IMG/VR virus record: IMGVR_UViG_3300044613_000551
Coordinates: 1-33,038 of that record
Origin: a virus
Reading direction: 5' to 3' (one strand)
DNA length: 33,038 nucleotides
Part shown: piece after piece, positions 1-33,038 of the stretch
Numbering within the stretch: position 1 is the stretch's first letter
How the letters are laid out: each line of letters begins with the position of its first letter
The notes under the pieces: model-generated
Database searches by the model: none
Seen by the model: the letters and a program-made list of their open reading frames with translations, nothing else
What the model was told of the DNA's origin: nothing
Position numbers and translations under genes: made by a program

Positions 1-74
1 TCCATAACACAATTCCACCAAAAGCCACCTTCCGGCTCAACTATATCCTCAAGCCATACTCTGTATTTTTTCAT
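1..74 (-). CDS. Small early protein, MKKYRVWLED family (C-terminus cut by window edge)
   Basis: The reading frame starts at the ATG at 74 and runs off the window edge, giving MKKYRVWLED followed by an acidic stretch and a GFWW motif. The complete homologue in this window is at 30224-30403 and shares the first ten residues and the FWW motif. The rest of the shared region has diverged, so these are two alleles of one gene. It directly follows the 23-aa peptide gene (stop at 76), consistent with one operon. I do not recognise the function; the protein is small, acidic and has no membrane segment in the visible part. Confidence 0.6.
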   Translation of the reverse strand, partial: MKKYRVWLEDIVEPEGGFWWNCVM

Positions 75-75
75 A

Positions 76-147
76 TCAATTAAATTTTAATGTGTAAGCC
101 ATAGCCTTCCATGCTAAGACTAAACGTGTTGGGTTTGTTATTTGCAT
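76..147 (-). CDS. Conserved 23-aa micro-protein MQITNPTRLV...
   Basis: A 23-codon ORF starts at an ATG overlapping the stop region of the preceding cassette gene. Its peptide begins MQITNPTRLVLAWKAM and ends YTLKFN. The second copy at 30535-30606 differs at four bases: two are silent third-position changes and two lie in a single codon (Ala here, Glu there). That pattern supports real coding. The gene lies just downstream of the variable cassettes in both haplotypes, so it is part of the conserved frame of the locus. Function is unknown. Confidence 0.55.
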   Translation of the reverse strand: MQITNPTRLVLAWKAMAYTLKFN

Positions 148-359
148 TGTTCTGAATTAAGTTTAATATATCCATCAAAGTTTAATATTTTCATATCTTT
201 TCTATCACATCTAATTGCAAATTCAGCATATTCATGTGCTTGTTTAATTTCTATTTCCAATGCCTCTGTATTTGCTTTAACAAAATCTTTTGTTGCACTT
301 GGTTTAATTGCCTTTGCTCTTATTAAGGCTAATGTAAATTGTTCTACTGCTGTTTTCAT
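138..359 (-). CDS. Cassette-family small protein (MKTAVE... type), only cassette in this haplotype
   Basis: This 73-aa protein starts with MKTAVE and ends with NSEQCK, the terminal sequences shared by the cassette proteins at 30597-30782 (both ends) and 31286-31709 (start). The middle is unlike the others (ALIRAKAIKPSATKDF), but it keeps a helical stretch corresponding to the EQAK.MFE.QI...A segment of the family, here EALEIEIKQAHEYA. The ATG lies one base after the TAG stop of the upstream gene, so translation is probably coupled. This single ORF occupies the place held by five ORFs in the other copy of the locus. Function is unknown; a small helical early protein acting on a host factor is speculation. 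Confidence 0.75.
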   Translation of the reverse strand: MKTAVEQFTLALIRAKAIKPSATKDFVKANTEALEIEIKQAHEYAEFAIRCDRKDMKILNFDGYIKLNSEQCK

Positions 360-360
360 T

Positions 361-603
361 CTATTCTGATTTAAAGGTTAAATTATAATATGCATTTGCT
401 AATTCTTTATTATAATCTCTATATTCTTTGGTGTCAAATTCAGATTGTCCATTGATGTGAGATAAAATTATCTGCTCCCTCTCCACCTCTAAAAACTTAC
501 TAAACTCATTGACAAATGTTCTGCCCTTCTCAGTGTGTATGTCAAACAGTGATGGATGTAACTCCTCTAATCTTGCAAATGCTTGCTGTAATGCTGTTCT
601 CAT
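361..603 (-). CDS. Cassette-like small early protein, copy 1 (MRTALQQAF...)
   Basis: This 80-aa protein has a shortened version of the cassette architecture: MRTALQQAF at the start, a helical middle (EFSKFLEVEREQIILSHI) and a C-terminus ending YYNLTFKSE. The second copy, 31711-31953, starts MKTALQQ and differs at a few residues (for example FDTKEY versus FDSGKY). The start overlaps the end of the upstream gene by 4 nt (ATGA type). It is the last gene conserved in both haplotypes before the variable block. No catalytic motif is visible; it is probably a soluble helical protein of unknown function. Confidence 0.8.
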   Translation of the reverse strand: MRTALQQAFARLEELHPSLFDIHTEKGRTFVNEFSKFLEVEREQIILSHINGQSEFDTKEYRDYNKELANAYYNLTFKSE

Positions 604-845
604 GATAACTTTTTTTGTTCGTTAATACCTTTGAATAGTTCAGAGCTTGACTCAATCATGCCGGTGGCCTTGATGTAATCAACCTCAATCTTTGCACTTT
701 GTATGATAACAGATCCAATTGTTGCCACTGCCTGTGCTTTTTCAATTTCCTTATTAAGCTCCTCCATTGTGAGCTCATCATTATCTAATCTCTCTAATGC
801 TGAGAATAAGTGATCTCTAAGATCATTGATTTTGTTTCGTGCCAT
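600..845 (-). CDS. Conserved helical phage protein of unknown function, copy 1
   Basis: This 81-aa protein is strongly helical and begins MARNKINDLRDHLFSALERL. It has an acidic coiled-coil-like centre (MEELNKEIEKAQAVATIG) followed by SAKIEVDYIKATG. From memory, proteins with this NKINDLRDHLF...SAKVEVDFLKATG pattern are frequent in Bacteroidetes phages and prophages, without assigned function. Copy 2 at 31950-32195 is nearly identical. The gene overlaps its upstream neighbour (the HNH gene) by 23 nt and its downstream neighbour by 4 nt, so it is embedded in the early operon. Confidence 0.8.
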   Translation of the reverse strand: MARNKINDLRDHLFSALERLDNDELTMEELNKEIEKAQAVATIGSVIIQSAKIEVDYIKATGMIESSSELFKGINEQKKLS

Positions 846-1452
846 TGATTTTTCTTTTTAATTTATTGTTTAACTTTATTACTTGCCTAACTTCATTAGG
901 ATACCTTTGTATGGTGTTCAGCTCCATGTTTTGACACTGACCAATCAACTCCAGGTTATTAATATCCCAATGCATTGTGTTGCCATCTTTGAACCTCACA
1001 ACCATGCCACGTGGTATTGGTCCATGATGCTCCTCCCACACCACTCTATGCATCAACCTCCAATCACTATCTTTTATCTTGATGTATGCATAAGTTCTAC
1101 CCGCTGAGTCAGTTCTAAAATTGATAGTTCCAACCGGTTGTGTGTTAGGTGGCTTGTTACCTTTTTTGAACATGGTTGCCTTAGCTTTCTCATACACATG
1201 CTCAGGCATCTTAGCTCCTTTGTTGTGAGCTATGTTACCTTTTTTAAACCTTGTTGCCATTCCTTTCTCAAGTAAGTTTCTCCTCCCTGACAATTCAGAT
1301 GCAAGATACTCCTTTGATTTCTTTAATCCCATTCTGTATGCTTTGTTGGCCACAGTGCAGTACTTAACACCAAGCTCATTAGCCAAGTCAATAGTACGCA
1401 TATTGGCATACCTTTGGATTATTATCTCATCTAATGTCATACATTTGTCCAT
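823..1452 (-). CDS. HNH-type homing-endonuclease-like protein, copy 1
   Basis: This 209-aa protein has three parts. Residues 18-45 form a helix-turn-helix (IDLANELGVKYCTVANKAYRMG). Residues 66-105 carry two copies of a FKKGN motif. Residues 133-170 form an HNH_3-like module (LMHRVVWEEHHGPIPRGM, then DGNTMHWDINNLELI). In the HNH_3 family, the residue before the KDGN segment is usually His; here it is Arg153 (VRFKDGN), so catalysis may be reduced or lost. It may bind DNA as a regulator or nick it. It is one gene in a compact operon, overlapping both neighbours, rather than inside an intron. The second copy is at 32173-32802. Confidence 0.8.
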   Translation of the reverse strand: MDKCMTLDEIIIQRYANMRTIDLANELGVKYCTVANKAYRMGLKKSKEYLASELSGRRNLLEKGMATRFKKGNIAHNKGAKMPEHVYEKAKATMFKKGNKPPNTQPVGTINFRTDSAGRTYAYIKIKDSDWRLMHRVVWEEHHGPIPRGMVVRFKDGNTMHWDINNLELIGQCQNMELNTIQRYPNEVRQVIKLNNKLKRKINGTKQNQ

Positions 1453-1643
1453 TTATCAGTTCCTAATAAGTACTTAATCTCAATCATTTTACCTGTTGAT
1501 GCACTCTGACATGCGAACTCAAGTAATGTTCTAAGCCTGTCATAATCCTCATAAGATAGTGGATTGCATGTTTCAACTGTGAATATATTTCTGAAATAAA
1601 CCTGCCCGGTTCTATTGTCAATGTGTTGCTCTTGTATTAACAT
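1437..1643 (-). CDS. Small early protein of unknown function, copy 1
   Basis: This 68-aa protein starts MLIQEQHIDNRTGQVYFRN and continues with LSYEDYDRLRTLLEFACQS, which looks like a short beta segment followed by a helix. I do not recognise the family. Its end overlaps the start of the HNH gene by 16 nt. Copy 2 at 32787-32993 differs at two residues (Pro/Gln after ETCN and Thr/Ile near the C-terminus). There is no signal peptide or membrane segment. Confidence 0.75.
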   Translation of the reverse strand: MLIQEQHIDNRTGQVYFRNIFTVETCNPLSYEDYDRLRTLLEFACQSASTGKMIEIKYLLGTDKWTNV

Positions 1644-1655
1644 ACCCTCTCAATT

Positions 1656-1871
1656 TTAATGATTAGTTTCTCCCAAAGGTTGCTCATTCTGCGAGCCTCC
1701 CATTCTGAGTCTGCTCTCACGTTCTTTTCTAATATCCTCCAGGCTCCTCCAATGTAACCTTGATAACGTATTTTCCACATGGTTTAATGCTTTTAAATAA
1801 TTATTGTATCTATCCATGTCAAAGTGATCCCATCCTCTGACATAAGCTAATGTTATTTTATTCTCTCTCAT
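1656..1871 (-). CDS. Small early protein of unknown function
   Basis: The protein starts MRENKITLAYVRGWDHFDMDRYNNYL and has a helical region followed by a polar C-terminus (NEQPLGETNH). The frame can be extended to a TTG at 1880. I chose the ATG at 1871 because it lies one base after the TAG of the upstream gene (1873-1875), the spacing seen throughout this operon. That gives 71 aa. Its C-terminal 10 codons recur at the far end of the window (33006-33038). Function is unknown. Confidence 0.7.
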   Translation of the reverse strand: MRENKITLAYVRGWDHFDMDRYNNYLKALNHVENTLSRLHWRSLEDIRKERESRLRMGGSQNEQPLGETNH

Positions 1872-1872
1872 G

Positions 1873-1962
1873 CTATCCAATTACTCCAATGTATATCAAT
1901 ATACCTGCAACAAGAGAAAGTGCCGCATATGCGATTAAAATGTCCTTAATGGCTTGATTCAT
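1873..1962 (-). CDS. 29-aa single-membrane-span micro-protein
   Basis: The ATG at 1962 overlaps the TGA of the upstream gene (ATGA). The peptide begins MNQAIKDILIAYAALSLVAG and continues with a hydrophobic stretch to a stop at 1873-1875. Nearly all of it from residue 7 onward is hydrophobic, so a single transmembrane helix is likely. Tight stop/start overlap on both sides supports expression. Other one-span micro-proteins in this genome are at 25395-25493 and 30148-30231. Possible roles such as superinfection exclusion or membrane remodelling are only guesses. Confidence 0.6.
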   Translation of the reverse strand: MNQAIKDILIAYAALSLVAGILIYIGVIG

Positions 1963-2312
1963 GGCATTTGAGTTTTTAGGTTAGCACAATAAGTTTCTAA
2001 TCTTGCAAGAGCTCTTGCCTGTGTGTTAAGTATATTCTTATACTTAGGCAGTAACTCATAGAACATTCCTTTGCTAAGATCCTTTAATGTGTCAGATGTT
2101 GTTCTAATCCTGATAATCATGCCATCAATCATATCCTCAACATTGCAGATTTCTGTCCATAGTTCAGCCTCATCAATGATATGACCTTGACCTTCGCACT
2201 CTTTACAATCAAATGAGTAATCTCTTGATGGATGCTCATCAAATGAATCATTGAAAGTTACTGTTCCACTCCCACAACATGTGTTACATTCTTTGGTAAA
2301 TTTTGTTTTCAT
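1959..2312 (-). CDS. DnaJ-type zinc-finger protein
   Basis: This 117-aa protein contains two CxxCxGxG knuckles: C9-x2-C12 with CGSG, and C36-x2-C39 with EGQG. This is the signature of the cysteine-rich zinc centre of DnaJ. There is no J-domain (no HPD motif), so it is a stand-alone zinc finger, a type common in phage early regions. The C-terminal two thirds (ELWTEICNVEDMIDGMIIRI..., then LARLETYCANLK) is helical and may mediate oligomerisation or partner binding. It is the second gene after the early promoter. A role in binding host protein or nucleic acid is inferred only from the zinc knuckles. Confidence 0.75.
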   Translation of the reverse strand: MKTKFTKECNTCCGSGTVTFNDSFDEHPSRDYSFDCKECEGQGHIIDEAELWTEICNVEDMIDGMIIRIRTTSDTLKDLSKGMFYELLPKYKNILNTQARALARLETYCANLKTQMP

Positions 2313-2331
2313 ACTGTTATGATTTATTTAA

Positions 2332-2478
2332 TTATTGTTCGTCTCTCTTTTGAGTTACATAAAGATATTTAGCTGTTTGGTCAGCTGTGATTTTCTCTAC
2401 ATGAGAAATTAAACCCAATTCAAATAACTGATTGTTAAGTTCTAATTGGTCTTTAAAAAGTCTAAATGCTGTTTTCAT
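2332..2478 (-). CDS. 48-aa early protein, first gene of the early operon (MKTAF...)
   Basis: The 48-codon ORF begins MKTAFRLFKDQLELNNQLFE and ends TQKRDEQ. Its ATG is preceded by AAAAACAGT, the same leader found before the Erf gene, and lies about 27 nt below the -7 element of a strong promoter. The N-terminal MKTA matches the cassette family, but the rest (a single amphipathic helix, then a polar tail) does not clearly belong to it. It is the first ORF after the promoter, so it should be among the earliest expressed. Function is unknown. Confidence 0.65.
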   Translation of the reverse strand: MKTAFRLFKDQLELNNQLFELGLISHVEKITADQTAKYLYVTQKRDEQ

Positions 2479-2504
2479 ACTGTTTTTGTTAATTATTTAT
2501 AGAA

Positions 2505-2535
2505 CAAAGTTAGTATCTTTTTTCATATATGCAAA
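2505..2535 (-). promoter_or_regulatory. Early promoter, Bacteroidetes sigma type
   Basis: On the minus strand, TTTG (2532-2535) is followed after 19 bp by TAACTTTG (2505-2512). This matches the Bacteroidetes consensus TTTG-N19-21-TAnnTTTG. Transcription should start near 2498 and read the early operon from 2478 downwards. The Erf promoter at 25348-25379 has the same TAACTTTG box. Confidence 0.75.
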
Positions 2536-2553
2536 TAACTAGACAAAAAACAT

Positions 2554-2577
2554 ATTAACAATTGGATGTTAATAACT
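2554..2577. promoter_or_regulatory. Inverted repeat / candidate operator upstream of early promoter
   Basis: ATTAACA (2554-2560) and TGTTAAT (2567-2573) form a perfect 7-bp inverted repeat with a 6-nt spacer, about 20 bp upstream of the -33 box. It includes the 12-mer ATGTTAATAACT (2566-2577), which recurs exactly at 25408-25419, at almost the same distance from the Erf promoter (29 versus 31 bp). A shared regulator site is inferred. Confidence 0.45.
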
Positions 2578-2610
2578 GTTACCATATTGTTGATGTCAAC
2601 TAAATGGTAT

Positions 2611-2637
2611 AAAAAAGCCCACCTATTGAGTGAGCTT
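2611..2637 (-). terminator. Rho-independent terminator at the end of the late operon
   Basis: Read on the minus strand, AAGCTCAC, a 7-nt loop and GTGGGCTT form an 8-bp stem (one G-U pair) followed by a run of T. It lies between the last lysis-region gene (ends 2706) and the early promoter, separating late from early transcription. Confidence 0.75.
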
Positions 2638-2640
2638 AGA

Positions 2641-2661
2641 CATGTAACACCACATTACATG
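2641..2661. repeat. Perfect inverted repeat in the 3' untranslated region
   Basis: CATGTAA (2641-2647) and TTACATG (2655-2661) are perfect inverted repeats with a 7-nt loop. They sit between the last late gene and its terminator. The structure could stabilise the transcript end or bind a protein. I see no gene in 2479-2705. Confidence 0.5.
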
Positions 2662-2705
2662 GGGGAGTTGATCCGGTAACTGTTCTAATGGTAAGTATCC
2701 AGATA

Positions 2706-2993
2706 CTATTTTCCTAACTTAAATCTCTTGAGAATAAACTTAACTACTCTCTTTGCCACTGCCTTCCAGAAAACCCCTTTGGCATCGACTTTCACCTCCA
2801 CACCCTCCGGGGTCTTATTGATGTGTACATCAATGTTTTTTCCATCAAGTTTGAACTCTTTGTTCACCTCATCTTTAATGTACTTAATATCCACATTCTT
2901 TGTATCAATATCTAACTTGATGTTGGTCCCATCCTTTTCAAGGTTTACATCAACGTTATCTGTATCAATCTTAACTACTTTTTTCTTTGCCAT
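2706..2993 (-). CDS. Beta-repeat protein with cationic amphipathic tail, lysis-region candidate
   Basis: This 95-aa protein has two parts. Residues 1-72 are alternating polar/hydrophobic beta strands with repeated units such as NVDVNLEKDG, NIKLDIDTK, NVDIKYIKD and NIDVHINK. Residues 73-95 (FWKAVAKRVVKFILKRFKLGK) form a strongly cationic amphipathic helix with few acidic residues. It is the last gene of the late operon, immediately downstream of the M15 lysin and a one-span membrane protein. I do not recognise the family. Position and the antimicrobial-peptide-like tail suggest envelope disruption, as known for disruptin-type lysis proteins, but this is inference. A virion or membrane-associated structural role is the alternative. 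Confidence 0.7.
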   Translation of the reverse strand: MAKKKVVKIDTDNVDVNLEKDGTNIKLDIDTKNVDIKYIKDEVNKEFKLDGKNIDVHINKTPEGVEVKVDAKGVFWKAVAKRVVKFILKRFKLGK

Positions 2994-2999
2994 AACTAT

Positions 3000-3374
3000 T
3001 TATTTACTCCATCTTGCTTTAACATTCCTGTGGTCATAATGTATCCAGGTGCTATATATCCCTAATCCACCCTCCTCCATCTTACCGGCTGCAATAAGTT
3101 TCTCAATTACAGCTGCAACCTCTTTTGGTGTCATGCCTGCTATCTTAAAATCTGCCGCCTCACCTGTAATATGTCGGGAAGATTTCACACCGCCAACCTT
3201 TGCATTGTGCTCAGGTGATCTGTATCCACTTGTGATCTTGATTGGTTTCTTTACCTCATCTCTCAACACTTGTAAATTCTTAGCCAGGTTAAAGATGTTC
3301 TGGAATACTGTATCTGAGATAGGAAAGTTATGTTTATTGAACTCAGATAGGGTGAAATTATTTGTCAGTTTCAT
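3000..3374 (-). CDS. Endolysin, peptidase M15 (D-Ala-D-Ala carboxypeptidase-like)
   Basis: This 124-aa protein is a compact M15A-type zinc peptidase. The visible signatures are FTLSEFNKH near the N-terminus, SGYRSPEHNAKVGG at 49-62, SSRHITGEAADF at 65-76, and TWIHYDHR at 109-116. Likely zinc ligands are His68, Asp75 and His112, all present. In this family the enzyme cleaves peptide cross-links or terminal D-Ala in peptidoglycan. There is no signal peptide, so export would need a holin; the adjacent gene at 3377-3628 encodes a one-span membrane protein. Length and motifs match phage lysins, so host lysis is the likely role. Confidence 0.88.
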   Translation of the reverse strand: MKLTNNFTLSEFNKHNFPISDTVFQNIFNLAKNLQVLRDEVKKPIKITSGYRSPEHNAKVGGVKSSRHITGEAADFKIAGMTPKEVAAVIEKLIAAGKMEEGGLGIYSTWIHYDHRNVKARWSK

Positions 3375-3376
3375 AC

Positions 3377-3628
3377 TTATTTTTTTGCTAAGATACGTTT
3401 TTTTGTTTCAATTATTGCTGTTGTATCTGCTTTTAATAATGGAGCTTGCGGCTGTTTCTCTTCAATAGGCTTTCTGTTATAATACTCATTCTTATCTAAA
3501 CAGTTGTATAAACGGTCTTTAACATCCTGCACCTCAAAGTGTGTGTACGCAAGCCATAATGCTAATACTCCGACAGCTCCCTGCTTTTTTATCACTTCAA
3601 TGAATTGTGTTATAGGTATCATTTTCAT
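3377..3628 (-). CDS. One-span membrane protein, candidate holin or spanin-like
   Basis: This 83-aa protein has a short N-terminal helix (MKMIPITQFIEVIKKQ), one hydrophobic segment at about 17-30 (GAVGVLALWLAYTHF) and a long charged soluble tail with a proline-rich stretch (EEKQPQAPLLK). It lies directly upstream of the lysin gene, 2 nt from its start. One membrane span with a cytoplasmic or periplasmic tail fits a class III-like holin or an inner-membrane spanin. There is no lipobox, and the tail is not clearly coiled-coil. The function is inferred from position. Confidence 0.6.
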   Translation of the reverse strand: MKMIPITQFIEVIKKQGAVGVLALWLAYTHFEVQDVKDRLYNCLDKNEYYNRKPIEEKQPQAPLLKADTTAIIETKKRILAKK

Positions 3629-3630
3629 AA

Positions 3631-3873
3631 TTAATTTTTAATTGGATTACTCCACTCTGCTGTATCCATTAATTCTAAACATTCAGAATGAGTTAGTATC
3701 TGCAAAGGAACAACGGACCCATCTGTAATAAACTCAGGTGTATCATTCCATTTTAACACGAATTTTAAACCATCTAATGACAGTCTAATTGTATCTCTAT
3801 TGCTTTCAATTACTTGACTGAAATCTACATTGTCAAGGTCATTAATACTTATTATTGCATATGTATTTGTCAT
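3631..3873 (-). CDS. Small protein of unknown function after the LamG gene
   Basis: This 80-aa protein begins MTNTYAIISINDLDNVDFSQ and looks like a mixed alpha/beta soluble domain (LSLDGLKFVLKWND, then HSECLELMDTAEW). It overlaps the upstream LamG gene by 4 nt and ends 2 nt before the candidate holin, so it is co-translated with tail-tip and lysis genes. I cannot assign a family. Plausible roles are a small tail accessory protein or chaperone. Confidence 0.7.
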   Translation of the reverse strand: MTNTYAIISINDLDNVDFSQVIESNRDTIRLSLDGLKFVLKWNDTPEFITDGSVVPLQILTHSECLELMDTAEWSNPIKN

Positions 3874-4562
3874 GGAACGTCAGTTGTAAAGTTAGCATTT
3901 GACATGTTGAACATAGTTCCATTGTTGCCATTAGTGCCATAATCAATGATAGTTGGAGCTGAATCACCATCTCCCATCCTATACCAATTGAACGGGCTTA
4001 ATGCAGTCAAATCTCCTGGCTTTCCTAAGTTATACATGGTTGAAAAATTTGCAGATTGGTCAGATGTCCAAAAAGCAAGCTCATCAATCTTAACATTAGC
4101 AAATCCATATGGTCCTAATGCAGCAACTAATCCTGTGTAAAAGGTATAATTTATATTTGTAAAGGTTGAGTTTGGTAATAATACTCCATTAACCATTGTT
4201 TTTAATGTAGTGCCATTATAAGATAATGCAATGTGAGTCCATGTATTAAGAGCACCGCCACCAATTGCAACACTGCCTGCATTAATTCTTACATAAAAAG
4301 TATTAAAGAGCCAAAATATTTCAAGGCCTTGATTTCCTACACCTGTCTGTCCGTTTATCAAGATACTATCTGCAGTTGATACCAAAGGCTTAACCCAAAT
4401 ACTAATTGTTTGTGTTTGTACTTTTCTTGCAACAACATTCCCAAAGTTTACATACTCATCAACACCATCAAAGGTTGTACTTTTAGTATTGGCAAAGCTA
4501 CTGCCACCGCCTCCACTTAATAAAGTAGAGCCTAAAAACATACTATTTCCGTATCCTATCAT
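3870..4562 (-). CDS. LamG / concanavalin-like jelly-roll protein, candidate receptor-binding protein
   Basis: This 230-aa protein starts with a glycine-rich stretch (MFLGSTLLSGGGGSSF). It then carries a LamG/concanavalin A-like domain from about residue 25 to 215, recognisable from FDGVDEYVNFGN, ISIWVKPL, TWTHIALSYNG, KTMVNGV and KIDELAFW. These domains bind carbohydrates. The gene lies at the distal end of the tail module, after the large tail-tip proteins and before the lysis genes, as expected for an adhesin. The Gly-rich N-terminus may be the attachment to the virion. Glycan binding on the host surface is inferred from the fold. Confidence 0.75.
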   Translation of the reverse strand: MIGYGNSMFLGSTLLSGGGGSSFANTKSTTFDGVDEYVNFGNVVARKVQTQTISIWVKPLVSTADSILINGQTGVGNQGLEIFWLFNTFYVRINAGSVAIGGGALNTWTHIALSYNGTTLKTMVNGVLLPNSTFTNINYTFYTGLVAALGPYGFANVKIDELAFWTSDQSANFSTMYNLGKPGDLTALSPFNWYRMGDGDSAPTIIDYGTNGNNGTMFNMSNANFTTDVP

Positions 4563-4867
4563 AGCACTAATGCAACTGAGCCAGATGTTAATTGAATGTT
4601 TGTGAACTTTTTATTTTCCAATGGAGTTATAATTGCACCCGCTTTTACAGCTGTGGCAGTTGCAGCAACATAAGTTGATAACACATTACCAGCATTACCC
4701 TCATGTCTAATTGTACTAAATACAGTATCCTGTAATACAACAATAGCCTTCACAGGATAAGTTGTATAAGTTGATGTATTGTTTAATATAAATGTTCCAT
4801 TAGATCCAGATACAACTGAATCATTGCCATTTTTATTACTCATTGCAGAAACTGTTGGGCTTGCCAT
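4559..4867 (-). CDS. Small tail-associated protein, possible adhesin base
   Basis: This 102-aa protein is rich in Thr, Ser, Ala and Val, with no Cys (MASPTVSAMSNKNGNDSVVS..., then ATATAVKAGAIITPLENKKF). It looks like an all-beta domain with a hydrophobic C-terminus (GSVALVL). The stop overlaps the start of the LamG gene by 4 nt, which suggests that the two products act together. A trimeric tail-spike base or fibre-head decoration is plausible, but I do not recognise the family. Confidence 0.65.
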   Translation of the reverse strand: MASPTVSAMSNKNGNDSVVSGSNGTFILNNTSTYTTYPVKAIVVLQDTVFSTIRHEGNAGNVLSTYVAATATAVKAGAIITPLENKKFTNIQLTSGSVALVL

Positions 4868-4910
4868 AATTTTTATTTTTTACAAATTTATATTTTATTT
4901 ACTTTACTTT

Positions 4911-6047
4911 TTAGTAGTAGGTTCTTTTGTTCTTAAATTTATCACTTACCACACATTTCAAAGATGCTTTACGTGCGAAATCATAATAGGTTAACTCTGG
5001 ACTTGAGCTCACTATCACAGGTAAATCATTGATACAATAGTCATGGTTGTGAGCATTGTAGTCACTGATATACAACTCATTCTCACTCAATAGATACAGG
5101 TCAATCAATGGCTTAGTAACACACTTTAATGAAGGGTCAACAAGTATCTCAAACTCGTTCAGATTTTCTCTGATTACCCGTTTCATTTCTCTATTGTTAT
5201 AGATAATGTTATCTATCTCAGTGTTAGGTTGCCTGTTGCCTATGAATCCATTGAATCTGTAAGTACTCTCAATGCCGGATCCTGTGAAATCAATCTGTTC
5301 AATTTCATGGTATCCATCAAAGTTAGCTCTTATCCTGGCAGTTGCAATGGCATTCTGTATTGTGAATGGTAACAATCGATACTTACCCCATGAAATAATC
5401 CCTGTAATACCAGATATATCATACACTACCTTTAACTCATAGCATCCAATTCCATCTGCATTAAGTACATCAATCCACTCAATGGTAGTGTAGTATGCAT
5501 TCGGCTCATTAGGGAACACAATTGCTGTTGGTGTGTAAGTTGTCAACACCCCATCTTTGTACAGCTCAAAGGTAACTGTATCTGCAGGATCACTTAACTT
5601 AATCCATGCACTTGTTTTATCTGTCTCCCAACTGTTGGGTGTTGACTTAGCCAATACCAACTCCTCACAACAACACTCCTCAAAGCCTCTATTCTGTGGA
5701 GGGCATACTTGAGGGAGCTTGATAGACTTGTAATCAAAAAACATTCTATCCTCATTCTTAGCACATTCACACTCAGTTGTTTTAGTTGTTACAGCAAATG
5801 ATAACCAGTCAACACTATTGCCTAATGGACATGGATCATTTGACTTCAAACTATCAACATAAGTCCCACCTCCAACAAGATCCGTCATATACCATGTGTC
5901 AGCTCCATCATACCATATGTAATATGTATTACCAAAGTAAGTGAACTCAAAAGTATTGAATCCATTATACGTGCCTGATGCATCAACCTCAAAATTTAAT
6001 TCGGCATAAGTACCAGATTGAAACGAAATATTAAGACAATCACACAT
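4911..6047 (-). CDS. Cysteine-rich tail-tip protein
   Basis: This 378-aa protein is mainly beta and unusually rich in cysteine in its first third: MCDCLNISF at the start, then ECECAKNE, QVCPPQNRGFEECCCEE, and further Cys around CYELK, CVTKP and CINDL. The C-terminal half contains segments such as QIDFTGSG and REMKRVIRENLNEFEILV. It is translationally coupled to the preceding 728-aa protein (8-nt overlap) and lies in the distal tail module. A virion tip component stabilised by metal or disulphides is inferred. It is not a known enzyme by any motif I can see. Confidence 0.7.
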   Translation of the reverse strand: MCDCLNISFQSGTYAELNFEVDASGTYNGFNTFEFTYFGNTYYIWYDGADTWYMTDLVGGGTYVDSLKSNDPCPLGNSVDWLSFAVTTKTTECECAKNEDRMFFDYKSIKLPQVCPPQNRGFEECCCEELVLAKSTPNSWETDKTSAWIKLSDPADTVTFELYKDGVLTTYTPTAIVFPNEPNAYYTTIEWIDVLNADGIGCYELKVVYDISGITGIISWGKYRLLPFTIQNAIATARIRANFDGYHEIEQIDFTGSGIESTYRFNGFIGNRQPNTEIDNIIYNNREMKRVIRENLNEFEILVDPSLKCVTKPLIDLYLLSENELYISDYNAHNHDYCINDLPVIVSSSPELTYYDFARKASLKCVVSDKFKNKRTYY

Positions 6048-8226
6048 AACAACCTTTTATTTTAGATGTAAATTTAACTCCATTGGATAGGTTAACATTG
6101 TTTGGATTAAAGTAACACTCAATCAATGCAACCTGTGGACTTGGAAATGTTAAGTCTGCATACAACCCTGTAATCGGAGTCAATGGATTAGCTAAGTTAT
6201 TATCATAAGGAACAACCGTTGAACATATCCAGCGAGGTGATGCCTCTGTTGGTTCAATGGTAATCATACCCCAAACAGTTGCAGTATCCCATATGTCAGC
6301 TGTATTGATTGTATGATACGCACTAATCTTATGTAACTCACCTTCCACAACTACAGAAACAATTTGAGATGTGCTCACAACTTCCAAATCCATTGTCTGA
6401 TCTATTGCAGCATCAGAATCATAATCTTTGATTACAATATTCTCACTGTAGATGTGATCTAATTCATTGATGTCAACAGTAACTCTAAGCTGTAACTTCC
6501 AATCTGTTTCAGTTCCATAAGGCACCCAATTACGAGTTTGTTTGTTAGGAAAAAAGAATGCATTAGCATTAGGCTGTGCAATCCAATACTGCCAACTGTA
6601 AAAGAATGGTAAGTATATTCTCATACCATAGTGAGTAATCGTATCTATGTATGAATCCCTCTCAAGTTGAGCTGTCAACTTACGAGATGTTGATGGCAAA
6701 GTTGTTATAACACTTTGAGATTGATTAACAGGATAGTATCCACCTACTTTTGGCACACCTGCAAAGTCAAAATAAGAGCTGTTTAATAGAAACTCCTCAT
6801 CTGTCACTGCATTAACTGACCAAATCTCAGCCTTAGCATATCGTATATCTGCATTGATAGGTACTAAAAACTTACCAATGAATGCAATATCATCCTCAAT
6901 GTTACCTTCAAATCCTAACTTAGTGGTATTGTCATCTGCAATATTTTGTGAATGGTCAACAAATCTATGAACCGGCATGTCTAACACACCTGGTGCAGGG
7001 GGTTGCTCAGTTAATTGGTCATCAAATAACAACAGGTTAACTGTTCCATACTTGGCCCAAATGTAAAATAACCTATCACCAATGCTTCGTGCATCCATAA
7101 AGGTAATGAATGCTGCATTAGGTGTGAACTCCCAATCCCATGTGGTCACTGTTCCAACTGTCACAGGGTTGCTGAACTCTAATGTGTAACCTGCTCCACT
7201 TGGATTTGTTGGTGATGTCAGTATAATAGGGGCTGCACTTGTTTTGGTTTCAGCTAACATGCTCAAATGACTCTGATCATTTGTTTGGTTTTTATAATAT
7301 GTTGCATCAACCGGCATATAACCTGCTCCAAATCCAAAGGATGTACTTGCAGAATCAATTGAAATCTGTCCTGTTTGTACTGTGTTAAACTCCAATACTG
7401 AAATACCACTTACAAGAGTTGCATTGGCAACACCTAAATTGAATGGCTCATCATACCAACCTGTATCTGCATTATCACTTATTACAAAAGTTGTATTATG
7501 ATTAGGATTGCCATAAGTACGCTGCCAAATTGTGCCAAAATAAGTTTTTAAACAGCCACCAAAATCAAAACTTGACTGTAACATTGGGCCGCCTTGAATA
7601 AATACCACTGATAAGTCATAGCTCCTGGTCTTATTTGGATAGGTTGTTTTATCAGTAATGGTTGCACTCACAGCATATTGCCCTGACTTGATACCAACTT
7701 GAGTGCCTGTTACAACTTGATTTGTTGTTGTGCCTGTGAGATTAAATAATATCTTATTTACTGAGCCATCTATTAAGCTGTTTGGTGTAAGTGAGCCTGT
7801 TTGCTGTAAGAAATTCAAGTTAAGTTCCAATCCATTACGCTTTGAGCCACCTTTTTGTTTTGCTATGATGTAAACATATTGAGTGCCACTCTTCCATGTC
7901 ATGGATGCATTGACAATCATTGTGTTTGCTGTCACACTTACTATCTCAACAGTGTTTGTATGGTGTATATTACCATTGGCATTGTAAATAATTACCTCAA
8001 TCTCATCACCTGCCTCAAACCCCTCTGATAGAAAACTTGCACCGGATAAACTTATCTGATTTTGACCTGCAAAGTAACTCAATACAATGGCAGGTGTCTC
8101 AATAATTGATATGTTTTCTGTTAATCTACATGTGTAAGTTTGTTTGTCACCTGCATTGGCTCGATAGAACCCCAGGTTAACATTAAACATATCATTATAA
8201 TTCTGATTACTTACTATAATTGGCAT
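6040..8226 (-). CDS. Large beta-rich tail-tip / baseplate protein
   Basis: This 728-aa protein is dominated by beta-strand patterns, with many aromatic residues and Thr/Asn-rich loops (MPIIVSNQNYNDMFNVNLGF, SLSGASFLSEGFEAGDEIEV, VTTWDWEFTPNAAF). It has only two cysteines, near the C-terminus. There are no collagen-like repeats or hydrolase motifs. It lies between the tail-hub gene and the Cys-rich tip gene, overlapping the upstream small gene by 20 nt and the downstream gene by 8 nt. Position and size fit a distal tail or host-recognition protein. I did not recognise a named family. Confidence 0.7.
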   Translation of the reverse strand: MPIIVSNQNYNDMFNVNLGFYRANAGDKQTYTCRLTENISIIETPAIVLSYFAGQNQISLSGASFLSEGFEAGDEIEVIIYNANGNIHHTNTVEIVSVTANTMIVNASMTWKSGTQYVYIIAKQKGGSKRNGLELNLNFLQQTGSLTPNSLIDGSVNKILFNLTGTTTNQVVTGTQVGIKSGQYAVSATITDKTTYPNKTRSYDLSVVFIQGGPMLQSSFDFGGCLKTYFGTIWQRTYGNPNHNTTFVISDNADTGWYDEPFNLGVANATLVSGISVLEFNTVQTGQISIDSASTSFGFGAGYMPVDATYYKNQTNDQSHLSMLAETKTSAAPIILTSPTNPSGAGYTLEFSNPVTVGTVTTWDWEFTPNAAFITFMDARSIGDRLFYIWAKYGTVNLLLFDDQLTEQPPAPGVLDMPVHRFVDHSQNIADDNTTKLGFEGNIEDDIAFIGKFLVPINADIRYAKAEIWSVNAVTDEEFLLNSSYFDFAGVPKVGGYYPVNQSQSVITTLPSTSRKLTAQLERDSYIDTITHYGMRIYLPFFYSWQYWIAQPNANAFFFPNKQTRNWVPYGTETDWKLQLRVTVDINELDHIYSENIVIKDYDSDAAIDQTMDLEVVSTSQIVSVVVEGELHKISAYHTINTADIWDTATVWGMITIEPTEASPRWICSTVVPYDNNLANPLTPITGLYADLTFPSPQVALIECYFNPNNVNLSNGVKFTSKIKGCYV

Positions 8227-8428
8227 ACTTGTTCACTAAATTATTGATTTGACTCATGTCTTTTGCCTGTTGTGCCTCTGATAAGTCACGTAATAACTCA
8301 TCTGCCTGCCCAGGGTTATCCTTTGCCACCTCTTTAATGGCCATGTGTGCCATTGTTAACACCCCTTGAAGAGAATTGGCAAGGTTTTCAGACATTGCCT
8401 TGAGTTCATTTACTTGATCCTGTGTCAT
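8207..8428 (-). CDS. Short coiled-coil tail protein
   Basis: This 73-aa protein is entirely helical, with acidic heptad-like patterns (QDQVNELKAMSENLANSLQG, then DELLRDLSEAQQAKDMSQIN). Its start overlaps the stop of the hub gene by one base (TAATG), and its end overlaps the next large tail gene by 20 nt. A structural spacer, chaperone or oligomerisation element in tail-tip assembly is likely. No family is recognised. Confidence 0.7.
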   Translation of the reverse strand: MTQDQVNELKAMSENLANSLQGVLTMAHMAIKEVAKDNPGQADELLRDLSEAQQAKDMSQINNLVNKYANYSK

Positions 8429-10173
8429 TAGTTTATCTTTTCTAAAATTACCTTACCATTTGCCCAATCAAGCGGCTCTTTGTATGTGATTTTAGCATCA
8501 CTTTTCTCATCAATCCACTCAATTCTCAGTACCTCACACCACTTATTGTTAGTGAAAATGTAGTTACTGTTCTGCAAAGATACAAATTGAGATTGTCTTA
8601 ATCTTATTCGAGCCTCTTCATGTATGATAAAATCATTATTTGCTATGAAATTAATGTAGTGAAAGTTATTCCATAAGGCTGTTGCACTGTATGTATCATC
8701 AAAATTATTATTGGAAGTATCAAGGCTCACCTTATTACCGCCTGCAGGTGCCTGCTTAACATATAAACTTTTTGTGATACCAAAGTATTCATTAGACACC
8801 TTTAACACGTTAACTCTATCTAATATCTGAGCATAATAATTAGTTCCATTACCAACACCAAAGGATGCAAATGCAATAGTGATAGTGTCAACAAGTATCA
8901 AAAATGGAATTGCCAACACCTCAATGAAACTTAATTTTCCTTTTGGAGCTCCCATTGCAAAGTTAATCCTAACCTCATTCAATCCCTTGATAGTAACAAG
9001 GTCAGCATTGACAGTTGGTACGTTATTCTCAGTTGAGTATTCAGCTTGATGCCTTGCGAACATCTTGCCATCAACTGTGTGAGTATCAGTGTAATCTAAT
9101 GTGTAAGAAATGTAATATCTCTTCCATGCCTCCTCTGTATTGTAAGTGAACTGCTCATCTCTATCCGGTTGTATGTTCAATGCAGGATCTATCTGTAAAG
9201 GTGTTTGAGTATCAAGCCAATCTCTCCTCTCAATCCTTACTGTCTTATTTGTAGGGTCAATAAATAGCTTTGCATTGAATTGCTTTAACACCTCATCAAG
9301 CCATGCTCCAAAGGTTGGTGTTGTATCAGATGCTGAGCATGTTGCTTTGTTCTTTGGATCTGCTAAATCATTGGATATGCCATCAAAGAAACTGTCATTA
9401 TCTTCATTCAATGGAACCGGCAAAGTTAACCAACCCGGTTGAAGGTTAAATATTGTAACAGATGGCAAAGCTGTGTAACCTAAAAACTGACACCCTTTGT
9501 TGAATATCTCTGAGTAATACAGTCCTTTAAAGTATTTTATTCGAGGGAACAGGATAGGAAATAATTGACTAATTAATGTTATGATAGCAGATAATAAACT
9601 AATCCAATAGATTATCTGAATGGCCCATTTTAATGCAGCCTGTATGGGAGCTGTTGGGGTTTCAGCTGACCTATCTGCAAAATCTTTAATTGCATTATAC
9701 AACTGAACAGTCATTATGAATATTGTTGTACTCAATTGTAATGCCATCATGGCAGCATCATCCCTCACAACAATATATCCTACTCTTTTCTCATCAAAAT
9801 AAAATGGATCATCTTTAACCATCAAATCAAAGGATGTGCCTCGAGCCTTATCCCAAAATGTATCTGATCCATTACGTCTCTTTAACTTGACTTCAATCTC
9901 ATGCTGTCTGATTACAGGCTTAGCACTTGAATCTGATAAGTCAATATAGTAATCAAGTGAGATGTTGCCATCCATTTCAACTGTGTAAGGTATTCCAATG
10001 AATAAACCATTATTTTGAATCCATGTTTTGATATACTGATTAGCCTCCCTTGGTAAGATCACTGAGTCAACATTCAGACTCAACACATCTGGATCACCTG
10101 TGAAATCACTCACAACCCCAATTGAATCCCTGTTGCGTGGGCTTACCTCAATCCCATTTAATAAGTGTCTCAT
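8428..10173 (-). CDS. Tail hub / distal tail protein with hydrophobic segments
   Basis: This 581-aa protein follows the tape measure gene, the usual place of the distal tail and hub proteins. The N-terminal 130 residues are beta-rich (MRHLLNGIEVSPRNRDSIGV, YTVEMDGNISLDYYIDL). Two hydrophobic stretches lie at about 140-162 and 178-210, an unusual feature for a baseplate protein. The C-terminal part has beta patterns (KTVRIERRDWLDTQTPLQID, KWCEVLRIEWIDEKSDAKIT) similar to hub proteins. The start overlaps the tape measure stop by 4 nt. The membrane-like segments might be exposed on infection to help cross the envelope; this is inference. Confidence 0.7.
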   Translation of the reverse strand: MRHLLNGIEVSPRNRDSIGVVSDFTGDPDVLSLNVDSVILPREANQYIKTWIQNNGLFIGIPYTVEMDGNISLDYYIDLSDSSAKPVIRQHEIEVKLKRRNGSDTFWDKARGTSFDLMVKDDPFYFDEKRVGYIVVRDDAAMMALQLSTTIFIMTVQLYNAIKDFADRSAETPTAPIQAALKWAIQIIYWISLLSAIITLISQLFPILFPRIKYFKGLYYSEIFNKGCQFLGYTALPSVTIFNLQPGWLTLPVPLNEDNDSFFDGISNDLADPKNKATCSASDTTPTFGAWLDEVLKQFNAKLFIDPTNKTVRIERRDWLDTQTPLQIDPALNIQPDRDEQFTYNTEEAWKRYYISYTLDYTDTHTVDGKMFARHQAEYSTENNVPTVNADLVTIKGLNEVRINFAMGAPKGKLSFIEVLAIPFLILVDTITIAFASFGVGNGTNYYAQILDRVNVLKVSNEYFGITKSLYVKQAPAGGNKVSLDTSNNNFDDTYSATALWNNFHYINFIANNDFIIHEEARIRLRQSQFVSLQNSNYIFTNNKWCEVLRIEWIDEKSDAKITYKEPLDWANGKVILEKIN

Positions 10174-13100
10174 TTTCTTACTTTAAATCTGTTATAGACT
10201 GTTGTATTACCTTTGCGAGTTGACTGTACTATCTCCATTGCTGACTGTGTAATCTCACCTAATTGGATGTTGGTCTCTGGCTTATGCTTAATCACATCTG
10301 TAAGGTTGTCTAACTTAGATGCTAAGATAGCTAAATCCATTGAACTGTGTGCAACATCTTGACCAACTAACCTGCCATTTTGATACTCCATTGCAAGCCT
10401 TGTTAACTGCTCATTAGTAAGGTTGCCTATCTGGTCATTCAATGACTTAGGTATAACCCTCTCATGTGGATGTAACACAGCGTGAAATCCTCCTTTACCA
10501 TCTACTCCACCGCCTGCACCTGTGTCCTCTGTTCCATCATAGAACATTGGCAGTGAACTAATGAAAGCCTGTAATAAACTTGCATCTTTAATGGTGTTCA
10601 TTAGAGCTGTCTTAGGGTCCTTTGCAGCGTGACTTGCATAGGTCTGATATATTGTGTTAGCCAGCTCCATTCTTTGCTGTCTCTTTTGCTCTCTCTCTTT
10701 TTTTCTGTTGCCCTCTGCAATGATACGCTCCTGTTCAGCAAGTGACTCTTTTGCATTGATGTTACCATTGGCAGCCAAAGTTCTGTACATGTCAGCTTGT
10801 TTCTCAGCCGCTGCAATTTCTTTGTCAATTAGTGCAATACGCTCATCTGATTGTTTCTTTAAAAAGTCAGTTGTTTTCTGTGCAAATTCCTGAGTAGTTT
10901 TCCATCTTTCTTCATTGGCTTTTTTATCTTCTTCCTTTTGTTCTAAATTTGCCTTATCCTGTGCAGCTTTAATCTCTTTATTCCTTTTTTGATAAGCTAA
11001 TGTGGTTAACTTATCGTACTCCTGCTGACTTATTTCCTTTTTATCCAATTGAGTTTGTAATGCCCATAACTCATCTTGATAAGCATTCTCAATTAATTTC
11101 TTTTGCTTTTTAAGACCCTCATCCATTAAGTCTGTCTCAGCATCTCTGATTTTCTTTGCAGCATCATATTGTTTCTGATCATCTGCAATCATTTCAGCCA
11201 CCAATTTATCCTCTGCCTCTTTATCTATTGCATCCCATTTTTGATTGATGTCATAGATACCCTTTCTGATATTCTCTTGATATTGTTTTTCTAATGCTGC
11301 TATCTTAGTGGCTTGTTCCTTATCATCTTTGAGCTCAACTTTGGCATCCTCTAATTTACGTTTATAATCAAGAGCCAATGCATCTAATTCCTTTTTTCTG
11401 CTCTCATCTCTGGCTGCCATCTTCTCATCCTCTAATCTGCGTTGAATATCTATCTCAGTTTGTGCATTATCATTCTGAGTATTTAATTTATCATTATTAT
11501 GTTTTTGGTCAATCTTTTTATCCTCTAATAACATGGCATCTTTTTTACCCTGTATTTGAGCTCTTTGTAATTCTAATTTCCTAATAGCTTCTTTTCCCTG
11601 CTTTTCTGTTTCACCTGGATCAAATACCATTTTAGCCACCCAATCAGATGCTGTCTCTAATCCCTCACTGATATATTGATTGATGTTTTTATCTATCATT
11701 CTACCTTTGCCCAGCATCTCGCTAATCAAGTTTATCTCCTCAATTACAACATCAAATGGCAAAGCAATTGCCCTTGTAACTAATGCCATTGACTCTAAGG
11801 TGATACGCACATACCATGACAAATATTCTGCATATAATTTTTGAGAATCAATACGACCTTGAATCTCATTTTTTTGTCTCTGAATATCAATATCTAATGA
11901 ATTTATTTGTTTGTTTAATTCTATTTCCTTTAATTTATTAATCTCTTTTTGAGATTTACCTTGAAGGAGCATTGTACTTTCCTGAGCCTCAAGTAACTCT
12001 AATTTATACTCAGAATCTGCGACATCCTGTTTAAGTTTTTCTCCATATTTCTTTTGCTCAGCAGATACACCTGTGACAGCCTCCTTAATATCATCCCAAT
12101 AGGCAACAATAGTTCCTAATGCAACAACCAATAAACCAATACCTGTTGCAGCAATACCACCTCTAATACCAGATAAGGCAGCCTTGGCAGCTGTGCCCAT
12201 CTTAGAAAATCCTGTACTACCTGCATTGACAGCAACATTTTGAGCATTTTGAGCAGCTGTGAATTGGAAGGTCTTAGCAATGGCTGCTGTAAATCCTGCC
12301 CTTATTTCAGTGAGCATGTCACCTAATCCTCCCAAAGTCTTTAATGCATCACCTAATCCTGCAAGAGCCTGGAGTTTTGCCATGCCTTCCAAGATATTCT
12401 CATTCTCAACACCCAATAACATCATACTTGATTGCACTCCCTGGAAGGCTGCAATACCAATCTCACCTGCCTTAGCTGTTGCACCGGCAAAATTCTCCAT
12501 TGCTGTACCTGCTGTGGCCTTAACAACTGCCTGAGTATCTGAAATTCTATCCCTAAGTTCACCGGCTTGCTGTGCCATTTGTTGGAATTGCGGGTCAGAC
12601 TCATCCATGTTCTGCAATGCCTGAGTTAATTCTCTCAATTGTAGCTTTAAACTCTTTGTTGCCTCACCATAATTACCAACATTTCGTTGATGTTGACCCA
12701 CTGTTGCATCAACTTTCTTCAATTGAGCATCTAATCTGGTCACTGTATCAAGTAATTCCTTACCCTCTACACTGTTTTCTTGGTTCTGAACAGCTAAATC
12801 CTTGTATGCTTTACGAGCTTTGTTAAGTTCAGCACTAAGTTTACTGTAAGCACTTGCCTCATTAGATGCTAACTTAGCCGCTTTCTCCTGTTCCTTTGCC
12901 AATCTTGCAGTCTCTTGAGCTTGCATCTTTTGGAGCTTGACAATTTCCTGCTCAGCTTTAATCTTTTGTTGGTCTGCCTGTGCTTTCAACTTCTCAATCT
13001 GTACAGCCTGTTGCATTAACTTATTTGCCTGCTCACTTGCTGCACTGAATTGCTTTAATTGGGCTGTTGATGCCTGTGTATTAGCTGTTAATTCAGTCTT

Positions 13101-13235
13101 TAATCCTTGAGCTGTTGCCTTGAGTTCAGCCTGTAACTCATTGAATACTGCCAATGTTTTAGATGCTGAATCCCTAACTCCTTTGAACAAATCCTCCTGT
13201 TCAAATAGATCACTGCTACTTATCTTTTTTGCCAT
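10170..13235 (-). CDS. Tape measure protein
   Basis: This 1,021-aa protein is the largest in the window and sits at the tape measure position between tail assembly and tail-tip genes. Residues 30-240 and 590-880 are long charged coiled coils rich in Gln, Lys and Ala. Residues 240-385 are Gly/Ala-rich, with a membrane-like segment at about 357-380 (IAATGIGLLVVALGTIVAYW). A second amphipathic stretch is at about 475-505. These traits are standard for tape measure proteins, which set tail length and help DNA cross the host envelope. No lytic transglycosylase or peptidase motif is visible. The start overlaps the upstream gene by 20 nt. Confidence 0.9.
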   Translation of the reverse strand: MAKKISSSDLFEQEDLFKGVRDSASKTLAVFNELQAELKATAQGLKTELTANTQASTAQLKQFSAASEQANKLMQQAVQIEKLKAQADQQKIKAEQEIVKLQKMQAQETARLAKEQEKAAKLASNEASAYSKLSAELNKARKAYKDLAVQNQENSVEGKELLDTVTRLDAQLKKVDATVGQHQRNVGNYGEATKSLKLQLRELTQALQNMDESDPQFQQMAQQAGELRDRISDTQAVVKATAGTAMENFAGATAKAGEIGIAAFQGVQSSMMLLGVENENILEGMAKLQALAGLGDALKTLGGLGDMLTEIRAGFTAAIAKTFQFTAAQNAQNVAVNAGSTGFSKMGTAAKAALSGIRGGIAATGIGLLVVALGTIVAYWDDIKEAVTGVSAEQKKYGEKLKQDVADSEYKLELLEAQESTMLLQGKSQKEINKLKEIELNKQINSLDIDIQRQKNEIQGRIDSQKLYAEYLSWYVRITLESMALVTRAIALPFDVVIEEINLISEMLGKGRMIDKNINQYISEGLETASDWVAKMVFDPGETEKQGKEAIRKLELQRAQIQGKKDAMLLEDKKIDQKHNNDKLNTQNDNAQTEIDIQRRLEDEKMAARDESRKKELDALALDYKRKLEDAKVELKDDKEQATKIAALEKQYQENIRKGIYDINQKWDAIDKEAEDKLVAEMIADDQKQYDAAKKIRDAETDLMDEGLKKQKKLIENAYQDELWALQTQLDKKEISQQEYDKLTTLAYQKRNKEIKAAQDKANLEQKEEDKKANEERWKTTQEFAQKTTDFLKKQSDERIALIDKEIAAAEKQADMYRTLAANGNINAKESLAEQERIIAEGNRKKEREQKRQQRMELANTIYQTYASHAAKDPKTALMNTIKDASLLQAFISSLPMFYDGTEDTGAGGGVDGKGGFHAVLHPHERVIPKSLNDQIGNLTNEQLTRLAMEYQNGRLVGQDVAHSSMDLAILASKLDNLTDVIKHKPETNIQLGEITQSAMEIVQSTRKGNTTVYNRFKVRK

Positions 13236-13800
13236 TTTGAGCCTTTAAATAACGTTCATATTCCTTTTGTAAAGTAAAAAATTCCTTTACACTTATTTCC
13301 TTTGGCTTGATCCACTGACCCAACCATTTAGACATGTGGACCATCATCTGTTCAATGGTGACTCCACTGCCTGTTGTATTAACCATACTCTTTAATCTCT
13401 CCTCCTCCATCTGTATCAAGGTCAATTTAAACTTATCACCTGTAATCACATACTCAAGTTCAATCAAAGCCTTTTGTTTTATCACTTTGAGAATCTTAGC
13501 ATGTACCTTTGACAATCCAAACTCCTTAATGTACTCATCATGCAGTCGCTCCCACACTTCAATATCCTTTTGTTCTGAGCCATTCTCAGACCTTCTAACA
13601 AACTTTAACTCACCCGACAAACATTTATACCAATTGTGTATTGGTAACTCATCAATACTCAGATAATATCCTGCGTATCTCTTTGTTGTATCTTGTGAGG
13701 AGTTCCTCCTGGAGCTTAATCCTGCTCTCTTCAGTGAGCCCAATAATGCCCTCCCCGAATTTTGTAAATAAGTTATCATTGTCTTTAATTGGGTCCGCAT
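13216..13800 (-). CDS. Tail assembly protein upstream of tape measure (start uncertain)
   Basis: The open frame with an ATG at 13800 gives 194 aa, but its first ~46 residues overlap the preceding gene by almost 150 nt and are basic and low in pattern, as expected from an out-of-frame shadow. The part that looks like protein starts around YLSIDELPIHNWYKC (13662 downward), exactly where the upstream gene stops. No ATG, GTG or TTG is in frame there; only CTG at 13660-13662 or ATT at 13654-13656. Either a non-standard start, a ribosomal frameshift from the upstream gene, or the long overlapping form is used. Helical C-terminal half (EEERLKSMVNTTGS, WIKPKEISVKEF). Position suggests a tail assembly chaperone. 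Confidence 0.6.
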   Translation of the reverse strand: MRTQLKTMITYLQNSGRALLGSLKRAGLSSRRNSSQDTTKRYAGYYLSIDELPIHNWYKCLSGELKFVRRSENGSEQKDIEVWERLHDEYIKEFGLSKVHAKILKVIKQKALIELEYVITGDKFKLTLIQMEEERLKSMVNTTGSGVTIEQMMVHMSKWLGQWIKPKEISVKEFFTLQKEYERYLKAQNGKKDK

Positions 13801-14122
13801 CTATTTCAAAAAAATCTTTTCCTAACAAAAATACCATACTTTTATAGAAATCACCACTATCAAATAAATTATATGGCTCTCCTTCCCTTTTGCGGCCATC
13901 TGATAACATCTCTGTTGTGGCTGAATAGGTTGTTCTACCATTGTCTTTATTTCTCAATGGATTGCCACTCTCATCAACACCCTTATCAAGTAACTGATCT
14001 TGTTGGATGTACTCTACAATGATAGTATTTTGCAGTGTTTTGTCTAAGAATACCCTCTTCCATACCTCATCTGGCTTGAGAAAAGATGTAATGTTATCCA
14101 ATAAATTTATAGCTGCCTCCAT
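13652..14122 (-). CDS. Tail/neck-associated protein upstream of tape measure
   Basis: The open frame can begin at a GTG at 14155, but that codon lies inside the terminator hairpin. The ATG at 14122 (MEAAINLLDNITSFLKPDEVW) is more likely and gives 156 aa. Recognisable segments are IQQDQLLDKGVDESGNPLRN, a TYSATTEM segment and NLFDSGDFYKSMVF. From memory, KG.D..G..L followed by FDTGDFY.S is a pattern of uncharacterised structural-region proteins in Bacteroidetes phages. It lies between the tail tube and tape measure genes. Tail completion or assembly is inferred from position. Confidence 0.7.
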   Translation of the reverse strand: MEAAINLLDNITSFLKPDEVWKRVFLDKTLQNTIIVEYIQQDQLLDKGVDESGNPLRNKDNGRTTYSATTEMLSDGRKREGEPYNLFDSGDFYKSMVFLLGKDFFEIDADPIKDNDNLFTKFGEGIIGLTEESRIKLQEELLTRYNKEIRRILSEY

Positions 14123-14138
14123 TTCAGAATCAAAGGTA

Positions 14139-14178
14139 TAAAAAAAGACCCGCACATTTCTGAGCGAGTCTCTTTTTT
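14139..14178. terminator. Terminator after the major tail protein, possibly bidirectional
   Basis: AGACCCGC (14146-14153) pairs with GCGAGTCT (14164-14171), including one G-T wobble. Runs of A (14140-14146) and T (14173-14178) flank the stem, so it can act on either strand. On the minus strand it follows the tail tube gene and should reduce expression of downstream tail genes relative to capsid and tail tube. Confidence 0.75.
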
Positions 14179-14195
14179 GGGTTTATAGTTTAATA

Positions 14196-15095
14196 TTAAA
14201 CTGTGAAAGTTACAGATCCAATGAATCCATCTTTAACAACTGACACTGTGTAAGTATCACCGGTTACAAGAGTTTTCAATAATGTGTAAGTTCCTTGAGG
14301 TGACTCAGATACACCCGTTGGGTTACCATAAGCAGCCTGAGCAGTTACATCATAGAATGACCAGTCAGTCAATCCTGTTACTCCTTGAAGTAAGATAGGA
14401 TTAAGAGCTGTTCCATAATCAAATGATGCTGTCAATACAACGTTACTTGTAGATGATGATATCTCAACTAAGTTAACATCAATCAATCCTACCAATGTGT
14501 TGAAGTCAACACCTGCCTCTGTTGATGTAATCATGTACATTGTTGAATCATCAAATAGACGATCAAAGTCAAATGTTAACATGATTTTCTGAACTGTTGA
14601 GTCAGTTGCAAACATGAATGTAGGGTTCCATGATTGGTTGTCTACAGGAATTGGATACAAATATCCACCTACTTTAGAACCAATTAAGTTACCTGTTACA
14701 TCAACAACATACACTCCAAAGTTCACACAACGACCAGCTTTCATTTTACCAAGCAATGTTGGAGTTGAATCCTCACCCCATAACTCACCTGTGAATGATC
14801 TTTTACCTTCTCTTAAGAATGCCATTCTACCAGAGTTAGCCTCCTCAAATTGAGACTCAGCCTTTGGAAGTTCTACATTCTCAAATGCCGGTAATGGGAA
14901 CCATCTCTTTGATGCATCTGTCTCATTGATTAAACTGTTCCATGTTGGAAGTGGAGCAGATAAGTCTATCCCGTTCAATGTTCCATCATTGGCTGTCAAT
15001 GGAACCATTATTAATTTACTTGTTACGCTCTGAATAGGAACGCACCCTGGTCTCCCTGTGTTGCCAAGACCAGCATTACAATTACATCCTGCCAT
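14196..15095 (-). CDS. Major tail (tube) protein
   Basis: This 299-aa protein begins with a Cys/Gly-rich stretch (MAGCNCNAGLGNTGRPGCVP). It continues with a beta-rich tube-like domain (KRWFPLPAFENVELPKAESQ, KRSFTGELWGED, KIMLTFDFDRLFDDSTMYMI). The last ~80 residues (TYTLLKTLVTGDTYTVSVVK, then GFIGSVTFTV) look like an immunoglobulin-like or bacterial Big-type surface domain, as often found at the C-terminus of major tail proteins. The gene lies before the tail assembly and tape measure genes and is followed by a terminator, consistent with high-level expression. The assignment is from position and composition, not a catalytic signature. Confidence 0.75.
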   Translation of the reverse strand: MAGCNCNAGLGNTGRPGCVPIQSVTSKLIMVPLTANDGTLNGIDLSAPLPTWNSLINETDASKRWFPLPAFENVELPKAESQFEEANSGRMAFLREGKRSFTGELWGEDSTPTLLGKMKAGRCVNFGVYVVDVTGNLIGSKVGGYLYPIPVDNQSWNPTFMFATDSTVQKIMLTFDFDRLFDDSTMYMITSTEAGVDFNTLVGLIDVNLVEISSSTSNVVLTASFDYGTALNPILLQGVTGLTDWSFYDVTAQAAYGNPTGVSESPQGTYTLLKTLVTGDTYTVSVVKDGFIGSVTFTV

Positions 15096-15107
15096 AATTT
15101 CTATTTT

Positions 15108-15761
15108 TTAGCATTTACAATTTTGTTTATATTTCGTTAATTTAATTCTTAGCTCAACACCACTTAAATTTGCATCCAATATGTTTTGAAAATAACCATT
15201 AGACTGCTCAGTTCCAAATCGAGTAAAGTTCACTATCTCATAGGTATCCAAAGTTTTGTAGTTCCTGTCATTGTTAACAACATCAATGAACTTCTCAGCG
15301 AGCTTACTCATTGGCACAACAACATTATCAATATGATCCTTTGTTAGGTAGTTCACAATATCAGTCTCATCAAGGAAGAAAATCCTCAAGTCAGACTCCC
15401 AATCATAAACACTCTCCCTACCAAACTTCACATATCTAACATCATGTAACAACCAAACAAGAGGGGTCTTTTGTGTAAGGTCATTGCTGAACTTAGTCCA
15501 CTCATTGTTAGCTGAAATCTTAGTGCCCGGCACAAAGTAAGGTACAGGCAAAGTAAGTATACCGGTTGCAGTTCCTGCCACCAAATACTCATCTGTTTCA
15601 ACCTCTGTGATTAGTAATGTGCCATTGATATACTTACCTACTCTTGCATAAGACGTATCACATGTGATAGTCCTTTGCAGAATAGGATCATACAACCCAA
15701 GGATTTCATTATCAATCAACCCTACTAACTCCTCAACAGCCTGTGAAACATCCTGTGTCAT
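15108..15761 (-). CDS. Head-tail joining / tail completion protein candidate
   Basis: The ATG at 15761 overlaps the stop of the upstream gene (ATGA), so I chose it over the TTG at 15767. The protein is 217 aa and starts MTQDVSQAVEELVGLIDNEI. It contains mixed beta segments (GTLLITEVETDEYLVAGTAT) and VYDWESDLRIFFLDETDIVN, ending in KYKQNCKC. It lies between the connector and the major tail protein, where tail terminator and neck proteins are encoded. No specific family is recognised. Confidence 0.65.
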   Translation of the reverse strand: MTQDVSQAVEELVGLIDNEILGLYDPILQRTITCDTSYARVGKYINGTLLITEVETDEYLVAGTATGILTLPVPYFVPGTKISANNEWTKFSNDLTQKTPLVWLLHDVRYVKFGRESVYDWESDLRIFFLDETDIVNYLTKDHIDNVVVPMSKLAEKFIDVVNNDRNYKTLDTYEIVNFTRFGTEQSNGYFQNILDANLSGVELRIKLTKYKQNCKC

Positions 15762-16543
15762 AACCAATATGCTGTTAATTTTGGAACACCTCTGAACTTT
15801 CTGTAATCACCAATACCAACATATGTAAGTTCTATTATTGCATTATCATCACCGCCTGGCAGTATGAATGTATCACCTATTGTGTAGTTCTTACCTGCAT
15901 CTACAATGGTAACCTCTTGCACATCTGAGCCACTCGGTGTGACTGTGATATCAACTGTCAAGCCTGTGCCTGTGCCACCTGTTAAACTTACATTTGTTTG
16001 GTTAGAATATCCAGTACCCCCACTTGTCAATGACAGTGTAACTGCTTGACCTAATGGGGGAGCTGTAGTATATTTAATGAAATCTCTTATTGAGTTATAG
16101 GACCGTATTGCCTCATTGTACCGTGTGTACATCATGCTAAACAAAGTGTTAGCAACAGTACTGTTTTCATTGTCTGGCTTAACTAATCCTATTGGCGTGA
16201 TTTGGTTGCTCAAGTCTTTTACATACTCAAAATAAATAAATCCTTTCAACATCTCTTTAATCCCCTCTGAGTCTATTTGGTTTACTCCTTCATATATCCC
16301 ATTGAAATAATAGAAATTGTATCCCATATCCTCTGATAATGGATTAAATAATATCAAGAAATTAGGACTTTGAGGCACATTATTAAGTAGGTCTGATTGA
16401 AAGTCATTGTATAGACTTATTCCAAACAGCTCCTTTAAATAACGTGGCTCATATCTATTGATGTAATCCTGCAATTTTGCCTGGTCATACATTCCTGTAG
16501 ATACTTGATATTTGCCCGTAAAATCTTGAATTGAAAGTATCAT
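15758..16543 (-). CDS. Head-tail connector with an inserted beta-repeat domain
   Basis: This 261-aa protein has an N-terminal helical connector-like region (IQDFTGKYQVSTGMYDQAKL, then YEPRYLKELFGISLYNDFQS) and helical segments to about 170. These resemble connector families of Bacteroidetes phages. Between about 171 and 240 there is a Gly/Thr-rich insertion (SGGTGYSNQTNVSLTGGTGT, then VQEVTIVDAGKNYTIGDTFI) with the GTG...V.SITI..AG..Y pattern seen in phage structural decoration repeats. The conserved C-terminus (YRKFRGVPKLTAYW) resumes afterwards. The domain could decorate the neck. The start is ATG at 16543, 1 nt after the upstream gene's stop. Confidence 0.75.
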   Translation of the reverse strand: MILSIQDFTGKYQVSTGMYDQAKLQDYINRYEPRYLKELFGISLYNDFQSDLLNNVPQSPNFLILFNPLSEDMGYNFYYFNGIYEGVNQIDSEGIKEMLKGFIYFEYVKDLSNQITPIGLVKPDNENSTVANTLFSMMYTRYNEAIRSYNSIRDFIKYTTAPPLGQAVTLSLTSGGTGYSNQTNVSLTGGTGTGLTVDITVTPSGSDVQEVTIVDAGKNYTIGDTFILPGGDDNAIIELTYVGIGDYRKFRGVPKLTAYWL

Positions 16544-16544
16544 T

Positions 16545-16760
16545 TTATTTTATTTTTCCGTATCCTTTTTTTACCAAAATCTCTGCCTTTGAGCCTAACA
16601 TTTTCCATATTTGACCTTTGCCAAGTCCAGGGAAAGTGCCATTGCTAATGAATGTATACTCAGCTTTTGGATCTAAGCTCACAACCTCAACAGTTGGAAC
16701 CTCAATCTTATTCTCAAGTTCTACATTAGCAACCTTCTTTTTGCGTGGTTTCTTTTCCAT
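16545..16760 (-). CDS. Small structural-region protein of unknown function
   Basis: This 71-aa protein has a basic N-terminus (MEKKPRKKKVANVELENKIE) and a compact domain ending in FPGLGKGQIWKMLGSKAEIL and KKGYGKIK. It lies 13 nt after the capsid gene and before the connector gene. Small proteins in this slot are often head fibres, decoration proteins or neck adaptors. I do not recognise the family, so this is from position only. Confidence 0.7.
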   Translation of the reverse strand: MEKKPRKKKVANVELENKIEVPTVEVVSLDPKAEYTFISNGTFPGLGKGQIWKMLGSKAEILVKKGYGKIK

Positions 16761-16773
16761 ATTGGATTAATTT

Positions 16774-17988
16774 TTAGTCGTTGATTAGAGCAATGTCAGT
16801 TGCAATGTCAGATTGAACAAATGCATTCACATCATTTCCTTTAACATAAGCTACCAAACGAGCCTCACAAAGGATTGTAACCATGTTACGTGTGAAATCA
16901 TCATTCTCATATCCTACTGACATGTTCATATCTTCTCTGAACTTGATGTTGAATTTAGTGAAATCACCAACAATCATAGTACCTGCAGTGATGTTATTTG
17001 AAGAAACAACAACCAATCCAGCCACTCTCATGTTAGCATCCCAAAATGCAGGATAAGTGTACTCACCTGTAGATGTTTTAGTCAACTCAATTTTAGCAAC
17101 ATCCTCTGGATTCAATACAACGTGTGTTGGTACAAAGTTAGCAGCCTCAATCTGAGCTTTACATATACGGATTAAATCCATGATGTTAGCTCCTGGGATA
17201 GTACCTGCAAATGTACCTGGTGCAAAGTTAGGTGCAACAGATAACAATCCGTTAAGGTCATTACCACCGTTACCGTTCACTAATGAGAAATCAATGTTTT
17301 GCTCAATAGCTTCCATCAACTCAGTGTTGATTTCAGAACGAACAAATGATAAGTCAGCCAACATCTCTTTTGATACTTTGATGTAAGCAGCAACTTTTTT
17401 CACTTCCTCTGATACCTCTTCATATTTAACCTCTCCGTTAAATTTAGGACCAGCCTCATTAACCCAAAGTGACTCTTCTGCACCTGGAGTAACGTTTTGT
17501 GTTTGTTGGATGTAAGTAACAAATTTTGAAGTTGTTGAACCTACATTTGAGATCTCTCTCAATCGTCTTACAGGTCTTGCAATTCTGTTTACTCCTGGCT
17601 CTAATACAGATAGTGCAACGTTACCTGTGTAATCACCATCAATTGTAGTGTCAGTCTTAACATCTAATGTGATTCTGTTACCTTTCTCGATTGACTCAGA
17701 GATAGCCTTAACATTATCAGTATAAGTTTTAACTAATGCCTCTTTGATAGTTTTAGCTCCTTGAGCTTTTGGTGCATCAACTGCTTTCTCAGACATTGCC
17801 TCAATGCGGCCTTCCATCTTTGCAATTGCTTTCTCCATTTCAGAGTTCTTTACTTCAATAGCTTTGAAGTTATCTAACTCACTTTTTAATTGAGCAACCT
17901 CATCCTTTGTAGGTACAGTTGCCATTTTTTCAGAGAACAAACCGTTGATTTTTTCAACAACTTGCTCAGGTGTTAATTGGTTTTCCAT
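16774..17988 (-). CDS. HK97-fold major capsid protein
   Basis: This 404-aa protein has a charged coiled-coil N-terminus (residues 1-75), as expected for a scaffolding delta domain that the prohead protease would remove. The capsid domain follows from about 110 (NRIARPVRRLREISNVGSTT, then WVNEAGPKFNGEVKYEEVSE), with the typical helix KEMLADLSFVRSEINTELME and a C-terminal region including DFTKFNIKFREDMNMSVGYE and EARLVAYVKGNDVNAFV. Length and architecture match the phage_capsid (HK97 gp5) family. It follows the protease gene, in the canonical order portal-protease-capsid. Confidence 0.9.
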   Translation of the reverse strand: MENQLTPEQVVEKINGLFSEKMATVPTKDEVAQLKSELDNFKAIEVKNSEMEKAIAKMEGRIEAMSEKAVDAPKAQGAKTIKEALVKTYTDNVKAISESIEKGNRITLDVKTDTTIDGDYTGNVALSVLEPGVNRIARPVRRLREISNVGSTTSKFVTYIQQTQNVTPGAEESLWVNEAGPKFNGEVKYEEVSEEVKKVAAYIKVSKEMLADLSFVRSEINTELMEAIEQNIDFSLVNGNGGNDLNGLLSVAPNFAPGTFAGTIPGANIMDLIRICKAQIEAANFVPTHVVLNPEDVAKIELTKTSTGEYTYPAFWDANMRVAGLVVVSSNNITAGTMIVGDFTKFNIKFREDMNMSVGYENDDFTRNMVTILCEARLVAYVKGNDVNAFVQSDIATDIALIND

Positions 17989-18010
17989 TTTGTTTTTAAA
18001 ATTAAATTAA

Positions 18011-18889
18011 TTAAAGTTTACTAATTACCTCTGTCCAATCAAAAATTGGTTGCTCCGGCTCATACAATTTAACAGAATGGTTTTCCGGTTCTGTTTGTGC
18101 GAGTAAAGTCAATTGACTTGATAGGAAGTTGGCTTTCATTTCTAATTCATACAAACGCTCATCTGACCCCTTACCATTTACAAGGGCCTTGATTACTGTT
18201 TGTAAATCATCTGAAATCTTATCTATAAAAGTTTTCTTATTCTCACTCTTCATGATGCTCACCACATTGGTTAACTCATTTGCTCCAAAGGTAACTGCAG
18301 AACCCTCCCATAGTTTAACCTCTTGCAATAGAGTAAATCCTCCCATGGGATTGGATGTATCCTTGACAAACTTAGTCTTATCAGATACTCTTTGAAACCC
18401 AACTGAGTGCTCCTTTATGATGCCATCTTGATAGTCTCTCCATGCATCCTCACCCATTGTTGAGGTGCCTAATCTACCCACAGCAAAGAGGCCATTGTCA
18501 TCCTCCTCCATTTTGCTGAACACACCAATCTGTTTCTCCCAATCATGGTGTCTTAGGAATGCTATCTTCCTGTTACTTGATGCACCTGGTCCACGTTCCT
18601 GGATAGACTTTTTAAACGCACCCTTTTGGATTACATCATTGTCACTGTCAACGTTACCAAACTTTGCTAAGTACACTGCAACCTCTCTCCTGTTGCTGTC
18701 CATGTCCTTGATTTCAAAGCCGCTCTTTATTTCATACTTACTCATACTTTTTGTGTTATCTGTCCATGCTGTTGAACATACTGCAAATCTCTGGTCATTA
18801 TCATACTCAGATGCCATTGTCTCATCTGACATACATCTGCCAATGAACTGCTCCTCATTCTCATCTCCTGTTGGCTTAGGTATTGGCAT
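18011..18889 (-). CDS. Prohead protease (S78/U35 type) with N-terminal extension
   Basis: This 292-aa protein has a short N-terminal region with RCMSDETMASEYDNDQRFAV and CSTAWTDN, a motif common in phage head proteins. It is followed by a protease domain at about 55-215. Catalytic signatures are FLRHHDWEKQIG (His114 or His115) and KEHSVGF (Ser162), with VKLWEGSAVTFGAN closing the domain. The HK97-family protease cleaves scaffold domains of the capsid precursor during head maturation. The charged C-terminal tail may be a scaffold portion. The gene overlaps the portal gene by 14 nt and precedes the capsid gene. Confidence 0.88.
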   Translation of the reverse strand: MPIPKPTGDENEEQFIGRCMSDETMASEYDNDQRFAVCSTAWTDNTKSMSKYEIKSGFEIKDMDSNRREVAVYLAKFGNVDSDNDVIQKGAFKKSIQERGPGASSNRKIAFLRHHDWEKQIGVFSKMEEDDNGLFAVGRLGTSTMGEDAWRDYQDGIIKEHSVGFQRVSDKTKFVKDTSNPMGGFTLLQEVKLWEGSAVTFGANELTNVVSIMKSENKKTFIDKISDDLQTVIKALVNGKGSDERLYELEMKANFLSSQLTLLAQTEPENHSVKLYEPEQPIFDWTEVISKL

Positions 18890-20300
18890 TGGCTTGTGGA
18901 TTAGTTATCATTGAATTGGCTGTGATACTGTCATAACCATAGTAGTTAACCAATGTGTTCACAGCTGTTTGTCTATCCATTGCACCACTGCTCACTGCAG
19001 TATTGAGCCCAATGATTCCATCTAACCCCTCTACAGTTCCTTTAAGGTTGGTTTGTGCCTGTGCTAATGCAGCCGCTTGTGATTCTGTTCTATCCTGTTT
19101 CTGTAGTTCAATATCAAACTCCTCTGCATATTGCTGTTGAGTGATCACCCCATCTCTAAGCATCACACTATAAGTATCTACTTTGGTTTTCTCTGCAGAT
19201 GCTTTCTGATTCTCATCATCCTGCAATATTGGTAAGTGGTCAAAGTTAGCCTGTAGATAGTACTGACCTTGCAACCCCCATTGAGAAATCATTGAGTCAT
19301 AGATTTGCTGTGTCTCAGGAATGATTGTATCAGTGTAACACATCCGGATTGAGTCTCTCACATTGCTGAATGTCGCACCCTTCTCACTTGAAAATAGGTT
19401 ATAATTCAATCCAAATGCATCAATGATGGCTAACTTATCCTCTGTAAGCTCCTCAAATAACATGAGATCCCTTGTTGGATAACTCATTGGCTGCCAATTT
19501 ACATTGGATTCAGTGATAATTAACTCATCTTTTTGCCTACGATACCAATCTTTTTGTATCTTTTGACGCTCCTCTGGTGTCATTGGGATAGCTCCTCCCA
19601 TGTCATTACTCTGAGCAGATAGGATTCCAATGGCTCCAAGGTTCTCAAGTAATACATTACGCTTGTTATAGCTTGCCATGATGTTGGATAGAGGTAATCT
19701 AAGTGAGTCTATCCTTGAGATGGGCCTAACTATGTTCATTCCATCTGCTGTTGTGAGGTAAACTGTATCATCAAAGATAATTGTCTCCTTAGATCCATCA
19801 TCATAAGTGAACTCAAATGAGGTGATGAGGTCATTAGCCTCCATTTGTTTGAGCTTTTTACCACTTAGATTGATTCTAACCTTGTTATTTGGTAGTGTTA
19901 TGATTAGATTTCTAACACCAAATGACCTCAATGGACAGTAAGCAACCACATTAGAGTATAATGCATCTTGAACAGCCATTGAATAGACAACATCTGACCA
20001 TGACTGCACTCCATTAGGCTTGTTGATTAGGTCATTTATCCAATGATTAGTGACAATATTACCATCCTTATCAAATAAAGTAGGGATGTTAGTACTCATC
20101 ATTGTGGCTCGCTTGTTCACAACACTCCTCAACTCTGGTATGTCTATGAACAGCCTCCATGCATCACCTGTATCTAACCAAACAGCCTCTTTTTTTCCCC
20201 ATATCTGTATTGCAGGGGGGAAGATTTGCCTTGTTAAGTTACGATACCGGTCTGTATTGGCATAATTATCAACAAATGCACTAATGAAATCAAATGCCAT
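18876..20300 (-). CDS. Portal protein (HK97 type)
   Basis: This 474-aa protein is of typical size for an HK97-like portal. Recognisable segments are VWLDTGDAWRLFIDIPELRS at about 40-59, the region around WINDLINKPNGVQSWSDVVY, and NLFSSEKGATFSNVRDSIRM followed by TIIPETQQIYD, the conserved C-terminal part of phage portals. The portal forms the DNA entry ring at a capsid vertex and docks the terminase. It lies between the large terminase and the protease. A Gln/Ala-rich tail ends in ITNPQANANT. Confidence 0.85.
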   Translation of the reverse strand: MAFDFISAFVDNYANTDRYRNLTRQIFPPAIQIWGKKEAVWLDTGDAWRLFIDIPELRSVVNKRATMMSTNIPTLFDKDGNIVTNHWINDLINKPNGVQSWSDVVYSMAVQDALYSNVVAYCPLRSFGVRNLIITLPNNKVRINLSGKKLKQMEANDLITSFEFTYDDGSKETIIFDDTVYLTTADGMNIVRPISRIDSLRLPLSNIMASYNKRNVLLENLGAIGILSAQSNDMGGAIPMTPEERQKIQKDWYRRQKDELIITESNVNWQPMSYPTRDLMLFEELTEDKLAIIDAFGLNYNLFSSEKGATFSNVRDSIRMCYTDTIIPETQQIYDSMISQWGLQGQYYLQANFDHLPILQDDENQKASAEKTKVDTYSVMLRDGVITQQQYAEEFDIELQKQDRTESQAAALAQAQTNLKGTVEGLDGIIGLNTAVSSGAMDRQTAVNTLVNYYGYDSITANSMITNPQANANT

Positions 20301-20315
20301 TTAATAATGTTTTGG

Positions 20316-20343
20316 CAAATATAGTAAATAATTACATAACAAA
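20316..20343 (-). promoter_or_regulatory. Possible structural-operon promoter before the portal gene
   Basis: The 55-nt gap between the terminase stop and the portal start has TATATTTG (20316-20323), matching TAnnTTTG, with TTTG at 20340-20343. The spacer is 16 bp, shorter than the usual 19-21, so the -33 element is doubtful. Confidence 0.4.
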
Positions 20344-20355
20344 AAGGGGGTCTGA

Positions 20356-21705
20356 TTAAGCTAACTGTCTGAACATGGATTGAGCAAAGATGGCTAACCC
20401 TGCCAGGCAATCGGGTGCATCATCATTCTTATTCTTACCCTCCTTACTGAAATGCAGTACATTCTGAATGAATAACTCACTTTCAGGAGTGCCATTGTTG
20501 ACAAATGTAATCCTTTGCTGTATCCAAACAGATTGCATTATGATCCTGGTTATCTTATTCACTGAGTTGTGGACCGGTAAAATCTTTGTGTTAGTTTGTT
20601 TCTGCAATCCTCTTGCAAACATGGCACCCATGCTATTGGATTCCACCCTGCAATAGGTCACGTTCCATTGATTGAGCTTAGCTGCAATGAGTGGCATGGT
20701 CACATCTGTATTGGACTTGTTGAACACATAGTCAACAAGATAGAACTCATTACCTGCCACTGCTAATATGGCAAAGGCTGTGAAATCTGCTCCCTGGTCT
20801 GCCACATCACAGTAAGCAATGCAACCTTGAACTGTACTTTTGATTGAATTGAACTCAGTTAACTGCATGGTCTTAAGGTCATTGAATAACCTACCTTGAA
20901 TATCAACAGGACTCTGCATGTATTCAGCCTCCCAAATGGATGGCTCAGTACGTTTCTTTTTAGTTAAGTACTCCTCTGTAGTCATGACTGATTCACAAAA
21001 TGACTTACCATCTATCAATGCAGGAATGACAATGGATCTGTCATAGATGCCATCATTCATTTGCCTGCCTATCACATCATTGAGTGACCAACGTGTGCCT
21101 ATGTCAATCCTCTTGCAACCAGATTCAAACCTTGAGTCATGTGTTGCCTCCTTCCATTGAATGATTCTCTCATTCTGAGTATCTGATAAGGCCTGTTCTA
21201 ATCCTGTGTAAAGGTCATCTGTTACTGCTATATTGTCAGCTCCAAATCCAATGATAGTACCCCCAACACCTGCTCCAAAGTAACTGACCTGCTTAGCATA
21301 ATTGGTGTTCCAACCTTGTAGATTTGCCTTGTCATCACTCAGCTGAACAGATGGAAATACCTGTTTGAACTTATCACTCTTGACAATATTTCTAACATCA
21401 TAGCTGAACTTGAGGTATAATGTGGCAGTACATGCATTTCTCATCACTGATCTTGCCGGGTTCCTGCCAATGGTCCAGGCACAAAACAGTGAACTGATAT
21501 ATGACTTGCCTGCTCTTGGTGGCATAGATACACTGAGTGATCTAATACTACCCTCCTCTAAATCTTGAAATGACTGTGCGACACTGTGTAAAAATACTCT
21601 ACTTTCAAAGAATGCCGGGTCATAGTACTGACAAAACTCCCAAAATTCCCTCCTGCAAAGTTCGAGACGTAATAAGTTCCTAATTGCTTTTTGTGTGTCA
21701 TTCAC
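20356..21705 (-). CDS. terL: Terminase large subunit
   Basis: This 449-aa protein carries the packaging motor and nuclease. Walker A is PPRAGKS at 62-68 and Walker B is IAVTDD at about 159-164, followed by a coupling segment RIDIGTRW near 199-206. The nuclease domain shows CDVADQGADFTAF at about 299-311, with acidic residues as metal ligands, then YCRVESNSMG near 351-360 and NDDAPDCLAGL near 428-437. These are standard RNase H-fold nuclease motifs in terminases. It cuts concatemers and pumps DNA into proheads. It overlaps the small subunit gene by 8 nt. Confidence 0.93.
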   Translation of the reverse strand: MNDTQKAIRNLLRLELCRREFWEFCQYYDPAFFESRVFLHSVAQSFQDLEEGSIRSLSVSMPPRAGKSYISSLFCAWTIGRNPARSVMRNACTATLYLKFSYDVRNIVKSDKFKQVFPSVQLSDDKANLQGWNTNYAKQVSYFGAGVGGTIIGFGADNIAVTDDLYTGLEQALSDTQNERIIQWKEATHDSRFESGCKRIDIGTRWSLNDVIGRQMNDGIYDRSIVIPALIDGKSFCESVMTTEEYLTKKKRTEPSIWEAEYMQSPVDIQGRLFNDLKTMQLTEFNSIKSTVQGCIAYCDVADQGADFTAFAILAVAGNEFYLVDYVFNKSNTDVTMPLIAAKLNQWNVTYCRVESNSMGAMFARGLQKQTNTKILPVHNSVNKITRIIMQSVWIQQRITFVNNGTPESELFIQNVLHFSKEGKNKNDDAPDCLAGLAIFAQSMFRQLA

Positions 21706-22006
21706 CTTTGAGTAGTAATTTTATCTCATCTGTTGATAACCCTGTGAGGTCCACATTGGTTTGTGTCTGCTCTACCTGTTGAACAGGTGCACCATATGCA
21801 CTATCTAACACAGCCTTATAGGCATTAGTATCCTTTTGTTCAATGGCTTTATCAATCTGAGCTTGATGCATCTTTAACTCCTGGTCATTTACATCAAGTA
21901 ACTCTCTCAAAATAGTACTTCTGTTGCGTGCTCCTTTGGGTCTGCCATTAGGATTACCACTTTGACCTGACTGCCACGCTGGTTTTAAATTATCTTCCCT
22001 TGACAT
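21698..22006 (-). CDS. terS: Terminase small subunit candidate
   Basis: This 102-aa protein has an N-terminal AWQSGQSGNPNGRPKGARNR stretch, a Gly/Pro/Arg-rich motif widespread in phage proteins encoded just before terL. A helical segment (LRELLDVNDQELKMHQAQID) and KAVLDSAYGAPVQQVEQTQT follow, ending in TGLSTDEIKLLL. It overlaps terL by 8 nt. The family is usually regarded as the DNA-recognition subunit of terminase. No strong HTH is visible, so the assignment rests on the motif and position. Confidence 0.75.
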   Translation of the reverse strand: MSREDNLKPAWQSGQSGNPNGRPKGARNRSTILRELLDVNDQELKMHQAQIDKAIEQKDTNAYKAVLDSAYGAPVQQVEQTQTNVDLTGLSTDEIKLLLKGE

Positions 22007-22009
22007 AAT

Positions 22010-22027
22010 CGGTGTATTTTCGGTGTA
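22010..22027. repeat. Short direct repeat just upstream of the terS start
   Basis: CGGTGTA occurs twice (22010-22016 and 22021-22027), separated by ATTT, directly upstream of the terminase small subunit ATG. It could be a regulatory or terminase recognition site, but it may be chance. Confidence 0.4.
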
Positions 22028-22028
22028 G

Positions 22029-22250
22029 TTAAAACAAATTAGTTACCAACTGATATAAACCAAAGACAGCCAGTGCACCAATCACTCTGAATAGGCTCTC
22101 AGTTGCTTTCTTAGGGTCATATATCCACTTCTGAATAGTGTCTGAGCTCTTCCATGGCATAAACCATAGAACGAACTTATCTGCAAAGTATAACAGTGTG
22201 AACACAGGAAGGATTGTAAGTCCTAAGACTACCTTTAATTTTTGTCTCAT
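22029..22250 (-). CDS. Two-span membrane protein of unknown function
   Basis: This 73-aa protein has a hydrophobic segment near the N-terminus (LKVVLGLTILPVFTLLYFAD), a polar loop with WMPWK-like aromatic residues, and a second hydrophobic segment at the end (SLFRVIGALAVFGLYQLVTN). Topology suggests two membrane spans. Its ATG overlaps the upstream stop (ATGA). It lies just before the terminase genes. A holin-like function is possible but the lysis cassette is elsewhere, so I make no assignment. Confidence 0.65.
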   Translation of the reverse strand: MRQKLKVVLGLTILPVFTLLYFADKFVLWFMPWKSSDTIQKWIYDPKKATESLFRVIGALAVFGLYQLVTNLF

Positions 22251-22438
22251 GCCTCAAAGTTAGTGAAATTTTTAACAGGTTGCCACAGCCTAAACTCTTG
22301 TTCAATGCCATCATCCCATAGAACATTTATGGATGTGTCTGAATGATCAACAATTGCACCCAATGGCTTATCATTTATGTAAGCTGTTTTGGTCTCAAAG
22401 TTGAATGAGTAAATTTTCTTAGTCTCTTGTGAGTTCAT
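22247..22438 (-). CDS. Small beta-rich protein of unknown function
   Basis: This 63-aa protein starts MNSQETKKIYSFNFETKTAY and continues with IVDHSDTSINVLWDDGIEQE, which suggests a small beta-barrel or SH3-like fold. It overlaps the upstream 50-aa ORF by 20 nt and the downstream membrane protein by 4 nt. I do not recognise a family. Confidence 0.65.
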   Translation of the reverse strand: MNSQETKKIYSFNFETKTAYINDKPLGAIVDHSDTSINVLWDDGIEQEFRLWQPVKNFTNFEA

Positions 22439-22571
22439 ATTTTAAAAGATTTATTGCCTTAGTGTAATTCAGTGCATCTGTTGGATTGCTAATGTAATCA
22501 TATCCAATATCAGAGATTAGGTTGATAAGCTCCATTAGTTTGGTCTTATCAATGTCAGATGTATCTATCAT
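22419..22571 (-). CDS. 50-aa hypothetical protein
   Basis: The ATG at 22571 begins MIDTSDIDKTKLMELINLIS and the protein ends NLLKYELTRD. It is short, acidic and helical. The start overlaps the end of the upstream gene by 17 nt and the end overlaps the next gene by 20 nt. This continuous overlap with both neighbours is the main support for it being real. Function is unknown. Confidence 0.55.
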   Translation of the reverse strand: MIDTSDIDKTKLMELINLISDIGYDYISNPTDALNYTKAINLLKYELTRD

Positions 22572-22845
22572 TTATTATCTTATTTCTTACTAAAAAATTA
22601 TGTCTCATTGAGTTACTGATTGACCTCTTAAACTTCCTGTATTCATATACCCTACCATGTGGTGTCTCATGTGTTATTTTGAACAGATTGATGTTATCAC
22701 AGAACCATCTGATCTCATATCTTGTGAGCTCTTGGCATCTAATGTATCTATCTTTGAACAGTATTGAGTACAGCCGCCCATGTGTTTCATTAGTTACTGT
22801 AATGGCAAATGGTTTCTGTTTTCTATGCAGGTCAATGATTAACAC
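22555..22845 (-). CDS. Basic protein of unknown function next to attC-like site
   Basis: This 96-aa protein is rich in Arg, Lys and His (ITVTNETHGRLYSILFKDRY, then HGRVYEYRKFKRSISNSMRH). The only plausible start is a GTG at 22845; no ATG is in frame near the N-terminus. The gene begins just downstream of the attC-like hairpin at 22867-22918, so its original 5' end might have been altered by insertion of the neighbouring cassette. A nucleic-acid-binding role is plausible from charge only. Confidence 0.5.
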   Translation of the reverse strand: MLIIDLHRKQKPFAITVTNETHGRLYSILFKDRYIRCQELTRYEIRWFCDNINLFKITHETPHGRVYEYRKFKRSISNSMRHNFLVRNKIINDRYI

Positions 22846-22866
22846 TTGGCTAAGTTAGTAATTATT

Positions 22867-22918
22867 CATAACAGTTGCTAATAGCCATTGAAACGGCTGT
22901 TAGCTTTGTGTTATAAGC
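22867..22918. other. attC-like imperfect hairpin (left of the cassette gene)
   Basis: GCTAATAGCC (22877-22886) pairs with GGCTGTTAGC (22895-22904) around an 8-nt loop with one G-T wobble. Outside the stem are CATAAC (22867-22872) and GTTATAAGC (22910-22918), matching the outer AAC...GTT boxes of attC recombination sites, with unpaired spacers between. Confidence 0.5.
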
Positions 22919-22921
22919 AAA

Positions 22922-23305
22922 TTAAATTTTCCCACCGCACTGCAAAACGATGTCATTTAGTTTACTTGTAAATATTTCTATTGCTTTCTTCTTGCAAAAA
23001 TCCAATGTGAAATCATTATATGGTATTTTCTTTTCGCTTGAATAAAACTTTTCAATTGGTTGTCTTTGGAAATAAGTGAATTTTATTTCACAATGTTTTT
23101 GCGGTGGATGTACATACCATTTTGTTTTTGCATTATCAATCCACCAACCAACCTCAACTTTTCTATCATAGAAATATATTTCCAAAACAGGCGACTTTGT
23201 TTTTTTATTCCATTGTGTTGGCTCAAAGTTTAGCCATAGTTCACATCGTATGTTTTCCGTTTTCCCATCGGAACTTTGTATTTGTTTTGTGGTTATCCAT
23301 TCCAT
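22922..23305 (-). CDS. Hypothetical protein in a cassette-like element
   Basis: This 127-aa protein begins MEWITTKQIQSSDGKTENIR and is rich in Trp, Lys and Tyr (LEIYFYDRKVEVGWWIDN, KWYVHPPQKHCEIKFTYFQR), with a helical end (DFCKKKAIEIFTSKLND). It resembles no phage family I know and looks more AT-rich than its neighbours. It fills the space between two attC-like hairpins, with its ATG shortly after one GTTATAAGC box and its stop 3 nt from the other. Such geometry is typical of integron gene cassettes, whose proteins are often orphans. It may be a recent import. Function is unknown. Confidence 0.65.
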   Translation of the reverse strand: MEWITTKQIQSSDGKTENIRCELWLNFEPTQWNKKTKSPVLEIYFYDRKVEVGWWIDNAKTKWYVHPPQKHCEIKFTYFQRQPIEKFYSSEKKIPYNDFTLDFCKKKAIEIFTSKLNDIVLQCGGKI

Positions 23306-23323
23306 CGCTCAAAAATTTAATCA

Positions 23324-23420
23324 GCTTATAACAGCGTATATACAAGATACGCCTACAAGCATTTATTTATAATTTGAAATTTCGTTAAGGCGTACCTCGT
23401 ATATACGCAAAACGTTATAA
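23324..23420. other. attC-like long imperfect hairpin (right of the cassette gene)
   Basis: The 20-nt arm at 23335-23354 pairs with 23388-23407 with 18 of 20 matches around a 33-nt loop. Outer boxes are GCTTATAAC (23324-23332) and GTTATAA (23414-23420). The box nearest the gene (TGTTATAAGC on the minus strand) is the same as the box at 22909-22918, so the gene is bracketed by inverted TGTTATAAGCnnATTAAATTTT ends. Confidence 0.5.
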
Positions 23421-23550
23421 TAAAGGGAGCTGTTACACTCCCCTTATGGCTGCCATTGAAGGTGTTGCCATGCACCTGCATTACTTGTACGTCTACTTTC
23501 TTGGATGGCTTGTGGCTTATCAGAGCCTTAGTATGTTCCCCCTGTGACAT
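23353..23550 (-). CDS. Possible truncated or chimeric small ORF running into the hairpin
   Basis: A 65-aa frame begins MSQGEHTKALISHKPSKKVD and continues VMQVHGNTFNGSHKGSVTAP before its last ~20 residues are read from the attC-like hairpin. The first 45 residues could be the remains of a gene cut by the cassette insertion, with a chimeric C-terminus. No family is recognised and there is no coupling to neighbours, so it may not be expressed. Confidence 0.3.
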   Translation of the reverse strand: MSQGEHTKALISHKPSKKVDVQVMQVHGNTFNGSHKGSVTAPFIITFCVYTRYALTKFQIINKCL

Positions 23551-23590
23551 AGTGCCGATCTAAGTGACAAGGGGTTGGCTTACCAGAGCC
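23513..23590. repeat. Direct repeat pair in a gene-poor stretch
   Basis: TGGCTTATCAGAGCC (23513-23527) recurs as TGGCTTACCAGAGCC (23576-23590), 14 of 15 identical and 63 nt apart. GTGACA also occurs twice between them. Apart from the weak ORF at 23353-23550, I see no gene between 23421 and 23593. The repeats could be protein-binding sites or a local duplication. Confidence 0.5.
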
Positions 23591-23593
23591 GAG

Positions 23594-23809
23594 TTACTTC
23601 ATTAGGTATTTAAACACCTTATCATAGAACTTACCTGTAACCTCCTTACCATACATGAACCTGTACATTTGAAACTTATCCACACCAACATCCTCTGCCA
23701 AATGTACTATCTTGTATCTTCTGGATAGCTTATCTTTGAGCTCACCTCTCACTGAGTCAGTGAACGTCTCATCATCTTTGATGTAGACTATCTTAGAACG
23801 GGAGGTCAT
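23594..23809 (-). CDS. Small possible helix-turn-helix protein
   Basis: This 71-aa protein begins MTSRSKIVYIKDDETFTDSV and has a C-terminal HTH-like segment (HLAEDVGVDKFQMYRFMYGK, followed by VTGKFYDKVFKYL). The pattern resembles small XRE-like DNA-binding proteins in which the recognition helix would be QMYRFMYGK. It overlaps the SSB-like gene by 17 nt, at the end of the recombination block and just before the late region. It may regulate the early-to-late switch, but that is inference. Confidence 0.55.
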   Translation of the reverse strand: MTSRSKIVYIKDDETFTDSVRGELKDKLSRRYKIVHLAEDVGVDKFQMYRFMYGKEVTGKFYDKVFKYLMK

Positions 23810-24122
23810 CGTCTAACTCTATTGGTTGTGTACTTGGCTGTGATGGCTTAGATCCTATAACCTCAACCTTCCATGCATCAAGAGTATTGTAATACCTCCC
23901 ATTAAACTCCCTGCCTCTGACATTGTATGATACTTCCACTTGCTGACCTACACCCAATGACTCTAAGACATCCATCTTATCATTGATTGTTTGGAACAGT
24001 ATGTCCTGTGGATACTTGGCATCCGGTGTTGTAACTACGAACTCTCTCACTGAGAATTTATCTGAGATTACCTTGATTGGGTTGATGAGCTTGATAGCTC
24101 CTTTGATTGTTGATTCTGACAT
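23793..24122 (-). CDS. DUF3127-type single-strand DNA-binding protein with SSB-like tail
   Basis: This 109-aa protein has the DUF3127 pattern: ISDKFSVREFVVTTPDAKYP, QDILFQTINDKMDVLESLGV and VSYNVRGREFNGRYYNTLDA. This predicts an OB fold. Its C-terminus ends in DDDLPF (104-109) after a Ser/Pro/Gln linker, the acidic tip by which SSB proteins recruit repair and replication enzymes. The gene lies immediately downstream of the exonuclease and annealase, so a phage SSB in recombination or replication is well supported. The start is the ATG at 24122. Confidence 0.85.
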   Translation of the reverse strand: MSESTIKGAIKLINPIKVISDKFSVREFVVTTPDAKYPQDILFQTINDKMDVLESLGVGQQVEVSYNVRGREFNGRYYNTLDAWKVEVIGSKPSQPSTQPIELDDDLPF

Positions 24123-24152
24123 TGTTTATATTTTGTTTTGATTGTTAGTAAT

Positions 24153-24776
24153 TTATTTACTGTTTAACTCATTTACATATTGAGCATAATATTCAGAGCA
24201 TGCCCTTAATCTCTCTTTTATCTGTTCCTCAATGGCTAAGTCTCTCTCATATCTTAACACAGTCACCCTATGGTGTGCAGGTATGTGATTGACTTTATGT
24301 ATTGATTTGTTATCCCAATCAGTGAGTAGAGTATCATCTGTATCATACATGGTGTACACTAACTCAAATGATGGCCTATCATACAGCCACATGTATGCTC
24401 TACCCTGCCACTCATAGTCTGAGTTCTCACCTTCTGATGGTGTTGCCGGGAAGGTCTCTAAGGACCAGGAGCTCTTAATGTCAATGATTAGATCATCCAT
24501 GAGTATATCACAACACCCTGACATGAGCTCATTAGTTACTCTGATTGTGTTCTTTGTGTACTTTTTAGTGAAACGAACATCATTGAGTAGATCAATGCCA
24601 TCCTGCTCCCAATCAGTTCCTTTGATCATTGGCTTAGTCTTAATGTCTGAGCTGTATCCAAAGAAATCCTGTTTTGCTATCTTGCGTATCTCATCTTTAC
24701 ATGTTTTAGATAAACCTTTTACACCCTTTTTAGGGTTAGTCATGAGCTTACCTAATTGTGATGGCCTCCATTTCAT
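24153..24776 (-). CDS. YqaJ / lambda-exonuclease-like nuclease
   Basis: This 207-aa protein shows PD-(D/E)XK nuclease motifs of the YqaJ family: GTDWEQDG at 53-60 (Glu57), SGCCDILMDDLIIDIKSSW at 86-104 (Asp90, Asp99, Lys101), and YEWQGRAYMWL at 121-131. In phages, this enzyme resects double-strand ends 5' to 3', leaving single strands for the partner annealase. It overlaps the Erf gene by 4 nt (ATGA), a classic two-component recombination pair, and is followed by the SSB. Confidence 0.87.
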   Translation of the reverse strand: MKWRPSQLGKLMTNPKKGVKGLSKTCKDEIRKIAKQDFFGYSSDIKTKPMIKGTDWEQDGIDLLNDVRFTKKYTKNTIRVTNELMSGCCDILMDDLIIDIKSSWSLETFPATPSEGENSDYEWQGRAYMWLYDRPSFELVYTMYDTDDTLLTDWDNKSIHKVNHIPAHHRVTVLRYERDLAIEEQIKERLRACSEYYAQYVNELNSK

Positions 24777-25327
24777 AGTTGTGCCTCCTGTTCTTTGGTT
24801 AAATAAAACTTAGCTTTCAACTCCTCAACTGTGAACTCATTAGCCTTAATCTTAGCAAGAGCATTATTGAAACGTTCAGTTGACAATGATTCTTTTTTAG
24901 TCTCAGTTGGTTGGTCCTTAGATGCCTGTTGACCATCATCATCCACTGCCTGCAATGAGAGAGCACTTTGAAGGGTGTACCTACGATAGTAAGAAATGGC
25001 ACTACCCATCTGTTGAGGGTTGACATTTTGAGGTAAGTCCATGGTTGATTGCAACATGGCACCTGAGTCAATGTCAACAATCTGAGTGCACACACTGTTG
25101 CCCTGGATAGGTTGTAATAAGATTAAGCCATTTTCAAGTAGTACAGGCTCAACCTCTGCCATGATAGCATTGAGGTCTGCATACTTTGAGTGGTGACTTT
25201 GTGCATTCTTAACTACCTTACCAATGGCTAACTTTGCCCGGTGTAGTTTTTGGTGTAGAGTGAGTGTGTTACTCAACTCATTCAGCTCCTTGATTTTCTC
25301 AGTCGCTGTTTTGATTTCTTTTTCCAT
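24773..25327 (-). CDS. erf: Erf-family single-strand annealing protein
   Basis: Erf family signatures are YADLNAIMAEVEPVLLENGL (about 49-68), QQMGSAISYYRRYTLQSAL (about 104-122) and AVDDDGQQ after that. The frame can start at an ATG further upstream, but this would place the promoter inside the gene; the ATG at 25327, preceded by AAAAACAGT as at 2478, is preferred and gives 184 aa. The protein anneals complementary single strands and works with the exonuclease encoded next. It tolerates imperfect matches in related phages, which may matter for cassette exchange here. Confidence 0.85.
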   Translation of the reverse strand: MEKEIKTATEKIKELNELSNTLTLHQKLHRAKLAIGKVVKNAQSHHSKYADLNAIMAEVEPVLLENGLILLQPIQGNSVCTQIVDIDSGAMLQSTMDLPQNVNPQQMGSAISYYRRYTLQSALSLQAVDDDGQQASKDQPTETKKESLSTERFNNALAKIKANEFTVEELKAKFYLTKEQEAQL

Positions 25328-25347
25328 ACTGTTTTTATTTATTGAGT

Positions 25348-25379
25348 CAAAGTTAATAAAAGATTGCATATATCACAAA
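25348..25379 (-). promoter_or_regulatory. Promoter of the recombination genes
   Basis: On the minus strand TTTG (25376-25379), a 20-bp spacer and TAACTTTG (25348-25355) match the Bacteroidetes promoter consensus. Both the -7 box and the leader (ATAAATAA..AACAGTATG) match the early promoter at 2505-2535. Confidence 0.72.
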
Positions 25380-25394
25380 TTAAGTTATCAACAA

Positions 25395-25493
25395 TTAGTA
25401 TTTTATTATGTTAATAACTAATGCTGTTACAGATATTACCAAACTGATTAGAGCCACAGTTAAATTAATGTAAAATAGTTTATTCTCATCCAT
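25395..25493 (-). CDS. 32-aa single-span membrane micro-protein
   Basis: The ATG at 25493 overlaps the upstream gene's stop by 8 nt. The peptide begins MDENKLFYINLTVALISLVI and ends with a hydrophobic run and IIKY. Nearly all residues 9-30 are hydrophobic, so one membrane span is expected. It lies between the conserved 122-aa gene and the Erf promoter. Function is unknown; coding is supported by the overlap and composition. Confidence 0.55.
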   Translation of the reverse strand: MDENKLFYINLTVALISLVISVTALVINIIKY

Positions 25494-25854
25494 TGGCTGT
25501 GTCTTTAATAGTTAGCTCATCACCTGTAAGTGCAAAGTATAGATTTTGAAGTTGGTGAACATGCTCAATATCCTTATACCAATCACCATACTTATTTATG
25601 TAGAAATGACAATACACATTATCTTTAGTGTCAACATCATATCCATTCTTTTGATAGAGATCCTCAAATTCACTATATTCAAACCCAAACTTTTCTAACC
25701 ATTTTGTGTTTAATGGTATTGGCTCAAAGCTGGATAACAACCTCCATGCATTAGAGGAGTGAATGTAATCTGTTTCAATACCCTCAACAAGCCATGATAT
25801 ATTGTGCCCTATTCCTTTGACATAATTACCAACTCTCAATTCATTTGCCTTCAT
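25486..25854 (-). CDS. Conserved Bacteroidetes phage protein of unknown function
   Basis: This 122-aa protein has the pattern MKANELRVGNYVKG near the start, EPIPLNTKWLEKFGFEYSE in the middle, and EHVHQLQNLYFALTGDEL near the end. From memory, this combination is very common in Bacteroidetes phages and prophages and remains uncharacterised. It lies in the replication block, downstream of the basic 33-aa ORF. It contains no catalytic motif; the N-terminus may form a small beta-barrel. Confidence 0.8.
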   Translation of the reverse strand: MKANELRVGNYVKGIGHNISWLVEGIETDYIHSSNAWRLLSSFEPIPLNTKWLEKFGFEYSEFEDLYQKNGYDVDTKDNVYCHFYINKYGDWYKDIEHVHQLQNLYFALTGDELTIKDTANG

Positions 25855-25856
25855 AT

Positions 25857-25958
25857 CTAATCTGTTTCATTATTAATACCCTTCACAGGGTGTTTATATT
25901 TCTTTTTTTTGTGCTTTAAATTCACAATGATGCGGGGAAATTTTATTTTGATTCTCAT
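25857..25958 (-). CDS. 33-aa very basic micro-protein
   Basis: The ATG at 25958 overlaps the upstream TGA (ATGA), and the TAG stop at 25857-25859 lies just before the next ATG (25854). The peptide begins MRIKIKFPRIIVNLKHKKKK and ends GINNETD. The Lys-rich character suggests nucleic acid or membrane binding. The precise overlaps support coding, but the composition alone is weak evidence. Confidence 0.5.
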   Translation of the reverse strand: MRIKIKFPRIIVNLKHKKKKYKHPVKGINNETD

Positions 25959-26434
25959 AGACTTTTGATGAAATTATCATACCATACCATAAAAGTATCA
26001 AAGTCTCTCACAATAATATACACACCGCCTGCCCTTTCAATGGCCCCTTGATATTCCTTTTGTACATCTGATTGCCTATCCTTACCATACTTAATCTCAA
26101 TCTTAACTGACCGCCCTCTGATCGTGGCAGATATATCTGCAGTTCCTTTGGTTGACTGTCCAGGTGTCCATTTGCCCGGTAACTGTTTTGTGTGTGCCAT
26201 GATGCCGGAACCAACCTGTATCTTTGCTCCTTCCCTGTACTGACCCTGTGAAGAGATACGTTCAGCTTGACCGCCATTGAACTGTATCCATGCAATGACA
26301 CACTTTGTCAAGGCATTGGCTGAGTTATCTGTCCAATCAGTCTTTGGTATGTATGCCTCTGGCATGTTAGGATACTTCTGTTTCAACTGCTCCATCATTA
26401 GAGCATTGAGTTTGTCTTTGTTACTTCGTTTCAT
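25955..26434 (-). CDS. VRR-NUC-like nuclease
   Basis: This 159-aa protein has the compact PD-(D/E)XK core of VRR-NUC domains: GTADISATIRGRSVKIEIKY at 97-116 (Asp100, Glu113, Lys115) followed by VQKEYQGAIERAGGVYIIVR at 124-143. Stand-alone phage VRR-NUC proteins are thought to act on branched DNA, such as Holliday junctions. It overlaps the methyltransferase gene by 4 nt, in the replication and recombination block. Substrate specificity cannot be read from sequence. Confidence 0.8.
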   Translation of the reverse strand: MKRSNKDKLNALMMEQLKQKYPNMPEAYIPKTDWTDNSANALTKCVIAWIQFNGGQAERISSQGQYREGAKIQVGSGIMAHTKQLPGKWTPGQSTKGTADISATIRGRSVKIEIKYGKDRQSDVQKEYQGAIERAGGVYIIVRDFDTFMVWYDNFIKSL

Positions 26435-27084
26435 ATAAATAAATTTAATTGATTAGTATGATTAGTTATCCTTTGCATTGCCTTATCAAAATACTCCTTA
26501 TCAAGCTCACAGGCTGTGAGATCAAATCCATAGTCATGGCAGGCAATTGCTATTGAGCCACTGCCTAAGTGAGTATCAAGTATTTTATCACCTTGCTGAG
26601 CATATTTGTCAAGGAGCCATTTGTAAAGTGCAACAGGTTTTTGAGTTGGGTGTATTCTTATTTCTTTATTTTTCATATCACCTTGCAACATACCCGCCCA
26701 TCTAAATTCAAATTTTCTAACTGATGTATTAAAAGATGTCCAAGCAAGTTCACAATCTGCAAAATCATTATCTCCATTTTGTTTATCCCATACTATCCAA
26801 CAACTTGAATTTGTAGCCATAAGATTTTCAATAAAATGGTTCGCACCCCAAACAATTTGATTTTTAGATATCCTTTTTAATTGCTTAAAATATTTTTTTG
26901 ATGCTGTTGTAGTATCCCAATATTTAGGGGTGTATAAAGTAGGTCTTGTTGCCTTGCCTCTTGAATGATTTTTAGCTCCATCTTCACCTATCCCATAAGG
27001 CGGATCAACAATAGCCAAATCAAAATAGTTATCTGGATAGCGAGCCATGAGCTCCATGTTATCTTCATTGGTTATGGTCAGCAT
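26431..27084 (-). CDS. N6-adenine DNA methyltransferase (DPPY)
   Basis: This 217-aa enzyme has DPPYGIGEDG at 27-36 (catalytic motif IV) and the SAM-binding motif in the C-terminal half (KILDTHLGSGSIAIACHDYG), preceded by HPTQKPVALYKWLL. This order (IV before I) fits the beta group of methyltransferases. It modifies adenine in a sequence that cannot be read here. No cognate restriction enzyme is present, so protection from host restriction or regulation is likely. It overlaps the primase gene by 20 nt. Confidence 0.9.
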   Translation of the reverse strand: MLTITNEDNMELMARYPDNYFDLAIVDPPYGIGEDGAKNHSRGKATRPTLYTPKYWDTTTASKKYFKQLKRISKNQIVWGANHFIENLMATNSSCWIVWDKQNGDNDFADCELAWTSFNTSVRKFEFRWAGMLQGDMKNKEIRIHPTQKPVALYKWLLDKYAQQGDKILDTHLGSGSIAIACHDYGFDLTACELDKEYFDKAMQRITNHTNQLNLFI

Positions 27085-29308
27085 TATCTATCTTATTAAT
27101 CCATTTATTTAACGTAACCCTTGACACATTCATTAACTCAGCAACCTGTGTACGATTCATGTCTTTATTTGCTTTGTACAGTGATTTGAACTTATCAAAT
27201 TTATTCTTACTATTATCACTCTGCATTATTGACTTCATGTCCTTTTTATCCTGTGCCTCAATCTTAACTTTTTTACTCATATTAATAAAATAATCAGATA
27301 GCTTTTCAGCTTTCAACATTGCATCTGGACCAACCATGCTGTATGATCCATCATTAACCTCAACATCATAACTCCAAATAGCGTTAATCAATAATGCAAA
27401 TCTTGGAATATAACTCTTTTGTTTTGGGAGCATTGACTTCATGTACTCATTTTCAGCATCACTGTTCTGCATTTCAGTAATCTTATTGAATATTCTAATC
27501 CATTCCTTTTTAGCATTGGGTGAAAGTATTGCCTTGATAGGTTGAATATCATCATCCTGGTTAAATTTAACCCACTCTCTTTTTACTTTGTCAAAGAATT
27601 TAACAATATACTCATCATACCACAGTACAATTCTATCATCCAATTCATTATCACTGTATTTGTCAACGTACAAATCCGGAAATGAAATCAACATCCTATC
27701 TGTAAATCCATTCTCTTTGTTTTCTTCTGTATTAAACTGATCAAAAATACTTGGCTGTATGCCACCCAAAACAGGGATATGTGGTTTGTCAACAAATGAA
27801 CTCTTGGCTGTTTTTCTATTCATACTCACAGCCTTACCACTCCAACATGATAACCAAAATTCAAGGTCAGACCCTGCCCTGTATTTATTCATGTCTTTAA
27901 ACCAACCTGCCAGCTCATCTTTGAACACACCCACAGCATTTTTATTTTCTTCATGCAAATCAACTAATGCCTCAAGAGTAATGTCATTAACTATGAATTG
28001 AGTCTTTTTAGGTTTACGCACCTCCTCTGAATGCTCTCTCTCTTTTTTATCTTTTTTCTCATACTCAACCCACTTAGCATACTCCTTGATGTACCTTCTA
28101 ATATGTGTGTTATTTATAACCTCAAGAGGCCTAATCATTTGGTTGATGCTTGGTGTCTTACCAATACCTGCCTTACCTACTAATGAGATCCACACATTTG
28201 CATTCTCAATCCATCCTGTTTTTACTTCGAGCTTTAATGAGTTACCAACTATCACTGACAACAACCATATGAATGAACATCCCATGTAGTCAATTGACAG
28301 GCCTAATGTTTTGGCACTCTCAAGGATGTACAGTTGAATATTCTCAGGAAATATATCAAGAGGAAATGTCAGTTTATCAAGGTCAACATTAGGCTTATCC
28401 TCTATCTCTATTTTTGGAACTCTCCTGGTTCCAAATCCTTTTTGATATAAATCATTTGCAGCATCTTTGAAATCACCAAAATGAAACTTATGAGCGTATA
28501 TTGCAAATGGACTCAACAACTTCTCTGCAGGATACTGTGTTCCTGTGCTAAATAAGTACATGCATCCACTATCTTTATAGACATAACCAGAATGTGGTGA
28601 TGTTGCTCCATGCCTACGTATAATGTAATTGTTTGAGGTGTTACGCACAATGGTGAACTCATCTGAAATAAGATCCATTGTATTGACTTGAGCATTGTAA
28701 TCATCCCATGGACTCAACTCATCCTCATTAACCTTGTATTGCTTTACTGTTGGCTTATCTAATTTAACCTCCTCAACATAATTGTATGTCCTTGATATGG
28801 ACCAAATAATTTCACGCTCCTCCTCTGTAATGTACTTGATGTCATGATACTCATTCTTACCAAAGAAATTACCATACAGAATAAACTGACCACCTTTGCC
28901 TCTTGACTCAATGATGGCCTCTCTCATTCCTTTGAGCTTAGCTATTTTCGTATTACCTTTTTGAGCTGTACATTTATAGATAATGTGGTATCCATCCTTC
29001 ATTGTTTTGGCAATGACTACCTTTTCAAAGAAATCTGAAATATTATCTGATAAAAAAGAGATGTACTCATCCCACCATTTCTGTCTATCTGGAAGGGATG
29101 GGAGCACCTTAAGATCAACATCAATACATTCAATGTCATTGAACCCTGCTCTGCACCCATAAAGAGGTGCATTCATTCTGTCAATCTCATCTGCAGTCTT
29201 ACATGGTAATGTTGTCCATTTTTCCTGCTCAGGTTTTTTTGTAGCCTCACATGGGATTATGCTATAACCCAAGCCAGCTAACTTTTTTAAATAGTCTTTT
29301 GTAATCAT
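27065..29308 (-). CDS. Primase-polymerase / DUF3987 helicase-like replication protein
   Basis: This 747-aa protein starts with a prim-pol-like domain (GYSIIPCEATKKPEQEKWTT, then CRAGFNDIECIDVD with the acidic pair near 63-65, and KDGYHIIYK). A DUF3987-type ATPase domain follows, with Walker A GKAGIGKT at 379-386 and an acidic region around VGVFKDELAGWFKDM. The C-terminus has a HTH (NRTQVAELMNVSRVTLNKWI at about 718-737). It probably primes and unwinds at the phage origin just upstream. It is the first gene after the origin-like region. Confidence 0.85.
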   Translation of the reverse strand: MITKDYLKKLAGLGYSIIPCEATKKPEQEKWTTLPCKTADEIDRMNAPLYGCRAGFNDIECIDVDLKVLPSLPDRQKWWDEYISFLSDNISDFFEKVVIAKTMKDGYHIIYKCTAQKGNTKIAKLKGMREAIIESRGKGGQFILYGNFFGKNEYHDIKYITEEEREIIWSISRTYNYVEEVKLDKPTVKQYKVNEDELSPWDDYNAQVNTMDLISDEFTIVRNTSNNYIIRRHGATSPHSGYVYKDSGCMYLFSTGTQYPAEKLLSPFAIYAHKFHFGDFKDAANDLYQKGFGTRRVPKIEIEDKPNVDLDKLTFPLDIFPENIQLYILESAKTLGLSIDYMGCSFIWLLSVIVGNSLKLEVKTGWIENANVWISLVGKAGIGKTPSINQMIRPLEVINNTHIRRYIKEYAKWVEYEKKDKKEREHSEEVRKPKKTQFIVNDITLEALVDLHEENKNAVGVFKDELAGWFKDMNKYRAGSDLEFWLSCWSGKAVSMNRKTAKSSFVDKPHIPVLGGIQPSIFDQFNTEENKENGFTDRMLISFPDLYVDKYSDNELDDRIVLWYDEYIVKFFDKVKREWVKFNQDDDIQPIKAILSPNAKKEWIRIFNKITEMQNSDAENEYMKSMLPKQKSYIPRFALLINAIWSYDVEVNDGSYSMVGPDAMLKAEKLSDYFINMSKKVKIEAQDKKDMKSIMQSDNSKNKFDKFKSLYKANKDMNRTQVAELMNVSRVTLNKWINKIDNADHNQ

Positions 29309-29321
29309 ATTACTGTTTTTA

Positions 29322-29406
29322 ATCCACTGTTATAAAAAAAAAGTAGGGGGAAAGGAACAGTGAACCTTTTAAGTGGATGCCTCCGACAACCCCTTGAACA
29401 AAATTA
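29322..29406 (-). promoter_or_regulatory. Possible promoter and structured leader of the primase gene
   Basis: TAATTTTG (29399-29406) fits the -7 consensus, though no TTTG lies at the expected -33. The leader below it contains two mutually exclusive pairings: CACTGTT (29325-29331) with AACAGTG (29356-29362), and ATCCACT (29322-29328) with AGTGGAT (29372-29378). A run of C then of T on the minus strand could form an attenuator. All inferred. Confidence 0.4.
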
Positions 29407-29462
29407 AACATAATTTCATGTACTAAACACCACTTTTATAAACATTATTAACAAACTTATTA

Positions 29463-29728
29463 ACTGTAAACTACTGTAAACTACTGTAAACTTTTACTGT
29501 AAACCTTTTTAGGTTATTTTTTCAGTAATGACGGGGGTTTCAGAGCGTTTCAACTGTAAACTTTACACTTTTTTGAAAAATTATTTTTTTTCTGCTGAGT
29601 AAAAATAAAAACTGATAACCTAAAAACTGTAAACTTTACAGTAAAATAGGTATTATTAGTTTGATTTTCAGTTAATTACAGCTATTTTGGTTTACACTTT
29701 AACTGTAAACTGTTTACAGTGGTTTACA
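29463..29728. other. Iteron-like repeats, likely replication origin
   Basis: ACTGTAAAC occurs seven times on the plus strand: starts at 29463, 29473, 29483, 29496, 29553, 29626 and 29702. An inverted copy GTTTACAGT is at 29712-29720, with partial copies at 29635-29642, 29690-29697 and 29722-29728. The first three are spaced by exactly 10 bp, on one face of the helix. The region is very AT-rich and holds no gene (29309-29733). It sits between a DnaA-like gene and the primase gene. Confidence 0.65.
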
Positions 29729-29733
29729 CCTAC

Positions 29734-29764
29734 AAAAAAACCCTCCATGCAGTGCAAAGAGGGT
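29734..29764 (-). terminator. Terminator at the end of the early operon
   Basis: ACCCTC (29740-29745) pairs with GAGGGT (29759-29764); an inner TGCA/TGCA can extend it. On the minus strand a run of seven T follows the stem. It lies 30 nt below the DnaA-like gene and shields the origin from early transcription. Confidence 0.78.
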
Positions 29765-29794
29765 CTTTTCAATAAATAAAATCAAACAGTATGA

Positions 29795-30163
29795 CTACAA
29801 AGATATGTCTTTATACATGTTGTTTTTAATTCTGAACTTAATTTTCTTCAATCTCTCTAAACTATAACAGTTGATAACATCTGTTACTAAACTGTATGAC
29901 TTAGGTGTTGACTCAAACATCATAATCAACTCATCAATGTGATCCAAGTAGAGCTTGTCCTTAACTGAAATCAAATCTTTGTGTGTTTTGATGCCATAAA
30001 TTACAGATGCATGATCCCTATTGAACATGGCTGCTATGTCATAAAGAGTGAATCCCTCATTCCTTAGCATGTTGTACAAGTAAAATCTTTTGTAACTGTA
30101 TTTTCTGTATCTGTGTCTCGCTTTGAGGTTGTTATCCTCAATGTATTTTAAGATTTCTTGCAT
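29795..30163 (-). CDS. DnaA domain IV-like DNA-binding protein
   Basis: This 122-aa protein carries a segment resembling the C-terminal DNA-binding domain of DnaA: YSYKRFYLYNMLRNEGFTLY, then DIAAMFNRDHASVIYGIKTH at 42-61. The RDHASVI motif corresponds to the RDHSTVI signature used to read DnaA boxes. It lacks the ATPase domain and looks like an isolated domain IV with a helical tail. Beside the ACTGTAAAC iterons, it probably binds the phage origin or regulates replication initiation. It is the last gene of the early operon, followed by a terminator. Confidence 0.78.
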   Translation of the reverse strand: MQEILKYIEDNNLKARHRYRKYSYKRFYLYNMLRNEGFTLYDIAAMFNRDHASVIYGIKTHKDLISVKDKLYLDHIDELIMMFESTPKSYSLVTDVINCYSLERLKKIKFRIKNNMYKDISL

Positions 30164-30231
30164 AATCCTATAAGTATTAATATTATCCCCACTGTGAAAA
30201 GTAACAGTGCCATTTTAGCTTCTTCAACCAT
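30148..30231 (-). CDS. 27-aa single-span membrane micro-protein
   Basis: The ATG at 30231 overlaps the stop of the upstream gene by 8 nt, and the stop (30148-30150) lies inside the DnaA-like gene, a 16-nt overlap. The peptide begins MVEEAKMALLLFTVGIILIL and ends LCKKS, a short acidic head followed by one hydrophobic span and a basic end. It is too short for most gene finders. Membrane insertion is likely; the function is unknown. Confidence 0.55.
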   Translation of the reverse strand: MVEEAKMALLLFTVGIILILIGLCKKS

Positions 30232-30403
30232 TGGTCACCTCCTCTATTTTATAACCATTTTCAATAAACCATTCTAATGTATCCGGCATATCATCTGGAT
30301 AGTTGTAATCTTGCAGGCATCCATTGTTGTCAAGGTAGCAATACCACCAAAATCCCAACTCTTCCTCCATGGCATCTTCAAGCCATACTCTGTATTTTTT
30401 CAT
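30224..30403 (-). CDS. 59-aa acidic protein, MKKYRVWLED family
   Basis: This 59-aa protein begins MKKYRVWLEDAMEEELGFWW and continues YCYLDNNGCLQ, ending NGYKIEEVTNG. It is acidic and aromatic (six Trp/Tyr in the first 25 residues). The allele at the window start (1-74) shares the first ten residues and the FWW motif. Its end overlaps the 27-aa gene start. I do not recognise a known function; small acidic phage proteins sometimes act as DNA mimics or inhibitors, but nothing proves this here. Confidence 0.65.
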   Translation of the reverse strand: MKKYRVWLEDAMEEELGFWWYCYLDNNGCLQDYNYPDDMPDTLEWFIENGYKIEEVTNG

Positions 30404-30533
30404 ATTTATTTGCTTTAAATTTTACCATGTAATAATAATGCTCAATCTCATATTTGTATATTTTATTCAGTGTAAAAAAATACTGTATTGAGTGCTTAAT
30501 TATTCGTGACCATCTAATTTGTTTTGCTGTCAT
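30378..30533 (-). CDS. 51-aa ORF present only in this haplotype
   Basis: The ATG at 30533 lies a base after the TGA of the 23-aa gene. The protein begins MTAKQIRWSRIIKHSIQYFF and is basic and aromatic, ending QSMA. Its end overlaps the next gene by 26 nt in another frame. The other haplotype lacks about 130 bp here, so this ORF is absent at 75-147. Leaders with TCATAT and TTTAAATTTTA flank the extra segment, which suggests an insertion/deletion through short repeats. Coding is plausible but unproven. Confidence 0.45.
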   Translation of the reverse strand: MTAKQIRWSRIIKHSIQYFFTLNKIYKYEIEHYYYMVKFKANKYEKIQSMA

Positions 30534-30534
30534 A

Positions 30535-30606
30535 TCAATTAAATTTTAATGTGTATTCCATAGCTTTCCATGCTAAGACTAAACGGGTTGGGTTTGTTAT
30601 TTGCAT
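30535..30606 (-). CDS. Conserved 23-aa micro-protein, copy 2
   Basis: The peptide begins MQITNPTRLVLAWKAMEYTL and ends KFN. It is the same gene as at 76-147 with one amino acid change (Glu here, Ala there). Its ATG overlaps the stop region of the cassette gene above (30597-30782). It marks the conserved downstream edge of the variable locus. Confidence 0.55.
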   Translation of the reverse strand: MQITNPTRLVLAWKAMEYTLKFN

Positions 30607-30782
30607 TGTTCTGAATTAAAAGTTTCATTGTAGTATTGTCTTCTATAATTTTCACTACCTTCATAATGTGCATTATTAATCTGCTCTTCAAACATTTCTT
30701 TGGCTTCTTCAATAATAAATCTTAATCCTTCTTGTTGAATTAAAGGTAATTGCTCAATTAACAATTCTACTGCTGTTTTCAT
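30597..30782 (-). CDS. Cassette-family small protein, last cassette
   Basis: This 61-aa protein is a typical cassette member: MKTAVELLIEQLPLIQQEGL, a helix IIEEAKEMFEEQINNAHYEG, and a C-terminus QYYNETFNSEQCK. The SEQCK ending is shared with the gene at 138-359, which has an entirely different middle, so the two are alleles or recombinants sharing both ends. The boundary repeat (30786-30802) precedes it even though the upstream gene (30801-31001) is not a cassette member. Small soluble helical protein; function unknown. Confidence 0.75.
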   Translation of the reverse strand: MKTAVELLIEQLPLIQQEGLRFIIEEAKEMFEEQINNAHYEGSENYRRQYYNETFNSEQCK

Positions 30783-30800
30783 ATTATTCTGATTTAAAGG

Positions 30801-31001
30801 TTATTCTTTAATAATTACTTGTCCAACACATCTAAACATACCTACAAATACATCGTATTTATTAGGTTCATCGGTTTCAGAGAGTTCAATTCCTCTACTC
30901 ATTATGTGTTTAGAAAGTTCTTGCCACATTGCTTTTTCATTTTTTACAACAACTGTTTTATTAACGTTGTTTCTGCCTAAATTAATCATTATTAATTCCA
31001 T
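30801..31001 (-). CDS. Early protein unrelated to the cassettes, within the cassette series
   Basis: This 66-aa protein begins MELIMINLGRNNVNKTVVVK and continues NEKAMWQELSKHIMSRGIEL, ending VFVGMFRCVGQVIIKE. An ATG at 30989 (MINLG) is an alternative start. It lacks the MKTAV start and NETFKSE end. It is replaced in the other haplotype, so it travels within the exchangeable block. It looks like a small alpha/beta domain; no family recognised. Confidence 0.65.
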   Translation of the reverse strand: MELIMINLGRNNVNKTVVVKNEKAMWQELSKHIMSRGIELSETDEPNKYDVFVGMFRCVGQVIIKE

Positions 31002-31020
31002 TTCTATTTGATTTTATTGA

Positions 31021-31284
31021 TTACTGATTTTTTTCTAATTCTGCAAGTAAAGCATCTGCTTGTTCAACTGCATATTTTACACGTTCTTCAATAAGCATAC
31101 AATATGGTGGTTGAACTCCTTCTTGTGTAGTCATACCATTAGCATTCATTCCCGAAAGTATGTGTATTGCAAAGTACTCTCTTTTGGTTAAGCCTATTGG
31201 TAAATCATGCGGTGTTTGATTTGTAAAACTTTGTTCAGCACCTCTCATTGGGTCTGGATAAATTGGTTCTTTTCCGTTTTTCAT
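31021..31284 (-). CDS. Phage protein with LTKREYFAIHILSG motif
   Basis: The ATG at 31284 follows the previous stop by one base, so I chose it over more upstream starts; this gives 87 aa. The protein begins MKNGKEPIYPDPMRGAEQSF, contains IGLTKREYFAIHILSGMNAN in the middle and ends VKYAVEQADALLAELEKNQ. From memory, GLTKREYFA...L.G and AV..ADAL..EL are shared by small uncharacterised proteins in many phages and prophages. It forms part of the block missing from the other haplotype. Confidence 0.75.
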   Translation of the reverse strand: MKNGKEPIYPDPMRGAEQSFTNQTPHDLPIGLTKREYFAIHILSGMNANGMTTQEGVQPPYCMLIEERVKYAVEQADALLAELEKNQ

Positions 31285-31285
31285 T

Positions 31286-31489
31286 CTATTCTGATTTAAA
31301 GGTTTCGTTGTAGTATTGTTCGCTTGATGATTCACTATCCCAATTTGTAGTGCCATCAAACCAAGCCTCCATTATCTGCTCTTTCTCTATTTCTTTTGCT
31401 TGTTCAATAAGAATTAATAAATACTCCTTTGTAATTACGGTATTAAATTCTTTAATCTTTTTTTCCAACCATTCTACTGCTGTTCTCAT
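31286..31489 (-). CDS. Cassette-family small protein
   Basis: The start MRTAVEWL at 31489 lies one base after the upstream TAG; an in-frame extension to 31576 is a shadow over the previous gene. The protein is 67 aa. It has the conserved head (MRTAVEWLEKKIKEF), central helix (LIEQAKEIEKEQIMEAWFDG) and tail (EQYYNETFKSE). The middle differs from its neighbours while both ends match almost exactly at DNA level. The function is unknown. Confidence 0.8.
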   Translation of the reverse strand: MRTAVEWLEKKIKEFNTVITKEYLLILIEQAKEIEKEQIMEAWFDGTTNWDSESSSEQYYNETFKSE

Positions 31490-31490
31490 T

Positions 31491-31709
31491 CTATTCTGAT
31501 TTAAAGGTTTCGTTGTAGTATTGTTCTGGTTGATAACATTGAGAACCATAATCATTGCTCCCTTGATTATAAGCATCCATTATCTGCTCTTCAAACATTT
31601 TATTGGCTTGTTCAATTAACTTATTAAATATCAATACATTTTCTAAATTTAATGGTAAATTAGTTTGTAATATAACTTCTTGTTGTAACCATTCTACTGC
31701 TGTTTTCAT
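31491..31709 (-). CDS. Cassette-family small protein, first of the variable block
   Basis: This 72-aa protein begins MKTAVEWLQQEVILQTNLPL, has the central helix LIEQANKMFEEQIMDAYNQG and ends EQYYNETFKSE. Its ATG lies one base after the TAG of the upstream conserved gene. The other haplotype has a different cassette (138-359) at exactly this place. The family appears to keep head and tail constant and vary the middle, hinting at selection for diverse targets; function is unknown. Confidence 0.8.
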   Translation of the reverse strand: MKTAVEWLQQEVILQTNLPLNLENVLIFNKLIEQANKMFEEQIMDAYNQGSNDYGSQCYQPEQYYNETFKSE

Positions 31710-31710
31710 T

Positions 31711-31953
31711 CTATTCTGATTTAAAGGTTAAATTATAATATGCATTTGCTAATTCTTTATTATAATCTCTATATTTTCCGCTGTCAAATTCAGATTGTCC
31801 ATTGATGTGAGATAAAATTATCTGCTCCCTCTCCACCTCTAAAAAATTACTAAACTCATTGACAAATGTTCTGCCCTTCTCAGTGTGTATGTCAAATAGT
31901 GATGGATGTAACTCCTCTAATCTTGCAAATGCTTGCTGTAATGCTGTTTTCAT
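31711..31953 (-). CDS. Cassette-like small early protein, copy 2 (MKTALQQAF...)
   Basis: This 80-aa protein matches 361-603, with changes at a few positions (MKTALQQ versus MRTALQQ, SNFLEVE versus SKFLEVE, FDSGKY versus FDTKEY). It ends YYNLTFKSE, a variant of the cassette tail. The gene is the upstream border of the variable block in both haplotypes. It overlaps the upstream gene by 4 nt. Confidence 0.8.
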   Translation of the reverse strand: MKTALQQAFARLEELHPSLFDIHTEKGRTFVNEFSNFLEVEREQIILSHINGQSEFDSGKYRDYNKELANAYYNLTFKSE

Positions 31954-32195
31954 GATAACCTCTTTTGTTCGTTAATACCTTTGAATAGTTCAGAGCTTGA
32001 CTCAATCATGCCTGTTGCCTTGATGTAATCAACCTCAATCTTTGCACTCTGGATTATAACAGATCCAATTGTTGCCACTGCCTGTGCCTTTTCAATTTCC
32101 TTATTAAGCTCCTCCATTGTGAGCTCATCATTATCCAATCTCTCTAATGCTGAGAATAAGTGATCTCTAAGATCATTGATTTTGTTTCTTGCCAT
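31950..32195 (-). CDS. Conserved helical phage protein, copy 2
   Basis: This 81-aa protein is almost identical to the product of 600-845; the only difference is Arg instead of Lys near the C-terminus (EQKRLS). Most base changes between the copies are silent, indicating purifying selection. It begins MARNKINDLRDHLFSALERL and is mostly helical. Function is unknown. It overlaps the HNH gene and the next small gene. Confidence 0.8.
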   Translation of the reverse strand: MARNKINDLRDHLFSALERLDNDELTMEELNKEIEKAQAVATIGSVIIQSAKIEVDYIKATGMIESSSELFKGINEQKRLS

Positions 32196-32802
32196 TGATT
32201 TTTCTTTTTAATTTATTGTTTAACTTTATTACTTGCCTAACTTCATTAGGATACCTTTGTATGGTGTTCAGCTCCATGTTTTGACACTGACCAATCAACT
32301 CAAGGTTATTAATATCCCAATGCATTGTGTTACCATCTTTGAACCTCACAACCATACCACGAGGTATTGGTCCATGATGCTCCTCCCACACCACTCTATG
32401 CATCAACCTCCAATCACTATCTTTAATCTTGATGTATGCATAAGTTCTACCCGCTGAGTCAGTTCTAAAATTGATAGTTCCAACCGGTTGTGTATTTGAT
32501 GGCTTGTTACCTTTTTTGAACATGGTTGCCTTAGCTTTCTCATACACATGCTTAGGCATCTTAGCTCCTTTGTTGTGTGTTGCATGTCCTTTTTTAAACC
32601 TTGTTGCCATCCCTTTCTCAAGTAAGTTTCTTCTCCCTGATAATTCAGATGCAAGATACTCCTTTGATTTCTTTAATCCCATTCTGTATGCTTTGTTGGC
32701 CACAGTGCAGTACTTAACACCAAGCTCATTAGCTAAGTCAATAGTACGCATGTTGGCATATCTTTGGATTATTATCTCATCTAATGTCATACATTTGTCC
32801 AT
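32173..32802 (-). CDS. HNH-type protein, copy 2
   Basis: This 209-aa protein matches 823-1452. Differences are concentrated in the linker with the FKKG motifs (GHATHNKGAKMPKH here, GNIAHNKGAKMPEH there; PSNT versus PPNT) and one residue near the C-terminus. The HTH and HNH_3-like module are conserved, including Arg153 in place of the expected His (VRFKDGN). See the first copy for the functional reading. Confidence 0.8.
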   Translation of the reverse strand: MDKCMTLDEIIIQRYANMRTIDLANELGVKYCTVANKAYRMGLKKSKEYLASELSGRRNLLEKGMATRFKKGHATHNKGAKMPKHVYEKAKATMFKKGNKPSNTQPVGTINFRTDSAGRTYAYIKIKDSDWRLMHRVVWEEHHGPIPRGMVVRFKDGNTMHWDINNLELIGQCQNMELNTIQRYPNEVRQVIKLNNKLKRKINGKKQNQ

Positions 32803-32993
32803 TTATCAATTCCTAATAAGTACTTAATCTCAATCATTTTACCTGTTGATGCACTCTGACATGCGAACTCAAGTAATGTTCTAAGCCTGTCATAATCCTC
32901 ATAAGATAGTTGATTGCATGTTTCAACTGTGAATATATTTCTGAAATAAACCTGCCCGGTTCTATTGTCAATGTGTTGCTCTTGTATTAACAT
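32787..32993 (-). CDS. Small early protein, copy 2
   Basis: This 68-aa protein differs from the copy at 1437-1643 at two positions (Gln for Pro in ETCNQLSYED, Ile for Thr in LLGIDKW). It starts MLIQEQHIDNRTGQVYFRN. The function is unknown. Its end overlaps the HNH gene start by 16 nt. Confidence 0.75.
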   Translation of the reverse strand: MLIQEQHIDNRTGQVYFRNIFTVETCNQLSYEDYDRLRTLLEFACQSASTGKMIEIKYLLGIDKWTNV

Positions 32994-33005
32994 ACCCTCT
33001 CAATT

Positions 33006-33038
33006 TTAATGATTAGTTTCTCCCAAAGGTTGCTCATT
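33006..33038 (-). CDS. C-terminal fragment of a small early protein (cut by window edge)
   Basis: The last 10 codons and stop (NEQPLGETNH) of the protein at 1656-1871 recur here, with the remainder beyond the window. It shows that the repeated segment continues past the end. Confidence 0.7.
   Translation of the reverse strand, partial: NEQPLGETNH

Follow-up and report, generated by a model that had tools for sequence, protein, structure and literature searches.

A cationic-tailed protein encoded beside phage endolysins as a candidate disruptin-like lysis factor

Introduction

How do phages that carry no recognizable spanin breach the outer membrane of their host? In the excerpt of PMC6139136 drawn on here, 91 of 677 genomes are without a spanin, and how these breach the outer membrane is called an open question; the spanin-less list includes the Bacteroides phage B124-14 and the Croceibacter phages P2559S and P2559Y. 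The same question is raised by the end of the late genes in a stretch of viral DNA of 33,038 nucleotides (positions 1 to 33,038 of IMG/VR virus record IMGVR_UViG_3300044613_000551; "the window" means this whole stretch), where a small protein with a cationic tail, here called P95, is encoded next to an endolysin.

Results

The lysis locus of the window

The window represents the genome of a tailed phage. Its late genes, which include those for portal, head protease, a Phage_capsid-type major head protein and tape measure, are on the minus strand. In 5′ to 3′ order, the late genes end with those of a LamG protein, an 80-aa protein, an 83-aa protein, an M15 endolysin and P95, followed by a terminator-like hairpin (Table 1). 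A preliminary description had reported an ORF of 95 aa that closes the late genes directly after an M15 lysin. Position and length of this ORF, which is on the minus strand, were as claimed, and so was its place: reading of the bases gave 6 bp between the stop codon of the lysin gene and the start of P95, the lysin matched its Pfam family, and the hairpin lies ∼70 bp 3′ of P95. The 83-aa neighbor, which had been called a one-span membrane protein, does contain one hydrophobic stretch, but its 19-residue Kyte–Doolittle maximum is only 1.30, so that the assignment is likely rather than strong. The protein had no Pfam match above cut-off and no PHROG match at E ≤ 1; we take it to resemble BhlA-type holins.

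Table 1. Features of the P95 locus in the window.
Feature	Coordinates	Strand	Basis or remark
P95 gene	2706..2993	−	95-aa ORF; lysis-cassette protein of an apparently undescribed family
P95 residues 5–71, predicted seven-stranded antiparallel beta body	2781..2981	−	AlphaFold2 model m0b72c825f03c, moderate confidence
P95 residues 74–92, predicted cationic C-terminal helix	2718..2774	−	AlphaFold2 model, K/R conservation, periodicity
M15 family endolysin, 124 aa	3000..3374	−	Pfam Peptidase_M15_3 PF08291, 9.5e-23; PHROG 894 endolysin, 6.3e-37
83-aa protein with one short hydrophobic stretch, probable holin	3377..3628	−	in the loci examined, relatives lie ahead of lysin and P95
Terminator-like hairpin and T run, 3′ of P95	2615..2637	−	consensus match only; fold z −1.98

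The host phylum is probably Bacteroidota, as judged from the terminase relatives: the nearest, 48% identical, is in a genome sampled from the phylum to which a Bacteroidetes MAG belongs, and another, with 46% identity, is in a human faecal phage. At the window ends, positions 342–1688 recur at 31692–33038 (1.35 kb, 97% identity) with different flanks. Given this repeat, the window may be near-complete; the repeat is either a true duplication or the result of assembly beyond the closure point of a ∼31.35-kb genome, with a variant copy. Small paralogs with MKTAVE-like starts and mostly YYNETFKSE-like ends are encoded at 138–359, 30597–30782, 31286–31576 and 31491–31709, and one paralog of the MKTAVE type matches an ORF of contig G003 (97% over 31 aa). 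The product of a gene 3′ of the lysis cassette, at 1959–2312, has 117 aa and contains a zinc finger resembling DnaJ CXXCXGXG (Pfam 9.3e-6, below cut-off); its relatives occur in 13 of the 65 P95 loci obtained in the first pass.

Conservation of P95

This first pass, conducted with the single protein as the query, comprised 65 IMG/VR loci with P95. Queries with P95 alignments returned the best 80 of 127, 180, 236, 235 and 211 relatives, so that the most distant ones were not all seen. With the query moved outward, members with 33–50% identity to the window copy were reached (L221, L368, L385, L394, L403 and L430). Judged from sequence comparison, the family is apparently undescribed. None of the members searched matched Pfam above cut-off, the best E values against PHROGs and in a PDB sequence search were 0.0063 and 0.03, respectively, and no description was noticed among the papers listed in literature searches, where unnamed proteins are hard to find by words. 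Weak matches to Pfam PCC_BT were obtained for 30 of 46 members (E up to 0.1), all short of the gathering cut-off (best for L385, 1.6e-4, 22.3 versus 23.5 bits); this likeness is only a lead.

Among isolate phages (tblastn), the window P95 yielded only two records of one Synechococcus phage, at E 0.03 and 49% cover, which is not significant. L217, L221, L368, L385, L403 and L430 were all without a match at E ≤ 1, L368 even at E ≤ 10. One scan of bacterial and archaeal genomes gave no P95; the sole match of another (L380) was rejected, being limited to 41 residues within an 849-aa frame, which was read as an M1-type aminopeptidase. Beyond this rejected match, nothing corresponding to P95 was found in 395 genomes of the putative host phylum. 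Neither P95 (E ≤ 10) nor counterparts of the lysis genes of the window were detected in two stretches of 38–40 kb around related terminases (G242 and G023).

The median pairwise dN/dS was 0.14 over 2097 pairs (0.145 for the tail, 0.141 for the body); thus, P95 is not a chance ORF. Conservation of the tail charge, which had been named as a check of the initial proposal, was found in all 99 distinct members (+5 to +8), with the remainder of the protein at −5 to 0. Lysine or arginine occupies positions 77, 81, 85, 89 and 90 in 94, 95, 100, 97 and 100% of these members, respectively. The window copy carries net charges of +4 (residues 1–8), −5 (residues 9–72) and +8 (residues 74–95). A C-terminal charge of at least 6 combined with a helical moment of at least 0.5 was found in 9 of the 481 genes predicted in the window and ten relatives, namely six P95 genes and three copies of one HNH gene; because the gene picker misses some P95 copies, including that of the window, this count serves as a rarity check only.

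Predicted structure of P95

A beta-repeat body with a highly cationic, amphipathic C-terminal helix had been suggested for P95. Body and helix are supported by the second AlphaFold2 model, which was based on a deeper alignment (mean pLDDT 71, pTM 0.54) and has seven strands followed by a helix at 74–92; the first model, from a shallower alignment (pLDDT 64), had four strands and two helices, with a helix at 36–49. An internal beta-beta-alpha duplication, which was the first idea, was replaced by the deeper model. Strand-like alternation was clearly above shuffles in two of the six predicted strands tested. The cationic character of the predicted helix agrees with the charge range of the tail, which comprises residues 75–95 (FWKAVAKRVVKFILKRFKLGK). 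Its amphipathicity depended on the angle assumed. At 100 degrees, the window tail was no more amphipathic than its own shuffles (2621/20000), and the family-average tail was not above shuffles either (1851/20000). Only when the angle was left free between 85 and 110 degrees did the average of 17 members stand out (53/5000 permutations), with a hydrophobic peak at 90 degrees, that is, four residues per turn; the stripe of basic residues may turn gradually around the helix. P95 contains no hydrophobic segment (maximum KD19 0.61), and the holin feature of at least one transmembrane segment is absent from it at this value.

The first model had no Foldseek match at E ≤ 1e-3. The second matched the BFVD entries A0A516MG98 and A0A6J5NSC8 (E 9.5e-6 and 7.5e-5, 32% identity; TM 0.75 and 0.67 on the query), which have the same predicted fold. 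A0A6J5NSC8 is a protein of an uncultured Caudovirales phage and A0A516MG98 is also viral and uncharacterized; both are probably P95 family members. Look-alikes in the PDB were at background level (OspA sheet, Z 7.2; phi92 spike, Z 7.0), a best Z of 7 to 8 being usual, according to the note of the fold-comparison tool, for models without a clear match. The likeness of the modeled P95 to the phi92 spike is only a lead.

Linkage of P95 to lysin genes

The 433 loci collected (window included) contained 417 with a complete P95 ORF, which represent 99 distinct cassettes (400 bp upstream plus the gene). One of these is truncated; the remaining 98 all combine P95 with a lysin or lysin candidate. This enzyme is encoded next to P95 in 94 cassettes, directly upstream in 91 and, as an amidase, directly downstream in 3. 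In the other four (L004, L030, L037 and L038), only a gene for an HNH/NUMOD4 homing endonuclease lies between the M15 lysin and P95. The gap between P95 and the gene upstream ranges from −1 to 18 bp.

Cassette enzymes were classified by blastp against reference sequences (1e-5). An M15 enzyme like that of the window was found in 45 of the 98 cassettes, plus the 4 with the HNH gene, and another M15 enzyme in 1; YkuD-like lysin candidates are present in 38 (type A) and 5 (type B), and the rest have an amidase (3), a PG-binding amidase (1) or CHAP (1). Representatives with M15_3, Amidase_2, PG_binding_1 plus Amidase_2, and CHAP pass the Pfam cut-offs. The lysin calls are firm in 55 cassettes and likely in the 43 with YkuD-like enzymes. 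Against PHROGs, the latter gave 2.3e-5 and 1.2e-8 for an endolysin family, with a function-unknown family as the best match; they stay below cut-off for Pfam YkuD and carry what we take to be the motif HG...S.GC. They are encoded in the place of the M15 lysin (L028 5457–5999, L005 3279–3866 and L403 681–1262) and are possibly a new lysin group.

The holin-like genes vary among the cassettes, as does the gene order. Those of L385 encode a Phage_holin_4_1 protein (Pfam) and a 77-aa protein; pairs of 95 and 63 aa, 97 and 75 aa, and 76 and 64 aa in other cassettes were read as putative holins from their sequences. In L353 (2854–3021) and L224 (4215–4388), a gene of 55–57 aa with one hydrophobic stretch by eye overlaps the end of the 83-aa gene and encodes a possible second holin or antiholin.

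The linkage was also tested in reverse, with the 83-aa protein in place of P95 as the query (best 80 of 132 relatives). Among the collected loci, 15 had the 83-aa gene but not a complete P95. In the 12 that were examined, the sequence ends within 744 bp past the 83-aa gene, with 9 stopping in the lysin. L218, L224 and L251 show the start of P95 before the sequence ends; in L063 (a contig that recurs as L211) and L065, the sequence breaks off within P95. No locus in this test contradicted the linkage of P95 to lysis genes. Because one group of related phages contributes many of the 99 cassettes, the number of independent events is far below 99.

Search for spanins

According to the preliminary description, no spanin pair was obvious in the window. 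This was borne out by a six-frame lipobox scan, which recovered lambda Rz1, T7 18.7 and the B40-8 lipoprotein at 17380–17796 as controls: when relaxed, it gave no spanin-type lipoprotein in the window, only a 30-aa TTG-started frame antisense to a tail gene, and a stricter version listed nothing. The B40-8 lipoprotein would fit the separated o-spanin mentioned in the cited excerpt of PMC6139136. In 13 other contigs (ten relatives plus G002, G003 and G004), 33 frames were listed, 7 of them ATG-started. Two were judged plausible lipoproteins, both outside the cassette: an 80-aa cysteine-rich one in G408, whose gene (L456 6866–7108) is ∼1.4 kb downstream of P95, and a 41-aa one in G003, ∼13 kb from P95. 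The relaxed scan is permissive, since many frames were listed in B40-8 and P2559S too. P95 itself, judged by lipobox pattern and hydropathy, has neither a lipobox nor an N-terminal membrane anchor.

In P2559S, the scan found a lipoprotein at 29131–29478 despite the spanin-less listing of this phage, which indicates that published lists of this kind can be incomplete. Furthermore, excerpts of PMC8776804 and PMC10136315 report spanin annotations for the flavophages Ingeline and, potentially, Nekkels, and for Crassvirales, respectively; thus, the absence of spanins is not general in phages of these hosts.

P95 in otherwise unlike phages

Minus-strand ORFs of the window of at least 50 aa were compared with other contigs at E ≤ 1e-4. 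G002 (43.6 kb) matches the window in three genes, namely P95 (41%), one near 30 kb (37%) and a late gene of 102 aa with no known function (47%). G003 (65 kb) shares P95 (63%), the 83-aa protein (50%) and the M15 lysin (31%) and, outside the lysis cassette, only small repeated ORFs. In L385, a locus of 5.6 kb, P95 alone matches. These patterns indicate that P95 travels mainly with lysis genes, the exception being the 102-aa gene in G002. G399, G400, G406 and G004 are, as far as compared, ordinary relatives of the window phage.

In L221, ORFs at 5697–6368, beyond a gene that is cut short, are chloroplast-like and suggest a chimeric contig; they look, we presume, like chloroplast psbE/psbF. The gene cut short there is full length (292 aa) in the same place of L330 and L336.

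Discussion

The earlier view of P95 as a lysis factor is strongly supported by its position with a lysin or lysin candidate in 98 of 98 informative cassettes, irrespective of changes in enzyme, holin-like genes and order, and P95 is also common to phages that otherwise share little. The association with lysis is strong. A factor that stays in position although its partners are exchanged more probably acts on something common, the host envelope, than on one partner, and the envelope is thus most likely the target of P95. We put at about one half the probability that P95 acts on the outer membrane, that is, that it is a third-step lysis protein that breaks this membrane and is disruptin-like in action, but unrelated in sequence to the disruptin of phiKT. 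P95, as the last product of the late operon, would be synthesized in the cytoplasm and, once the holin has opened the inner membrane, would leave with the endolysin; after the wall has been cut, it would destabilize the outer membrane. The acidic beta sheet could serve as a soluble carrier, perhaps as an oligomerization platform, and the conserved cationic C-terminal helix would insert into the inner face of the outer membrane. Export via the holin lesion and insertion of the helix are proposed by analogy to the phiKT disruptin as presented in an excerpt of PMC12819732.

More tentatively, P95 might represent a widespread, structurally new class of outer-membrane breakers in spanin-less phages, probably of Bacteroidota. 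The acidic sheet, possibly a trimeric needle-like prism, would then carry the cationic helices through the holin lesion, the outer membrane would be ruptured from inside, and P95 would move between otherwise unrelated phages as part of the lysis cassette. Counted against the proposed outer-membrane role are the amphipathicity at 100 degrees, which is no better than that of shuffles, the lack of homology to the phiKT disruptin, the spanins annotated in some other phages of the probable host phylum, the P2559S lipoprotein, the lone lipoproteins in G408 and G003, and the 102-aa late gene of unknown function, which is likewise common to the window and G002.

Instead of breaking the outer membrane, P95 could assist the lysin in envelope targeting: its beta body would bind peptidoglycan or lipid A and its helix would keep the enzyme at the wall, with the membrane left unbroken. 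The strict adjacency of P95 and lysin and the predicted beta-rich body would agree with such a function, for which a standalone SH3 protein has been proposed in Drexlerviridae lysis modules (excerpt of PMC13164509). We nevertheless consider it unlikely: P95 is kept with unrelated enzyme families, the enzyme of L385 already has a peptidoglycan-binding domain, and no binding domain rose above background in the fold comparison, a result that by itself excludes nothing. A regulator of lysis timing, either an antiholin or a soluble inhibitor of holin or lysin, would also be expected in the holin–lysin cassette, where P95 is found wherever this can be judged, and P95 is charged, without hydrophobic segment and expressed with the holin–lysin pair. 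A direct inhibitor should track its partner, and the persistence of P95 while holin-like genes and lysins are swapped for unrelated ones therefore counts against this role, which we regard as quite improbable.

The chances are lower again that P95 is part of the virion, for example a small trimeric beta-prism spike or tail-tip protein encoded near the lysis genes. The phi92 match, to a fragment of the membrane-piercing protein (gp138), was obtained with VIA-align (Z 7.0, rmsd 2.3 over 59 residues), as were matches with Z of about 6 to PhiTE baseplate and contractile-injection chains; P95 belongs to the late operon, and the 102-aa late gene of unknown function is also common to the window and G002. 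A best Z of 7 to 8 is, however, usual for models without a clear match, P95 lies in G002 between two holin-like genes and an amidase gene (the genes further out are unannotated and may include structural ones), and G003 has only the lysis cassette and the small repeated ORFs in common with the window at E ≤ 1e-4. Least probable of all, in our estimate, is that a spanin was missed, be it split, non-canonical or the 83-aa protein as i-spanin, and that P95 has another task in lysis, such as DNA binding or release. Its lysine-rich N terminus (MAKKK) and tail could bind nucleic acid, and lone lipoproteins do occur in G408 and G003, but the only lipoprotein candidate of the window is the 30-aa TTG antisense frame, and P95 matched no DNA-binding family above cut-off.

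Disruptins are hard to predict, as stated in the excerpt of PMC12819732. The P95 family offers a conserved, sequence-recognizable candidate in a fixed cassette position, which makes the question of spanin-less lysis directly testable. A P95 profile can be used to annotate further cassettes.

The closest known counterpart considered here, gp28 of phiKT (NC_019520 37102–37272), which we take to be the phiKT disruptin, is small and cationic (+7), like P95, and is encoded between the endolysin and holin genes, just as P95 belongs to a holin–endolysin cassette. In contrast to the 56 aa of gp28, P95 has 95 aa and is composed of an acidic beta body and a C-terminal helix. No sequence similarity was detected between the two (hmmsearch E 0.21, −1.6 bits). 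phiKT is on the spanin-less list (excerpt of PMC6139136), and its disruptin has been described as a short amphipathic helix peptide (excerpt of PMC12819732); because disruptins are called diverse in the latter source, homology to gp28 was not treated as required. The initial description of P95 as disruptin-like thus holds for its cationic character, the lack of a hydrophobic segment and the gp28-type cassette context, but not for sequence, and P95 is filed by analogy as working like a disruptin rather than as a proven member. Two-component and unimolecular spanins (lambda Rz/Rz1, T7 18.5/18.7) are, like P95, encoded as the third gene of a holin–endolysin cassette, but P95 has neither their lipobox nor a hydrophobic segment. 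Immediately after the endolysin gene, P2559S and B40-8 each code for a protein that carries a hydrophobic segment at its N terminus and was read as i-spanin-like, and it is this post-endolysin place that P95 occupies. Some endolysins carry a cationic amphipathic C-terminal helix, which has been proposed to breach the outer membrane (excerpt of PMC6139136); in P95, the predicted helix is instead borne by a separate, non-enzymatic protein.
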